A stretch of DNA of 52,199 bases from a virus: positions 1 to 52,199 of IMG/VR virus record IMGVR_UViG_3300046791_000495, one strand, 5' to 3'. The position numbers and the translations under genes are program-made. How positions within the stretch are numbered: position 1 is the first letter of the stretch; the number at the start of each line of letters is the position of its first letter. Below are positions 1 to 52,199 of the stretch, piece by piece. The notes under the pieces were generated by a model that saw only the letters and a program-made list of their open reading frames with translations, did no database searches and had not been told where the DNA came from.

Positions 1-9
1 TCCTCGGAG

Positions 10-52
10 AAAAAAGAACGGGCCGCTACGGCCCCGCCGCGCGGCCCGTTCT
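10..52 (-). terminator. Intrinsic terminator of the left minus-strand genes
   Basis: A perfect 12-bp inverted repeat (AGAACGGGCCGC at 15-26 and its complement at 41-52) encloses a 14-base loop. Read on the minus strand the stem is followed by six U residues, from the A-run at 10-15. It lies 6 bp beyond the stop codon of the gene at 59-370, so it should end that transcript. Confidence 0.85.
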
Positions 53-58
53 CGTGTC

Positions 59-370
59 TTACTTCTTGTACTTGGCCTTCAGCTCGGCGATCTGCTGCTT
101 CTTCTCCTCGAGCTGCTGCTCGAGGATGTGGCCGATCGCCGGCGCGAGATCCTCGGTCGTCACGAGGATCGCCTCGACGAGCTTGCGCGGGCTCGTCTTG
201 AGCTCCTTCGCCATCTCGCGCAGCTGGCCGGCGCGAGCGCCGTAGATGCTCGCGCTGATCCGGTCGTCCTGGTCGTCGTCCGTCGCTTCGTTCGGAACGG
301 CCGTGGGTCGCGCTGCCGCCGTGCTCTCTTCGCCGTCGAGCGGGTCGAGAGGGTTGATCGCCTTCACCAT
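59..370 (-). CDS. Hypothetical 103-aa helical protein
   Basis: Family not recognised. The first 40 residues are acidic and probably disordered. Residues 45-103 are predicted helical and end in a short Lys/Glu/Gln coiled coil. The stretch REMAKELKTSPRKLVEAIL resembles the helices of small DNA-binding proteins and is similar in style to part of the protein at 1231-1512. It is the last gene of a three-gene minus-strand unit, 3 bp after the nuclease gene, and is followed directly by an intrinsic terminator. Confidence 0.7.
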   Translation of the reverse strand: MVKAINPLDPLDGEESTAAARPTAVPNEATDDDQDDRISASIYGARAGQLREMAKELKTSPRKLVEAILVTTEDLAPAIGHILEQQLEEKKQQIAELKAKYKK

Positions 371-373
371 GTC

Positions 374-1228
374 CTACTCCTTCTGCCCGGGCTCCGCCCG
401 GACGGTTGCGCCCCCAACGACGACGGCCACAGGCCGCAGTGCGTGGGGGCAGAGATCCCAGAACCCGCACCAATGCTGGCTGCACCACCAGTTGCTTGGG
501 TCGGTCGGGTTGAAGTTGCCTGAACGGATCAGACCAGCGGCGCGCCGCGTGCGGTCCAGGTACTGCGCCATCTGGTCGCGCGAGCGCGTCGTCGGCTGCT
601 GGATGATCTTGGTTTCTTTCTTGAGCGTGACGATCGTGTCGAGCGACAGACTCGCTGGCGGCACGCCGTCCGTGATGGTCTTCATCGTCGCGTACGCGGT
701 CAGCTGCATCGAATTCTCGGCGGCGTCGGCCGGCGGCGACTTCCGCGACGACTTCAGGTCGCGCTGGACGTTCGCCTTGGTCTCGACGTCGGAGTAGCCA
801 GAGAAGTCGATCGGGCCCGTCTCGCAGTCGATCTCGACCTCGTACTTCCGCTGGATCGTCAGCGGGTCGAGGACCGGCGCGAGTTCGATCGCATGCTGGC
901 GCGCCATGCGCACCGCGCGATCTTTCGCGACGCCGATCGCCGCTTTGAGGCCAATGTCGGCCTCGTCGGGCTCGAGCACCATGCCGTCCTTCTCGATCTC
1001 GGCCGCGACGGTGTCGCGCGCGATGTCGGAGACGACGTCAAGCTCGAGCAGTTCGCCCGTCAGCATCTTGCTGCCGAGGTTTTGGTTCGCCGCGCTATCG
1101 ACGCCGCGGCCGGTGACGAGCGCCGAGCCCGGAGGCCGGCGCATGCCCTTCATGTAGACGTACTCGAACTGGACCGGGCACTTGGCCAGCATCGAGAGTC
1201 GGCTGTGCGACAGCTTGATTCGCTCCAC
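374..1228 (-). CDS. PD-(D/E)XK nuclease of the RecB/Cas4 type
   Basis: 284 aa. The N-terminus (LSHSRLSMLAKCP) is the typical opening of PDDEXK_1 (RecB/AddB/Cas4-like) nucleases. Catalytic-type residues are visible as Asp147 in GYSD, Asp157-x-Lys159 in DLK, and the downstream QLTAY helix (Gln175). Cys17 together with Cys249, Cys254 and Cys260 gives the split four-cysteine pattern seen in AddB and Cas4 proteins that carry a 4Fe-4S cluster. Phage members act in recombination or replication as exonucleases, but no recombinase or polymerase partner is visible in this window. It sits 2 bp downstream of 1231-1512 in the same minus-strand unit. Function is inferred from motifs. Confidence 0.8.
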   Translation of the reverse strand: MERIKLSHSRLSMLAKCPVQFEYVYMKGMRRPPGSALVTGRGVDSAANQNLGSKMLTGELLELDVVSDIARDTVAAEIEKDGMVLEPDEADIGLKAAIGVAKDRAVRMARQHAIELAPVLDPLTIQRKYEVEIDCETGPIDFSGYSDVETKANVQRDLKSSRKSPPADAAENSMQLTAYATMKTITDGVPPASLSLDTIVTLKKETKIIQQPTTRSRDQMAQYLDRTRRAAGLIRSGNFNPTDPSNWWCSQHWCGFWDLCPHALRPVAVVVGGATVRAEPGQKE

Positions 1229-1230
1229 GG

Positions 1231-1512
1231 TCAGTCGCCGTAGAAAGGAGGCTTCTTCGGCATCTTCTTCGCGCTCTTGATCGCATCGTTCGCGGCCTTC
1301 AGCGCTCGCGTCCGGTGATGCTGCGAGTACGTGTCGGCGCGACCGCGCAGACCGAGGCCGGCGAGGATCGAGGCGATGTAGTTCGCCGCCGAGATCTTGA
1401 GGTGCTTCGCCTCGGCGATCAGCTGCTTGCGGAGGTCGACGTCGAACGGATTCAGGTACAGGTAGTCGGGTCGAACGGGTCCGGCGCGCTCTGGTTTCGT
1501 GCTAGGGTCCAT
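1231..1512 (-). CDS. Hypothetical 93-aa protein, possible ribbon-helix-helix-like
   Basis: Basic C-terminus and a central segment LRKQLIAEAKHLKISAANYI that looks like the two helices of a ribbon-helix-helix (CopG/Arc-like) DNA-binding domain; this is a weak call by eye. The ATG at 1512 is used here. An upstream GTG at 1554 would add 14 residues, but a TTGACA hexamer lies between the two. Neither start has a convincing Shine-Dalgarno. It is the first gene of the minus-strand unit ending at the terminator at 10-52, and is divergent from 1601-1972. Confidence 0.6.
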   Translation of the reverse strand: MDPSTKPERAGPVRPDYLYLNPFDVDLRKQLIAEAKHLKISAANYIASILAGLGLRGRADTYSQHHRTRALKAANDAIKSAKKMPKKPPFYGD

Positions 1513-1600
1513 AGCCACAGGAAGGTAGCAGATATCCTTTGTCAACGCAAGCACCCCGTTTGGCGATCAAGCCGACGGATTCGTTTGGAGACGCTAGGGA
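1513..1600. promoter_or_regulatory. Divergent start region with a TTGACA hexamer
   Basis: This 88-bp gap separates the minus-strand nuclease unit from the plus-strand gene at 1601. A perfect TTGACA lies on the minus strand at 1545-1540, and the overlapping TTGTCA reads on the plus strand at 1539-1544. No good -10 hexamer is seen at 17 bp on either strand, so this is only a candidate promoter pair. The plus-strand gene has GGAG at 1587-1590, 10 bp before its ATG. Confidence 0.3.
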
Positions 1601-1972
1601 ATGACCCCCAAGGAAGAGCTGCAAACCCTATTAGCCTCAGTAATTGCCAGCGGAGAGCTCCTGCGGTCGATCGCGAGTACTTTCGTCGAGAGAGACATGG
1701 ACCTGATCGACGACAAGACCCTCCGGATAAGGCTCGCCATGGCGGTCGCCAACGGGATCGCCACCCAGGTGGAGGTGCTCACCGGCGAGCGGCTCACGGT
1801 CGAGGGAGTCGAGCCGTCGGTGGGCATCGCGGCGGCCGCGATCGCTCGGGCGGAGGCGCTGGCGGCAGTCAGTAGCGGGCCGGACGAGAGGATGCTCGAG
1901 CTGGTGAACGGCATGACGATCTCGCTCGAGCGGGTGGAAGAGGTCGCGCGGAAACTGTCGATCCAGATGTAG
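1601..1972 (+). CDS. Hypothetical 123-aa helical protein, isolated plus-strand gene
   Basis: Not recognised. Almost entirely helical, with no cysteine, aromatic-poor and acidic, suggesting a small helical-bundle or regulatory protein. It is the only plus-strand gene in the left part of the window. It has its own upstream gap, a GGAG ribosome site at 1587-1590 and a strong hairpin straight after the stop. That arrangement (one gene plus its own terminator, opposed to its neighbours) is typical of a recently acquired cargo gene, but its function cannot be read from the sequence. Confidence 0.65.
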   Translation: MTPKEELQTLLASVIASGELLRSIASTFVERDMDLIDDKTLRIRLAMAVANGIATQVEVLTGERLTVEGVEPSVGIAAAAIARAEALAAVSSGPDERMLELVNGMTISLERVEEVARKLSIQM

Positions 1973-1974
1973 AA

Positions 1975-2012
1975 GAAAACGGCAGCGGGGCTTCGGTCCC
2001 GCTGCCGTCGTC
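1975..2012. terminator. Bidirectional intrinsic terminator
   Basis: An 11-bp perfect stem (1979-1989 with 1998-2008) closes a loop containing CTTCGG. On the plus strand it follows the gene at 1601-1972 by a few bases. On the minus strand the stem is followed by GTTTTCTTC, a good U-tract, so it can also end the long late transcript arriving from 2108. A second hairpin (6-bp arms 2073-2078 and 2087-2092) lies between it and the stop codon at 2108. Confidence 0.8.
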
Positions 2013-2107
2013 TCTTGGGTCGCCGTGGGTGTTGCGCGTCGGTGGGCTCGAGCCTCCTTGTCGTGACCTACTCTCGCCCCGAAGCCGGCGAGTCGTTCAT
2101 CAACTGA

Positions 2108-2908
2108 CTACGGTTGCGATGGGATCCAGAGCTTCGGCGAGTAGTAGACCCAGCCGCGCCACGCGCCGACGATCGGCGAATGATCATAGCCGGCCTCGAC
2201 GCCGACGCCGTGCCAGAACTTTCCAGTGCTCGACATCCAGATGTGCTCGGCGCCGACGCTGCCGCCCCAGCCAAACCGCGTCCCGTCGAGCGACAGCTGC
2301 GACGCAGCGAGCTCGTCGGCGATCGTCAGGTTCGCGTTCCCCCAGAGCGCTCCTCCGAGCTTGAGCGAGTAGAGCGTGCCGCTCGAGAAGTCGAACAGGC
2401 CGGCTTTCTTCGGCGGCTTGCACGGGTCCCACTCGGGGATGAGTTCCCAGTCGGCGCCGCGCGCGGGGATCACGCCGTGCATGTGGCCGCGCGTCTCGCA
2501 CGGGGCCTGGACGACCCGCTCCGGCAGCACCACGCCGCCCTGGGCGACGATCTGCTTCGAGATCTCCTCGGGCGATGCGGTCGGCGCGATCGGCGCCTCG
2601 CCTCGAGCGGCGCGCTGCTCGTTGAGGAGCGAGAGGAGGATGCCCGTCATGGCGGCGCTCTGATCGGAGTTCCGCCCGGGCTGCTGCTGCATCAGGCGGA
2701 GGAACTCCTGCTGCTGGGCCTGCATCCCGGCGACCAGTTGGAGGAGGACCTGCGTCTCCTGGGTCGGCGCCGCGTCCTTCGGATGCTCTGCGATCGTCGG
2801 CAGCGCCGGCTTGGGCGGCGGCGGCGTCGGGCGACCGATCCAGATCCCGAACAGCATGATCGCCGCCCCGGCGATGGAGCCGCCAGCTACGTACCAGCGT
2901 GTCCGCAT
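2108..2908 (-). CDS. Membrane-anchored protein at the end of the lysis cassette
   Basis: 266 aa, family not recognised. One N-terminal membrane segment (about residues 7-25) is followed by a Pro-rich linker and a Gln-rich helical stretch (residues 50-80). The C-terminal 90 residues alternate polar and aromatic/Gly residues (GGALWGNANLT, FGWGGSVGAEHIW, WRGWVYYSPKLW) and end in aromatics, as in short outer-membrane-type beta strands. It is last in the late transcript, overlapping the small membrane gene upstream by ATGA. A role in the final, outer-membrane step of lysis is possible from its position and membrane-plus-beta layout, but this is inference. Confidence 0.6.
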   Translation of the reverse strand: MRTRWYVAGGSIAGAAIMLFGIWIGRPTPPPPKPALPTIAEHPKDAAPTQETQVLLQLVAGMQAQQQEFLRLMQQQPGRNSDQSAAMTGILLSLLNEQRAARGEAPIAPTASPEEISKQIVAQGGVVLPERVVQAPCETRGHMHGVIPARGADWELIPEWDPCKPPKKAGLFDFSSGTLYSLKLGGALWGNANLTIADELAASQLSLDGTRFGWGGSVGAEHIWMSSTGKFWHGVGVEAGYDHSPIVGAWRGWVYYSPKLWIPSQP

Positions 2909-3078
2909 CAGCCCGCCGAGAATGCGAAGCGACCCAGCAGGTAGATGATCCCGATCACGATGGCGAGCACCGCGAGGAACCTCTGCATGAACGGCTGCGG
3001 GCCGCCGAAGAACTGGTTGAGCCCCCAGATCAGGAACCAGAGGCCGAGGAGGACGGGGAGCGCTGCGGTGATGGTCAT
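2908..3078 (-). CDS. Holin-like protein with two membrane segments
   Basis: 56 aa with two hydrophobic segments (about residues 3-20 and 33-50) separated by a short loop. This is the size and layout of a class II holin, which would make the membrane holes that let the endolysin at 3741-4244 reach the cell wall. The ATG at 3078 is chosen because AAAGGAG sits 7 bp upstream; a longer reading to 3159 would overlap the upstream gene with no ribosome site. Its stop overlaps the next start by ATGA. Assignment rests on size, topology and neighbours. Confidence 0.6.
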   Translation of the reverse strand: MTITAALPVLLGLWFLIWGLNQFFGGPQPFMQRFLAVLAIVIGIIYLLGRFAFSAG

Positions 3079-3091
3079 CTTGGAGCTCCTT

Positions 3092-3751
3092 TCAGTGCGT
3101 GCAGGCCGTCCAGTGGAGTACCGGATAGCCGTCCTGCCCCACTTCGCAGCCGGCGTCACAGGAGCACAGCTGCCAGTTCACGCAGCCGTCGGCGTAGGCG
3201 CGCCAAAGTCTGGCGTGGCAGTCGTCGAGCGGCTCCTGCTTCGTGTCGGGTGCGCCGGGGTGGGCTGTCGAGTGGAAGATCTCGGCACAGCGCGCCGGGT
3301 CCGTCCCGGCGAAGGCCGGCGTCGAGAGCATCCCGCCGATCTCCATCTCGTTGCGGTCGTCCAGCGGGGTGAACTTCTCGCCGGTCAGGTTGACGAACTG
3401 GCCGCGCGCCTTCTGGGCCGGGTCGACCGGCGTCCGGTAGGCGTAGAGGTTGCCGTCGTGGTAGTGGCGCACGGCGGAGCGGCCGCCGGGGTCCGTCGCC
3501 ACGGTGACGTCGGCGTCGGGCGTCTCGGCCAGGTAGCGCGAGGCCATCACCATCTGCTCGGCGACGGCGCGGTCGAACTTGATCTTCCCCTTCGTGAACG
3601 GCGGGAGCTCGGCGAACCAGAGGCCGAGCGACACGACGCAGGCCATCACGAAGAGCAGCACGAGGACGCGCGCCTTCGGGCCGAGCGGGATCTTGATCGA
3701 CTTGTCGCCGATGCCGATCGAAACGTCCTTGTCTTCCGTCTCAGGTGGCAA
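3092..3751 (-). CDS. Hypothetical single-pass membrane protein of the lysis cassette
   Basis: 219 aa from a TTG start at 3751, which has GGAGG 5 bp upstream; no ATG is suitably placed. It overlaps the end of the endolysin gene by 11 bp. One membrane segment (about residues 28-48) is followed by a domain of about 165 residues whose last third holds many cysteines, suggesting disulfides and an extracytoplasmic location. It lies between endolysin and holin-like gene, so a lysis role (for example spanin-like or a lysis regulator) is plausible, but no family is recognised. Confidence 0.6.
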   Translation of the reverse strand: MPPETEDKDVSIGIGDKSIKIPLGPKARVLVLLFVMACVVSLGLWFAELPPFTKGKIKFDRAVAEQMVMASRYLAETPDADVTVATDPGGRSAVRHYHDGNLYAYRTPVDPAQKARGQFVNLTGEKFTPLDDRNEMEIGGMLSTPAFAGTDPARCAEIFHSTAHPGAPDTKQEPLDDCHARLWRAYADGCVNWQLCSCDAGCEVGQDGYPVLHWTACTH

Positions 3752-4244
3752 CGTCGCCTCCGTGCTTCTTGTACTCGGCCAGCACGCTGTCGACCTTCTC
3801 ATGCCGCTGCGGATACTGAGAACCGGGCAGACTCGCCCAGCACGACGCGCAGAGCGCGATTGCCTGCCGCACGTTCCCGGCGATGACGTCGTCGAGCGCC
3901 CCCTCGCGGATGATCAGCGCGACCGCGCGCTCGTCCTGCTGCTCCGGAGAGAAGTCCGTGAAGCCCCACTTGGCGAGCAGGTCCTTCTCGGTCCGCCAGT
4001 TGATCTGGTACGCGCCGAACGCAGTGCTGTCCGCCGTCCCGTCGCCGTCGCCGTCGCCGGGGCCGTCCTTGTCCACGTCGACCAGCTTGCGCGGGTGGTG
4101 CGAGAGGTCGTAGACCATCTCGCCTCCGACCAGCCGGTGGTAGCCCAGGTCGTCCTTCGTCCCCTCGCCGAGCCGGATCGCCCGGAGGAAGGCCTTGACG
4201 TTACCGACGAGCAGAGCATCGCGCAGTTCTTGACGATCGCGCAT
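3741..4244 (-). CDS. Endolysin, lambda R-like lytic transglycosylase
   Basis: 167 aa, start ATG 4244 overlapping the upstream stop. The sequence follows lambda R along its length: AFLRAIRLGEG with catalytic-type Glu27, GYHRLVGGE, DLSHHPRKLV, AYQI, FSPEQQDERAV, IREGALDDVIAGNVRQAI and SCWASLPGSQYPQ. The enzyme cleaves peptidoglycan without hydrolysis; it has no signal peptide, so it needs a holin. Unlike lambda R it carries an Asp/Gly-rich insertion (residues 56-72) before TAFGAYQ that resembles calcium-binding loops. It heads the lysis cassette, followed by two membrane-protein genes and a holin-like gene. Confidence 0.9.
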   Translation of the reverse strand: MRDRQELRDALLVGNVKAFLRAIRLGEGTKDDLGYHRLVGGEMVYDLSHHPRKLVDVDKDGPGDGDGDGTADSTAFGAYQINWRTEKDLLAKWGFTDFSPEQQDERAVALIIREGALDDVIAGNVRQAIALCASCWASLPGSQYPQRHEKVDSVLAEYKKHGGDVAT

Positions 4245-4573
4245 CACGCCACCTTCTGGTTCTTGACCTTGAGGATGCAGGTCCGCTCGTAGACGCGCGT
4301 CGGCGGACCGGAGGCGACCGTGGCCCTGCACGTGACCGGGTAGGAGATCTCGTCCGTCCCCTCCGAGAGCCAGACGCGCACCTTCATGCCGCCCAGCATG
4401 ATCTCCGGAGCGTAGGCGCCGTCGCCGTTCACGAGCTCCGGCGGGTCCTCGCCGTCGACTGGATCGAGCGCGATCTCGACCGAGTCGATGGTGTCGCCGG
4501 CGACGCTGAGCTCCGGCGTGAAGTCGAAGACGTAGTCGAGCCGATCGTTCGGATCCTTCGGGGCCCATGCCAT
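4244..4573 (-). CDS. Small Ig-like virion protein, fibre/tail adaptor type
   Basis: 109 aa, opening with WAPKDPNDRLDYVFDF and ending CILKVKNQ. This matches the pattern of small beta-sandwich phage proteins (WPKDPxxxLDYxxDW ... SVTLKVR) usually found beside fibre genes and regarded as adaptors or decorations. It overlaps the endolysin by ATGA and follows the repeat-protein gene, which fits a fibre-associated role. The family recognition is from memory of the pattern. Confidence 0.65.
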   Translation of the reverse strand: MAWAPKDPNDRLDYVFDFTPELSVAGDTIDSVEIALDPVDGEDPPELVNGDGAYAPEIMLGGMKVRVWLSEGTDEISYPVTCRATVASGPPTRVYERTCILKVKNQKVA

Positions 4574-5496
4574 CAGTTCACCTCGACGTTGCGATCAGAG
4601 TACGGCGTGGAAATCTCGCGGTCAACCGCCGGCACCGAGACCTCTCGGACGGCGACGGCGACGACGACGGTTCGTTCCGTGACGGCGACGGCGACCTCTC
4701 GAGCGGCAACCTCGACCAGGACCTCGCGGTCGATCGGGCCGATCAGCACGATCCGGCTGCCCGGCGGCAGTTTCTCGGAGACGAAGCCGCTGGCATAGGC
4801 GTCGAGCTGGGCGTCCAGCGTGCCGGCGAAGACGATAACGCCCTCGCCTCCGGCCGAGGCGTCCAGTTGCCCGCCCAAGGTGCCGAAGAAGCCGACGGCC
4901 ATCACGCCGCCGGCGTAGGCGTCCAACTGGCCGTCAAGCGTGCCGAACAGGGAGACCACCGGGCCGCCGGCGGCGCTCGCGTCCAGTCGCCCATCGAGAG
5001 TGCCCGCCAAGGTCACCAGGGCCCCGCCGGCGGCAGCGGCCTCGAGGACGGCAGCGAGCGTGCCCGACAGGACGACTACGCCTCCACCGCCGGCCTGTGC
5101 GTCCAGTTGGGCCGCCAAGGTCCCGGCCAGCGCCACGAGCGCCGATCCGCCGGCCGTAGCGCCGAGCTCGCCGGCCAACGTGCCGGCCAGCACGTGGAGG
5201 CCACCACCAGCGGCCGCGGCGTCCAGCTGGGCGGCAAGGGTGCCAGCAAGTACGTGGAGCCCACCACCGGCCGCCTGGGCGTTCAGCTGCGCCGCCAAGG
5301 AGCCGGCGAGAGCGTGGAGCCCGCCGCCGGCCGCGGCAGCGTCAAGCTGGCCAGCGAGCGTTCCGGAAAGGGCGTGGAGGCCGCCACCACCAGCGGTTGC
5401 ATCCAGCCGGCCGTCGAGCGTCCCTTCGAGGACGACGGTTGCGCCGCCGCTCAGCCCGGCGTACGGAACCGAGGCATACGGAGCTCCGGCGAACAT
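4573..5496 (-). CDS. Repeat protein with eleven 20-residue units, probable fibre/spike component
   Basis: 307 aa. Residues 21-240 are exactly eleven copies of a 20-residue unit with the core xGTLxxxLDAxAxGG and no length variation. A unit of this length with periodic Gly and small hydrophobics suggests a beta-solenoid. Residues 256-307 are a second array, nearly six copies of a 9-residue unit of the type DREVLVEVA. The N-terminus (MFAGAPYASVPYAG) is an opening seen in phage structural proteins. It lies between a glycine-rich adhesin gene and the small Ig-like protein, with one-base or ATGA-type junctions. A related unit occurs in the tail protein at 16135-18759. Confidence 0.75.
   Translation of the reverse strand: MFAGAPYASVPYAGLSGGATVVLEGTLDGRLDATAGGGGLHALSGTLAGQLDAAAAGGGLHALAGSLAAQLNAQAAGGGLHVLAGTLAAQLDAAAAGGGLHVLAGTLAGELGATAGGSALVALAGTLAAQLDAQAGGGGVVVLSGTLAAVLEAAAAGGALVTLAGTLDGRLDASAAGGPVVSLFGTLDGQLDAYAGGVMAVGFFGTLGGQLDASAGGEGVIVFAGTLDAQLDAYASGFVSEKLPPGSRIVLIGPIDREVLVEVAAREVAVAVTERTVVVAVAVREVSVPAVDREISTPYSDRNVEVN
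4777..5436 (-). repeat. Eleven tandem 60-bp coding repeats
   Basis: Codons 21-240 of the gene at 4573-5496. Each 60-bp unit encodes one 20-residue repeat. Units differ by point substitutions but not in length, so copies are diverged yet in perfect register. Adjacent units in the middle (about 5140-5400) are the most alike, suggesting recent unequal duplication there. Confidence 0.85.
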
Positions 5497-7652
5497 CAGC
5501 CGATCCTCTCGATGACCGCGAGGCCAGAGCCGCCTTGCGCGGAGGCGTTCTGGTTTGTGACTGGGGCGCTATTGCACAGCCCACCACTTCCAGATCCAAT
5601 CAAAGCAAAAGCCGCGGACATGTCGATGCCTCCTGTCCCCCCGAGGTTCCCGCAATGACCGCCAAAGATCCCGCCGACCGCTCCCGTGATCGTCGTGGGT
5701 CCAGTTATAGATGACGCTGATTGAGTACCCGCACCCACGCATGGAGTTGCACTTCCGGAACCGTTCATCTGGAAGAGCGGGTGCGAGAGTGATTCAAGAC
5801 CCTGTTTCGTGAATTGGCCCGCGCTGTTCCTCAGTTCACCATCTGCGCAGATAGATACTGGATCGTAACCAAGGCGAGAGGTCCCGCTGATCGCGGTCGT
5901 CGCATTCCCTCCGGTACCGGCCCCAGTTCCTATGGCACCCGATGTCGACGAGCCCACGAACCCACCGACCGCCCCGCCGCCCCCGTTCCGGTTTGGGGTT
6001 GCTGCCGCTGCGGAGCCGCCGTTCCCACCAGCGCCCGACGGACTCCCACAAGCTCCGCCGCCACCAGAGCGCATACCGGAAGCCTGGCCCGGTCCTGAGC
6101 CGCCATCTCCCCCCTTGTAGTTGATGTCTCCGCCCCTGCCTGCTCCTGCCAACCCCCCGGACGCTGTCGAGTTGGTGATCGTCGCCGCCCCGCCTGTCCC
6201 CCCGGTTGCGAAGATGCTTATCCCGCCACCGAGGATTGACGTAGTTCCGCCGTCGCCGCCCGTTGCTGCTCCATCGGCGCCAACCGCGACTGTCGCCGAA
6301 GCCCCCCGCGCCCCGATTTTGATATTGAGCACCGTTCGCGCCGTCAGCCACGTCTCCTTCTGAGAGAACCCACCACCGCCGCCGCCGCCCGCTTGTCGAG
6401 TCCCCGCCGCCGCCGCTCCACACCCTCCTGCTCCACCGCCACCGATCACGCTCAGCCGATAGAACCCGTCGTAGGGCACCGTGTACGTCGTGTCGGCGAT
6501 GAAGAACAGCGCCGTCTGGCGGCAGTAGACGACCTTCTTGAACGGGCTCGACTCGCGCGGCTCTGCGACGCGCTCGACGATGGCGATGCCGCGCCCGCTC
6601 GACCCGCCGGTGCAGGTGCCGGTAGTCTTGGTCACCGAGCCGCCACCGCCGCCGCCGATGAGCGGCTGGAGTGCGGTTGCCGTGCCGGAGACGAGAGCGA
6701 AGGCGCCGCCGCCGCCGAGCATCGAGCCTTGGAGTCCAGCGCGAGGATCGTTGACGAACCCGCCGGCGCCGGGGCCGTTGTTCGTGATGACCACGCCCCC
6801 GCCTCCTGCGCTGAAGTAGCGGAGCGGGTCTTGGAACGACTCAAAGCCGAAGGCGAGCGACGATGTGCTGGGCTGAGTCCGAACGTGGCCGTCGAGCGAG
6901 TTCAGAGAGTGCGGCAGGTTGAACGTCGACGAGTCCATCCGGGCGCGTGTGTTCCCGCCGCCGCATCCTGCGCCCGAGCCGTTGTTCGAGTTGACTGCCG
7001 TCGAGACAGCGGGACCGTCGAAGCCGTACACGCTCCCGCCTCCGGTGCCGACGACGAAGCCGCTCGCGGTCACCGCCGCCGAGCCGCCGCTCCCGCCTTG
7101 GTACGTCCCGAAGGAGCGAATCCCGGCGGGGAGTCCGCACGAGCCGCCGCCGGACGCCGCCACGGACGCGCCCGTCTCAGAGCAGTCGCCGCCGTTGCCT
7201 CCCGCAGAGTTCCAGTCGCCGCCCCATGCGACGCCGCCGAGCGCGCCGGTCTGACTGCCGCCGGTCGACGCGGCGCCGCCCTTGCCGCCGCCCGCGAACA
7301 GGTTGATGCGCGGGCCGGTGACGATCGCGTCGCCGCCGTCCGTTCCGTTCCCCCCGACGTTGCTCGCTCCAGTCGAAGAACCCCCAGCGACGGCTGCTGG
7401 GATCGTGATCCGCAGGACGTCGCCCGCGTTGAGGAAGACCGTCTTCTCGCACAGTCCACCACCGCCACCGCCAGAAGCGCAGCCGCCGGTCGTGTCGTTC
7501 CCGGCGAACGCCGCACCGCCGCCGCCCGCTCCGATCGCCGCGACGCGGTACCAACCGGCGTAGGGGACCGTCCAGTTCGTGGTCAGGCGGAAGAACATCG
7601 CGCAGCTTGCGCCGCGCTGGATCGGCGTGACCCGCCGAGGAAAGGCGCCCAT
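5496..7652 (-). CDS. Glycine-rich adhesin-like protein with two repeated modules
   Basis: 718 aa, exceptionally Gly-rich with many GGGG runs and few charged residues. It contains two related modules. Each opens with a WTVPYAGWYRVAAIGAGG-like segment (residues 26-43 and 390-407), has a long Gly-rich body with an F-E/D-S-x-x-x-P motif, and ends in a G-x-A-x-x-E-R-I/V motif (354-362 and 710-718). Gly-rich phage adhesins (for example S16 gp38) pack poly-glycine II helices and bind host receptors, and this is the likely role. It starts 3 bp after a third copy of the module (7656-8741) and overlaps the repeat-protein start by one base. Confidence 0.75.
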   Translation of the reverse strand: MGAFPRRVTPIQRGASCAMFFRLTTNWTVPYAGWYRVAAIGAGGGGAAFAGNDTTGGCASGGGGGGLCEKTVFLNAGDVLRITIPAAVAGGSSTGASNVGGNGTDGGDAIVTGPRINLFAGGGKGGAASTGGSQTGALGGVAWGGDWNSAGGNGGDCSETGASVAASGGGSCGLPAGIRSFGTYQGGSGGSAAVTASGFVVGTGGGSVYGFDGPAVSTAVNSNNGSGAGCGGGNTRARMDSSTFNLPHSLNSLDGHVRTQPSTSSLAFGFESFQDPLRYFSAGGGGVVITNNGPGAGGFVNDPRAGLQGSMLGGGGAFALVSGTATALQPLIGGGGGGSVTKTTGTCTGGSSGRGIAIVERVAEPRESSPFKKVVYCRQTALFFIADTTYTVPYDGFYRLSVIGGGGAGGCGAAAAGTRQAGGGGGGGFSQKETWLTARTVLNIKIGARGASATVAVGADGAATGGDGGTTSILGGGISIFATGGTGGAATITNSTASGGLAGAGRGGDINYKGGDGGSGPGQASGMRSGGGGACGSPSGAGGNGGSAAAATPNRNGGGGAVGGFVGSSTSGAIGTGAGTGGNATTAISGTSRLGYDPVSICADGELRNSAGQFTKQGLESLSHPLFQMNGSGSATPCVGAGTQSASSITGPTTITGAVGGIFGGHCGNLGGTGGIDMSAAFALIGSGSGGLCNSAPVTNQNASAQGGSGLAVIERIG

Positions 7653-7655
7653 CGC

Positions 7656-8741
7656 CTAGCCGATCCGCTCGATGGCGACGATCCCGTTCCCGCCGCGTCC
7701 GGAGGTCGCCGTGTTCGCCGCGTTGCAGGCCGCACCGCCGCCGCCGCCGCCGAGGATCACGCCGCCAGCGACGCAGACGCCCGCCGCGCTCGCTCCGCCC
7801 GCGCCGCCGTAGAACACCTGGAACGTCGCGGCGCCGACCGTCGGTGACGCGCCCGACCCGCCGCCCGACCCCGCGCCCGTGGTCGTGTTGCCCGTCGAGC
7901 CGCCGCCGGTGAGAGCGCGGAACGGGTCGATGATCGAGTCGAAGCCGAAGCCGATCGACGAGGTCGAGTTGATGATGCGTCGATGGCCGTCCGCGCTGGC
8001 GGTGTCGGCGAGCCCGAGCCGGTTGACGCCGCCCGCTCCGTTCGCAGCGGCAGCCGCAGTCGTTCCCGCCGCTCCCGTCCCGCCGCCGCCCGAGCGCGAG
8101 GTCGTGCCGGTGGACGTCCCGCCGTTGCGCCCGCCGATCGCTCCGCCACCCGAGCCACCGACTCCCGTGCAGGTGCAGGCGCCGCCAGCGCCGCCGTCGC
8201 CGTAGGGAGATCCCGGCGCGCCGCCGCCCGACGCCTCGGCGCCGTTGGTCGTGTGGAGCGCCGTCCCACCCGCGCCGCCGGAGAAGTTGATCGCACCGCC
8301 GCGCGCTCCGCCGCCGGTGCCGCCGTTCGAGGTCACGCCGTTCGTCGTCGACGCCTGCCCAGCACCACCGCCCGTGCAGTAGAGAGCGATGCCGCCGCCG
8401 ATGACGTAGGAGTCGCCGCCAGCGTTCCCGGCGAGCGCACCTTGGCCCGACGTGCGCGCGACTGTCGCGCCGCCCGAGCCGACCGACATCTTGATGATCG
8501 TTCCCTTGTAGAGATAGACCTCCGTCTCAGCGAACCCGCCGCCTCCGCCTCCTGTTGCCGCGCCGCCCGTCGTGTTGATCGACGAGGCGCCGCCCGAGCC
8601 GCCGCCCGCGAGACACGACACGCGGTACCAGCCCGAGTCGGGGACCGTCCACGTGTTCCAAACGGTCGAGAACAGCAGAGCTCCCGCCGGAGGCGGGATG
8701 ACGGTCGGCTGGCGACGCGGGAGCCCCGTGAAAATCGGCAT
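7656..8741 (-). CDS. Glycine-rich adhesin-like protein, single module
   Basis: 361 aa. The start ATG at 8741 overlaps the previous stop by ATGA. After a short N-terminal segment (MPIFTGLPRRQPTVIPPP) the protein has one copy of the module seen twice in the next gene: TWTVPDSGWYRVSCLAGGG near the start, a Gly-rich body, FDSIIDPFRALTGGG, and a GNGIVAIERIG end. The N-terminus (PxxTGLPRR) resembles that of the 718-aa protein (MGAFPRRVTP), probably the part that attaches to the virion. Likely a receptor-binding tip or fibre component. Confidence 0.75.
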   Translation of the reverse strand: MPIFTGLPRRQPTVIPPPAGALLFSTVWNTWTVPDSGWYRVSCLAGGGSGGASSINTTGGAATGGGGGGFAETEVYLYKGTIIKMSVGSGGATVARTSGQGALAGNAGGDSYVIGGGIALYCTGGGAGQASTTNGVTSNGGTGGGARGGAINFSGGAGGTALHTTNGAEASGGGAPGSPYGDGGAGGACTCTGVGGSGGGAIGGRNGGTSTGTTSRSGGGGTGAAGTTAAAAANGAGGVNRLGLADTASADGHRRIINSTSSIGFGFDSIIDPFRALTGGGSTGNTTTGAGSGGGSGASPTVGAATFQVFYGGAGGASAAGVCVAGGVILGGGGGGAACNAANTATSGRGGNGIVAIERIG

Positions 8742-9139
8742 CAGCTGAAGCCGCCGCCGAGCGCGTGGACGTTCGTGTTCTGGGCGATCGTCGTCGAGGC
8801 GTACAGCTGGTGGGTCGACGTCAGGTTGAGGTGAGCGACGTTGACCAGCGCCGAGGCGGCCGGAGTCGTCGTGTCCGGCGTGATCGCCGGGATCGGGACC
8901 TCCAGAATGATCGAGCTCGTCGTCCCGTCGTAGAGCCAGATGAAGACGACGGCGAGCGCCGAGGTCGCGACCAGCTGGACTTGGATCCACTCGATCTTCC
9001 CGCCGTCGGTGATGGTGTTGGTGATCTTCGTGATGCCGCCGACGCCCGTGATGTTCGTCCGGGCCGTGAGCGTCGCGATCGTGTACGCGCTCCCAAGCAC
9101 GACGCTCTTGGCGAAGACCGGCTTGTTGTTGACAGCCAT
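8741..9139 (-). CDS. Small beta-rich virion protein
   Basis: 132 aa, rich in Thr, Ala, Val and Ile with alternating beta-type patterns (IEWIQVQLVATSALAVVFIWLYDG) and no cysteine, typical of small structural proteins beside tail fibres. It overlaps its neighbours by ATGA or single bases on both sides. No specific family function is claimed. Confidence 0.65.
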   Translation of the reverse strand: MAVNNKPVFAKSVVLGSAYTIATLTARTNITGVGGITKITNTITDGGKIEWIQVQLVATSALAVVFIWLYDGTTSSIILEVPIPAITPDTTTPAASALVNVAHLNLTSTHQLYASTTIAQNTNVHALGGGFS

Positions 9140-9507
9140 CAGAGAGCTCCTGTTGGGTAGGTTGCGCTCGTCTGGAGCGCGAGGATCCAGTCCTCGAAGT
9201 CATTCATGTCGTCGGAGATCAGGCCGACCGCGACCGTCTTCGTCCCGGCCGAGAAAGTCACCGCAGCGTCCGCGTTGCTCGACTCCGAGACGAGCTCGCG
9301 CACGAGCGTCGTCGACCCGGAGAGATAGCCGCAGCCGGACTCCCACTCCGTCCCGCCTTGCAGGAGGATGAAGTAGCGGAAGCGGTCGTTGACGGCGAAC
9401 CGCGAGGCGATCGTCTGACACTGCGTTGAGGCGCCGGCGAGCGTGAAGTCGCCGGCGCCCGTCGTGGTCGACGTCTCCTGGACGCGGTCGTAGAACCTGC
9501 GGGCCAT
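9139..9507 (-). CDS. Small virion protein of the fibre cluster
   Basis: 122 aa. The start MARRFYDRVQETSTTTGAGDFTL has the form common in phage structural proteins (DRVxETTTTTGTG). The rest is beta-rich (FRYFILLQGG, LVRELVSESSN, TKTVAVGLIS). It overlaps the start of 8741-9139 by one base and is 3 bp downstream of 9511-9813. Probably a head or tail surface component; exact role unknown. Confidence 0.65.
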   Translation of the reverse strand: MARRFYDRVQETSTTTGAGDFTLAGASTQCQTIASRFAVNDRFRYFILLQGGTEWESGCGYLSGSTTLVRELVSESSNADAAVTFSAGTKTVAVGLISDDMNDFEDWILALQTSATYPTGAL

Positions 9508-9510
9508 CGA

Positions 9511-9813
9511 TCAGCCCTCGAGCGGCTGCGCTTCCACGCCGATGCCGCCGACCTCGTCGACTCCGCCGACCTTCACCGGGTCGGCGACAAGCGGCTCGGC
9601 TGCGGCGAGCGCGGCCGTCTCGACCGCATCCTCGACGAACGGAGCGTCGACGTAGCCGATCCCCTTCTGGGAGTTGATGGCGTCGACGAGCCAGGCCGCG
9701 AGCGTCGGAGAGCCTGCGACGGCGATGACGTGGTTGTCGCCGTCGATCACGGTCGTCAGGTCCTTGGCGACGCGGATCGGGACGGAGACGCGGATGGTGC
9801 TGACGATCTTCAT
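9511..9813 (-). CDS. Hypothetical 100-aa protein
   Basis: The start at 9813 is supported by AGGAG 6-7 bp upstream. It opens with a beta hairpin (MKIVSTIRVSVPIRVA), followed by an Ala-rich helix and an acidic C-terminus. No family is recognised. It lies in the fibre cluster between two virion-type genes and is probably expressed with them. Confidence 0.6.
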   Translation of the reverse strand: MKIVSTIRVSVPIRVAKDLTTVIDGDNHVIAVAGSPTLAAWLVDAINSQKGIGYVDAPFVEDAVETAALAAAEPLVADPVKVGGVDEVGGIGVEAQPLEG

Positions 9814-9824
9814 GGACTCTCTCC

Positions 9825-10652
9825 TCAGTCGAGTGTGCCGTTGATGGCGAGGGCGGCGAAGCTGCCGGACCCACCGTTCAGGATGGTGCGAGGCGACAGC
9901 ATCGCCGCGCCGCCGCGGACCACGCCGGCGGTCGCCGCCGACATCACGGCGAAGTAATCGAAGCTGGCCCCGCCGTTCCAGTCCGCGCTGGCCGGACCGA
10001 ACGCGGCCGGCGAACTGTTCTGGATCAGGCCACCCGATGCCGCGCCCATGATGTCGTCGAGCGCGACGCGCGCGTAGCCGTTGGTGCCAGCCGTGGTGAC
10101 CTCGGTGCCGGCGCCCAGCGGGTCGCCCGAGTAGAGCGCCACCCAGACGTCGACCGCCGCGCCCATCGTGGTGCGCCCGAACATGTGGTCCAGCAGGGCG
10201 TTGAGGATCGTGGTCGTCCACTTGGTCCCGGCCGTGAAGGTGAAGACCAGGGGATCGGACGCGAGCTGACGGTACGAGTCCGTGGTGGCGATCACCGCGG
10301 CGTTCGATCGCGCGTAGGCGATCAGGTTGCCGCCGGTCGAGGCATCGTAGACACCGATGCCCCAGACGTTCGTCCACGGTCCGCCGGTCGACGGGCCCCA
10401 GGCGACGTCGGTGATCTGCGTGATCGATCGCGCGGTCGCGGCGCTAAAGATCGAGCCGCCACCGGTGCCGCACGCCTGTCGCGCGTAGCCGTTGGTCCCG
10501 GCGGTCGTCACCTCGGTCCCGCCGGCGTCGGTGGGCGTCGCGATCAGCAGCCCGAGGTAGACGGTCGGGAAGGTCCACGACACCTTGCGCCACAGATGGT
10601 CGAGCGCCTTCTGCTCTGCGTAGTCGGTGATGACTCCAGTGATGGTGGGCAT
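9825..10652 (-). CDS. Tail-fibre-like protein with an internal duplication
   Basis: 275 aa made of two related halves (about residues 15-140 and 150-275). Both start with a LLDH/ALDH helix and contain the identical 14-residue segment GTEVTTAGTNGYAR at 45-58 and 182-195. The rest is Gly/Ala/Thr-rich beta sequence typical of phage tail-fibre or decoration proteins. It is preceded by AAAGGAG just upstream of its ATG, 12 bp after the coiled-coil gene. Likely a virion surface protein; no enzymatic motif is seen. Confidence 0.7.
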   Translation of the reverse strand: MPTITGVITDYAEQKALDHLWRKVSWTFPTVYLGLLIATPTDAGGTEVTTAGTNGYARQACGTGGGSIFSAATARSITQITDVAWGPSTGGPWTNVWGIGVYDASTGGNLIAYARSNAAVIATTDSYRQLASDPLVFTFTAGTKWTTTILNALLDHMFGRTTMGAAVDVWVALYSGDPLGAGTEVTTAGTNGYARVALDDIMGAASGGLIQNSSPAAFGPASADWNGGASFDYFAVMSAATAGVVRGGAAMLSPRTILNGGSGSFAALAINGTLD

Positions 10653-10664
10653 GTCGGTTCTCCT

Positions 10665-11066
10665 TTAGGCGCCGGCTGCCCGCGCGCCACTGTTGTTCCT
10701 GACTTCGTTCGTGAGCGAGTTCAGGCGAGAGGTCAGCACCTCGATGCTCTTCATGCACTCGAGCTTCTCGGCGTGGATCTTCTGTTCGAGCTCCTCGATG
10801 CGCTTCTGCTGTTCGTCGACCCTCTGTTGGAGCTTGATCCGCTCGTCGCGCTGCTCCTCGTAGAGCGCCCGCCACTCGCCGATGACCTTGACCGACGTGT
10901 CGGTCTCGACGCTCTTCGTGTCCACCTTGCCGCGGCGGAGGTCGACCGCCGACTTGATCGCGATCGAGAGCCCCGCCGTGAGCATGACGAGCACGGCGTT
11001 GCCGAGGCTCAGGAGCTTCGCGAAGAAGTCGCCCACTGGCGGGTCAGTCGTCGGATCGATCAGCAC
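10665..11066 (-). CDS. Membrane-anchored coiled-coil protein
   Basis: 133 aa from a GTG at 11066, one base after the upstream stop; the alternative ATG at 11099 would overlap that gene by 32 bp. One membrane segment (about residues 15-38) is followed by a long Glu/Arg/Gln coiled coil (about 65-125). This is the layout of an inner-membrane spanin (Rz-like), but it lies among fibre genes 7 kb from the endolysin. Either a second lysis component or a membrane-active protein of unknown role. Confidence 0.55.
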   Translation of the reverse strand: MLIDPTTDPPVGDFFAKLLSLGNAVLVMLTAGLSIAIKSAVDLRRGKVDTKSVETDTSVKVIGEWRALYEEQRDERIKLQQRVDEQQKRIEELEQKIHAEKLECMKSIEVLTSRLNSLTNEVRNNSGARAAGA

Positions 11067-11067
11067 G

Positions 11068-11403
11068 TCAGCCCCTTGTCTTTGCGATCTTGTGGTCACG
11101 GATCGTCCTGCGGAGAAGGAAGGAGAGGCTGACCAGGTGCGCCGCTAGGGCGGCGACGAGCCCGACGAGCGCGAGCTGGATTCCAGGGTGCGAGTAGCTG
11201 AATCCGAAGTACAGCACCATTGCGAACAGAACGTCGCCGAGGCACATGGCGGTCCTGTGGCGGCGCGACTCGATCGGGATGCCGCTCTTGATGATCTTCG
11301 TCCCCAGGGCGACGTAATACCCGAGGAGCGAACCGCCGAGCAGGACGACGCCGACGGAGAGGCCGCGGATGATCGCGACGAGCGCGGTGTGCAAGAGGTC
11401 CAT
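11068..11403 (-). CDS. Hypothetical protein with three membrane segments
   Basis: 111 aa with hydrophobic segments at about residues 8-33, 52-70 and 74-97 and a basic tail (RRTIRDHKIAKTRG). Size and topology also suit a holin, but it is placed between two other membrane-protein genes inside the fibre cluster rather than next to the endolysin. It overlaps the upstream 467-aa gene by one base. Function unknown. Confidence 0.6.
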   Translation of the reverse strand: MDLLHTALVAIIRGLSVGVVLLGGSLLGYYVALGTKIIKSGIPIESRRHRTAMCLGDVLFAMVLYFGFSYSHPGIQLALVGLVAALAAHLVSLSFLLRRTIRDHKIAKTRG

Positions 11404-12806
11404 CAGACGATCCCTCCTCGCGGCCCGCTGAGCCCGAGCCGCTCAAGCCAGTTCCGGAAGGTGGCGCGGATGGGGCCGCGGAGGTCCCAGATGGCAGCCA
11501 GAGCGATCAGGAAAGCGACGACGACCACGAAGTAGGCCGCGGCCTCGATCCCGCCGGCCGAGCCGCAACCGCCAGCGCCCGCGAGGCCGCCACCGGCAAC
11601 CTTCGGCAGGATCGGCGACGGCGCGCCCGGTTCGGGGGACGATCCCCCCGGGGGGAAGCCCCCCGGTGTCTGCTCCCCGGGCGCGCCGTCGTCGTCCAGC
11701 GCCGGAAGACCACCTTCCGGCTCCCACTCGAGAACCTGCGGACCGCCGTCGAGCTCCACGAGGTGCATGACGCCCGCGGGGTTCGCCTGGATGTGCAGGA
11801 CGATGCTCTTCGGGTCGAAGGCCCACTTGAACACCTTCGCCGTCAGCGCGCCGAGCTTGTAGTAGGCGTTCACCGTGCCGGCGACAACGTCGAGCTTCGC
11901 CCAGTCGTCGGCGCTCTGCTGGCGCGGCACGAGTCCGTCGGGGAACTGGATCAGCGGCGACCCGGCCGCCTGCCGCAGAACGACCGAGCGCATGTCGTCG
12001 ATGCCGCAGTCTGTCTCCTGAACGGTCAGTACGCCGCCGTTGGCGAAGCGCACCCAGTGGTAGGAATTGGGGCGCCCGCCGCGAACGATCCAGCGCGAGA
12101 CGAGCGGGAAGCCGCCGGCCTTGTACGCCGCGATGATTCGACCGACGTCGTTGCGGATCTCCTTCTCGTAGGCGTCGCAGAAGAGCTTCATGCAGAACGG
12201 GGCCTGGTTGTCGGCCGGCGTCGTCGCGGCCTTGCCGAATCCGGTGCCGAGGTGCGAGATTCCGAGGCCTCGCTTCCAGATGTAGTGGATGTCGCTCTTG
12301 CCGTCGTCGCCCAGCGGGATCTTCGTGCGCTGGTGCGCCCAGCCGAACTTGGTGCGACGCGGGTCCTTCAACTGGTCGCAGCCGCAGGCGGCCATCGCGA
12401 GCCACTGCATGACCTGGCCATCGGCGATCTTCGCGTCGTCGAGGCGGCCCATCTCGCGAAAGGCACGGCGCTGACCGACGAAGGCATAGAAGTGGAACAG
12501 GTCGTGGCGGTCGTCGACGTCGAACTCGCCCTGCTTCCAGTCGTTCGCTGCCGAGAGGACGTAGCGGAACGACGGTAGCGCCCGCTCGAAGCGCGTGATG
12601 GCGCAGAGCATCAGGGCGAGCTGGTACCAGTTCGCGGACGGGCCGACCTCCTTCGGGCTCTTGACCCCGGCGCCCATCGTGGCGCGCGGCTGCCAGTCGA
12701 GCGCGAAGATCGGCTTCTGGCCGAGGATGATCCGGCCGAAGTCGGAGAGCTCGCGGTCTTCCGGACCGACCGCGGCCTTCCCTGCCTTGACCTGTTCGTC
12801 AGCCAT
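11403..12806 (-). CDS. Hypothetical 467-aa protein with a C-terminal membrane anchor
   Basis: Not recognised. Residues 1-370 look like a globular mixed domain. Residues 375-420 are a Pro/Gly-rich linker, and residues about 425-447 are one strong membrane segment followed by a short basic tail. A tail-anchored protein is unusual among fibre genes. The next two genes also encode membrane proteins, so the three may act together in the host envelope or be carried in the virion; this is inference. Confidence 0.55.
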   Translation of the reverse strand: MADEQVKAGKAAVGPEDRELSDFGRIILGQKPIFALDWQPRATMGAGVKSPKEVGPSANWYQLALMLCAITRFERALPSFRYVLSAANDWKQGEFDVDDRHDLFHFYAFVGQRRAFREMGRLDDAKIADGQVMQWLAMAACGCDQLKDPRRTKFGWAHQRTKIPLGDDGKSDIHYIWKRGLGISHLGTGFGKAATTPADNQAPFCMKLFCDAYEKEIRNDVGRIIAAYKAGGFPLVSRWIVRGGRPNSYHWVRFANGGVLTVQETDCGIDDMRSVVLRQAAGSPLIQFPDGLVPRQQSADDWAKLDVVAGTVNAYYKLGALTAKVFKWAFDPKSIVLHIQANPAGVMHLVELDGGPQVLEWEPEGGLPALDDDGAPGEQTPGGFPPGGSSPEPGAPSPILPKVAGGGLAGAGGCGSAGGIEAAAYFVVVVAFLIALAAIWDLRGPIRATFRNWLERLGLSGPRGGIV

Positions 12807-12807
12807 C

Positions 12808-13920
12808 TCAGCCCCCGTTCGCTTCGAGGATCAGTTCGTATGGATACCACTCGCGCGCTGCCGTCCCGACCGTCTTGACGATCGACGCTCCGTAGCCGAA
12901 TGGCTGAACGCCGCTCGGAAGATTCGCTGCTATACGGCAGGCGAACTTCATGCGGTAGGGGTCGGCTGCCGCGTCGAGGTAGTAAAAGTCGGCATGATCG
13001 AGCGCCGAGATGATCGCGAAGTAGCCGAAGAAGCCGCCCGTCACCGCGAGCCCCAAGTCAGCAACTGTCTCGGTTCCTCCCTGCCGACACACGGCCTGCC
13101 AGCGGCCCGAGTTCACGTTGTCGACGTGCCGCATGTAGATCCCGTGCGACGGCTCGCCGCTGACGCTGGACATGAAACCCCAACGCATCACGAAGCGGTT
13201 GGTGCCATCCGAAGGAGTACTGAGGTAGATCGGCCCGGAGAGCATCCAAGCCTCGCCCACGCTGCTGTCCCGAATGAACCCGGCGAGGTCGCCGTTGTGA
13301 ACCCCCGCCGATCCGGAGTTCGTCGTTCCGGTGTTGAGCGTCAGGTAGCGGAAGCGGTAGTAGTCGGGAACGATGACGGCGCTCGATCCGGCGCCGGAGT
13401 TTGCCAGCGTGAATCCGAGCAGGCCCTTCTCCTCCTTCAGGTGCTGAAGGCTGGCGCGATTGTAGAACTCGCAGGTCCATCGCGACAGGTCGCCATCGTA
13501 GACGAGCCCGAAGGAGTCGCCGTCGGCCATCAGCACGCCGGGCATCATGTCGCCGAACACGAAGCGGTTCGCCGCGACCGAGCCGCTGTCCTCCTGCGAG
13601 GCGTACCACGGGTTGCTGAGCCCCTGCGCGACCGTAACGAGGATGCGTCGCCCGTCGACGCCGCCCGCGATGCCGGTCAGCTTGCTGCCGGTGTTCGTGC
13701 AGTCGACGCGCAGCCACGACGCCGTGCCGGGGTCGAGGTCGTTAGTGTCGCCGGACAGGCCGACTTCGAGGCGCGTCGCCGAGCCGCCGAGCGAACCGAC
13801 CTCAACGCACTTCGATTCACCCGTCGAAGCCTGAGTGACGAAGATCCTGTCGGCCGCCTCCGGAACGATCGGCGCTCCGACGTCATAGACGGTCTGCGGG
13901 GCGAGCGGAGATTCCGGCAT
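12808..13920 (-). CDS. Tail-fibre or tail-tip beta-rich protein
   Basis: 370 aa, rich in beta strands, Gly, Ser and aromatics, with no long helices. The N-terminal part (VYDVGAPIVPEAADRIFVTQAST) resembles the attachment domain of fibre proteins. The remainder (CEFYNRASLQHL, GIYMRHVDNVNSGRWQAV) looks like a lectin-type or receptor-binding fold. It is 1 bp downstream of 13922-14755 and 1 bp upstream of 12806. Exact role unknown. Confidence 0.6.
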   Translation of the reverse strand: MPESPLAPQTVYDVGAPIVPEAADRIFVTQASTGESKCVEVGSLGGSATRLEVGLSGDTNDLDPGTASWLRVDCTNTGSKLTGIAGGVDGRRILVTVAQGLSNPWYASQEDSGSVAANRFVFGDMMPGVLMADGDSFGLVYDGDLSRWTCEFYNRASLQHLKEEKGLLGFTLANSGAGSSAVIVPDYYRFRYLTLNTGTTNSGSAGVHNGDLAGFIRDSSVGEAWMLSGPIYLSTPSDGTNRFVMRWGFMSSVSGEPSHGIYMRHVDNVNSGRWQAVCRQGGTETVADLGLAVTGGFFGYFAIISALDHADFYYLDAAADPYRMKFACRIAANLPSGVQPFGYGASIVKTVGTAAREWYPYELILEANGG

Positions 13921-13921
13921 C

Positions 13922-14755
13922 TCAGGTCCTCTCTCGGACTACAAGACTACCTTCCCACGAGTCGAATTCGTGGTGGTTGAAGCCGGTCAGTCGCGCTTTG
14001 CCCCAGATCGTCGAGTACTGGATGAGCCCGGCGTCGGTCACGAGCGGGTTGTAGCAGTAGAGGACGTCCGAGTGGTGGCCGGCGTACTGGAGCTTCTTCA
14101 GCCACATGGCGGTCGCCTTGGCGTCGGTGCTGCCCTCGAGCTTGAGGGTCGCAATCCGCCGCTGGGACCGGGCGTAGTAGAAGTCGATGTCGAGATCCGA
14201 CTGCTCCTCCTCCGAAGCACTCTCGGTCTCGACCTGCAGACCGTAGGCGGCGATGCCGTCGATGAGGGTGTTGAGCGGGACATGGGGGCCGAAGTAGCCG
14301 GCGCCCAGCTCGAGGTCGACGCTGCCGCCGGTCCGGACGATCGTCACCCTCCAGTACTGGTACTCGACGGGCTCGAAGAACGCCTGAAAGTGCGGCCGTC
14401 GCGGGATGTTGATGTCCCACTCGTCGTCCTGCGGAATGAAGTCGGTGTAGGTCTGGTCGAACGGCGGAGAGGTGAACGTGTCCTCGTCGTCGGCCTCGAG
14501 GTGGATGCTCGCGATGTCCTCCCAGCCGGCGATGAACCGCAGGAACACCGCGCCGACCGGCTGGTTGACGACGCCGAGATCGAGCACGAACTGATTCGTC
14601 GTCGTGCCCGTGAGGGCGGCGACGTCGCCGAGGTTGCCGACGGCCAGGTTGCTGATCGGGAAGTCCGAGTCGGTGGCGTCTGCCGAAGCCAAGACCGCCG
14701 ACGGGCGCTGCAGCTGGTTCTCGAAGGCGACGACCGGATGGTAGGTCAGCGTCAT
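13922..14755 (-). CDS. Tail protein with a discoidin/carbohydrate-binding-like domain
   Basis: 277 aa. Residues 20-150 (SNLAVGNLGDVAALTGTTTNQFVLDLG, then RYWRVTIVRTGG-type endings) follow the pattern of F5/8-type galactose-binding jellyrolls common in siphovirus distal-tail proteins. The C-terminus (RIATLKLEGSTDAKATAMWLKKL, SWEGSLVVRERT) is a beta-rich domain typical of tail-tip proteins. It lies between the putative hub proteins and the fibre genes, which fits. Confidence 0.6.
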   Translation of the reverse strand: MTLTYHPVVAFENQLQRPSAVLASADATDSDFPISNLAVGNLGDVAALTGTTTNQFVLDLGVVNQPVGAVFLRFIAGWEDIASIHLEADDEDTFTSPPFDQTYTDFIPQDDEWDINIPRRPHFQAFFEPVEYQYWRVTIVRTGGSVDLELGAGYFGPHVPLNTLIDGIAAYGLQVETESASEEEQSDLDIDFYYARSQRRIATLKLEGSTDAKATAMWLKKLQYAGHHSDVLYCYNPLVTDAGLIQYSTIWGKARLTGFNHHEFDSWEGSLVVRERT

Positions 14756-14758
14756 GGC

Positions 14759-16135
14759 TCAGATCCCCAGTGGCGAGCCGTCGGTCGCCGCGAGATACGT
14801 CCCAGTTGTGCCGCCAGAGAGAACATAGCGCTTCCTGTTCTTCCAGACGATCAGTTCGACCGTCCGGTTCGCGTTGAGCTTCGTCTGCGCGATGCGGTAC
14901 TGGTCGGGATCGGCGAGCCCCCACCGCGGGTACGAGAAGCGGACGACGCGGCCGATTCTGTAGCGCATCGCCTCCGGCGCCAAGCGGATCCGGTAGTAGA
15001 CCGTCGGCGACAGGAAGGATTCGGCGAGCCACGAGTGGACCAGGAGGGCGTCCTTCTCTCGCAGGAACGGCGTCACATAGTCGTCGGCGGTCCGCGCCGA
15101 AGGGTAGACCGAGAGGTAGCGGCTGCACGAGCCGGTGATCTTCGTGTACGGCGTGGTCATCCAGAGGGCGTCGGCCGTGCCCTTGGCGGCGCCGGCGATC
15201 TCGTCCTCCGACATCTCCGTCGGGTTCTTCCTGTAGCAGGTCGAGATCGAGCGCGCCGGCGGGACGATCGGCAGCATCTCCGCCTCAAGGATGCGGTTCG
15301 TCGGGATCTCGTAGTCGACGTAGTCGGACCGCGGCGTCGAGTTCACGCCGACGTCGACCAGCCCGTCGTTGTCGATCCCCCACCAGGCGTAGGCCGAGAC
15401 GAGCGCGTCGAGGATCTCCGCAATCGTCTCGTCGCCCTGGATGTACCAGCCGGCCGCGAACGGTACGGCGGCCTTGAAGAGCGCGAGCCTCGCCGCGTTG
15501 AGCTCCGAGGAGGCGAGCGGCCCGATCGTCGAGCACACGAAGGTGAACCAGTCCGCGACGGTGTCGCCCGCCACGGCGGGCCCGACGCCGTTGAACGTCA
15601 CCCGCGCGCCGTCGGGGATGTCGGTGGTGAACAGTACGGTGTTGCTCGAGCCGAGCGTCACGATGTAGTCGTCGGTGCTGTAGACGTCGCCAGCGGCCTT
15701 CGCGGCCGTGATGGCCCGCATCGGGTGGCCGCCCTTGTCGCGGTGGAGCAGGTACAGCTGGTCCTGCGAGGAGATCCGGATGCCCTCGAAGTTCTCCTGC
15801 GCCCCGAGAACCATCGGCGCCCGCTGGCCCTTGTTGGCCGAGGTCCCTTCGTTGCCGCCGATCCCAAGGAGCGTGACCGACTGGGCCGCGACCTCGAGTC
15901 GGCGCAGAAGGTCGGCCATCGCGATCGACACCTTGGTGCTCTTGTCGTGCCGGATCGCCACGCTCTCGGCGGTGAGGAGTCGCCGCGGGGCGGAGAGGAT
16001 CTTCGCCTTGGTCGCCAAGTTGATGACGTCGACATCGAGCGCCGCCGGCTGGTGATCGAAGATGGCCTCGCCGACCAGCCGATCCAGCCGACCGACGGTC
16101 GTGTTGTTGACTGCGCCGAGATCGGTGGTCGCCAT
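14759..16135 (-). CDS. Tail-tip structural protein, hub-like
   Basis: 458 aa. The ATG at 16135 overlaps the preceding stop (ATGA). Mixed alpha/beta with several strand-rich segments and no signal peptide. The order tape measure, 306-aa, 874-aa, 458-aa, 277-aa is the usual place for distal tail and hub genes in siphoviruses. No motif allows a narrower call. Confidence 0.6.
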   Translation of the reverse strand: MATTDLGAVNNTTVGRLDRLVGEAIFDHQPAALDVDVINLATKAKILSAPRRLLTAESVAIRHDKSTKVSIAMADLLRRLEVAAQSVTLLGIGGNEGTSANKGQRAPMVLGAQENFEGIRISSQDQLYLLHRDKGGHPMRAITAAKAAGDVYSTDDYIVTLGSSNTVLFTTDIPDGARVTFNGVGPAVAGDTVADWFTFVCSTIGPLASSELNAARLALFKAAVPFAAGWYIQGDETIAEILDALVSAYAWWGIDNDGLVDVGVNSTPRSDYVDYEIPTNRILEAEMLPIVPPARSISTCYRKNPTEMSEDEIAGAAKGTADALWMTTPYTKITGSCSRYLSVYPSARTADDYVTPFLREKDALLVHSWLAESFLSPTVYYRIRLAPEAMRYRIGRVVRFSYPRWGLADPDQYRIAQTKLNANRTVELIVWKNRKRYVLSGGTTGTYLAATDGSPLGI

Positions 16136-18759
16136 CAGTTCACCGGACAGAACCCGACGGTGATGGAGCCCCAACTGGCCGTGGACGAAATGGTCGTGAA
16201 CCCGGTCCCATGGCTCGGAGTGACGGTGCCGGTAATGAACGAGGCGCCGACGGCGATCCCGACTCCGCCGGCGACGGTCTGCCTCCGGCTCAGAGATGGG
16301 CTGAACGGACCGCCGGAGATTGAAGCCGCAATCCCGCCGGCCCACCAATCGACCTGCACGTAGCCGGTCTGGTAATACCCAGACGAGCCCCACGATGGCG
16401 TGATGGGATTCGCCGATGGTGTCGTGCTGCTCCCGGTGTTCACGGTGCCTTCCTCCGGGGCTTCGGAGATCTTGAAGGTCCCGGCCGGCATGACGAACGC
16501 AACGTAGACTCCCTTCTCCGTCGCGCTCGTGTCCAGCCGGAGTGTGTGCGAGCTCCCGGTGCAGTCGAAGTACCAACCCGTCATGCGCGCCGCACTCGAG
16601 TCGGCGAGTACGTCGACGAATTTCGTGAACGAGTTCCCAGCTCCGACGGACACCGTGGCGTTCCCGTCGTTGACGAAGAAGACGATGATCCTGTCGCCGC
16701 TCTTGTAGCCGCCGATGAACCCGGTGGCGGACGTCGTCAGGTCAATGGTGTGCTGCGTGACGTCGGATGCGAACTGACCGAAGTTGCCGAGCTCGTCCGT
16801 CTGGCAGAGCAGGGGCCAGATGTAGTTGTCCTCGATCTTGATCGTGTCGGAGAACTCGATCCAGGGTCGCTTGGTACCGGCCGCGGTGTCGGTGTTGTTC
16901 TCTGGCAAGTCGGACGATCCGGAGCAATGAACTCCGAGACTGATGTACGAACGGCGCGTCGATCCTGCCCCGGAATGGCCCGTCCCGTACTCGACCTGAA
17001 TGCGATCGCCGGCTTCACAGGTATAGCTGGAAATGGCGGTCCCCGCCGCGATCGCGACGCGGTTGCGGGGAGTGGTCGGGTTGAGCTCCGCGTTCCCGCC
17101 GTCGTACTGCCCGTAGGCGAGAAGCGTCGCCCTCAACGTCAGACAGTCGCGACTGATGATGTGGATCGCCGCGTAGACCTGATCGATGTTGTCGTCAGCG
17201 TTGCTCTCCTCCCACTGGAGCCACGATTTCACCGTGCCGCTGATCGTCTGCGCAGCCAGCGGAGCGCTGACGAAGTGGCCCATGCGGTAGCCTTGATTGT
17301 TGGTGGACCCAACAGAGTCGGAATCCTCGTTCCACCCCTGGGCGATGAATCCAGATCGGTGCCGAAGTGGCCTCGCGGTGAGGTCCGTGGTCGCCCACGC
17401 CCCATTCATCGGCGCGTCGTAGATCTGCTCGTAGCCCGGATCACCGTCGCCGCCGTTGGCTGAGCCAGTGTCGTGCTCGTAGTTCGGCAAGTAGAACCGG
17501 CTGACGTCGATGTAGCGGACCCTCTCGCCTCCAGCGTCCGCGTCGAGGCTGCCACCCAGTTCATCGCCCTCGAGCACGTGGTCGCCTCCGCCACCAGCCG
17601 TGGCATCGAGTTGCCCGCCGAGAGTCCCGGCGAATGGCTGACCGCGAAAGACCTCGCCGCCCGCGGAAGCGCGGAGCACGCCGCCCAGGATGGCCCGCAT
17701 GCCGGCCGTCACCACATCCGGCGGGAGCTCGCGGTTGTTGAGCAACGGGAGCTCGCCGACGGTGAGCCCGACGCGGCCGCCGACCTTCGAGTCGCCATAG
17801 AGCGATCGGGTGATCTCCGGCCACGACTGGATCGCGCCCTGGTACTGGCGGGAGTAGCGGCCGGTCGAGAACCGTTCGGTGAGCCGCGGCGCCGCCGGAG
17901 CGTCCGACTCGAGAGGCTGGAAGGTGGCGAGCAGGATCGGGACGTTCCGCTCGTCTCGGAGCGCGGCATCGAACGCCGCATCGTCGGCGTTGACGGCAGA
18001 CAGCCGCGGCAGGCCGGAGTAGGCCGGGACCTCGATCTCGCCCATGCCGGTCCCGAAGCCGTCGCCGGCCGTCTGCGCTCCGGTCGTGCTGGTCAGCTCG
18101 ATCGCGATCGTGGCGAAGTCGCGCGCCACGAGCGACGTGTAGTTGATGACCCCGGTGGCCCCGCCGCCCGAGACCACCTGGTACCACGCGCTGATCTTCG
18201 ACTGGAAGGCCGCCGATCCGTCGCCCGCCTTGGTGTTCTCGCTGATGAACGTCAGGCCCGTTGGCGTCACGCTCATCTCGGAGCTCAGTGCAATCGTGAA
18301 CGCGATCTCGAGATCTCCGGCGCCGCCCATCGTCAAGCTGCCGAACGAGTGCGCCGTCACGTTCGTGCTGTCCTGGACGATCGCGAAGCTCGCGACCGGC
18401 AGGACCACGCCGGGCGCCGCCACCATGATCCACGTGCGCGCCGGGTCGGTCTGGACCTGCGAGGTGAAGGTCCACGACTCGTCGCCCTCGGCCTTGGTCC
18501 GAGTGAAGACCCAGATCTGCCAGTAGTCGGTGTTGGGCAGCCCGCCGCCGGCGATGCCGTAGTTGTCGACCACGCCGACGAAGTCCCAGCCGGCCTGCGT
18601 GTGGCTGTAGGCGTGCTGTGTCGTCTTGTCGTTGCGGCCGTGGACGACAATGCCGAGCGCGAGCGGGCAGCCGACCGGCGCCGTCGCTGGGCACTTCACC
18701 GTCATCGGAGCGCTGGCCAGAGCCCCTCCGCGCGTGAAGCTATGGATCGAGCCGGCCAT
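16135..18759 (-). CDS. Large modular tail-tip protein containing the 20-residue repeat
   Basis: 874 aa. Residues 1-230 and about 640-874 are beta-rich and similar in style to each other. Residues 260-350 (RLTERFSTGRY, QSWPEITRSLYGD, GRVGLTVGELPLLNN) look like a hub or baseplate-type core. Between them, at about 373-412 (17525-17640), lie two copies of the GTLxxxLDAxAGGG unit found eleven times in the protein at 4573-5496, plus one degenerate copy. It is preceded by the 306-aa gene (1-bp gap) and overlaps 14759-16135 by one base. Likely a tail-tip protein carrying host-recognition modules. Confidence 0.6.
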   Translation of the reverse strand: MAGSIHSFTRGGALASAPMTVKCPATAPVGCPLALGIVVHGRNDKTTQHAYSHTQAGWDFVGVVDNYGIAGGGLPNTDYWQIWVFTRTKAEGDESWTFTSQVQTDPARTWIMVAAPGVVLPVASFAIVQDSTNVTAHSFGSLTMGGAGDLEIAFTIALSSEMSVTPTGLTFISENTKAGDGSAAFQSKISAWYQVVSGGGATGVINYTSLVARDFATIAIELTSTTGAQTAGDGFGTGMGEIEVPAYSGLPRLSAVNADDAAFDAALRDERNVPILLATFQPLESDAPAAPRLTERFSTGRYSRQYQGAIQSWPEITRSLYGDSKVGGRVGLTVGELPLLNNRELPPDVVTAGMRAILGGVLRASAGGEVFRGQPFAGTLGGQLDATAGGGGDHVLEGDELGGSLDADAGGERVRYIDVSRFYLPNYEHDTGSANGGDGDPGYEQIYDAPMNGAWATTDLTARPLRHRSGFIAQGWNEDSDSVGSTNNQGYRMGHFVSAPLAAQTISGTVKSWLQWEESNADDNIDQVYAAIHIISRDCLTLRATLLAYGQYDGGNAELNPTTPRNRVAIAAGTAISSYTCEAGDRIQVEYGTGHSGAGSTRRSYISLGVHCSGSSDLPENNTDTAAGTKRPWIEFSDTIKIEDNYIWPLLCQTDELGNFGQFASDVTQHTIDLTTSATGFIGGYKSGDRIIVFFVNDGNATVSVGAGNSFTKFVDVLADSSAARMTGWYFDCTGSSHTLRLDTSATEKGVYVAFVMPAGTFKISEAPEEGTVNTGSSTTPSANPITPSWGSSGYYQTGYVQVDWWAGGIAASISGGPFSPSLSRRQTVAGGVGIAVGASFITGTVTPSHGTGFTTISSTASWGSITVGFCPVN

Positions 18760-18760
18760 G

Positions 18761-19681
18761 TCAGGCGGCCGCCCGGAGGGTCAGGATGCCGGTGTCCTGG
18801 GTGAACTCGAGATCGACGTTCGACCCATTGAGGACGAGGAACGCCGCCACGCCGGCGCCGAGCACCGACAGCGGGCAGAAGCCGACGAGGATGCCGGTGG
18901 TCTCTTCCCAGAAGATGACCGAGTAGGCCGGGCTTCCGGCCGCTAGCGCGAACGTCACGGTGGCGCTGTAGTCGAACCGGGCGCCATCGTCTCCCGAGTC
19001 GCTCACCGATCGGCTGACGCCAGAGAGAACCTGCGGATCGCCGACGCCCGGGCCGATCGCCCACCAGGCCGCCGGGATGTCGGTGACGTAGCGGTGGCCG
19101 CGGATGAACTGCGCCGACTCGATCAAGAGGTCGCAGCGCAGGTCGGCGTCGGCCGGCAGCACGGTGCGCGTCGAGCCGCCGATCAGGGCAGCCATCGCCT
19201 CCTCGGCGGCCTTCGGGTACATCGAGACGCCACCCTTGCCGACCCCGCGCGTCTGCAGCATCTCGAAGACCCCGCTGACGGGCCACTCGAGAACCGGCGT
19301 CGGCGAAGCGGCCAGCGGCAGCCCGTAGGCGACGTCGATGAACCGCACGAGCTGGTCACCCGAGCCGCCGTGGTCGACCCAGATGACGAGCCCGGCCGTC
19401 TCCTCCGTGGTGGTCACACTGGTGCCGTCCACGAAATAGAGGACGCCTTCGTAGAACCAGCACGCGGTGTCGTCCTCGCCGTCGAGCTCGATCAGGAACT
19501 CGGTCGCGTACGGCGAGAAGTCGGCCTCGACCGTGTGCGTCGGGTCGAACACGTAATCGCTGGTGACGCCCTGGATCTTGACCGCGGGCGTCGCGCTCAT
19601 GGTCACCAGTGTGGTGTTCTGCGTCCCCGACCACGAGGCGCCGAGGAAGTTATAGAGGAACCGGCGGTAGAGGCTCGACAT
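18761..19681 (-). CDS. Tail protein immediately after the tape measure
   Basis: 306 aa, beta-rich, no membrane segment, starting directly after the tape-measure stop (ATG 19681, stop ends 19682). Proteins of this size and place in siphoviruses are distal-tail or minor tail proteins that join the tube to the tip. No catalytic motif is seen; family not identified further. Confidence 0.6.
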   Translation of the reverse strand: MSSLYRRFLYNFLGASWSGTQNTTLVTMSATPAVKIQGVTSDYVFDPTHTVEADFSPYATEFLIELDGEDDTACWFYEGVLYFVDGTSVTTTEETAGLVIWVDHGGSGDQLVRFIDVAYGLPLAASPTPVLEWPVSGVFEMLQTRGVGKGGVSMYPKAAEEAMAALIGGSTRTVLPADADLRCDLLIESAQFIRGHRYVTDIPAAWWAIGPGVGDPQVLSGVSRSVSDSGDDGARFDYSATVTFALAAGSPAYSVIFWEETTGILVGFCPLSVLGAGVAAFLVLNGSNVDLEFTQDTGILTLRAAA

Positions 19682-22600
19682 TTATGCCGCCCCCCACTGC
19701 TGCTCGGCGGTCCGGGCCAGCCGGTTGATGGCGACGGCCACGTCGTCGGTCCGCTCCGCCGTTTCCTGCGTCGCCATGATGATCTTACCGAGCTGCTCGC
19801 GGTTCTCCTGCCGGTGCTTCTTCTTCTCCTTCAGGCTCTCCTCTTCGGTCTTGTTGAGCCGCTCGTCGAACACCACGTTCTTCTCGTAGATGCGCTTCGG
19901 CCGCGGCGACTTGATGAAGTCGATCGACATCGACTCGAGGGCGTTGAAGAACTGCTTGAACGTGTCGCCACCGATCCCGAGGAAGCCGAGGCCGGTGCCG
20001 CCGGCGCTGAAGGTCTTCGCCGAACCCAGCAGGGCCTTGTAGGAGTCCGGCAGAGCGTCGAGGGCCGTGAGGTTGCCGCCCTTCGCCTGCGAGAGGAGCT
20101 TGAGGAAGTCGCTCACCTGCGTGGAGAGCCGCTCGCGCTCGGTCAGCGGACTGGTCGACTCGTCGAGCCGCGCCTCGTGGATGGCGTTGATGAAATTGTC
20201 GACGCCGGTCTTCCACCGGTCGGCGGCACTGTTCAGGGTCCCGGCCGCCTTGCCGATGTTCTTGCCGGCGTCACCGATCTTCAAGGAGTCGACGTCGATG
20301 TTGAGGTCCTTGAGCATGTCGGTGACTTCGTCGATGATCTTGAGCTCCGCCTCCCAGAGGGCGATCTGCGCCAACAGTTCCGCGCGGTCACCCTCGAACT
20401 TCGCTTTGTCGAGCTTCAGCTCGCCCTCGGCAACCTTCGCGGACCCGCGCAGGTACGCCACCTGGCCACCGAGCTTGGCCTTGTTGAGATCGATCTCCGC
20501 CTTCGCGGCCTCGACCTGCCCGGTCAGGTAGGCCTTGCGCGCCATCAGCTCGAGCCGGTACATCGCCACCTGAGCGTTGAACAGGGTCGCCTCGGCCTTG
20601 CGGCGCTTCAGCTCCTCCGCGGGCGTCTCCTGCTTGCCGGTGATCTGCCGGTAGAGACCAAGGAAGGTGGTGCCGGCGAACTTCTCGGTCAGCATCGCGG
20701 CGTCGTTGGCGCTGACGCCAAGGTCGAGAAGCTGCTGCGTCATGCTGTGGACCGACGGGATGGCATCGCGAATGGCGATGCCGAGGTCGCTCAGGCCGGA
20801 CGCGCCATCGAGAATCTGCTTCGTCAGCTGGGCGGCTTGGTTCAGCTTCTCGACGTCGACGCCCTGCCAGTTCTTCACCATGCTCTTGAAGAGCGGATCG
20901 ACGGCCGACCCAAACTTCGCTGAGTCGAACGCCTTCTTGGCGGCGAAGATCACGGCGTCGTTCATGTTCATAAAATCGCCGTAGACCTGGTCTTTGAATT
21001 TGACCTGGATCCGCTTGCCGTCGTTCCTGACCTGCACGGTCACATCGTCCATGCCGGTGATGAACGAGCCCGCAGCGGTGCTGAGATTCTTGAGCAGGCT
21101 CAGGACGGCGTTGCCGGCCGCGGCCGACTTCCCGCCGCCGAGCGCGCCGAGCACGCCATCGTCTCCGAGCCCGACGGTCGATTGGCTCCCGAAGGTCTTG
21201 GCCTTCGCGTTCTTCCGTCCCCAGATGACGACTGCCGCCATGAGCGCCGGCACGAGGAACATCGCCGCAGTGCTCGCCCATCCGGCGCCTCCGGCCGCGG
21301 CGCCTCCGGTTCCGCCACCGACCGTCCCGGTGATGGTCCCGACTCCAGTTCCGGCCGCGGATGCGCTCCCCGCCCCGGCGCCCGCGACCCCGGAGGCCCC
21401 AAAGGCACCGCCAGTGGCTCCGGCCATCGACCCTGCTGATGCACCGGATCCTGAGCCGCCGCGCGAGAAGAGCTTCTTGAAGGTGTTGAAGTACGCCTTC
21501 ATGCCGGCCGCGCCCTGCGCGTTGTAGTCGCCGCCGGAGGATGCCGACTCGAGGGCGGCGCGTTCCGCGGCGGCGCGAGCTGTGAGCGCGGTCTTCGCGA
21601 GCTCGCCGGTCGCCCACGTGGCGACCATGTCGGCGACCATCTTGATGAACATCTGCTTCAGTTGATCCATCAGCCGCTTCCAGATGTTCCCGCCCTGAGT
21701 GAAGATCCCCTGGAGGAAGCCGCTGAACGTGTTCTGCATGTCGCGCAGGCCTTCGTTCCAGATCTCGATCATCCGGCCGCCGGTCGACTCGTCGAAGTGC
21801 TTCTTCGCGAGTCGCATGAGCTCCAGCTTCTCGGTCGCCGCACCGATCTCCGCCGCCATGCTCTTGTAGGCCTCGATGGACTGCTCGGCGATCAGCGGGT
21901 TGGCGGCCTTGATCTCCTCGAGCTTCATCAGGTAGGCGTTCTGCGCCTTCTCGCCCGCCGCGAAGGCAGCCCCGAGCGGGTCCCTGCTGGAATTGGCGAG
22001 GAGCTCGTCGATGTCGCTGCCGATCTTGTCGAGGGTGGCCTGCCCGGCCAGCATGTCGTCGTTGACCTTCTTCCAGACGGCGGCGTCCTGAGTGTCGAAT
22101 TCCAACTGCCGCTTGCGGGTGTCGGCGACGCGGTCTCCGAGCACTCCTTGCTCGGCGATCTCGATCGTGATCTGCCGGAGCGTCGCGAGCTGAGCGGCGG
22201 TAAACTTGGACCCGAAGTTCTCCTTGTCGAACTGCTGCGCTGCGAGGTTCTTCGCGCTGTTCAGGTACTCGGCGGAGTAGATCTGGAACGGGTCTTCCTT
22301 CTTCTCCACTCTTTCCTTGGCGACGCGCAGCTTCGCCAGCAGGGCCTCGAGCGTCTCCTTGAATTTCGGATCGAACGCCTTGGCGAGGTTGTCGCCCATG
22401 TCCTTCGTCAGGTAGTCGGAGATCCGCAGTGCCGCGACCCAGACGTCGAGGTCCTTCTTCCACTTGCTGCTGTCTTCGAGGATCGCCGTCAGATTCGACT
22501 TGAGAGCATCGAGCGTCAGGCTCTTCTGTTCCTTCGTCGGCTGGTTGCCGCCGAAGAACTCCATGTCGAATGAAGCCTTCTCCTTCTCGCTGAACTTCTC

Positions 22601-24760
22601 GTAGAGAGCCCCAACGCGCTCTCCCGGCGAGAGCTTCGTCGCGAAGCTGTCCATGTCGGCGATGGCCTGCCGAGCGGAATCGACCGCCGCGGCCGCCTTC
22701 TTCGCGATCGGCTCGAGCTGAGACAGCTGCGTCGACGCCGGCAGGATCTCGCCCTTGTGCGCCTGACTCCAGTCGCTGATCCCCTTTGCGGCGCCGAGGA
22801 ACTCCTGGTAGCCCTGCGTGAGGCTCCGGATGGAATCGTCGTACTGCTTGGCCACGAGATCCTGATTGCCGCGCTCGAACATCGCAGCGCCGATGGCGAT
22901 TCCACCGGCGGCCCCAAGCGGGCCGAGCATGGATGCCGCCTCGACGGCGCTGATGGCCTTGACCGCCACGAGTACCTTGGCGAGACCGGCGTAGATCTTC
23001 TCGAACGCCCAGGCGGCCAGCCACGCCTCTCCGAACGCGATCACGTGGCGGACCAGCTCGTCGAGCTTCGCCTTACTCTCGTTCAGGCCCTTCAAGAACT
23101 CGGCGATCGAACCCATGAAGCCCTGAATCAATCCGCCGGCCTGCCCCTCGGAGATCGACGCCATGAGGAGCTCGTACTCGGTCTTCAGCTGGTTGACGCT
23201 GCCGATCATCGACTGCGAGGCGGCCGCGGCCTGCGGCCCGTAGATCTGCTCAAGAGCCTTGGCCAGCTTCGGCAGGAGGTCGGTAGCGAGGATCTTGCCC
23301 TGGTACAGGGCCTTGTAGAACTGGTCGTTCGTCATGCCCATGGCGCGGGCGGCGATGATCATGGCGCCCGGGACGTGCTCGGCGAACTGCTGGCGAAGGT
23401 TCTCGGCCGTGACGTAGGTCTGCGACGCCATCTGCTGCAGCGCGAGGAACGCGCGCTGCGTGCGATCAGCCGAGAGCCCGAGGACCAGCGTGGTCTTCGA
23501 CAGGGCGACGAAGATGTCGCGGGCCTGCTGACCAGCGATCGGCGTGCCCTTCACGGCGGCAACGAACTTCGAGTACTCGTCGGCGGCCGCGAACAGATCA
23601 ACCCGGAGATCTCGAGAGACTGACTTCAGGAACTCGAACTCGATCGACGCCTTGTGGATGTCCCCGGTACCGGCGGACAGCGTGTTGATGATGCGGTTGT
23701 ACTCGATGCCGTACTTGACGATTTCGCGGAGAGCGATGCTGGAGCTCAGGCCGATGAACGCAAGCTTGACGATGTTCACCATGCTGGTCAGCCGGCTGAT
23801 CGGCCCCTTCCAGGCGTTGACGTACTGCAGCGCTGCGGCCTCCTGAGCTGCCGCCATCTTCTGGGCGTCAGCGACGGCCGCCGCAGCGTCTCTGGCCCTC
23901 TGGGCCTGCAACTGCTGACGCTTCTTGATCTCGACATCGATGTCTCTCGCCATCGAGGCGCCGAGCTGTCGCTGAGCGTTCATCTGCTTGCTGACGTCAG
24001 AAGCCATCGCCGCGCCAAGCTGCTTCTGGACGTTGAGGGCCTTGATCGCGTCGGCCTGACGCTGCGCCATTGCCGCCTTGCCGGACGCGACCAGAGCCGC
24101 ATCAGTCCGCCTCTGAGCATTCAGCGCCGCGAGCGCTTCACTCTCGCGCGCCTTTATCGCCCTCTGGCCGGCGGCAGCGCGGTCGTTGAGCGCTTTCTCA
24201 GCGACGCTCGCCGATGCCTTCTCTTCGGCCGCCGTTTTTCGATGCAGGGCGACGCTCTCCGTCGCCATCTGCTTCTCGACGGAGTGGAACTTGCTGATCG
24301 CCCTGGTCATCTGGTCGATGTCGTCGAACTTGACGTGGCCAGCCTGCCCGATCTTGAACCCAGCCTGGTTCGCTACCAGCTGGAAGTAGTCGCGCGCTGA
24401 ATCAGAGAGCTGCTTCCAGCCGCGAATCTGGCCCTGGATCGGCTGGCTCGCAGCGTGAGCGGCCTGATCCCGATTGAGAGTCTTCAGGACAACAGACTCT
24501 TCCTCCATGGCCTTCACTGCGGCCCTGGCGGCGTCCGTGTACTTCCGCCTCTCCTTGGCGCTGAGCTCCGTCGCTGCGGTGTTCTTCTTCTGCGATTCGG
24601 TGACGATCTCCGTGGCGCGCTCGAGCGAGATGGCACCCTTGCTCGCCTCGAACATCTCCTTGGCGAGCTTCTCGATCGTCGCGGCCTGCTTCGCGGCCGT
24701 GCCGTCGTCTTCGCCCGTCAGGCGAAAACCGACTGGGGTCAGGCCGTCCCACTCAGCCAC
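19682..24760 (-). CDS. Tail tape measure protein
   Basis: 1692 aa, the longest gene in the window. N-terminal 330 residues are Ala/Lys/Gln-rich coiled coil. Residues about 340-540 contain the tape-measure domain of siphoviruses (LSADRTQRAFLALQQMASQ, LRQQFAEHVPGAM, ARAMGMTNDQFYKAL). There are further long helices, a Gly/Ala-rich segment near residues 1110-1190 and a hydrophobic stretch (MFLVPALMAAVVIWG), and the C-terminus is again coiled coil. It sets tail length and is released during DNA ejection. At about 0.15 nm per residue the tail would be near 250 nm. It lies directly downstream of the frameshifted chaperones. Confidence 0.92.
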   Translation of the reverse strand: MAEWDGLTPVGFRLTGEDDGTAAKQAATIEKLAKEMFEASKGAISLERATEIVTESQKKNTAATELSAKERRKYTDAARAAVKAMEEESVVLKTLNRDQAAHAASQPIQGQIRGWKQLSDSARDYFQLVANQAGFKIGQAGHVKFDDIDQMTRAISKFHSVEKQMATESVALHRKTAAEEKASASVAEKALNDRAAAGQRAIKARESEALAALNAQRRTDAALVASGKAAMAQRQADAIKALNVQKQLGAAMASDVSKQMNAQRQLGASMARDIDVEIKKRQQLQAQRARDAAAAVADAQKMAAAQEAAALQYVNAWKGPISRLTSMVNIVKLAFIGLSSSIALREIVKYGIEYNRIINTLSAGTGDIHKASIEFEFLKSVSRDLRVDLFAAADEYSKFVAAVKGTPIAGQQARDIFVALSKTTLVLGLSADRTQRAFLALQQMASQTYVTAENLRQQFAEHVPGAMIIAARAMGMTNDQFYKALYQGKILATDLLPKLAKALEQIYGPQAAAASQSMIGSVNQLKTEYELLMASISEGQAGGLIQGFMGSIAEFLKGLNESKAKLDELVRHVIAFGEAWLAAWAFEKIYAGLAKVLVAVKAISAVEAASMLGPLGAAGGIAIGAAMFERGNQDLVAKQYDDSIRSLTQGYQEFLGAAKGISDWSQAHKGEILPASTQLSQLEPIAKKAAAAVDSARQAIADMDSFATKLSPGERVGALYEKFSEKEKASFDMEFFGGNQPTKEQKSLTLDALKSNLTAILEDSSKWKKDLDVWVAALRISDYLTKDMGDNLAKAFDPKFKETLEALLAKLRVAKERVEKKEDPFQIYSAEYLNSAKNLAAQQFDKENFGSKFTAAQLATLRQITIEIAEQGVLGDRVADTRKRQLEFDTQDAAVWKKVNDDMLAGQATLDKIGSDIDELLANSSRDPLGAAFAAGEKAQNAYLMKLEEIKAANPLIAEQSIEAYKSMAAEIGAATEKLELMRLAKKHFDESTGGRMIEIWNEGLRDMQNTFSGFLQGIFTQGGNIWKRLMDQLKQMFIKMVADMVATWATGELAKTALTARAAAERAALESASSGGDYNAQGAAGMKAYFNTFKKLFSRGGSGSGASAGSMAGATGGAFGASGVAGAGAGSASAAGTGVGTITGTVGGGTGGAAAGGAGWASTAAMFLVPALMAAVVIWGRKNAKAKTFGSQSTVGLGDDGVLGALGGGKSAAAGNAVLSLLKNLSTAAGSFITGMDDVTVQVRNDGKRIQVKFKDQVYGDFMNMNDAVIFAAKKAFDSAKFGSAVDPLFKSMVKNWQGVDVEKLNQAAQLTKQILDGASGLSDLGIAIRDAIPSVHSMTQQLLDLGVSANDAAMLTEKFAGTTFLGLYRQITGKQETPAEELKRRKAEATLFNAQVAMYRLELMARKAYLTGQVEAAKAEIDLNKAKLGGQVAYLRGSAKVAEGELKLDKAKFEGDRAELLAQIALWEAELKIIDEVTDMLKDLNIDVDSLKIGDAGKNIGKAAGTLNSAADRWKTGVDNFINAIHEARLDESTSPLTERERLSTQVSDFLKLLSQAKGGNLTALDALPDSYKALLGSAKTFSAGGTGLGFLGIGGDTFKQFFNALESMSIDFIKSPRPKRIYEKNVVFDERLNKTEEESLKEKKKHRQENREQLGKIIMATQETAERTDDVAVAINRLARTAEQQWGAA

Positions 24761-24763
24761 GCG

Positions 24764-25554
24764 CTACTCCTTGGTCGACTTGCTGGCCGATTCGCGCCGG
24801 CGCGCAATGAATGCGAGATAGCCGTCGTCCATCTCGCCGACGACGTGGACGAAGTCCTCGAGATCCTCTGGTTCCGACACCTCGAGAATCTCCTTGCAGT
24901 AGTGCATGATGTCGATCGCCTTGATTGGCAGGATCGTGCTGCCGCCCATGGCGTCCAGAGTGTTGCGCTCCCGGCTGAGCGCCTCGAAGACGTCGAGATA
25001 CTGGCGATCCGCCGAGCCGGTAGAGGGCCGCCGCAATACAACAGGCGGCACCTCTCCGGTACGGAGAAAGTACGCGAGCAGAGCCTTGAGGTTCGGCGCC
25101 CACTCAGCGTCCCATTCGATCAGCCGGCGGAGTCTTTTCCCGCTTCAGCTCTCCGAGCCTGACGGTAGTTGGTCGGGTTGGACGCCTGCTGCATGACCCA
25201 CTCGCGCAGGTCGTAGATGCCGAGCATCAGGTCCTTGGCGGCCTCTCGGCTGAACGGGGTCTCGACGCCATCGACGACGACGCCCTTCCAGTCCTTCAGG
25301 ATCGACTTCGCGATCCGCTGGGCGTTCAGCTTCGCGTCGATCGCCGGGTCCATGTCGCCGCCCCGCAGGAGGACCTCGTACGGTCCGTAGAGCTCTCTCA
25401 GGACCTTCGTGTCCTCGTTCGTGCCCGAGCGCGCGATGCGGAATTCGACACCCGGCGCGAATTCGCGCCACACGCCATCACGCTCCGCGTTCTGGTCGCT
25501 TCTGAGGGTGCCGAGGTCAAGCTTGGTTGCCACTTCACTCATCTTCCACTCCAT
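24764..25554 (-). CDS. Tail assembly chaperone GT fusion made by -1 frameshift
   Basis: Ribosomes reading the G gene can slip by -1 on GGGAAAA (25141-25135), set in frame as G GGA AAA, and continue in the T frame to the stop at 24764. I followed the -1 frame base by base from the slip site: it is open (RLRRLIEWDAEWAPN and onward). The product would be 140 G residues plus 123 T residues, about 263 aa. Position before the tape measure, the slippery heptamer and the frame offset all match lambda gpG/gpGT, where the ratio of the two forms is needed for tail assembly. Confidence 0.88.
25120..25554 (-). CDS. Tail assembly chaperone G
   Basis: 144 aa without frameshift, ending 6 codons after the slippery site. 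Mostly helical with a beta-rich N-terminal third (WREFAPGVEFRIARSG), as in other siphovirus tail chaperones that coat the tape measure during assembly. ATG 25554 has GGAGG 5 bp upstream; an in-frame ATG 4 codons later is an alternative. It follows an intrinsic terminator that separates it from the tail-tube gene. Confidence 0.85.
   Translation of the reverse strand: MEWKMSEVATKLDLGTLRSDQNAERDGVWREFAPGVEFRIARSGTNEDTKVLRELYGPYEVLLRGGDMDPAIDAKLNAQRIAKSILKDWKGVVVDGVETPFSREAAKDLMLGIYDLREWVMQQASNPTNYRQARRAEAGKDSAG
25135..25141 (-). promoter_or_regulatory. Programmed -1 frameshift site GGGAAAA
   Basis: On the minus strand the heptamer GGGAAAA fits X XXY YYZ exactly in the reading frame of G. The downstream frame is offset by -1 and open to 24764. 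It is nearly the lambda site (GGGAAAG). Confidence 0.88.
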
Positions 25555-25566
25555 GCCCCTCCGGGG

Positions 25567-25595
25567 CGAAAAGGGAGGGGCGACCCGCGCCCCTC
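25567..25595 (-). terminator. Intrinsic terminator after the tail-tube gene
   Basis: A perfect 10-bp GC stem (25586-25595 with 25571-25580, loop of 5) is followed on the minus strand by UUUUCGCC. It lies between the tail-tube stop (25612) and the chaperone start (25554), so it should reduce read-through and make tail-tube mRNA more abundant than chaperone and tape-measure mRNA. Confidence 0.8.
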
Positions 25596-25611
25596 CCGAG
25601 GTGACTTCGTC

Positions 25612-26772
25612 TTACGCGCCGTCGAAGCGCGTCCACTGCATGGTCGCCAGCGTCGCCGGGTCGCGGAAGGCCCGGAAGCTCGCTTCGACCATCACGTCGC
25701 CGTCCGGACCGGTCGCGACCACCTTGGCCTGCGTGATCTTCAGCGCCGGGAGGCGGAAGACGTACGCGTTGCCGTCGGTGTCGTACAGCCGGAACGAGAG
25801 CTTCGTGGTGGTGTAGTTCAGGAACTGGTTGAACAGCGTGTTGTTGGCGAAGTACGCCTTGAACGTGCCCTCGACCATGAAGCGGCCGATCGAGATGCCG
25901 ATCGCTTCCGCGCTGCCGATCGCCCGTCGCGCGCGGACGTTGTTGTTGCCCGACAGCCCGACCTGCTGGATGTCGAGCGTCGACAGGACGTCGTCCTGGT
26001 AGATCGCCGTCACGTTGTCGATGGCGTTCATCACCGAGTTGGTGTTGGCGTCGACGTACCCGGTGCCGATGGTGGCACCGAGCGCCTCGGCCTTCTTGCC
26101 GAGGAACGCCACGTTCCAGGTGGTGATGCTGCCGACCTGCACGTCGACCGCGAACGTGTTGACCACCATGCCGCGGAAGGCATGGAAGATGTTGGTCAGG
26201 TCGGTGAACTGCTTCTCGATCGAGAAGGACGTGAAGGTGGTGCCGTTGCGGATCATCCCGTCGTTCGAGAGGGTCCGCGCCTCGGCCGCCTCGTCGGGGA
26301 GGGTGAGGCCTCCGACGGCCAGTTCTGTGGCGCTGACCGACACGACCCAGAAGTAGCCGTTGGTTGCCGGCAACGTGCCGTCGGCGGCGAAGCCGTCCAT
26401 GCCGACCACCCATCCGTCGGCGGTGAAGTCGCCGGAGGCGCGGGTGAACTTGTTCCCTGTCGCGACCGCGGCGATGGTGGCCGAGGTCGTGATGTCCGAC
26501 GTCCACTCGGACATGAACATGCCTTCGGCGAGGGTGTCGAGGGTCCCGTAGGAGACCTCGCCGTTGATCCCGCCGTCGGCGTTGACTTCGGTTCGGACGA
26601 TGTCGGCGACGTCACGCGTCTGCGTGATCTCGCCGGATTCGGTGGTGCTCTGGGCCTGGCCCAGATCTTCACCGTTCATGCGCTGGTACTCGAGGTCGAC
26701 CGCCGGGGTCTCACCCCAGTCGGGCGGGACCTCCTTGGCCAGCGCTACGGTGACGTAATTGGTATCGCTCAT
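25612..26772 (-). CDS. Major tail (tube) protein
   Basis: 386 aa. Residues 25-85 (SGEITQTRDVADIVRTEVN, GEVSYGTLDTLAEGMF) follow the pattern of Phage_tail_2-type tube proteins (ExRxDRQVADVVRTxxxxxGDINxELSYGTYDDLL). The rest is beta-rich with Ig-like character at the C-terminus. GGAG lies 8 bp before the ATG. The gene has its own promoter (26891-26918), a leader of about 110 nt with a hairpin, and a terminator, which fits the need for many copies per virion. Confidence 0.88.
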   Translation of the reverse strand: MSDTNYVTVALAKEVPPDWGETPAVDLEYQRMNGEDLGQAQSTTESGEITQTRDVADIVRTEVNADGGINGEVSYGTLDTLAEGMFMSEWTSDITTSATIAAVATGNKFTRASGDFTADGWVVGMDGFAADGTLPATNGYFWVVSVSATELAVGGLTLPDEAAEARTLSNDGMIRNGTTFTSFSIEKQFTDLTNIFHAFRGMVVNTFAVDVQVGSITTWNVAFLGKKAEALGATIGTGYVDANTNSVMNAIDNVTAIYQDDVLSTLDIQQVGLSGNNNVRARRAIGSAEAIGISIGRFMVEGTFKAYFANNTLFNQFLNYTTTKLSFRLYDTDGNAYVFRLPALKITQAKVVATGPDGDVMVEASFRAFRDPATLATMQWTRFDGA

Positions 26773-26805
26773 GGAGTCGTCTCCAGACTGAGTGTTGCGT
26801 TCCGT

Positions 26806-26822
26806 CCCCCTATTGTTGGGGG
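26806..26822 (-). promoter_or_regulatory. Hairpin in the tail-tube mRNA leader
   Basis: CCCCC (26806-26810) and GGGGG (26818-26822) enclose TATTGTT. It lies between the predicted transcription start near 26884 and the ATG at 26772, in a leader with no other gene. It may stabilise the mRNA or act as a weak regulatory hairpin; no U-tract follows closely. Confidence 0.45.
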
Positions 26823-26884
26823 CCGAGGAACCCGTCCTCTAGCCCGGAAACGACACCCGTTCGCTCCCTCGGGGTTGTTGCCGT

Positions 26885-26918
26885 TGAGAGATCATACTCT
26901 CACGGCGCATCTTGTCGA
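26885..26918 (-). promoter_or_regulatory. Sigma70-like promoter of the tail-tube gene with overlapping inverted repeat
   Basis: On the minus strand TCGACA (26918-26913), a 16-bp spacer and TATGAT (26896-26891) form a good bacterial promoter. The -10 is centred in an 18-bp inverted repeat, TGAGAG at 26885-26890 and CTCTCA at 26897-26902, which is positioned to be an operator. It directs transcription toward 26772. Confidence 0.6.
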
Positions 26919-26925
26919 GTGCTAC

Positions 26926-27150
26926 TTACTCCATCCTGTCGATCCAGACGCCGGGGCTCACCTCGCGGTGGACCAGGCGCTTGCCACTCACCGGCGCCGA
27001 GCTCTCCCTGGGCGCGGCCTCCCCTTCCTGGTTCGGCCTCCGGTCTTGTACTTCGTGTTGAAGCTCGCTCTCCTGCGGGACGGCTTCTTCGGTGGTTTCA
27101 TCGTTGGCCTCCAGAGCCCCCGGCTCGATCCCGTGGTAGGTGAAGTCCAT
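26926..27150 (-). CDS. Hypothetical 74-aa acidic protein
   Basis: The ATG at 27150 overlaps the stop of the tail-terminator-like gene. Rich in Glu and Gln, probably mostly disordered, with a conserved-looking end (GKRLVHREVSPGVWIDRME). It lies between tail terminator and tail tube, where some phages place small assembly factors. No family recognised. Confidence 0.6.
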   Translation of the reverse strand: MDFTYHGIEPGALEANDETTEEAVPQESELQHEVQDRRPNQEGEAAPRESSAPVSGKRLVHREVSPGVWIDRME

Positions 27151-27563
27151 CAGCTGACCTCCTCGTGCTCGTCGCGCTCGAACGGACAGTCGACGATCAG
27201 GATGCGCCACGCGCCATCCCTCGCCGGCCCCGTCAGCGTTGGCGTCCTGAACCTGCCGATCCCATCGAGGTGCTTGCCGCGGAAGAGCGCCGCCATCGTC
27301 TCCATCGCGGTCTTCGCCGTGCTCGTGGGCGTCGACAGCGGGAAGTAGCCGGCGAAGCGCAGCATCGCTGTGTAGCGGTAGAAGTTGGTCATGCCGGCCT
27401 TGGCCGACTGGCCGCCATCCTCGCCCACCACCGAGGGCACGATGTAGGCCGTGCCGATCTTCGGCTCGTACAGCTCGCCCCAGAACTCCCAGGACAGCGC
27501 CGTGTCGGTCCACTGGTCGAGCAGGAGCTCCTGAATCGCCTCGTCGCGCTCGGACCAGTTCAC
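27150..27563 (-). CDS. Tail terminator/completion protein
   Basis: 137 aa from a GTG at 27563 that overlaps the upstream stop (GTGA). The pattern, an N-terminal helix (AIQELLLDQW), then IGTAYIVPSVV, FYRYTAMLRFAGYFP, a helix with TAMETMAALFRGK and a C-terminal beta strand RILIVDCPFERD, matches DUF4128-type siphovirus tail terminators that cap the tube and join it to the head. Order neck, gp10-like, terminator, tail tube is as expected. Confidence 0.75.
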   Translation of the reverse strand: MNWSERDEAIQELLLDQWTDTALSWEFWGELYEPKIGTAYIVPSVVGEDGGQSAKAGMTNFYRYTAMLRFAGYFPLSTPTSTAKTAMETMAALFRGKHLDGIGRFRTPTLTGPARDGAWRILIVDCPFERDEHEEVS

Positions 27564-28051
27564 AGCGACCTCAGAATCTTGATGACCGCCTTGCGGCCAC
27601 TCTCGGCACTGCCTTCGTCGTCCATGCGGACGGCGGCGATTCGACGGGCGGTGACCAGACTTTCGGGGATGTACCCATGGATCGCGTCCTGCGGGATCGC
27701 GTAGTGGAGCGGGCTGGTGACGTAGACGTCTCGGGCCGGGCCGCGCGAGCGCCCGTAGCCCTTCAGCTGGCCCAACTGCCGCGAACGATCGAGCGGGATC
27801 GAATCGGCAACGCCGGTGTGTGGCGGCACCTCGCCGATGTTGGTCGGGCGATCGAGGCTGGCCGTGAAGCTCGAGCGGAGGCGGCCGGAGAACTTCGGAG
27901 CGGTCACCATCAGCGCTTCGGTCAGAGCCTTGGCGAAGTTCGCCTGCCGCTCCTTGAGCATGCGCGTCGAGCCATCGAGCAGTCGGCGCTTGATCTCCGC
28001 GCCGTTGGGCCGCTTCTTCGGCCAGAAGCCGGTGAACTGGACCTTGAGCAT
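27560..28051 (-). CDS. HK97 gp10-like neck/tail completion protein
   Basis: 163 aa. Start ATG 28051 overlaps the previous stop. The sequence has an N-terminal helix with QANFAKALTEALMVTAPKFSGRLRSSF, then HYAIPQDAIHGYIP and a C-terminal helix. The ordering (helix, APxxTGxLRxS motif, YAxxxxxG) is that of HK97 gp10-type proteins that complete the head-tail joint. Neighbours are neck and tail-terminator genes. Confidence 0.7.
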   Translation of the reverse strand: MLKVQFTGFWPKKRPNGAEIKRRLLDGSTRMLKERQANFAKALTEALMVTAPKFSGRLRSSFTASLDRPTNIGEVPPHTGVADSIPLDRSRQLGQLKGYGRSRGPARDVYVTSPLHYAIPQDAIHGYIPESLVTARRIAAVRMDDEGSAESGRKAVIKILRSL

Positions 28052-28428
28052 CAGACCCTGACGACCATCTCGTAGAGGATCTGGATCGTGATCGATCGCG
28101 TCTGACGAGCCGCGAGGATCACCAGCGCCGGCTCGGAGCTCGCACTCGGCCCGAGCCTCACGAGATCTCCGGGCTTGGGAATGAAGGACATCCTCTTTCC
28201 AGGAACCACGAGGGAGGAGTCCGTCTTGAGTACCGTCTCTCCATCGACGAGATCTTGCGACACGCCAACCAGGACCGCCTCGATTGCTTGCCCAGCCGGA
28301 GTCGGCGCTGCCATCTGGTTCGTCGCCGAATCGTAGACGGCAGCTCGTTCGATGTAGCACTTCTCGGAGCCGACGAATAGGTCGTCGACGATCTGCTGGA
28401 TGTCGGTGAAGAAGGAAGCGGTGAACAT
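28051..28428 (-). CDS. Head-tail joining (neck) protein, by position
   Basis: 125 aa, beta-rich, no cysteine cluster (one Cys). Contains a small barrel-like pattern in the C-terminal half (GKRMSFIPKPGDLVRLG, EPALVILAARQTRSITIQIL), as in head-closure or stopper proteins. Located between the connector-type gene at 28435-28935 and the gp10-like gene. Called by position and size; specific family not confirmed. Confidence 0.6.
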   Translation of the reverse strand: MFTASFFTDIQQIVDDLFVGSEKCYIERAAVYDSATNQMAAPTPAGQAIEAVLVGVSQDLVDGETVLKTDSSLVVPGKRMSFIPKPGDLVRLGPSASSEPALVILAARQTRSITIQILYEMVVRV

Positions 28429-28434
28429 CGCGGC

Positions 28435-28935
28435 CTATCCACGCTCCACCCGCCGCTGGATCGAACTACCTCCGCGGTGCAGGCCATGCAGCAGCTTCTT
28501 GACCATCGGGTACGCGCGATCGGCGCGGGCCCACTCGTTCCACGAGACCGTGATCGGACCGACCCAGACACTCGAGAGATCTCCGCCGCGGGCCAGCACT
28601 TCGTTCAGCGCCTTCGTCAGATGCGCGAGCGCCATCTCGCACTCGGCCATCTTGAGTCGCTCGGGGACGCCCGTGTAGAGAACCCCATCGTGGTCGTAGG
28701 CGCAGTTGCGCGGCCAACCGAGGTAAGCCGGGTCGAGGAACTTCCGCTCGCCGATGTACTTGAGGCCGCCGTCGAACCAGATCGTGACGTAGCGGAGTGC
28801 CGCTTCCTTCGGCTCGTTCTCGGCGTCAGCCCACGCGGTGTTGTTGTGAGCCGCATGGTAGGTGTTGGCGTACGCGAGGGCGGCGTAGGTGTTGGCGCCC
28901 GCGACGCCATCGCCAGTCTCTGGAAGGAGCGACAT
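28435..28935 (-). CDS. Head-tail connector/adaptor protein (DnaT-like)
   Basis: 166 aa. The N-terminus (ETGDGVAGANTYAALAYANTYHAA, then NTAWADA, EAALRYVTIWFDGGLKY) closely follows the pattern of phage head-tail adaptors annotated as DnaT-like ssDNA-binding proteins (xTGxGLANADSYVSLAEADAYHAA). It attaches to the portal to prepare it for the tail. Its ribosome site GAGGTGA lies inside the end of the glycosyltransferase-like gene. Confidence 0.75.
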   Translation of the reverse strand: MSLLPETGDGVAGANTYAALAYANTYHAAHNNTAWADAENEPKEAALRYVTIWFDGGLKYIGERKFLDPAYLGWPRNCAYDHDGVLYTGVPERLKMAECEMALAHLTKALNEVLARGGDLSSVWVGPITVSWNEWARADRAYPMVKKLLHGLHRGGSSIQRRVERG

Positions 28936-28939
28936 CAGG

Positions 28940-29947
28940 TCACCTCACGCGCCGGACGTTGACCAGACCGCCGCGACCGACCCGACGGTTCTTCGCTTCG
29001 ATCTCGAGCGAGCGCTTCATCTCCGCCTCGTGCTCGGCCTGTCGCTGCTCCTTCGGCCCGCGGAACAGTGACGTCATGTGCTCGACGCGATCAAGAACAT
29101 GCTGCACGAACTCCGGGGTAGAGAACTCTTCCTCGTGCCAGATGCCCCATGAGATCGAACTGAGCAGCGCCTCGAGCGCCGGCCTGGACGGCAGGGCCGA
29201 TTCGGATTCGACGACGCCGGCGACGTCGGTGCCACAGACTGCAGAGTAGAACGCGCTTGGGTCACAGAAGACCGGGACGCGCTCGAGGAGGGCCTCAAGC
29301 GCCCCGGTCGAATTGAACGTCACAACCGCGCGCGGTCGGATCGCGCGGCATACCTTGGGGATGGGGGCACGCCACAGGTCGGCCTCGAGCTCGATCATTC
29401 CTTCCGGAGCTCGATCACCTTTCTCCCATCGGCGTGGGTGATGCTTGAAGTAGATGTCGAGGTCGGGAAGCTCCTCGTGAATCTGTCGAGCGACCCGCGC
29501 CGCGTACCCGCGCAGCTCGGAGTCGTCCATCTGGTGCTGAGCGTCCCGCGGCTTCTGGCCGAGGAACAGAACCGGGCCCTCCGGATCTGCGGCGCTCTTC
29601 GACTTGGTGATCAGCCCGCTGATCTTGATGCGATCGGACGGCGGGTCTTGCCGGAAACGATTCAGCCCCATCTCACCGAACTGCCAGTAGCCCTTCTGAC
29701 GGATCGGCGGCAGGTCGATCACGAACGCCGGCATGAGGCTGCTTGCCGACGCCCTCACTGCATCGCCGAATGTGTGCTGCTGGCCCATGATGAACACGGC
29801 ATCGAGCCCGCCGTAGGCCCGCACCTTGTCGCCCTTGAAGACCGACCCGTTCCGGAGGAGAACGAAATGCTGCGCTGCCCGCAGCGAATCCGCTACGGAC
29901 AGCGCAACCCCCTCGGCGGGGTCGTGGGCGTACAGCCCGAACCGCAT
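28940..29947 (-). CDS. Capsule-synthesis/Kdo-type glycosyltransferase-like protein
   Basis: 335 aa. Two Rossmann-like halves. Recognisable pieces are GPVLFLGQKPRDAQ, a helix with QIHEELPDLDIYFKHHPRR, then CRAIRPRAVVTFNSTGALEALL and VPVFCDPSAFYSAV, the order seen in capsule polysaccharide (KpsS/Capsule_synth) and related glycosyltransferases. It starts 6 bp after the major capsid gene and precedes the neck genes, an unusual place for such an enzyme. It may glycosylate virion proteins or alter host surface sugars. The fold call is by eye; the substrate is unknown. Confidence 0.65.
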   Translation of the reverse strand: MRFGLYAHDPAEGVALSVADSLRAAQHFVLLRNGSVFKGDKVRAYGGLDAVFIMGQQHTFGDAVRASASSLMPAFVIDLPPIRQKGYWQFGEMGLNRFRQDPPSDRIKISGLITKSKSAADPEGPVLFLGQKPRDAQHQMDDSELRGYAARVARQIHEELPDLDIYFKHHPRRWEKGDRAPEGMIELEADLWRAPIPKVCRAIRPRAVVTFNSTGALEALLERVPVFCDPSAFYSAVCGTDVAGVVESESALPSRPALEALLSSISWGIWHEEEFSTPEFVQHVLDRVEHMTSLFRGPKEQRQAEHEAEMKRSLEIEAKNRRVGRGGLVNVRRVR

Positions 29948-29953
29948 CGCGCC

Positions 29954-30958
29954 TTACTTCACCTTCAGCAGGACGCCGGGTCCGTTCTTGTAGCTGGACA
30001 TCTTGAGCGACCAGTTGTTGGACGTCGCGAGGTCCGTGTCCTCCGGGTTGGCGCCGCTCGCGAGCACCCAGGCCATGCCCTTCAGCCCGATGTTGAACGC
30101 GTACTCGCCCTGGATCCTCCAGGCGAGGTTCCCGAGGCCGGTGATGACCTGACCGACGAGGAAGTCGGTCTGCGATTCCTCGACGACACAGGACATGTCC
30201 TTGAGCATCAGGACGTTGTAGGTGTCGTCGCTGACCGACGCCGTGCTGCCGCCGCTGGCGAACAGCGACGGCGAGTCCAGGACCACCACCGGCTTGCCGA
30301 ACGTCGCGATCGTGCCCTGGTAGATCGTGACGCCCGCGACCTCGAAGATCTTGTCGGCGATCGACTGCTTCATCAGGTCGAAGTACTGCTTCGAGTGCAT
30401 CACGAAGCAGCGGATCTCCTGGGAGAAGTCACCGAGCTTCGCCATCGCGCTCACGAGGTGCGTGTGCGTGATGGTGCCGGCGCCCATGCCCGTCGCGTCG
30501 TACGTGACGGACGAGCCGATCTTGTTGAGGCCCGCGACGATCACCATGATCGCCGTGTTGATGTAGTCCTTGGCCTTGTGGGCCGCGACCATCTTGCCCA
30601 GCTGGAACGAGAGCTCCTCGTTCGTCTTGCCGATGCGCTGCCAGGACTCGAACGTCTGAGCCACCGGACCGACGCCGCGCGGCACCTTGACGGTGGCCAG
30701 CTCGCCCTGGGTGAGAGGGATGTCGGTCGCCGCGCTCAGATCGGACGGGTCGCGGTAGTGGATCAGGTTCTCCACGTCCTGGAAGAACGCTTCCTTGGTG
30801 AAGTCGCCGATGTGGCGCTTCGTGACGAGGCGGATGCAGCCTCCGGAGGCTTCGTTGAAGCCTGCGGTCTTCTGAGCGATCCCTTCGTAGAGACCGCTCT
30901 GGTAAAACTCGTCGTAGACCTTGAGGTCCGACGGGGTGCCGATCGTGGGTCCTGGCAT
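29954..30958 (-). CDS. Major capsid protein
   Basis: 334 aa, directly after the scaffold gene (6-bp gap). Size, position and composition (long N-terminal segment with LVTKRHIGDFTKEAFFQDV, AQTFESWQRIGKTNEELS, a helix with VAAHKAKDYINTAIM, and a beta-rich C-terminal half GVTIYQGTIATFGKPVVVL) fit the shell protein of siphoviruses, probably of HK97 fold. No protease gene is seen nearby, and the separate scaffold suggests assembly without a fused delta domain. Confidence 0.85.
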   Translation of the reverse strand: MPGPTIGTPSDLKVYDEFYQSGLYEGIAQKTAGFNEASGGCIRLVTKRHIGDFTKEAFFQDVENLIHYRDPSDLSAATDIPLTQGELATVKVPRGVGPVAQTFESWQRIGKTNEELSFQLGKMVAAHKAKDYINTAIMVIVAGLNKIGSSVTYDATGMGAGTITHTHLVSAMAKLGDFSQEIRCFVMHSKQYFDLMKQSIADKIFEVAGVTIYQGTIATFGKPVVVLDSPSLFASGGSTASVSDDTYNVLMLKDMSCVVEESQTDFLVGQVITGLGNLAWRIQGEYAFNIGLKGMAWVLASGANPEDTDLATSNNWSLKMSSYKNGPGVLLKVK

Positions 30959-30964
30959 GGCGTG

Positions 30965-31765
30965 TTACTCCCGGGGAAGTGCCTCGAACTTTTCGCGCCC
31001 GAACTTCTGGATGAACGCGACTTTCTCGGCGTCTGTCTTCAGCTGCTTGGCGGACGTGACCGCACCGACGATCGGCGTGGTCGCTCCAGCGCCCCTTGGG
31101 GTACCCGCCCCCTCTGGGACATCCACGCTGAACGCCGGCTTGAAGGCTTCGTTCTCCTTCAGGCTCTCGACGAACTGGCGTGGAGTCATTGGGGTTCCTT
31201 CGGCATCTCCGAGCCGGACGGACCCATCTTCCTTGAGAACGCGCACGACCTTCTTGCCGTTCTCGACGACGCGCTTGACGTACTTCTCGAGGTGCGGCAA
31301 GAGGAGAGTCTTGCTGCCCTTCGCGGCTTCGATCGCGTCGTTCATTTCCTTCTGCGTGGTGTAGGTCTCGACTTCACCCTCGAGCTCCCGCTCGCGAGCC
31401 TCCCACGCCTTCTTTTCCTTCTGGTGAATCTCCTTCATCTCTTCGACCTTGCTCTGGTCGCCTTCCTTGGCGCCCTTCTCGAGAGTCGCCTTGTGCTTGA
31501 CGATGATCTTCTCGACGTCGGCCGGTTCCATGCCGAGCCGGGTCCATTCATCGAGCTTCTCGCCGCGCAAGCGCCGCACGTCGCGCTCCTTCTCGAGCGC
31601 GCCATGCAGTTCCGGCGCGACGATCTTGTCGTAGTGCGGCCGCGCCTTGTCGCCGGACAAACCATCCGGCATGAAGACGAACCCACCGTCGACCTTCTGG
31701 TACTGGCTCTTGAGCTCGGCATCCTCGACGCCATCGAGAGATTCGAGAAAGGCTGCAATCTTCAT
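30965..31765 (-). CDS. Capsid scaffolding protein
   Basis: 266 aa. ATG 31765 is chosen because AGGAG lies 7-8 bp upstream. The N-terminus (MKIAAFLESLDGVEDAE) and the following Lys/Glu-rich coiled coil (residues about 75-150: EEMKEIHQKEKKAWEARERE) are typical of phage scaffolds that guide the capsid protein and then leave the prohead. It lies just before the major capsid gene. Confidence 0.8.
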   Translation of the reverse strand: MKIAAFLESLDGVEDAELKSQYQKVDGGFVFMPDGLSGDKARPHYDKIVAPELHGALEKERDVRRLRGEKLDEWTRLGMEPADVEKIIVKHKATLEKGAKEGDQSKVEEMKEIHQKEKKAWEARERELEGEVETYTTQKEMNDAIEAAKGSKTLLLPHLEKYVKRVVENGKKVVRVLKEDGSVRLGDAEGTPMTPRQFVESLKENEAFKPAFSVDVPEGAGTPRGAGATTPIVGAVTSAKQLKTDAEKVAFIQKFGREKFEALPRE

Positions 31766-31826
31766 GCGGTGCTCCTGCGCGGCCGCCGGCCGCAATGCGT
31801 TCCCGTCTCCATGGTCACCACGCGCG

Positions 31827-32609
31827 TCACGCGACGCTCGCCTGCCGCTCGACGGCACTCGCCGTCAAGATCGGCACGATCACCGATCGGGACCCAATGT
31901 GGGCCGGAGGCCGCACGCTGGAGTCGAGTGGATAGACCTTCTTGTAGTCACCAACGATGCGCTGATCCGGCTCGGTCTCGGTCGCCCACCGATAGCCAGC
32001 GATCCAGGACGGTCGCTCACGAAAGAGCCGCAGGAGGCCGCCGTTGTGGATGTCGGCCGCGACGGTCCGCAGCAGGCTGAAGAAGGCGATCATGCTCCAC
32101 TTGGTGGCGTTCTCGAGCTGGTGATGCGCCGTCTCGGTCCTGCCCGGAGGGAGCTTCCGGAGGACCTCGATCATCTTGCCCAGCTTGCCGGAGACGAGCC
32201 GCTCGATCGGCGCCGGGCCGATGATGTCGAGCGCCCACGGGTCAGTGGCCTCGACGTCGACCGACTCCTCCGCGAGCGACACGCTGACGTCCAGGGCGGC
32301 CGCGATCTCGCCGAGCTGCTGGTGGACCAGCGGTCGGATCTCTGCAGTCGCTTCCGCCGCAGCGCCAAGGTAGCGATCGATCTGCGTGGCCTTCGCCTCC
32401 TGCATGACCCGCATGCCGGCGCCGGTGACGCTCAGCCGGCCGCCGCCCATGATGGCGCGCGACAGTGCGGCCGACACCACGCCCTCGATCAGCTGCGCAT
32501 TGGTCGGGGCCAGCGCATGGACCTGCCGGGTAGCGGCGGTCACGACCAGCGCCTGGATGGCGTGCTCGGAGGCCATCACGCGCGCGGCGATCTCCGTCTC
32601 ACGCGTCAT
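31827..32609 (-). CDS. MuF/SPP1 gp7-like minor head protein
   Basis: 260 aa. Mostly helical, with a C-terminal segment YPLDSSVRPPAHIGSRSVIV that follows the PPAHxxCRSxxVP ending of Mu gpF/SPP1 gp7-like proteins, though a Ser replaces the usual Cys. Such proteins bind the portal and enter the head. It overlaps the portal gene end by 11 bp and precedes the scaffold, which is the normal order. Confidence 0.65.
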   Translation of the reverse strand: MTRETEIAARVMASEHAIQALVVTAATRQVHALAPTNAQLIEGVVSAALSRAIMGGGRLSVTGAGMRVMQEAKATQIDRYLGAAAEATAEIRPLVHQQLGEIAAALDVSVSLAEESVDVEATDPWALDIIGPAPIERLVSGKLGKMIEVLRKLPPGRTETAHHQLENATKWSMIAFFSLLRTVAADIHNGGLLRLFRERPSWIAGYRWATETEPDQRIVGDYKKVYPLDSSVRPPAHIGSRSVIVPILTASAVERQASVA

Positions 32610-34212
32610 TCTTGGCCTTCCCTGCCCGCTTGGACTTCTCGGCGTCGTCGTTCATCTCGCGCTTGGTCGACCCGCCATCGCTGGGCTTCCCGCTGTCGCC
32701 GGCGGCCGCCGCGGTGATCGACTCCATCTTGAACAGCTGGGACATCTCCTCGGCCGCTTCCTTCTCGAGCTCGGCGTCGTTGTCCTTGGCGTTGAACTCC
32801 ATGCCGAACAGATTCTTCTTGTCGAGCGCGGCGATGAAGTACTTGCGCGAGAGATCCTTGCCGCGGCGAACATCCAGCATCACCCGCATCTCTTCGATGT
32901 CGCGGTAGCTGAAAGCGAAGTCGGTGTTGACGTCGACGTAGCCGGGGTTCGCGGCCGCCTTCGGTTCGATCGACGCCCAGATCTTGGCCGTCAGCAGGAT
33001 CGCCCGGTTGAGGCCGTCGGTCAGCGACATCGCGTTGACCTGCATCTCGCTGACGGAATCGGCAACACCGTAGGAGGCCGCCGTGGCGGTGACGTTCGAG
33101 ACCTCGGGGATCAACAGCTGGAGCGCGGCCTCGGCCATCTGGGCCTGGAGGAACTCGAGGTCCTCCTTGCCGGCGCCGATCGACCCGCCCTGCGTCTCCT
33201 TCCAGTCGAGCGTCGCGCCCGGGGTCTCGACGATGGTCGCGACGTTCGGGGCGATGATGAGCTCCTCGTCGTCGTCCTTGATGCCAGAGCCGAACAGGAA
33301 CGGCACGCGGGCGAGGTGCAGGATGTGCCGCTGGTCGGACGTCGACTGGTAGTGGACGATGTTGATGTCGGTGAAGTCCCGCAGCGGCGGGCGAGCGCTC
33401 ATCCGCTCTGACCCGTGCATCGGGATCGCCAAGATCGGGATCTCCTGGTAGGACGTCGCGCCGTGGAGCTCGATCTCCCAGTCGTTACTGCCGACCTCGT
33501 ACTTCCAGACCGTGAACACCCCGGGCTCGAAGACCCGGATGCGGTGGACGATCCCAACACCGTACCGGCCGGAGGCCTCGAACGAGCAGTCGTAGTAGCG
33601 GAACTGCGTGAGGTTGCCGTCCTGATCGAGCCGATAGCCGAGGACCTGGTCGGCCGCGATGTGCCGCCAGTAGGGACGCAGGCGATCGCGAGCGATCCGA
33701 TCGAGCGTGACCGTCTTCTGCGGCTTCCCTTCGGCATCGACCACGCGCGGGAAGTCGACCTGGATGAACCCAATGCCGTCGAGAGTCGCGTTGTACAGCA
33801 GGGCGCGAGCGTAGACCTCGAGACGCGTTCCGTGAAGGTCGACGTCTTCCAGGAAGGTCATCATCGGCGCCGCCATGTCGGCGGAGCGACGGATCGGCTT
33901 CGTGAACGGCTTGCCCGAGAGCGTGACGGCCGCGCGCTTCACGCCGTTGAACAAGTAGCTCCGGCGCAGACGCGCCTCGTAGTCTTCGTTCTCTTCGCCG
34001 CGCTCCTGCGGCAGATACTCCGTGCGCAGAGACTTCACCCACCACTGCCCGCGCTCGAAATCACGAACCGGCTTGCGGATGAATCGATCGAGCAGGACCT
34101 CTTCGGTCGGGATGGAGGGATCGTCTTGCGGCTCGAGCGATGACGAGCGCGGAAGGATAGGAGAGAGGTAACTCTCGGTCGGTACGAAATCGATAGCGCT
34201 GCGCTCCGACAT
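32599..34212 (-). CDS. Portal protein
   Basis: 537 aa. Helix-rich with a central region (VHYQSTSDQRHILHLARVP, FLQAQMAEAALQLL) and tail as in DUF4055-type portals, which form the ring through which DNA is packaged and ejected. The C-terminus is charged and probably disordered. It follows terminase (with one opposed gene between) and precedes the MuF-like gene. Confidence 0.85.
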   Translation of the reverse strand: MSERSAIDFVPTESYLSPILPRSSSLEPQDDPSIPTEEVLLDRFIRKPVRDFERGQWWVKSLRTEYLPQERGEENEDYEARLRRSYLFNGVKRAAVTLSGKPFTKPIRRSADMAAPMMTFLEDVDLHGTRLEVYARALLYNATLDGIGFIQVDFPRVVDAEGKPQKTVTLDRIARDRLRPYWRHIAADQVLGYRLDQDGNLTQFRYYDCSFEASGRYGVGIVHRIRVFEPGVFTVWKYEVGSNDWEIELHGATSYQEIPILAIPMHGSERMSARPPLRDFTDINIVHYQSTSDQRHILHLARVPFLFGSGIKDDDEELIIAPNVATIVETPGATLDWKETQGGSIGAGKEDLEFLQAQMAEAALQLLIPEVSNVTATAASYGVADSVSEMQVNAMSLTDGLNRAILLTAKIWASIEPKAAANPGYVDVNTDFAFSYRDIEEMRVMLDVRRGKDLSRKYFIAALDKKNLFGMEFNAKDNDAELEKEAAEEMSQLFKMESITAAAAGDSGKPSDGGSTKREMNDDAEKSKRAGKAKNDA

Positions 34213-34263
34213 CTCGCTCCACGAGCTCGAGTCCGGCGTTGCGCAATCCCCAGGGCGCCGGTG

Positions 34264-34285
34264 AGTATAGACGAACCGTTGTCAA
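34264..34285 (-). promoter_or_regulatory. Possible promoter elements upstream of portal
   Basis: On the minus strand TATACT (34269-34264) matches a -10 element well. A perfect TTGACA (34285-34280) lies only 10 bp upstream, too close to pair with it, and the hexamer at 17 bp (CTGGCC) is poor. A promoter for portal and downstream head genes is likely because a plus-strand gene separates them from terminase, but the exact elements are uncertain. Confidence 0.35.
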
Positions 34286-34394
34286 GGGCCAGGTCTGGAC
34301 ATTTTTTCTCCGCAGGAGTACCCTCCCGGCGGGGACTGGGGGTACAGCGTTGGTACCCGCCGGCGCCAAGGCCCTCCTTCGCTCCCCTCTGACC

Positions 34395-35057
34395 ATGGAT
34401 CCGATCGTCTTCGACAGCCCGGACATCCAGGTCTTCCCGAACCGAAAAGCCCACCTCGAGTACGCGATGTCGGTCGCGCCCAGCGCCGGCATCATCGCCG
34501 AGTTCGGCGTCCACAAGGGAACGAGCCTGACGCGCCTCGCGTGCATGGCGAGTCGCCATCACCAGATCGTCGGCTTCGATTCCTTTCGCGGGCTCCCGAG
34601 CGCGTGGCGCATTCAGGACAGCGAGGACGAGTCGCACCCGGCCGGCAAGTTCGACACCGGCGGGCGCCTGCCGTCGGTCCCGACCCGCTGCATCCTCGTG
34701 GCGGGCTGGTTCGACCAGACCGCGAAGGTCCTGCGGTCGATGATCCTCGAGCGCGACACGCCGATCGCGCTCCTCCACATCGACTCCGACCTGTGCGAGA
34801 GCGCCACGACCGCGCTCAACGCGGCGCAGCCGGGGCTCCAGACGGGTTCGATCGTGGTGTTTGACGAGCTGGGCAACTGGGATGGCCGCTACCCGCTGTT
34901 CCGCGAGGGCGAGTGGAAAGCGCTCGAGATCTTCCAGCGCTCGTGCCCGTGGATCCGCTTCGACCCGATCAGCCGATCCGTTGCGCAGCAGGCATCATTC
35001 CGAATCGTGCGTGCCGCCGAGCGTCCTTCTTCTGGTTCCGTCGGTGCAGTCGCTTGA
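34395..35057 (+). CDS. TylF-type SAM-dependent O-methyltransferase
   Basis: 220 aa from ATG 34395. Contains the SAM-binding motif I (IAEFGVHKGTSLTRLA, about residues 34-49), an acidic loop VGFDSFRGLP and LLHIDSDLCESATTAL, the Asp-rich metal and catalytic segment of TylF/Methyltransf_24 enzymes. Relatives mostly methylate sugar hydroxyls. Start is uncertain: no Shine-Dalgarno precedes the ATG, and an in-frame TTG at 34350 behind GGGGG is an alternative. It is the only plus-strand gene within the late block, opposed to terminase and portal, suggesting separate control or acquisition. Its 3-prime end overlaps 34969-35190 by 89 bp on the other strand. Confidence 0.8.
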   Translation: MDPIVFDSPDIQVFPNRKAHLEYAMSVAPSAGIIAEFGVHKGTSLTRLACMASRHHQIVGFDSFRGLPSAWRIQDSEDESHPAGKFDTGGRLPSVPTRCILVAGWFDQTAKVLRSMILERDTPIALLHIDSDLCESATTALNAAQPGLQTGSIVVFDELGNWDGRYPLFREGEWKALEIFQRSCPWIRFDPISRSVAQQASFRIVRAAERPSSGSVGAVA

Positions 35058-35190
35058 GGTGCTTGCGCGCTCGCGCTCGCGCCTTCGGATCGCTCTCCAG
35101 TAGGTCCTGACCTTCCTTCGGCTTCGCCGGCAGCCCCATCTTGATCAAGTAGGACTCCATGTAGGGGCCGATCGGTCGCGAGGTCTTCAT
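34969..35190 (-). CDS. Hypothetical small basic protein after terminase
   Basis: 73 aa, strongly basic (ARARARKHLKRLHRRNQKKDARRHAR). AGGAG lies 6 bp before ATG 35190, and it starts 9 bp after the terminase stop, so it is likely translated with terminase. Such composition suits nucleic-acid binding, for example a packaging or portal-related accessory. Its last 89 bp overlap the opposed methyltransferase gene tail to tail. Confidence 0.6.
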   Translation of the reverse strand: MKTSRPIGPYMESYLIKMGLPAKPKEGQDLLESDPKARARARKHLKRLHRRNQKKDARRHARFGMMPAAQRIG

Positions 35191-35199
35191 GTCGATCTC

Positions 35200-36717
35200 C
35201 TAGAGGCTGGCCCGCACGGCGCGGATCCTCGCGCCAGTCGAGCGGCTCATGCAAGCGTAGCGGGTTTCGTCGGCGCCGTGGTCTTCCGCCTCGGTGTCGA
35301 TGTCGTCGAGGTTGCGCTCGTCGCGCACGAGGGTCGGGACGGTGCGGAGCCAATGCGTGCAGGTGTTGAACACGTAGAAACCGGGGCGCTCGCGATGGCC
35401 GGCGGCGCGCATCAGGCCGATCAGCCGCTGCCAGCCGGTGATGCGACTGTTGTCGGCGGGCTCGAAGGCGAAGCGCGGGATGTCGGCCGGCAGCGTGCGG
35501 GCGCCGGCGCGCATCTGGTCGTAGATCGATGGTCCGCCCTGCTCGGTGAAGATCGACGGATCGGCAACGCCGTAGGCCCAGTACTTCTGCTGCTGCGAGA
35601 GCTTCATGGCGATCCGAGCCCCGGCCTCGGCGTTCGATAGCCGCAGTCCGACGTTCGACTCGATCTGCTTGTGGCGATCGTACGAGACGGTGTAGTCCTC
35701 GGCGAAACGCAGGATCGAACCGCGCGGGAAGACGCGCCCGCGGCACCAGCCGGCATAGATCGGCGTGCCGTCGGAGGCGGCGTACATGCCGAGGCTCGAG
35801 GGCTTCGCACTGCCCCAGTCGAACGAGTAGAAGAACGACCACGTCGGCGGGATCTCGAACGGAGAGAGCACCGAAGCGCTGCCGTCCCAGATGTCGGAGA
35901 AGAACCCGCCCGCCACGATGTCCCAAATGCCCCACCGCCACGCTTTCGCGAGGTCCTTGTTGCCGACGCCCATGATGACGCTCTCGTACTCGGGGTCGTT
36001 GTCGGTGAGGATCTTGTTGTCTTCGAGACGCGAGGGCAGGAAGACGTACTCCTTGCCGCTCTCCTGGTCGCGCATGACCTTGCGGCCAGCCGGCGCCGGA
36101 TCGACGTAGCGGGCCTTTACCCAGCCATGGCCGACACCGCCTGGGTTGCCCGTCAGACGGATCCCGCACGGCACGCCCTCGGCCGATCGCAGCGTCGCGC
36201 GCAGGAGGTTGATCGCGTCCGGGTCCGGCCATTGGCCGCACTCCTCGACGTAGACGCGCGTGTAGGCGTGGCCCTGGTAGCGAGCCGCCACGGTGGTGTC
36301 CTTGCAGTGGCGGATCTTCAGCGATGCGCCGGACGGCGCGTGGAACGTGTGCGAGGCGGCGTTCCACTTGTAGCCGAGCGGGATGAGGATCTGCTTGCCG
36401 CGGTCGATCACCTGCTCGAGGTCGATGTGGAAGCGCCGGAAGAACACGCCCTTGGCGGCCGCGCCGTAGGTCTGCTCGTGCTCCTTCCAGTCGCCGAGCA
36501 TCCCGTCGGTCTTGCCGCCGCCGCGAGCTCCACCGAAGAAGACTTCGAAGGTGTCGCGGTAGGTGGTGACGAGATCGGTCTGTGGGCCGGGCTGCGGCGT
36601 CCACGTCGTCGGTAGCGATTCGCGCTCCGAAGCCTCCGGCGCGATGTTGTCCGCCAAGGTCTCGAGTGCGCGCCAGATCAGCTGCTCCCCCGGAGCAACC
36701 GCGATCATCTTGCTCAC
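35200..36717 (-). CDS. terL: Terminase large subunit
   Basis: 505 aa. Walker A GGARGGGKT at residues 62-70 and Walker B RVYVEE at about 154-159 give the packaging ATPase. The C-terminal nuclease part shows FDWGSAKPS, VADPS and a final acidic group (DDIDTEAEDHGADETRY). It cuts and pumps DNA through the portal. Start ATG 36717 overlaps the small-subunit gene end by 4 bp, as expected for a terminase operon. Confidence 0.93.
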   Translation of the reverse strand: MSKMIAVAPGEQLIWRALETLADNIAPEASERESLPTTWTPQPGPQTDLVTTYRDTFEVFFGGARGGGKTDGMLGDWKEHEQTYGAAAKGVFFRRFHIDLEQVIDRGKQILIPLGYKWNAASHTFHAPSGASLKIRHCKDTTVAARYQGHAYTRVYVEECGQWPDPDAINLLRATLRSAEGVPCGIRLTGNPGGVGHGWVKARYVDPAPAGRKVMRDQESGKEYVFLPSRLEDNKILTDNDPEYESVIMGVGNKDLAKAWRWGIWDIVAGGFFSDIWDGSASVLSPFEIPPTWSFFYSFDWGSAKPSSLGMYAASDGTPIYAGWCRGRVFPRGSILRFAEDYTVSYDRHKQIESNVGLRLSNAEAGARIAMKLSQQQKYWAYGVADPSIFTEQGGPSIYDQMRAGARTLPADIPRFAFEPADNSRITGWQRLIGLMRAAGHRERPGFYVFNTCTHWLRTVPTLVRDERNLDDIDTEAEDHGADETRYACMSRSTGARIRAVRASL

Positions 36718-37577
36718 CGAGCCGCCATCTCCTTCTCCTCGAGGTCGTCCTGCTCGTTGGCCTCAACGACCTCGGCAGTGACCACATCCTCGTGGTAGCG
36801 ATCGCCGAACGCGGCCGCGCGGATGCCGTCGGAGATCCTCGACAGCACGTTCCGGTCTTTCACTTCCTGCCCGATCAGGATCGAGATGCGCGCCACGAAG
36901 GCCGCCATCATGTCGGGCGTCACGTTGCCCTGAAGGAACTCGTTCCGCTTCCGCTCGGTCTCGACCAGCCGGCGCCGGACCTCCATGTTCTCGTGGACGT
37001 CCGCCCAGGCGCGGTCATCACCGAGGCCCTTGACCAGCACCTCGTCGATGCGGTCGAACGCCCTCTTGGCGTCGGCATCCTCGCCGCGGTCGATGGCGCG
37101 CTGCAGTTCGCTGAAGAGCGCGCCGAGCTCCTTCCAGCTGGCCCCGGACTCGTTGGTGTCGAGTCGCTGGATCAGCTCGAGCTCGCGCGTCTGGCAGAGC
37201 GCGATCTGCCGGCGGAGGTTCTCGAGCTCCGGGTCGCCCAGGGCGGCGAGGAAGTTGTGCCGCAGCTTGAGCGGCAGGTACTTCGAGTACATGCCGTGCT
37301 TGAAGAAGTGCGAGGCCGGGCCCTTGAGGGCGAGCGCTCCGTGGTAGCGGCAGACGCTCGATGGCAGGCGCGCCCATTGCTTGCAGCGCTCGCCGGTCTG
37401 CCGGTTCTTGGCCGTGCAGCGCCGATCGTCCGGCGGCATCGGGACGGCGCGCTTCGATGGCCCGACGGCGGTTTCCGCCGGCGACTCAGGGACGACCGCC
37501 CCGCTCTCCGGGTCGGGTTCGTCCCCCTCGGGCTGCTGATGCGCGAGGACGTCGAGTTCGTTCTCGCTGGTGCTCAC
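36714..37577 (-). CDS. Putative terminase small subunit with a Cys-His motif
   Basis: 287 aa. An acidic disordered N-terminus is followed by Cys54, Cys65, Cys76 and His79 (RRCTAKNRQTGERC and SVCRYHGA), the zinc-type CxHG motif found in phage terminase small-subunit-like proteins. The rest is helical. It would recognise the packaging site and recruit the large subunit, whose start it overlaps by 4 bp. Confidence 0.75.
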   Translation of the reverse strand: MSTSENELDVLAHQQPEGDEPDPESGAVVPESPAETAVGPSKRAVPMPPDDRRCTAKNRQTGERCKQWARLPSSVCRYHGALALKGPASHFFKHGMYSKYLPLKLRHNFLAALGDPELENLRRQIALCQTRELELIQRLDTNESGASWKELGALFSELQRAIDRGEDADAKRAFDRIDEVLVKGLGDDRAWADVHENMEVRRRLVETERKRNEFLQGNVTPDMMAAFVARISILIGQEVKDRNVLSRISDGIRAAAFGDRYHEDVVTAEVVEANEQDDLEEKEMAAR

Positions 37578-38035
37578 GCGTCGAGATCCGCCAACCAGAT
37601 GGCCATCGCGGGCGTCTCTGTGTCGCTCGTCGAGTGCTGGACCGAGAGTGAGATCAGCATCGCTTCGGCGACCGGCAGGCTCGGGACGATCACGCAGGCC
37701 AGGAAGCGCGCGATGTTCTCGAGCGTCGGGTTGTAGGGCAGGAAGCGGACCGAACCGCCTTCGCGCCCGATCTCCTCCGCCAGTGCGAGGTCGTTTTCGT
37801 TCAGGAGAGCAACGCCCTGGAAATGCTGGTGCAGGTGCGACTGCAGGGCGCCGAAGAGATCGGAGCTCGGAACCTCTCCCCAGCCGTTCACGGGGCTACC
37901 GGCGATGGCCGATGTGAAGCGGGCCTTGACGATGAAGATGTGCGAGTGGAGATCGCGGCACGGATGCTGGTCGGCGGCGATCCGGTGGTACGCGCGGAAT
38001 TCGGCGGTGACTTCGCGGACGATCATCGTGGGCAC
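37574..38035 (-). CDS. QueD/6-pyruvoyl-tetrahydropterin synthase-like protein
   Basis: 153 aa from a GTG at 38035 with AGGAG 8 bp upstream; ATG 38026 would leave a 17-bp spacing. It carries the QueD pattern: His17 in FRAYHR, Cys26-x3-His30-x-His32 (CRDLHSH), HQHF at 69-72, LLN at 77-79 and PTLEN at 103-107. QueD makes 6-carboxy-tetrahydropterin on the way to preQ0, used for tRNA queuosine and, in some phages, 7-deazaguanine DNA. By eye the usual Asp before the catalytic His is Gln70, and the substrate-anchoring Glu is not in its expected place, so activity may differ. It overlaps the terminase small-subunit start by 4 bp. Confidence 0.7.
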   Translation of the reverse strand: MPTMIVREVTAEFRAYHRIAADQHPCRDLHSHIFIVKARFTSAIAGSPVNGWGEVPSSDLFGALQSHLHQHFQGVALLNENDLALAEEIGREGGSVRFLPYNPTLENIARFLACVIVPSLPVAEAMLISLSVQHSTSDTETPAMAIWLADLDA

Positions 38036-38040
38036 GGATC

Positions 38041-38259
38041 TTACTCCTGTCCAGATTGCGACCCGCCCTCGGGGTCCATGTGGTCCCTGGGGGAGTGGTC
38101 GTAGGCGATCTTCCCGCCGGCCCGGTCGTGGTTGACGCAGACGATCTCGCCGCAGACATAGCAGTACCTCTCGGCCGGCGCCTCGATCGGCGCGCAGGCG
38201 TCCGATCCATCCAGCCCCAGAGCCCCTCGGCCATCGAAGAAGCACAATCTTTCGCCCAT
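38041..38259 (-). CDS. Small Cys-rich protein heading the packaging operon
   Basis: 72 aa with a central CYVCGEIVCVNHD segment, likely a zinc-binding knuckle, and an acidic disordered C-terminus. It is the first gene of the minus-strand late transcript that includes QueD-like and terminase genes, 5 bp upstream of the former. GGGGG lies 5-6 bp before the ATG. Function unknown. Confidence 0.6.
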   Translation of the reverse strand: MGERLCFFDGRGALGLDGSDACAPIEAPAERYCYVCGEIVCVNHDRAGGKIAYDHSPRDHMDPEGGSQSGQE

Positions 38260-38318
38260 TCGGACCCCCTTGACTTTTACCGCTAGCCATACGATAGCAT
38301 GGGGTCAAGGAGAACCAA
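38260..38318. promoter_or_regulatory. Divergent control region between late and right-arm genes
   Basis: This 59-bp gap separates the leftward packaging genes from the rightward small-gene block. CCTTGAC (38268-38274) and GTCAAGG (38304-38310) form an inverted repeat with 29 bp between arms. Each arm supplies a TTGAC -35-like hexamer for one direction: plus TTGACT 38270-38275, minus TTGACC 38308-38303. The -10 hexamers at 17 bp are poor (GATAGC; TAGCGG). AAGGAG at 38307-38312 is the ribosome site for 38319. Confidence 0.45.
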
Positions 38319-38594
38319 ATGCCGAAACCGATTCTGGATATGGAAGCCGTCGCCGAGATGAACACTGCCCGCCACGCCCTCGAGGCCGAGATCGCCGGCC
38401 TCGCGCGTGAGTTCGAGAACGCCCACGACGTCAAGGTCGCCGAGATCCGGATCGACCGCCACTACTCGATCGCCTCCGGGCTGAACACCAGCAAGATCCT
38501 GGTGGCGGTCGAGCTCGAGAACCCGCTGTCGATCCGGATGCTCGGTACCCACATCGTCGACACCGCCGCGATGGGCAAAGGGGACGCCGACTGA
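38319..38594 (+). CDS. Hypothetical 91-aa protein
   Basis: First gene of the rightward block, with AAGGAG 6 bp before the ATG. N-terminal helix (AVAEMNTARHALEAEIAGLAREF), then two beta strands (VKVAEIRIDRHY, SKILVAVELENP). A compact alpha-beta fold, family not recognised. It is coupled to the next gene by a TGATG junction. Confidence 0.75.
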   Translation: MPKPILDMEAVAEMNTARHALEAEIAGLAREFENAHDVKVAEIRIDRHYSIASGLNTSKILVAVELENPLSIRMLGTHIVDTAAMGKGDAD

Positions 38595-38830
38595 TGCCAG
38601 CCGTCGAGAAACCGGCCCAGCTGCGCGTGCTCGAGAAAGAGCGGGTGGCGCTCGAAGTCCAACTGGAGAAGACCACCCGCTTCGGCGGCCAAGGCGACCC
38701 GCAGTTCAAGCCCTGGATCGAGTCCCGCCTGAGGTCTCTCGGCGCCGAGATCTCGCGGTGGACGAAGGTGTGGGAGGAGCGGAAGGCCACGGCGAAGAAG
38801 GCCGCGGCCGGCCCCGCGGCGTTCCGATGA
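38594..38830 (+). CDS. Hypothetical 78-aa helical protein
   Basis: Two helices rich in Glu, Arg and Lys around a short loop (FGGQGDPQFKPW), with a basic Ala-rich tail. Possibly a coiled-coil hairpin. It starts on the last base of the previous stop and overlaps the next start (ATGA). No family recognised. Confidence 0.7.
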   Translation: MPAVEKPAQLRVLEKERVALEVQLEKTTRFGGQGDPQFKPWIESRLRSLGAEISRWTKVWEERKATAKKAAAGPAAFR

Positions 38831-39054
38831 TCTGCGGGCTAGAGATCGCCGGCGAGCCCTACTGCCTCCGGTGCGCCCGGATCGACTTCGGGTCGTTCGA
38901 CCTCGACGATCGTTTCGGTCCCGACGGGTCGCTGGTGCCGATCCGTCTGCGTGGCGGAATCGAGGCGGAAACCTTAACCGTCGTGGACTCGACCGGTCGC
39001 TATTGCTCGTGCTGCTCGATCCCGATCGCACTGGCGGAAGCGAGCGGTTCGTGA
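38827..39054 (+). CDS. Cys-rich mini-protein
   Basis: 75 aa with CLRC near the N-terminus and CSCC near the C-terminus, so probably one zinc site joining the two ends. Between them are beta strands (GSLVPIRLRGG, AETLTVVDSTG). Starts by ATGA overlap and ends by GTGA overlap. Function unknown. Confidence 0.7.
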   Translation: MICGLEIAGEPYCLRCARIDFGSFDLDDRFGPDGSLVPIRLRGGIEAETLTVVDSTGRYCSCCSIPIALAEASGS

Positions 39055-39233
39055 CGGCCAAGAAAGCCCCCGGCGGCCTGACCGAGATCCTGTTCACGCG
39101 AATCTCCAAGGGCCAGAAGGCTGCTCTGGTGCGGCGCCTGCGCCGCGAGCGGGAGGGCCCGGGCCCCACCTGGTTGTCGATGTCGGACCTCGTACGAAGG
39201 ATTCTCGAGCGCGAGCTCGCTGGAGGTGGTTGA
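39051..39233 (+). CDS. Putative ribbon-helix-helix regulator, 60 aa
   Basis: Starts at GTG 39051, overlapping the previous stop. A beta strand (TEILFTRIS) is followed by two helices (QKAALVRRLRRE and SMSDLVRRILERELA), the layout of CopG/Arc-type ribbon-helix-helix DNA-binding proteins; the SxSDLVRRxLxxxL helix is characteristic. It could regulate the nearby divergent region at 38260-38318. Inference from pattern. Confidence 0.55.
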   Translation: MTAKKAPGGLTEILFTRISKGQKAALVRRLRREREGPGPTWLSMSDLVRRILERELAGGG

Positions 39234-39640
39234 TGGGTTTGACCGGTCAGTTGGTGTCGTTCCCGGTGACGCTGGAGTCGATGCAGTGCGCGTCGTGCGG
39301 GTGCCAGTTCGCGATCCCTGCGGCGATGGCCCGTCGCTACCGCGAGGACGGCGCATTCGTGCGCTGCCCGAACCCGAAGTGCGAGTGGCCGTCGTTCCAC
39401 ATCGTGGAGAACGTCGTGGCGAAGCTCGAGCGCCAGTTGAGAGACCAGAAGGCGGCGCTCGAGCGCGAGCAACAGTCGCACCAGATGACGAAGAACATGG
39501 CGAAGGCGGAGGCGAAAAAGGCCGCGCGCATCGCCAAGAGGATCCACGCCGGCGTCTGCCCGAAGTGCAATCGCACGTTTCAGCAGCTCGCGCGGCACAT
39601 GAAGTCCAAGCATGGAGGCCCGAAGTGCACTACATCGTGA
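39233..39640 (+). CDS. Zinc-ribbon and C2H2-finger protein
   Basis: 135 aa. GGAGG lies 6 bp before ATG 39233. An N-terminal zinc ribbon (Cys19, Cys22, Cys45, Cys50) is followed by a coiled coil (about 60-105) and a C-terminal finger CPKCNRTFQQLARHMKSKH with Cys109, Cys112, His122 and His127 (C-x2-C-x9-H-x4-H). C2H2 fingers are uncommon in bacteria but occur in phage proteins. Likely DNA or RNA binding. Confidence 0.75.
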   Translation: MGLTGQLVSFPVTLESMQCASCGCQFAIPAAMARRYREDGAFVRCPNPKCEWPSFHIVENVVAKLERQLRDQKAALEREQQSHQMTKNMAKAEAKKAARIAKRIHAGVCPKCNRTFQQLARHMKSKHGGPKCTTS

Positions 39641-39882
39641 AGGTGATTCAGGTCGGCGGCGGCGGCGGGTTTGTTGAGAAGAAGCCCGACGGCGTCATTC
39701 TGGAGCAGCGCCTGGAGTCGCTCAACATCCCGCGCCTCGTGGCGTTCCTGAACCCGCTGTCGGGCATCCCGGTCGGACCGGTCGTGGCCGAACTGTCGTC
39801 GGGTGCGATCGCGTCGATCGCGTCGATGATGAAGGCCAACATCAAGGAGCTCAAGGCGAAGCCGAGGGCGAAGCGTCGATGA
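39625..39882 (+). CDS. Hypothetical 85-aa protein
   Basis: GTG 39625 has GGAGG 6 bp upstream, inside the end of the zinc-finger gene (16-bp overlap). It has a beta-type start (MHYIVKVIQVGGGGGFVEKK), Pro/Gly loops, a helix with SGAIASIASMMKANIKELK and a basic tail. No family recognised. Confidence 0.65.
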   Translation: MHYIVKVIQVGGGGGFVEKKPDGVILEQRLESLNIPRLVAFLNPLSGIPVGPVVAELSSGAIASIASMMKANIKELKAKPRAKRR

Positions 39883-40361
39883 AGCGCCCGCCGATCGACC
39901 GCAGTCTCGTCCAGGTCGAGGCCGAAGTGGAGCGCCATCGGGTCGCGCACATTCTGGCCAAGACCTGGTGGAAGAACCGCCACCGCGGGCGCGTGAAAGC
40001 CGCGGAGCGGGCGCACGTGACGTTCGAGGACGTGGTGCAGATCGGGCTCTGCGCGCTCGAACTGGCAGCGAAGCGGTCGGCGCCGGCGACTCATGGTCAG
40101 GCACCGGCGGACGCGTTCCAGATCACCGAGGTGATGCGCGCCACGCTCGAGCGGGCCTACCCGGACCATTTGTTCACCACGCTCTCGGCCCAGCTCCATA
40201 CGGAAGATGCCGCGGGGATCGTCCGTGGCGGGCGCTATCTGCAGAGCGTGATGGGCAAGCTGGGTCAGTGGCTGATCATCACTGCGCAGTTCACGGTCAA
40301 CCGACGATCGCCCACTCGCGGGCCTTCGCCTGCCAAGCGGTCCAACAGCCGCCGCTCTTGA
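39879..40361 (+). CDS. Hypothetical 160-aa basic protein
   Basis: Begins by ATGA overlap. Helical; contains VTFEDVVQIGLCALELAAKR, loosely like sigma-factor region 2, but too short to assign. The last 22 codons run antisense over the end of the SLOG gene at 40297-40728, and that tail (RRSPTRGPSPAKRSNSRRS) is low-complexity. Function unknown. Confidence 0.6.
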   Translation: MKRPPIDRSLVQVEAEVERHRVAHILAKTWWKNRHRGRVKAAERAHVTFEDVVQIGLCALELAAKRSAPATHGQAPADAFQITEVMRATLERAYPDHLFTTLSAQLHTEDAAGIVRGGRYLQSVMGKLGQWLIITAQFTVNRRSPTRGPSPAKRSNSRRS

Positions 40362-40728
40362 CGTGCGGTGGATTGCGGCCCTTGCAGTGGTAGCAGCCCT
40401 TGAAGGTCATGCCGTGGTAGTCGGGCGGCAGCTCGCGCACGACGACGACCAGCACGATGTCGGACACGTCGGCGATTTGCAGGTTGCGCTCCTTGAACCC
40501 GCCGGGCCCACCCCACTGGTTGGATCCGGACGGGAAGATGCGGGTGGGGATGCGGAGGTATTCGGCGAGCGCTTCGGCCCAGAGATCGACGCCCCCCATG
40601 GGGGAGCGCCCGGACGAGATGGCGGTGGCGCCGAGCCGGCGGGCGGCCTCGAGCATGGCTTCCTTGGCGGCACGTTCGGTCGCCTTGGTGAACTTTTCGG
40701 CCGCGTGGCCAACGATTCCGAGGATCAT
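40297..40728 (-). CDS. SLOG-domain (DprA/YspA-like) protein
   Basis: 143 aa, the only minus-strand gene in the right arm. Pattern: ILGIVGHAAEKFT, ATAISSGRSPMGGVDLWAEALAE, GGFKERNLQIADVSDIVLVV and SGGCWTAWQAKA, the order of glycines, GxD and final xTxxA seen in Rossmann-like SLOG nucleotide-binding domains (DUF2493/YspA). A CYHCKG insertion (Cys-x2-Cys) precedes the last motif. SLOG proteins bind or cleave nucleotides or act as sensors. No Shine-Dalgarno precedes the ATG. It overlaps 39879-40361 tail to tail by 65 bp. Confidence 0.65.
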   Translation of the reverse strand: MILGIVGHAAEKFTKATERAAKEAMLEAARRLGATAISSGRSPMGGVDLWAEALAEYLRIPTRIFPSGSNQWGGPGGFKERNLQIADVSDIVLVVVVRELPPDYHGMTFKGCYHCKGRNPPHVKSGGCWTAWQAKAREWAIVG

Positions 40729-40745
40729 GGAGAGGAGTCTAGCGA

Positions 40746-40967
40746 ATGAGCAGGGCAGTGAAGTGTGACGCGTGCGGCGGGATGGCGGAGCCGGAGGCAA
40801 CGATCCAGTTGGCCCTGATCCATACCCCGACCCGGAAGCCGGACGAGAGCGGGTTCTATCCCGAGATGTTCGACGAGTGGCTTGAGGTCGACATCTGCTC
40901 CGCCTGTCTCGACCGCCAGATGCGGGCCGTTCTGACGCAGGCGCTCGATGGCGTGGTGCTGCCATGA
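40746..40967 (+). CDS. Zinc-binding mini-protein
   Basis: 73 aa with CDACGG near the start and CSACLDRQM near residue 52, a likely four-cysteine zinc site. AGGAG lies 9 bp before the ATG. Follows the SLOG gene on the other strand, and overlaps the next start by ATGA. Function unknown. Confidence 0.7.
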   Translation: MSRAVKCDACGGMAEPEATIQLALIHTPTRKPDESGFYPEMFDEWLEVDICSACLDRQMRAVLTQALDGVVLP

Positions 40968-41179
40968 CGGTCTACGAAGTGCAGGCCTGGATCGGTCTGA
41001 GCCTGTTGAACCTCATCGTGCGCTGGCTCGCCAACATCGCGGGCGCCCTGACGGTGCAGGTCCCGAATGGCCTGGAAAATTCGCTGTCGGGGATTTTCAA
41101 GGACGCCGGGAACGACTGGAGGATTCGGTGGGTCACGATCCTCGTGATCATCGGCATCAGCTGGTGGGTGCGTCGGTGA
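40964..41179 (+). CDS. Small membrane protein
   Basis: 71 aa with two hydrophobic segments (about residues 10-30 and 55-68) and a basic end (SWWVRR). Starts by ATGA overlap, ends by GTGA overlap. Possible host-membrane or superinfection role; not recognised. Confidence 0.65.
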   Translation: MTVYEVQAWIGLSLLNLIVRWLANIAGALTVQVPNGLENSLSGIFKDAGNDWRIRWVTILVIIGISWWVRR

Positions 41180-41403
41180 GCGCGCCTCTGTGTCTGACCT
41201 GCAAGCACTGCTGCCTCGACTTCGGCAGTCCGGACTACAGCGAGCTGACGCCGGGCGAGTCGGCGTACATCGCTTGCGAGCGCTCGCTCTTCCCTGAGCC
41301 GGAGCGCCACTTCGTCGACCTGATGAGGCTGAGCCAAGGGAGGTTCGTGAAGCTGATCCGGACGGCCGAGACCTGCGAGCAGTACGAGGAGTCGAAGGGA
41401 TGA
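41176..41403 (+). CDS. Cys-rich 75-aa protein
   Basis: GTG start. CLTCKHCCLDF at residues 6-16 plus later cysteines (ACERS, TCEQY) suggest metal or disulfide binding. Acidic overall. Ends by ATGA overlap with the next gene. The CxxCxxCC start resembles YkgJ-type clusters in miniature; no firm family. Confidence 0.65.
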   Translation: MSAPLCLTCKHCCLDFGSPDYSELTPGESAYIACERSLFPEPERHFVDLMRLSQGRFVKLIRTAETCEQYEESKG

Positions 41404-41648
41404 GCGAGCCCCTCTGGAGGCGGTTGCCGGGCAATCCCGGCTGGTTCGAGATCGTCGGCGAAGAGCGGCACGGCCGGTTTTCGGCGCGCCAGTTGCAGGA
41501 GCTCGAGCGGGTGATGCCGCCGTTTCTCGGCTACCGTCGGGTGGCGTTGGTCGACCTCGAGGGCGGTGGGCACGATGGGATCCCGGTGAGGGCCCTGCGG
41601 GAGGACGGCCATTCGGACCGGTTCATGCTGCAGTTGAGGGAGGGCTGA
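41400..41648 (+). CDS. Hypothetical 82-aa protein
   Basis: Alpha-beta pattern (GWFEIVGEERHGRFSARQL, YRRVALVDLEGG), no cysteines, no membrane segment. Coupled on both sides by overlapping stop and start. Family not recognised. Confidence 0.7.
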   Translation: MSEPLWRRLPGNPGWFEIVGEERHGRFSARQLQELERVMPPFLGYRRVALVDLEGGGHDGIPVRALREDGHSDRFMLQLREG

Positions 41649-41950
41649 TGTTCCTGATCGTCGACATGAATCGCCGGCCGGCGGGGGAGTCGGTGGCGGA
41701 CTGGGTGGGGAAGATCCTGCACCAGGCGGCGGAGATTGCCGCGAGCGAGGCGACGCGGGCGGAGGGCCAGCGTGGTGGCGTCCCGGGCGAGTCGCTCTTC
41801 TACGGCGGGGCGACGTTTTTCGCTGCGCCGGAGGTGCCCGGGCAGAATCCGCACGTGGCGGCCTACAAGCGGGGGTATGCGGACGGGATGCGCGAGCTGG
41901 AGGATCTGGTGGCGACGCTGCTCGAGCTGGAGGAGAAGCCGGCGCCATGA
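41648..41950 (+). CDS. Hypothetical 100-aa protein
   Basis: Starts on the last base of the previous stop. N-terminal strand FLIVDMNRRP, then an Ala/Glu helix, a Gly/Pro loop and a C-terminal helix (YADGMRELEDLVATLLEL). No motif is recognised. Overlaps the next gene by ATGA. Confidence 0.7.
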   Translation: MFLIVDMNRRPAGESVADWVGKILHQAAEIAASEATRAEGQRGGVPGESLFYGGATFFAAPEVPGQNPHVAAYKRGYADGMRELEDLVATLLELEEKPAP

Positions 41951-42207
41951 CGGACCGGGTGGGCGGCAAGATGTGGGCGGAGGCGGCGCTGGGCGGTGGC
42001 TACCGGTACTACGGCGGGGCACCCGGGGGACCGTTTCCGCGGTGCAGGTCCTGCGGGCTATTCATCACCACGATCGACGCATGGATGCGGTTCTTCCTGC
42101 GTGAGCCGTTGTGCGTGGCGTGTTGCGGGTGGTTCTGGCTCGAGACCGGTCGGAAGCGCCACCCAGAGCGCATGGGCCGCGTTCCGCTCGAGCTCAGGTA
42201 CGACTGA
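41947..42207 (+). CDS. Zinc-binding 86-aa protein
   Basis: Two Cys pairs (CRSCG and CVACCGW) around an aromatic helix (TTIDAWMRFFLRE) form a likely zinc site. Last gene before the 777-bp non-coding island, so the first right-arm gene group ends here. No terminator-like hairpin with a U-tract is obvious directly after it. Confidence 0.65.
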   Translation: MTDRVGGKMWAEAALGGGYRYYGGAPGGPFPRCRSCGLFITTIDAWMRFFLREPLCVACCGWFWLETGRKRHPERMGRVPLELRYD

Positions 42208-42984
42208 TGGGGTCGTTTTCCAACCTGGCACGACTCTCGCTACGCGCGCGTGCGCGGAGTACTTCACCTACTACGTAGAGACTATAAGAAGCTTCTAAAG
42301 CACAGGCTTTACGCGACGCGACGTCGGACCCATGTCGAGATCGAATTCGGAGGCGAGTCCTAGGGTATGGATCGAGGTCAGGATTCATCGTTTTTTTCTG
42401 ACTGGGGGGTACGGGGCACCGGCCAGGCCCGCGCGTTTGGGTGGCGTGGGCTCCAGCTGGCGGTGCGCGTGCGCCTAGAAGCCTCGCAGAGCGCCGATCC
42501 GCACCCGCTCCGAGCCTCGCGCTCGCTCCCGCGCTCGAGGTTCCTGCGCGCTCCTGTGCGGTCTCGCGCTCGCAGCTCAAACGTGTTCACTACGCTCCAG
42601 AGCTCGATCCTAAGCGTAGTTCTAGCGTACACAACGCTAACTCGGCGCTCGCCTATTGGTAGGGTATCCGTACCTATCCGTTCTACTCAGTCCGAGCACA
42701 AGAGAGCGAGCTCCCAAGGTTTTGACCGCTCAAAACTCCCTCATTCTAGGTGAGTTAGCCTAGGGTTAGTCCGAATCCGTGATAACTCCTCGTGGTCCAG
42801 ACCGCCGCATTCTGGAGCCGAGAGTGTGCAGGAAAGATCCATGCCAGAGCCCAGAGCCCATATCGGCACCCTAGGACTACCGCTTGACACTCCCTAGGAG
42901 ACGTGAAACGATCCGGCCGTGCGCGAGACCTACTCAGAACGGAATTCTTCCGCGCGAGATAGCGCACAGAACGGAGTAGCAGCC
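42208..42984. other. 777-bp non-coding island rich in dyads and CCTAGG
   Basis: No ORF here has gene-like composition or a ribosome site. The stretch is richer in A+T than its flanks and holds four CCTAGG palindromes (42359, 42759, 42870, 42893). It also has four AGCGT/ACGCT boxes in 51 bp (42589-42639), a dyad GTTTTGA-CCGC-TCAAAAC (42719-42736) and CTAGG-N8-CCTAG (42746-42763). A TTGACA at 42884-42889 lies 17 bp before AACGAT. Candidate replication origin, operator region or packaging site; nothing seen decides between them. Confidence 0.6.
42869..42912 (+). promoter_or_regulatory. Candidate promoter between two CCCTAGGA repeats
   Basis: TTGACA (42884-42889), a 17-bp spacer and AACGAT (42907-42912) read toward the gene at 42985. 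CCCTAGGA occurs at 42869-42876 and again at 42892-42899, 23 bp apart, that is about two helix turns on either side of the -35. This would suit a dimeric regulator. The -10 is weak. Confidence 0.45.
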
Positions 42985-43407
42985 GTGAGCAAGAGCAACC
43001 CCGTAGTGGAAGCGATTGAGAGCGCGTTGCAGCGCGCCGAAGCGCTGGCCGTGTCGCTGGCCGCGCGCCCCAAGGGTATCGGCAAGCGCGCCGCAGCCGA
43101 AGCCGACAGTGACGCGCTGGCCACGCTGGTCGCGTTCGGCGAGCGCGTCGCGCCGATCATCGCGGCGTTGACCGAGTACGGTTCGCAGTCCGAGCGCGAA
43201 GCCGTTCTCGGCCACCCGCTGGCCACGTTCGCGCTCGATAGCGCGCCGCAGCCGGTCATCCGCGCGACCATCGCGGCGGCCGTCAACGCGCTGCGCGCGC
43301 ATGGCGTCACCGTCACGCCGCGCGCTGCGGGCGGCGCGGTCATCGCGCCGAAGTCGGACACGCCTGTCGGCGCGCTCCTGTTCAAGCGCGCGAAGGGCGC
43401 GCAGTAG
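42985..43407 (+). CDS. Hypothetical 140-aa Ala-rich protein in the GCGC island
   Basis: GTG 42985 chosen because GGAG lies 8 bp upstream. Helical, Ala/Val/Glu-rich, with a C-terminal beta segment. Codons are dominated by GCG, GCC and CGC, so the DNA is full of GCGC, unlike neighbouring genes. A 12-bp GC stem follows the stop. Not recognised; the base use suggests origin from another genome. Confidence 0.6.
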   Translation: MSKSNPVVEAIESALQRAEALAVSLAARPKGIGKRAAAEADSDALATLVAFGERVAPIIAALTEYGSQSEREAVLGHPLATFALDSAPQPVIRATIAAAVNALRAHGVTVTPRAAGGAVIAPKSDTPVGALLFKRAKGAQ

Positions 43408-43414
43408 TCCTAGG

Positions 43415-43448
43415 ACGGGGCGCGCTGCTACCGCAGAGCGCGCCCCGT
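43415..43448 (+). terminator. Strong hairpin after 42985-43407
   Basis: ACGGGGCGCGCT (43415-43426) pairs perfectly with 43437-43448 around a 10-base loop and is followed by TCCGTTCCCT. A second dyad (CGTTCCCT at 43451-43458 with its complement before 43500) follows. Likely terminator or mRNA stabiliser between the two island genes. Confidence 0.6.
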
Positions 43449-43506
43449 TCCGTTCCCTGTACGTCGCGGCGCGGCTGCGGCGCAGAGGGAACGAAGGGAG
43501 CCTAGG

Positions 43507-43980
43507 ATGGATCGCAACGAACGAACGAACGCCACCCGCAAGCGCGCAGAGCGCGCAGCGCGCGAACGTGCGGCGCGCGCGCGGCTGCGCAGTCCGGCCG
43601 TGGCCAGCGCGGTTGACCGTGCAGAGCGCGCGCTTGCCGCAGTCTGGTCGCGTCGCGCGGTATCGCTGGCCAACGCCACAGAGCGCGCAGCCGCACTGGA
43701 ATCCGAACTGCACGCCGCGCTGGCCGAACTGGTCGCGCGCAGCACAGAGCGCGCGCAGCGAAGCCTAGCGCGCGCGCACGCTGCGGCCGGTATCGTCGGC
43801 GCTGCGCGCGCGCGGCGTACCAGCGCGCACCGCAACCGCACGCGCTCCGCGCTGCGCGCCGACGTGGCCGCGCTGATTGGGAGTCTGCGGCGCGCGCTCC
43901 GCGCGGAACTGGAACGGGAGCGCGAAGCTATCGAACTGGAAGCCTATCGGGAGCAAGCGCGCCGACTGCGCGAAGCCTAG
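43507..43980 (+). CDS. Hypothetical Ala/Arg-rich helical protein
   Basis: 157 aa; 44 Ala and 35 Arg make up half of it, with one Lys. Continuous helix with repeated ERA/ARA motifs, probably a long basic coiled coil that could bind nucleic acid. GGAG lies 6-7 bp before the ATG. Like the gene before it, it is full of GCGC. Not recognised. If expressed, it is a candidate structural or nucleoid-type protein; the odd composition lowers confidence. Confidence 0.55.
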   Translation: MDRNERTNATRKRAERAARERAARARLRSPAVASAVDRAERALAAVWSRRAVSLANATERAAALESELHAALAELVARSTERAQRSLARAHAAAGIVGAARARRTSAHRNRTRSALRADVAALIGSLRRALRAELEREREAIELEAYREQARRLREA

Positions 43981-43999
43981 CGCGCCGAGCCTAGCCTAG

Positions 44000-44033
44000 C
44001 CGCCCGCGCTGGCCGAGCTGGCCGCGCGGGCGG
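44000..44033 (+). terminator. Long GC hairpin after the Ala/Arg-rich gene
   Basis: CCGCCCGCGC (44000-44009) pairs with 44024-44033, and the inner GGCC pair extends the stem to 14 bp with one bulged T. No U-tract follows at once; a T6 run lies further on at 44058-44063. Possible terminator or processing site. Confidence 0.45.
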
Positions 44034-44287
44034 AGCCCTGTCGACCGACTGGCGTGATTTTTTGGCCAGCGCCTGGACGGATAGCAGCGACCAGCTGGCC
44101 AGTAGCACCCGCCTCGAGCACGGTAGCAGCGCCCACAGCAGCGGCGCTCCCAGCTCAAGGAGCTCAAGGAGTTCAAGGAGCGCTCCAGCGGCGCGTAAGC
44201 AGCGCCGGGAGCGTAAGCAGCGCAAGCACCGCGGTCCAGCACCGCACCAACAGCGGCCCACGCGGCCGCAGGAAGGAAGGCAGCACC
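44034..44287 (+). other. Structured non-coding leader of the second small-gene block
   Basis: No credible gene. It contains five AGCAGCG copies (44083, 44125, 44137, 44198, 44216), three tandem 9-mers CTCAAGGAG/TTCAAGGAG (44154-44180), and GGAGCGCTCCAGCGGCGC (44177-44194). The last is shared with the leader before 45392 at almost the same distance from the start codon. GGAAGG precedes ATG 44288. Possibly promoter-leader or attenuator. Confidence 0.5.
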
Positions 44288-44467
44288 ATGCCACAGTTGA
44301 CGCCCCAGCAGCAGGAGATCGACCAGCGCCGGCGCACGCAGCGCGCTCTCGCCATCGCCCTGGCGGTCGCCGAGCACGAGGAGGCCCGCCGCAAGGGCCG
44401 CGCCTTCACCGTCGGGACCTTCGTCCCGGTCCAGAAGCTCGTGCAGGTCTACAGCATCGCCCACTGA
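44288..44467 (+). CDS. Hypothetical 59-aa helical protein
   Basis: GGAAGG lies 8-9 bp upstream. Gln/Arg-rich N-terminal helix (LTPQQQEIDQRRRTQRAL), Ala/Glu helix and a short beta end. First gene of the second right-arm group. Not recognised. Confidence 0.65.
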   Translation: MPQLTPQQQEIDQRRRTQRALAIALAVAEHEEARRKGRAFTVGTFVPVQKLVQVYSIAH

Positions 44468-44469
44468 CC

Positions 44470-44691
44470 GTGAGGAAGCTCACGCAGAGGGAACGCAACC
44501 TGCTGGAGATCGGGCTCAAGGCCCTGGTGGCCAAGAACGGCGAGCGCCTCAAGGAAGCCCTCGCCGCCGGCGACCACAACGACGTCAATCACTACAGGTC
44601 GGCGCTCTACGAGGCCAACAACCTGCTGTCCAGCATCGAGATCGCCCACGAGATCGAACTGCACCCGGCGCCGATCAAGGGTGCCGAGTGA
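44470..44691 (+). CDS. Hypothetical 73-aa helical protein
   Basis: GTG 44470, 2 bp after the previous stop. Three short helices (QRERNLLEIGLKALVAKNGERL; DVNHYRSALYEANNLLSSIE). No cysteine. Overlaps the next start by GTGA. Confidence 0.65.
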   Translation: MRKLTQRERNLLEIGLKALVAKNGERLKEALAAGDHNDVNHYRSALYEANNLLSSIEIAHEIELHPAPIKGAE

Positions 44692-44888
44692 TCCGCCTCC
44701 GACGGCTCAAGCAGCAGCGCAACGACTGTGCCCAGTATCCGGCAACCATCTACCTGCTCGAGCGCCTGGCGATCGAGGACCTGGATCGGCTGCCCGCAAG
44801 GAGCGTGATCCTCGTGGCGGGCTTCATCCTCACCATGAAGGCTCTGGCCTGGTTGGGCCTCGAGCTCTACAATCCGGAGCGCGCGTAA
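44688..44888 (+). CDS. Small membrane protein, 66 aa
   Basis: GTG start overlapping the previous stop. Basic N-terminus, one hydrophobic segment near the C-terminus (VILVAGFILTMKALAWLGLEL). Likely single-pass. Function unknown. Confidence 0.6.
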   Translation: MIRLRRLKQQRNDCAQYPATIYLLERLAIEDLDRLPARSVILVAGFILTMKALAWLGLELYNPERA

Positions 44889-45133
44889 TGGCCCGGTCGA
44901 GCATGAGCACCGACGAGATCGTGGCAGCCGGCAGTCGCCGGTCCGACCGAGTCTTCAAGGCCCAAGGCTGGCCAAGGACCGTCACGCTCACGCAGCTCGA
45001 GCTGGCCACGACGATTTCGCTAGCGATCTACGACGTGGTCACGACGATCGACGATCGCGCGACCAAGCAGAGGAACGACGATTTCAGGGGCGCGACCCCT
45101 GGAGAGGAGCCGACGAAATGCGAGCACGGATGA
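44888..45133 (+). CDS. Hypothetical 81-aa protein
   Basis: ATG 44888 overlaps TAA of the previous gene by one base. Contains helix-turn-like MSTDEIVAAGSRRSDRVF and a Thr/Ile-rich strand-helix. C-terminus acidic and low-complexity, overlapping the start of 45118. Confidence 0.6.
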   Translation: MARSSMSTDEIVAAGSRRSDRVFKAQGWPRTVTLTQLELATTISLAIYDVVTTIDDRATKQRNDDFRGATPGEEPTKCEHG

Positions 45134-45270
45134 AGCGCGTCAACCGCTCGCCCAAGAACGTGGGCGGCTGGGCCAAGCGACAGCAGGCCAAGCGGCGCGG
45201 TAACCGCGCCTCGAGGAAGAGCCGGCTCAGCGGACTGCGCAGCTGGGGCTTCAACAAGAAGAGCAGGTAG
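45118..45270 (+). CDS. Very small basic protein, 50 aa
   Basis: ATG 45118 with AGGAG 8 bp upstream; stop TAG at 45268-45270. Strongly basic (MRARMKRVNRSPKNVGGWAK, then KRRGNRASRKSR), resembling a ribosomal-protein-like or nucleic-acid-binding peptide. It overlaps the previous gene by 16 bp in another frame. The good ribosome site argues that it is real. Confidence 0.55.
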   Translation: MRARMKRVNRSPKNVGGWAKRQQAKRRGNRASRKSRLSGLRSWGFNKKSR

Positions 45271-45391
45271 CAGGACGGAGCGCTCCTGCGGCGCTCCCTT
45301 GGTGGCTCCAGCAGCGGCGGGAACCACGAAGGAAGGGCCGCAGACAAGCAGCCCGCAACAGGGGACGACGATCCCCAGAGAGGACGTGAGT
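45271..45391 (+). promoter_or_regulatory. Leader sharing a motif with the 44034-44287 leader
   Basis: GGAGCGCTCCTGCGGCGC at 45277-45294 differs by one base from 44177-44194. It lies 115 bp before ATG 45392, against 111 bp before ATG 44288. The palindromic GGAGCGCTCC can fold. A GGGGA-CGACGA-TCCCC hairpin (45361-45376) lies just upstream of the ribosome site. Confidence 0.45.
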
Positions 45392-45679
45392 ATGTACCGC
45401 TGTCCAGTCCGATTCACCGAACGAGATCTCGGCGAGATCATCCCCGAAGAGAGCAGCACCGACCAGTTCGCCAAGCACTTGGCCAAGGTGCTGTCCAGCG
45501 AGATCGACAACGTCGACGCCAACCGCGTCGCCAAGGATCTCGAGGAGTGCGAGGCGCCGCAGCTGCTCGACGTCGTGCGCGAGGGGCTCGAGATCATGCG
45601 CAACCACACCGCCGCCAGCTGTCGCCTGATCGTGCAGGGCGGCGGGCTCTACCTGGTCGACCGCTTCGACTGCTGCTGA
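45392..45679 (+). CDS. Hypothetical 95-aa protein
   Basis: GAGAGG lies about 8 bp before ATG 45392. Opens MYRCPVRFTERDLGEIIPEE; acidic helices follow, and the end is beta-rich with CC (GGGLYLVDRFDCC). Family not recognised. Confidence 0.7.
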   Translation: MYRCPVRFTERDLGEIIPEESSTDQFAKHLAKVLSSEIDNVDANRVAKDLEECEAPQLLDVVREGLEIMRNHTAASCRLIVQGGGLYLVDRFDCC

Positions 45680-45681
45680 CC

Positions 45682-45984
45682 ATGGGGAACGAACAGACGA
45701 AGACCAAGGCGACGAAGGTCCGCCGCCTTAAGGACGTCACGATGGTGGCGAGCTTCCACCGCTACAACTGGTGGACGCTCGAGCAGCAGGCGCAGCAGGC
45801 CGACGATCGCGCCAAGGAGTTCAACGATTTCATCCGCGACCACCGATCTCAGGACGACATCCAGCTCGAAGTGGTGCGCGAGTACAGAGACGAGTGCAGC
45901 GTCTGCGGCGAGGAGTGGGAACCGGCCGAGGACGACAAGACTCACGATCGGTACTGCGCCTCCTGTGGCGCGGAGGTCCAGTAG
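45682..45984 (+). CDS. Zinc-ribbon protein, 100 aa
   Basis: Helical N-terminal two-thirds (TLEQQAQQADDRAKEFNDF) and a C-terminal ribbon with CSVCGEEW and CASCGAE. Starts 2 bp after the previous stop. Likely a small adaptor that binds protein or nucleic acid; function unknown. Confidence 0.7.
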   Translation: MGNEQTKTKATKVRRLKDVTMVASFHRYNWWTLEQQAQQADDRAKEFNDFIRDHRSQDDIQLEVVREYRDECSVCGEEWEPAEDDKTHDRYCASCGAEVQ

Positions 45985-45986
45985 CC

Positions 45987-46208
45987 ATGTACGTCGGCAG
46001 CTACACAAGGATCGAGACCTACCCGCGGAAGCCCTGCAACATCTGCGGGAGGGGCGACGACTACGATTACGGGAGCTCATCGCTCAACGCCTGCCGCGGC
46101 TGCCTCGACTGGGCAGCAGCGACGATTCGCGTGGCGATGAAGCGCGCTCTGCGCAAGGTAGTCCTACTCGCTGGCGGAACGATCGCGTTCGAGGAGAGGA
46201 GCAACTGA
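45987..46208 (+). CDS. Zinc-binding 73-aa protein
   Basis: CNICGRGDDYDY and CRGCLDW form a likely four-cysteine zinc site; the remainder is a helix and a hydrophobic beta segment. Starts 2 bp after the previous gene and ends with one-base overlap. Confidence 0.7.
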   Translation: MYVGSYTRIETYPRKPCNICGRGDDYDYGSSSLNACRGCLDWAAATIRVAMKRALRKVVLLAGGTIAFEERSN

Positions 46209-46444
46209 TGGCCGACAAGCGGCCGTATGTCAGTACACCCGACATCTTCGTGGCGCTCAGGCAGCACGGAATGTCGGTCAAGGAGATCATGCACATCTGG
46301 AGGGCCGTCGGCGAGAAGCTGAACGCCGACGAGGAACGGCTCAAGGGTTTCGACAACGGCCTCCAGCCGTACAACCGTGACCTGAGGCCGATCTACGAGG
46401 AGGCGGTGGAGCTCGGCCGCGACCTGGTGGAGCGCCTACTGTGA
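46208..46444 (+). CDS. Hypothetical 78-aa helical protein
   Basis: Helical with SVKEIMHIWRAVGEKLNADEERL; the short N-terminal helix VSTPDIFVALRQHG could be part of a helix-turn-helix. No cysteine. Overlaps the next start by GTGA. Confidence 0.65.
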   Translation: MADKRPYVSTPDIFVALRQHGMSVKEIMHIWRAVGEKLNADEERLKGFDNGLQPYNRDLRPIYEEAVELGRDLVERLL

Positions 46445-46680
46445 TCGTGCTCTCGCGCAGGCCGAAGCTGTCGCTTGAGGACAAGACGGCGGTCTTGCTG
46501 CACGCAGTGCTCTACGAGGAATTCATGGGCGGCCGCACGCTGGCCGACGTCATCACGGATCTCGGGCAGCAGATCCACAATCAGGCCAGCGACGACTCGC
46601 TCGTCGAGTGCGGCGATTGCGGCTGCAAGCACCCCTCCTGGAGCACCGCCGATTGCCGCGACGATCGGTTCAGATTTTGA
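46441..46680 (+). CDS. Cys-rich 79-aa protein
   Basis: GTG start overlapping the previous stop. N-terminal helices, then a CGDCGCKHPSW motif and a later Cys near the end. Probably binds a metal. Function unknown. Confidence 0.6.
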   Translation: MIVLSRRPKLSLEDKTAVLLHAVLYEEFMGGRTLADVITDLGQQIHNQASDDSLVECGDCGCKHPSWSTADCRDDRFRF

Positions 46681-46682
46681 CC

Positions 46683-47147
46683 GTGAACGCACTCAAGCAG
46701 TTGAGTGTCGAGTGCGATTGCGAGCACTGCCAGAAGCTGTGCTCGACCGAATACTCGATCCCCGGGGTCCCAACGCTACGGGAGGCCGTGGCGTTGATTG
46801 CCGGAGGGCATGCGCGACGATTGGCCACCGACTACTGGTCGCTGAGCGACAGGTCGGTCTGGTACTTGCGGCCGTCGGTCGTTCTAGCGCCGCGCAGGCA
46901 ACTGGACTACTACCGCCAAACGGGGCCGTGCACGTTCTGGGACAAGCGGCGCCACTGCACGATCCATGGCACGCCGATGAAACCACTGGAATGCCGCCTC
47001 GCAGGCTGCGGCGGAAAGTTCAGGGACTCTGGGGTCGTCGAGGGATTCGAGTTCTACAAGTGGAAACAGACGTCGATCATCCGGAGCTGGGACTCCAACA
47101 AGGGGAGGCGACTGGTGAAGATCTGGGAAAGCTGGTACGACCGATGA
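46683..47147 (+). CDS. YkgJ-like CxxCxxxC metal-binding protein
   Basis: 154 aa from GTG 46683. N-terminal CDCEHCQKLC, then GPCTFWDKRRHCTIH and MKPLECRLAGC. This follows the pattern of YkgJ-type putative zinc- or iron-chelating proteins (CxxCxxxCC ... GxCxFxxxxxCxIYxxRPxxCR). The family's biochemical role is unclear. It is one of the few right-arm genes with a recognisable family. Start context is plain, 2 bp after the previous stop. Confidence 0.65.
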   Translation: MNALKQLSVECDCEHCQKLCSTEYSIPGVPTLREAVALIAGGHARRLATDYWSLSDRSVWYLRPSVVLAPRRQLDYYRQTGPCTFWDKRRHCTIHGTPMKPLECRLAGCGGKFRDSGVVEGFEFYKWKQTSIIRSWDSNKGRRLVKIWESWYDR

Positions 47148-47377
47148 GCGAGCCGACCAAGTCGCCGGCCGACGATCACGTCAGGAGAGTCAAGGCGCGC
47201 GAGCAGCGCTACAGGAATGCAGCGAAGAGGCTGCACCACGAGGGAGGAGTGCTCGAGGTGGACAGCAGCGCCAAGGTGAGCGTTGCGTTCGGGCTGCACT
47301 TCGTTCCACTCGGCGCCTACGTCCAGTGCTGGGTGTGGGTCGATCGCGAGGAAATCCAGCGCGAGGACCTTGGATGA
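47144..47377 (+). CDS. Hypothetical 77-aa protein
   Basis: Basic N-terminal helix (DDHVRRVKAREQRYRNAAKRL) and a C-terminal beta sheet (KVSVAFGLHFVPLGAYVQCW). ATGA overlaps at both ends. Not recognised. Confidence 0.7.
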   Translation: MSEPTKSPADDHVRRVKAREQRYRNAAKRLHHEGGVLEVDSSAKVSVAFGLHFVPLGAYVQCWVWVDREEIQREDLG

Positions 47378-47628
47378 GAATGGACCCGACGTCGACACAC
47401 AAGTTCTACTTCGCGCAGACCACACGCGCGCAGCGGCGGCAGATCTCGTCGCTGTGCGACGAAGCAAGGGCGGCCGGCCAGTATGGGGCCATCGTCGTTC
47501 TCAACAGGGAGACGGGAGTACTGTCGGCTTTCTGGGCCGACACTCGTCGCTGCCTCACGGAGTCGAAGCTCGAGCTGTGCCGGTACCAGACCCTCAGGAT
47601 CATCCATTCGGAGGTGTTCAGCCGATGA
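47374..47628 (+). CDS. Hypothetical 84-aa protein
   Basis: Alpha-beta pattern with TTRAQRRQISSLCDEARAAG and GAIVVLNRETGVLSAFW. Coupled on both sides by ATGA. Not recognised. Confidence 0.7.
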   Translation: MRMDPTSTHKFYFAQTTRAQRRQISSLCDEARAAGQYGAIVVLNRETGVLSAFWADTRRCLTESKLELCRYQTLRIIHSEVFSR

Positions 47629-47801
47629 ACAAGCAGAAGATCGCCAAGGCGTGGTCGACCGTCGGCAACCAGCCGCGGTGGGCCATCAAGCACATGGTGA
47701 GAGCACTGAGCATCCTCAACTACCTCAACACCCCCGAGGACCAGCGGCGCCTCGAGGCCGGCAAGATCTGCCTCAAGCACCCCAACCCTCGCTACAACTA
47801 G
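47625..47801 (+). CDS. Hypothetical 58-aa protein
   Basis: Basic helical protein, KQKIAKAWSTVGNQPRWAIK then LNYLNTPEDQRRLEAGK. Last gene of this coupled group; a hairpin follows 19 bp after its stop. Confidence 0.65.
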   Translation: MNKQKIAKAWSTVGNQPRWAIKHMVRALSILNYLNTPEDQRRLEAGKICLKHPNPRYN

Positions 47802-47820
47802 GCGTCTCGAGATTGAGCCT

Positions 47821-47842
47821 ACGGGCCACAACTGTGGCCCGT
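47821..47842 (+). terminator. Hairpin between small-gene groups
   Basis: ACGGGCCAC (47821-47829) pairs with GTGGCCCGT (47834-47842) around a 4-base loop; a second hairpin GAGTCG-AACGA-CGACTC follows at 47848-47864, next to the ribosome site of 47882. No long U-tract, so perhaps a partial terminator or processing signal. Confidence 0.5.
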
Positions 47843-47881
47843 GCGTTGAGTCGAACGACGACTCGGAAAGGAGCACAGCCC

Positions 47882-48076
47882 ATGGAGGGCTACTACAAGA
47901 CCAAGAAGCAGCTGAAGGAGTCGGTCGGCAAGGGGCTCAAGGTGCACGAGACTTCGATGCACGGGCTCGAGTACAAGAGCGACGGCTGGCTGACGATCGA
48001 GGGGCCAGCGCACTCGATGCACACCTGGTACGCGCAGGTGCTGATGAAGGACGACCTGATCGTGAGGGTGAAGTGA
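47882..48076 (+). CDS. Hypothetical 64-aa protein
   Basis: GGAAAGGAG 7-8 bp before ATG. A helix followed by beta strands (LKVHETSMHGLEYKSDGWLT, WYAQVLMKDDLIVRV). Overlaps the next start by GTGA. Not recognised. Confidence 0.7.
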   Translation: MEGYYKTKKQLKESVGKGLKVHETSMHGLEYKSDGWLTIEGPAHSMHTWYAQVLMKDDLIVRVK

Positions 48077-48360
48077 CCGACGAGCGGCACCCGATCGCAC
48101 CGACGGAGATCCTCAACGGATCGGGAGTGCTCAACGTCGAGCGCGACTGGCGGACGGCTTCCGATTGCCTGCTGGCCTTCGAGGGCACATTCAGATCGAC
48201 GACTCCGCACCCGCGCGACTACCAGAATGAGAAGGAGTACCGCGACGCCCGCGCAGTATGGTGCGCAGCCGGCGAGGAGCTCGAGAAGTTCAGGGCGCGC
48301 TTCGACGATCTGTCGGGGGCGATCTCGATGTGGGTCGTCCAGAACTGGGAGAGGCGCTGA
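48073..48360 (+). CDS. Hypothetical 95-aa protein
   Basis: GTG start overlapping the previous stop. Mostly helical with AAGEELEKFRARFDDLSGAI and one Trp-rich end. Coupled to the next gene by one base. Confidence 0.65.
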   Translation: MTDERHPIAPTEILNGSGVLNVERDWRTASDCLLAFEGTFRSTTPHPRDYQNEKEYRDARAVWCAAGEELEKFRARFDDLSGAISMWVVQNWERR

Positions 48361-48794
48361 TGGCCAACTGGATCGGAGCGTTCCGATCGAACTACTTCCG
48401 CGTCAAGGACGAGAAGGAGTTCGACAAGCTCCTCGCGTTCGTCCAGGCGGAAGACTTCCAGCACTGGACGCAGTACGACCCGGCGGACAACAGCAAGATC
48501 CTCCATGCCATCGGTGGCTACGACTCGGTCCCCACGTGGCTCTACGACAACGAGACCGACGAGGAGATCCCCGACAAGGACTTCCTCATCGAACTGGGGC
48601 AGCACCTCGCCGACGACGAAGTGGCGATCATCATGGAGGCGGGCTACGAGAAGCTCCGCTACTGCAGCGGCAGCGCGATCGCGGTGTCGCGCGACGACAC
48701 GGGGGAGACGAAGCTGCTGAGCGTCAACCTCGAGGACATCTACAAGATGGTGAAGGACGAGTGGGAGCTCAAGCCAACGGAGGCGCAGTACTGA
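48360..48794 (+). CDS. Hypothetical 144-aa acidic protein
   Basis: Opens NWIGAFRSNYFRVKDEKEFDK; its alternating alpha-beta character (DKDFLIELGQHLADDEVAI, GSAIAVSRDDTGE) resembles small proteins seen on phages and plasmids. Many acidic residues, no cysteine pair. Starts with one-base overlap. Confidence 0.7.
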   Translation: MANWIGAFRSNYFRVKDEKEFDKLLAFVQAEDFQHWTQYDPADNSKILHAIGGYDSVPTWLYDNETDEEIPDKDFLIELGQHLADDEVAIIMEAGYEKLRYCSGSAIAVSRDDTGETKLLSVNLEDIYKMVKDEWELKPTEAQY

Positions 48795-49201
48795 TGAAGC
48801 TGCTTACCGCGACGAGCGTGACGAGTCTCATGCTGCAAGCGCTGTACACCGGTGCCGAGATCGGCGATCACGACCATCACCCGCCGAGCGGCGCGGTGAT
48901 GGTCTCGGGTGTGGTCAGGAATTTCGGCTTCCACCCGGAGCGACTCAAGGCGCTCGAGCCGGAAGTAAAGAGCCTGATCCAACAACTGTCGCCGAAGTTT
49001 CTGAAGTCCGGCGGTGGCGGGGCTTCGTTCCTGGAACTGCCGTTCGACGCCAATGGCGAGCAGTGGGGCGAGCAGATGAACGCGGAGGATCTCTTGGCGC
49101 TCGCTGTTGGCCTAGGGCTGGCATCGATGCAGGTGGCTAGGGTGCTCTGGCCATGCCTACCAGGGGGAGTGCCGTACGTTTGCTTCAACGACACGATCTG
49201 A
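48794..49201 (+). CDS. Hypothetical 135-aa protein
   Basis: Starts with KLLTATSVTSLMLQALYTG and has His-rich DHDHHPP, a hydrophobic segment near the C-terminus (LLALAVGLGLASMQVARVL) and two cysteines. Last gene of its group, followed by a hairpin. Not recognised. Confidence 0.65.
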   Translation: MKLLTATSVTSLMLQALYTGAEIGDHDHHPPSGAVMVSGVVRNFGFHPERLKALEPEVKSLIQQLSPKFLKSGGGGASFLELPFDANGEQWGEQMNAEDLLALAVGLGLASMQVARVLWPCLPGGVPYVCFNDTI

Positions 49202-49211
49202 CCTCTAGCGA

Positions 49212-49231
49212 AAGGCCCCGCAAGGGGTCTT
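49212..49231 (+). terminator. Small intrinsic hairpin after 48794-49201
   Basis: AAGGCCCC (49212-49219) and GGGGTCTT (49224-49231) pair with one G-U around GCAA. Lies 11 bp after the stop; only a short U-rich end. Moderate terminator. Confidence 0.5.
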
Positions 49232-49280
49232 GTCGGCGCGTGGCGGCGCCGGCCTGACGAGCAGCCAAAGGAGGTTGCAG

Positions 49281-49568
49281 ATGCGGATGCAGGAGAAGAT
49301 CCTCGGAAAGATCGAGGAGATCGCGGTGAGTGCCGGCCACGAGCTGGTCATCAACTTCGACTACGGCAACACCGGCGTCGCGTACGTCCACAGGAAGGAT
49401 TCGTTCGACGTCGTCGTGGGGCTCAACTTCCATTTCCAGCCCCAGTACGCTTCGATCAAGGAGCGGGTCGGCAGCATCGGGCACACCGGCAGGGATTTCA
49501 GCATGACGTACGACAAGCCATCGACGATCAATGCGTTCTTCGTGTGGTTCCGTGGGATGGTCGCGTGA
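49281..49568 (+). CDS. Hypothetical 95-aa protein
   Basis: AAAGGAGG 6 bp before ATG, the strongest ribosome site in this part. Helix, then beta strands (HELVINFDYGNTGVAYVHR, SFDVVVGLNFHF) and an aromatic helix (TINAFFVWFRGM). Not recognised. Confidence 0.75.
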   Translation: MRMQEKILGKIEEIAVSAGHELVINFDYGNTGVAYVHRKDSFDVVVGLNFHFQPQYASIKERVGSIGHTGRDFSMTYDKPSTINAFFVWFRGMVA

Positions 49569-49762
49569 ATCACAAGAGCTGCGGCGGTCCGGTCAACGTC
49601 GTCGAACGGTGCTACCGAGCGAGTCGGTTGATCAGGATTGACGAAGACGGCAGCTATGAGTACGACGACGAGACCGGCCAGACGTTCGACGTCGACGAGA
49701 CGTGGCTGGCCTGCTCGGCGTGCGACAAGCAACTGAGCGACGACGAAGTCGAGGCCGACTGA
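49565..49762 (+). CDS. Cys-pair acidic protein, 65 aa
   Basis: GTG start by GTGA overlap. Cys6, Cys16 and the pair CSACDKQL near the end, with an acidic stretch EDGSYEYDDETGQ between: probably a small zinc ribbon. Unknown function. Confidence 0.65.
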   Translation: MNHKSCGGPVNVVERCYRASRLIRIDEDGSYEYDDETGQTFDVDETWLACSACDKQLSDDEVEAD

Positions 49763-50028
49763 TGGCGCTCCCCGAGGACCGCTACTACGTCCACGACCTC
49801 GGCCCGCTGCTGGAGCCGCGATGGCTCGGCGACTGCGAGGTCATCGAACGCTGGGAGGTTCGAGACAGGATCGGTCACCTCTCGCTCTACTTTACCAAGA
49901 GGAGCGAGGCGCGCAGGGAGTGCATGCGCCTCAACGTCAACTGGATCGCCGACGTTCTGCGGCTCGCCAAGAAGGTCGGCAACGACGACACCGACAGGGC
50001 GCTGTTCGGCGCCAAGGAGGGGCGATGA
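49762..50028 (+). CDS. Hypothetical 88-aa protein
   Basis: Beta-alpha pattern (DRYYVHDLGPLLEPRW, GHLSLYFTKRSEARRECMRL). Starts on the last base of the previous stop and overlaps the DUF2958-like gene by ATGA. Confidence 0.7.
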   Translation: MALPEDRYYVHDLGPLLEPRWLGDCEVIERWEVRDRIGHLSLYFTKRSEARRECMRLNVNWIADVLRLAKKVGNDDTDRALFGAKEGR

Positions 50029-50369
50029 AGCTCCTGACGAAGGAGATCGAAGAGAAGCTGCGCGCCAACGCGCGCAATCCGCAGTGCGGCGGCGAGGGCT
50101 GGGATCCGAAGCCGGTGGTGAAGTTCTTCAACCCCACAGGGAGCGGGACCTGGCTCATCACCGAGCTGCACGACGATGGCGCGATGTACGGGCTGTGCGA
50201 CGTCGGACAGGGAGAGGTCGAGCGCGGCTACGTCTCACTCGCGGAGCTCGCTGAGTTCAGGGACCGCCGCTTCGGCCTGGGGATCGAGCGCGACCTGTGG
50301 TTCGCCCCGAAGATGACGATCAGTCAGTACGAAGAGGTGGCGCAGCGAGAGAGGAGGATCGTCGCATGA
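50025..50369 (+). CDS. DUF2958-like protein
   Basis: 114 aa. MKLLTKEIEEKL, PVVKFFNPTGSGTWLITELH, MYGLCDVGQGEVERGYVSLAEL and GIERDLWFAP match DUF2958 (MKLLTKEIxxxL ... VHVKFFTPWSNWTWYxTE ... LGYFSLxEL ... PIERDLHF). The family is common on plasmids, phages and mobile elements; function unknown. Coupled to neighbours by ATGA. Confidence 0.8.
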   Translation: MKLLTKEIEEKLRANARNPQCGGEGWDPKPVVKFFNPTGSGTWLITELHDDGAMYGLCDVGQGEVERGYVSLAELAEFRDRRFGLGIERDLWFAPKMTISQYEEVAQRERRIVA

Positions 50370-50689
50370 GTCTCGACGTCTGGCTCAAGATCCAGCCAGT
50401 AGCTGCGGAGGAGGTCTTTAGCGCCAACATCACGCACAACCTCGCCGAAATGGCCAAGGAGGCCGGCGTCTACTGGCCGGTCTGGCACGCGAAGGCGGGC
50501 ACTAGGGCGTGGGAACTGATCCAACCGCTGGAAGGCGCCATTGCGAGGATCGGCAGGGACCAGGAGAGGTTCGCAAAGTACAACGCCACGAACGGGTGGG
50601 GGAAGGTCGAGGATCTGGTTTTTTTCCTCACCAACTACCTCGAGGCGTGCAAGAAGTGGCCGCACGCCGAAGTGGGTGTCTCGCGGTGA
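50366..50689 (+). CDS. Conserved phage hypothetical protein, 107 aa
   Basis: MSLDVWL, SANITHNLAEMAKEAGVYWP, NGWGKVEDLVFFLTNYLEAC and HAEVGVSR are the conserved pieces of a widespread phage hypothetical family (MSLDVYL ... YSANITHNLxxMAxEAGIY ... NGWGxYxxLxxFxxxYLxAC ... AxVSVSR). Function not known. Coupled by ATGA and GTGA overlaps. Confidence 0.8.
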   Translation: MSLDVWLKIQPVAAEEVFSANITHNLAEMAKEAGVYWPVWHAKAGTRAWELIQPLEGAIARIGRDQERFAKYNATNGWGKVEDLVFFLTNYLEACKKWPHAEVGVSR

Positions 50690-50901
50690 GGGCTCAGCAC
50701 GTCAGCTGCGGCAGCAAGGTCATCATGGTCCGCACGACGGTGGAGAACTTCGTGATCGTCGGGACCGGCGACGATGGGTTCTGGAAGTTGGACGACAAGA
50801 AGCCGTTCGCCTGCGACATCGAGGAGCGCGCGTGGTGCATGGAGTGCGAACAGCCGATCGACGACCACGAGATCGAAGTGGTGGAGGGCAACGGGGCATG
50901 A
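50686..50901 (+). CDS. Small zinc-type protein, 71 aa
   Basis: GTG start by overlap. Cys8 and CDIEERAWCMECEQP suggest a zinc site between beta strands (NFVIVGTGDDGFWKL). Acidic C-terminus. Similar in build to 49565-49762. Confidence 0.65.
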   Translation: MRAQHVSCGSKVIMVRTTVENFVIVGTGDDGFWKLDDKKPFACDIEERAWCMECEQPIDDHEIEVVEGNGA

Positions 50902-51299
50902 CGAATCCAGCGGTCGTGTGCGGCAACTGCGACTGGGAGGGCAAGGAGACGCAGCTCGGACGAACCCTCACGGAGGTTCATCACCTCTGGGAGCGACTCA
51001 ATCCTGGCAGCGAGGTGCCGGCAGGCGAGTGCGCGCGGTGCGGGTGCTTCGCCTACCTCAAGGAGCCGGCGCCTGGAACCCCAAGAGAGAAGCTGGAGCA
51101 GTTGCGGTCGACGCGCTTCGCCGTCTTCTACGGCAGCAACTACTACCCGCTCGGCGGTGCCGGCGACTTTAAGGCGTCGTTCGCCAGCAGCGAGCTCGCG
51201 CAGGCGTTCGCCGAGGGGTGCATGTTGGGCGGCGGCTGCGACTGGTGGCAGGTGGTCGATCTCGAGACGATGACGATCATCGTGCAGCACGAAGGGTAG
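50898..51299 (+). CDS. Zinc-ribbon-fused 133-aa protein
   Basis: N-terminal ribbon CGNCDWEGKE and CARCGCFAYL (residues 8-50), followed by an alpha-beta domain (RFAVFYGSNYYPL, WWQVVDLETMTIIV) with CMLGGGC. A two-domain layout; no known family function. Last of its group. Confidence 0.7.
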   Translation: MTNPAVVCGNCDWEGKETQLGRTLTEVHHLWERLNPGSEVPAGECARCGCFAYLKEPAPGTPREKLEQLRSTRFAVFYGSNYYPLGGAGDFKASFASSELAQAFAEGCMLGGGCDWWQVVDLETMTIIVQHEG

Positions 51300-51382
51300 C
51301 CAGCTGGGCGCTGGCCCGTCCGCATCGGCAGCCGCTGATGCGACACGGCGAGCGCCAATCTCGGCGCCAAAGAGAGGTGAAG
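51300..51382 (+). other. Structured leader before 51383
   Basis: Contains CGCAT...ATGCG with CAGC/GCTG inside (about 51320-51342) and GGCGCT/AGCGCC arms around it, so it can fold into a nested hairpin. No U-tract. Ends in AGAGAGGTGAAG, the ribosome site of the next gene. Confidence 0.4.
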
Positions 51383-51679
51383 ATGCCGAACGAATTCGCA
51401 GGACACACGCCGGGACCGTGGACGATGCAGAGAGGAATCGTCGATCTGCACGTCTACTGCGGGCTGGATACGACGCTCGACGTTCGCGGCATGAACGATC
51501 AGCAGTGGGAGTTCAGTCCCAAGACACTAGTCAACACCGAACTTGCTGCCGCCGCTCCTCGTCTCCTCCGCGAGCGCGACGAGCTGCGCGAGGCGCTGGA
51601 GGAAGTTGTTTCTGGAGACGGGACCACGACGGAGCAACTTGCGAGATTCCGCGCCCTCCTCGCCCGCGTGAAGCCATGA
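51383..51679 (+). CDS. Phage HTPGPW-type protein, 98 aa
   Basis: Contains HTPGPWTM near the start and NTELAAAAPRLLRERDELREALE, the two marks of a common phage family (HTPGPW ... NAxLIAAAPELLEALKEL). The helical C-terminus is typical. Function unknown. GAGAGG is about 8 bp upstream. Confidence 0.8.
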   Translation: MPNEFAGHTPGPWTMQRGIVDLHVYCGLDTTLDVRGMNDQQWEFSPKTLVNTELAAAAPRLLRERDELREALEEVVSGDGTTTEQLARFRALLARVKP

Positions 51680-51903
51680 GCAAGAACGAGACTGAGATCA
51701 AGGCGACGATCCTTCGCGCCCTGAGCGACCACAAGGGCGACGATCTTTATCGGGCCAAGCAGGCCTTCCTGTACTGCACTCGGAAGCAGATGGGTGAGCA
51801 GTACGGCGAGAGCGGCAAGACACGGCAACAGATCGTCGATGAGTACGCCGAGCATGTGGAGCGCGTGCGCCGGGCCGAGGACTGGGTGAGGTCGCAGCTG
51901 TGA
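51676..51903 (+). CDS. Hypothetical 75-aa protein
   Basis: Helical and charged (ETEIKATILRALSDHKGDD, RQQIVDEYAEHVERVRRAEDW). Starts by ATGA overlap and ends by GTGA. Not recognised. Confidence 0.7.
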   Translation: MSKNETEIKATILRALSDHKGDDLYRAKQAFLYCTRKQMGEQYGESGKTRQQIVDEYAEHVERVRRAEDWVRSQL

Positions 51904-52112
51904 GCGGCGAGACCCACAGGCACCTGCGGCACGTCGTGCGCGGGATGCCGATCGCCAAGAGGGTCAAGATCGAGATCGCGCTGCGCCAATTGCATGTCGA
52001 GATCCTTGAGGCGGCCATCAACCAGGGCAACGAGTCGTTCAAGGCGGGGCTGAAGGCGGAGGCCAACAGGATCAGCGTTCTGTTCGGGATTATGCGGGAC
52101 CCGGACGAATAG
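51900..52112 (+). CDS. Hypothetical 70-aa protein, last right-arm gene
   Basis: GTG start by overlap. Two helices (VKIEIALRQLHVEILEAAIN, FKAGLKAEANRISVLFG). Not recognised. Followed 5 bp later by a long hairpin. Confidence 0.65.
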   Translation: MSGETHRHLRHVVRGMPIAKRVKIEIALRQLHVEILEAAINQGNESFKAGLKAEANRISVLFGIMRDPDE

Positions 52113-52117
52113 AAGGG

Positions 52118-52159
52118 CTCCCGCCCCAGCGACCTCTTGACAGAGGCGTGGGGCGGGAG
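52118..52159 (+). terminator. Terminator-like hairpin closing the right-arm genes
   Basis: CTCCCGCCCCA (52118-52128) pairs perfectly with 52149-52159; within the loop CCTCT-TGAC-AGAGG forms a second stem. After it comes TAACTTCTCGG, only mildly U-rich. Likely marks the end of the rightward transcript. Confidence 0.7.
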
Positions 52160-52199
52160 TAACTTCTCGGCTGTCTAGGTCGAGGGCAGCAAGGGTAGC

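Follow-up and report, generated by a model that had tools for sequence, protein, structure and literature searches.

A QueD-derived protein encoded beside viral terminase genes keeps its putative zinc site, lacks conserved catalytic residues and may be a pseudoenzyme

The record IMGVR_UViG_3300046791_000495, from a bacterial virus, was analysed over its full 52,199 nucleotides (hereafter the window). On its minus strand, at 37574-38035, lies an ORF encoding a protein of 153 amino acids, which opens with a GTG at 38035, immediately preceded by the Shine-Dalgarno sequence AGGAG, and closes with a TGA at 37574-37576; an ATG at 38026 is an alternative start. The GC content at its three codon positions (0.66/0.44/0.86) is similar to that of the terminase and portal genes, and out of the six frames only its own gave a positive coding score. 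This is a real gene, the product of which is called here the QueD-like protein.

The gene lies second in a series of five on the same strand. Directly upstream is the gene for a small Cys/His-rich protein of 72 amino acids (38041-38259), which matched no family above cut-off. Downstream come, in order, a putative terminase small subunit (36714-37577), proposed from its position before the large subunit gene and its coding signal, with no named family; the terminase large subunit, TerL (35200-36717, 505 amino acids), which matches phrog_2 at 5.8e-28 as well as 628 phage records; and the portal protein (32599-34212; phrog_145, 9e-73). The TGA of the QueD-like gene overlaps by four bases the GTG (37577) of the putative small terminase gene, so that the link to the terminase genes claimed in a previous sequence-only reading of this DNA holds, as a matter of gene order only. 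A 632-amino acid minus-strand ORF at 34889-36787 was considered as a terminase and rejected, because it is 35200-36717 that matches the TerL families. Between TerL and portal, about 1 kb (34213-35199) is without a clear gene and has ORFs on both strands, two of which gave no PADLOC match. Close to the left end of the record, 374-1228 (minus strand) encodes a PD-(D/E)XK nuclease (PDDEXK_1, 6.4e-15). Another large terminase, encoded at 1653-4178 (plus strand) of L002, carries an insertion resembling an intein in its Walker A loop (GGARGGGK / ... IVTHN / TDGLL).

The QueD-like protein scored 33.8 bits against the Pfam PTPS family (PF01242), for a curated cut-off of 22.4, and matched the QueD-like phrog_2389 at 4.8e-11. 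A PTPS profile was built from 155 relatives (67 IMG/VR loci, the remainder from phages and bacteria), the window protein being left out; run against the six-frame translation of the window, it found the ORF at 2.6e-16, which excludes a chance match. An AF2 model made from an alignment with 18 viral relatives (pLDDT 85.8) has the strand and helix order of a T-fold, and a PDB search with it returned PTPS structures, E. coli QueD among them, as top matches (E about 1e-5); as that alignment was built from QueD relatives, the model and the family assignment are not independent lines of evidence. A single-sequence AF2 model (pLDDT 34.8) was discarded. Sequence and predicted fold thus place the protein in the PTPS/QueD superfamily (PF01242, COG0720) and not in another T-fold family, an outcome that the previous reading had named as one that would refute it. 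The score against the QueD equivalog TIGR03367 was, in contrast, well below the cut-off (23.1 bits versus 89.25). An anti-phage defence family was also considered and rejected, since PADLOC gave no match for this protein.

In E. coli QueD, we take the active-site residues to be Cys27, Asp70, His71 and Glu110, and the zinc ligands to be His16, His31 and His33 (positions counted on the sequence). Residue count and alignment agree with the QueD-type spacing previously reported for the window protein. The three putative zinc ligands, His17 (37985-37987), His30 and His32 (within 37940-37948), all align with a His present in 155/155 relatives, and Cys26 (37958-37960), corresponding to the catalytic Cys of QueD, is likewise found in every one of the 155. 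The PTLEN motif was also correctly read: it occupies residues 103-107 (37715-37729), where the relatives have the P in 153, the T in 152 and the E in all 155 cases. By sequence comparison, the putative zinc ligands, the Cys and the PTLEN strap are therefore preserved.

The remainder of the active site is not. The Asp-His dyad, invariant in the 155 relatives, is replaced by Gln73-Gly74 (37814-37819), the local sequence FDH having become FQG, so that both members of the dyad are missing. A frameshift concealing the dyad was rejected: residues 72-82 align without a gap, up to the invariant Asp82, and the other minus-strand frames are non-coding. The previous reading was right about the Gln in place of Asp; the catalytic His that it took to be kept next to it is in fact a Gly. 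The PTPS-I signature is the motif CxxxHGH (PMC5041015), and the window protein has CxxxHSH instead, with the Cys and both His present and the Gly changed to Ser31, where all 155 relatives have HGH. As for the late Glu (residue Glu110 in the E. coli enzyme, and a Glu in 155/155 relatives), its reported absence stands in three alignments, which put His134 (37634-37636) at that position, and is contradicted by one small alignment, which puts Glu140 there across a six-residue insertion. The predicted strand at residues 125-135 of the AF2 model favours His134, and we consider replacement of the late Glu by His134 as the most likely reading of the alignments and the model.

Gly31, Asp73, His74 and Glu134 are each found in all 155 relatives, and the window protein is alone in breaking all four positions (Glu134 by the main alignment); the Gly31 count is partly biased in that some of the relatives were retrieved by a pattern that contained HGH. 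The remaining retrieval patterns either stopped before the Gly of HGH or sat in PTxEN, and none spanned the Asp-His dyad or the late Glu. Over the columns conserved at 90% or more, the window protein has lost 12 of 24, the next worst relative 9. As judged from these alignments, the damage to the active site exceeds that previously described.

No close homologue was found with the protein as query, whether in phages (by tblastn), in viral contigs or in genome contigs. The nearest sequences are alphaproteobacterial QueD proteins, at 34% identity over about 110 residues, together with two viral ones (L127 and L128). The 385 genomes searched from the nearest bacterial class yielded no degenerate relative; the single weak match of that class-wide search, L251, lay in a frame with a stop, was not reproduced by tblastn and was rejected. 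In a tree of 106 rows, the end branch of the window protein is the longest. It measures 10 changes per column, a value at the limit of the tree program, where the median is 0.79, and this great length makes its placement unreliable. Descent from QueD is supported by the sequence comparisons. With one sequence lacking close homologues, in a record that is possibly incomplete (see below), function is a matter of inference.

Pfam searches of the whole 52,199-base record for QueC, FolE, radical SAM and TGT gave no match, and custom profiles made from viral loci for queC, queE, folE, dpdA, queF and parB found none of these genes in it. Custom terL and PTPS profiles do find their genes in the window. 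For DpdA the custom profile is the better test, the Pfam TGT model being insensitive to the phage protein, which it missed in relatives. The absence from the window of a QueC, QueE, FolE or DpdA-like partner, remarked on before, is thus confirmed. One or more pathway genes lie within the retrieved flank of about 6 kb at 66 of the 67 viral QueD loci. The exception, L128 (IMGVR_UViG_3300009537_003053; QueD at 5478-5912), has an intact active site, has no adjacent pathway genes and is situated among replication genes, between a recA-like and a PDDEXK gene. The window record is linear and without end repeats, and family scans recognised no replication gene in it, save a possible DnaT-like ssDNA-binding match; it may therefore be incomplete, and the assembly could lack partner genes, so that the lack of the full set queC, queE, folE and DpdA applies to these possibly incomplete 52,199 bases. 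The proposal that the protein feeds 7-deazaguanine DNA modification finds no support here: the Asp-His dyad, the Gly of HGH and probably the late Glu are lost, and no partner is present in the record. As far as its sequence can tell, the protein does not support 7-deazaguanine modification of the DNA of its own phage.

Cassettes for 7-deazaguanine (preQ0/dPreQ0) synthesis are known in phages (Hutinet et al. 2019, PMC6884629). In the actinophages Megan, CRB2 and Typha, a cluster of dpdA-like, queD, queE and folE genes, with queC as well in Megan and CRB2, stands directly upstream of the terminase, the dpdA-like gene being annotated as a queuine tRNA-ribosyltransferase. The window resembles these phages in having a QueD-family gene upstream of, and near, the terminase; it differs from them in that queC, queE, folE and dpdA are absent and the catalytic residues of QueD broken. 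Out of 80 contigs with a TerL like that of the window, one, L106 (IMGVR_UViG_3300037634_004045), has 7-deazaguanine genes directly upstream of its terminase: positions 127-4501 encode queC, queF, dpdA-like and ParB-domain genes, followed by the small and large terminase genes. The L106 TerL is 42% identical to that of the window, whereas its small terminase is dissimilar; unlike the window, L106 has queC, queF, dpdA-like and ParB_N genes, and it has no QueD on its 4.9 kb. A positional link of the window gene to terminase-adjacent 7-deazaguanine cassettes is thus supported, and a lone QueD-like gene sitting where such cassettes occur fits a cassette remnant.

The same position in the operon, with the four-base overlap with the putative small terminase gene and the retention of PTLEN, could be taken to favour a pterin- or purine-binding factor acting with the terminase in DNA packaging. 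That idea was not borne out in its pterin-binding form, the late Glu being probably lost and the link to the terminase one of gene order only. Moreover, a PTPS gene was absent from all 25 TerL-related records searched, so that packaging in the TerL group of the window does not need one, and in Megan, CRB2 and Typha an ordinary biosynthetic QueD likewise adjoins the terminase. We regard a packaging role as very unlikely.

An enzyme with a rebuilt active site, in which zinc and Cys26 would work with Gln73, His134 or Glu140 as substitutes to make 6-carboxytetrahydropterin (CPH4) or another pterin, has in its favour the intact zinc ligands, Cys and strap. It also has a precedent in the PTPS of Plasmodium (PTPS-III type), a protein of the PTPS fold whose active site is altered: a Cys to Glu change alone gives it a different product (PMC2229834). 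The Plasmodium enzyme has lost the Cys and kept activity, whereas the window protein keeps the Cys and loses the Asp and His. Four universally conserved positions changed together, with no intermediate relative, and the absence of pathway genes from the record speak against activity in the window protein, which we find unlikely. With respect to QueD/PTPS-I (6-carboxytetrahydropterin synthase), what the window protein shares is the T-fold, the zinc His triad, the Cys in CxxxHxH spacing and the PTxEN strap; what sets it apart is Gln-Gly for Asp-His, HSH for HGH, probably His for the late Glu, and a score below the equivalog cut-off.

The protein could instead be a decaying relic without function: the cassette would be gone and this gene, so far undeleted, would persist through its overlap with the packaging genes. 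The loss of catalytic residues, the lack of partners in the record and a branch length at the limit of the program are what one would expect of such a relic, and the overlap of its stop with the start of the following gene may guard it against deletion. Yet the ORF is intact, its codon bias is normal and its ribosome-binding site is good, and at about 30% identity the protein still has the Cys, the strap and the whole zinc His triad. In a substitution-only simulation of neutral drift, 7.5% of the copies were still open at 34% identity; added to the conservation of the zinc ligands and the Cys (four positions), this lowers the likelihood of pure decay, although the argument is a rough one that bears on one sequence lacking close homologues. 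A relic in decay is, to us, an unlikely explanation.

We rather favour, on balance, the view that the window protein had a phage or bacterial QueD as its ancestor and is today a pseudoenzyme, a PTPS/QueD family protein without catalysis. Most likely it represents what is left of a 7-deazaguanine cassette beside the terminase, possibly repurposed, and it is probably retained as a folded, zinc-binding protein. A whole preQ0 cassette beside the terminase would have lost the partner genes and left the lone QueD-like gene, the product of which would still fold as a zinc-binding T-fold oligomer and be retained by selection for a non-catalytic role.

What this role might be is suggested by the architecture of PTPS, where the active-site Asp and His are contributed by the neighbouring subunit. 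A homo-oligomer of the window protein, devoid of any Asp-His pair, is therefore unlikely to synthesize CPH4. In PTPS, an intersubunit catalytic triad and the zinc site together form the active site, as the title of Burgisser 1995 has it (cited in PMC2229834). A mixed oligomer with intact QueD is conceivable, and could be either poisoned or working at some of its sites. For the pseudoenzyme, the likeliest role would be to mix with intact host QueD across the subunit interface, contributing a zinc/Cys half-site there or poisoning the hexamer, with a structural or zinc-binding role as the next choice. Taken by itself, the specific proposal that QueD was turned into a non-catalytic zinc subunit which joins the QueD hexamer of the host, there to poison it or to provide nothing but a zinc/Cys half-site, is improbable; were it true, host queuosine or 7-deazaguanine metabolism would be altered during infection.

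In the literature searched, we found no comparable QueD pseudoenzyme in a phage, and nothing relevant on QueD2 or on QueD with terminase. When a phage carries a QueD-family gene, this is read as pointing to 7-deazaguanine modification of its DNA. The present case indicates that a terminase-adjacent QueD match above the Pfam cut-off can be without the catalytic residues and, within the record, without any of the partner genes, so that annotation based on homology would mislead. Should the protein really serve some purpose, it would count as a QueD pseudoenzyme through which the phage might act on queuosine metabolism in its host.
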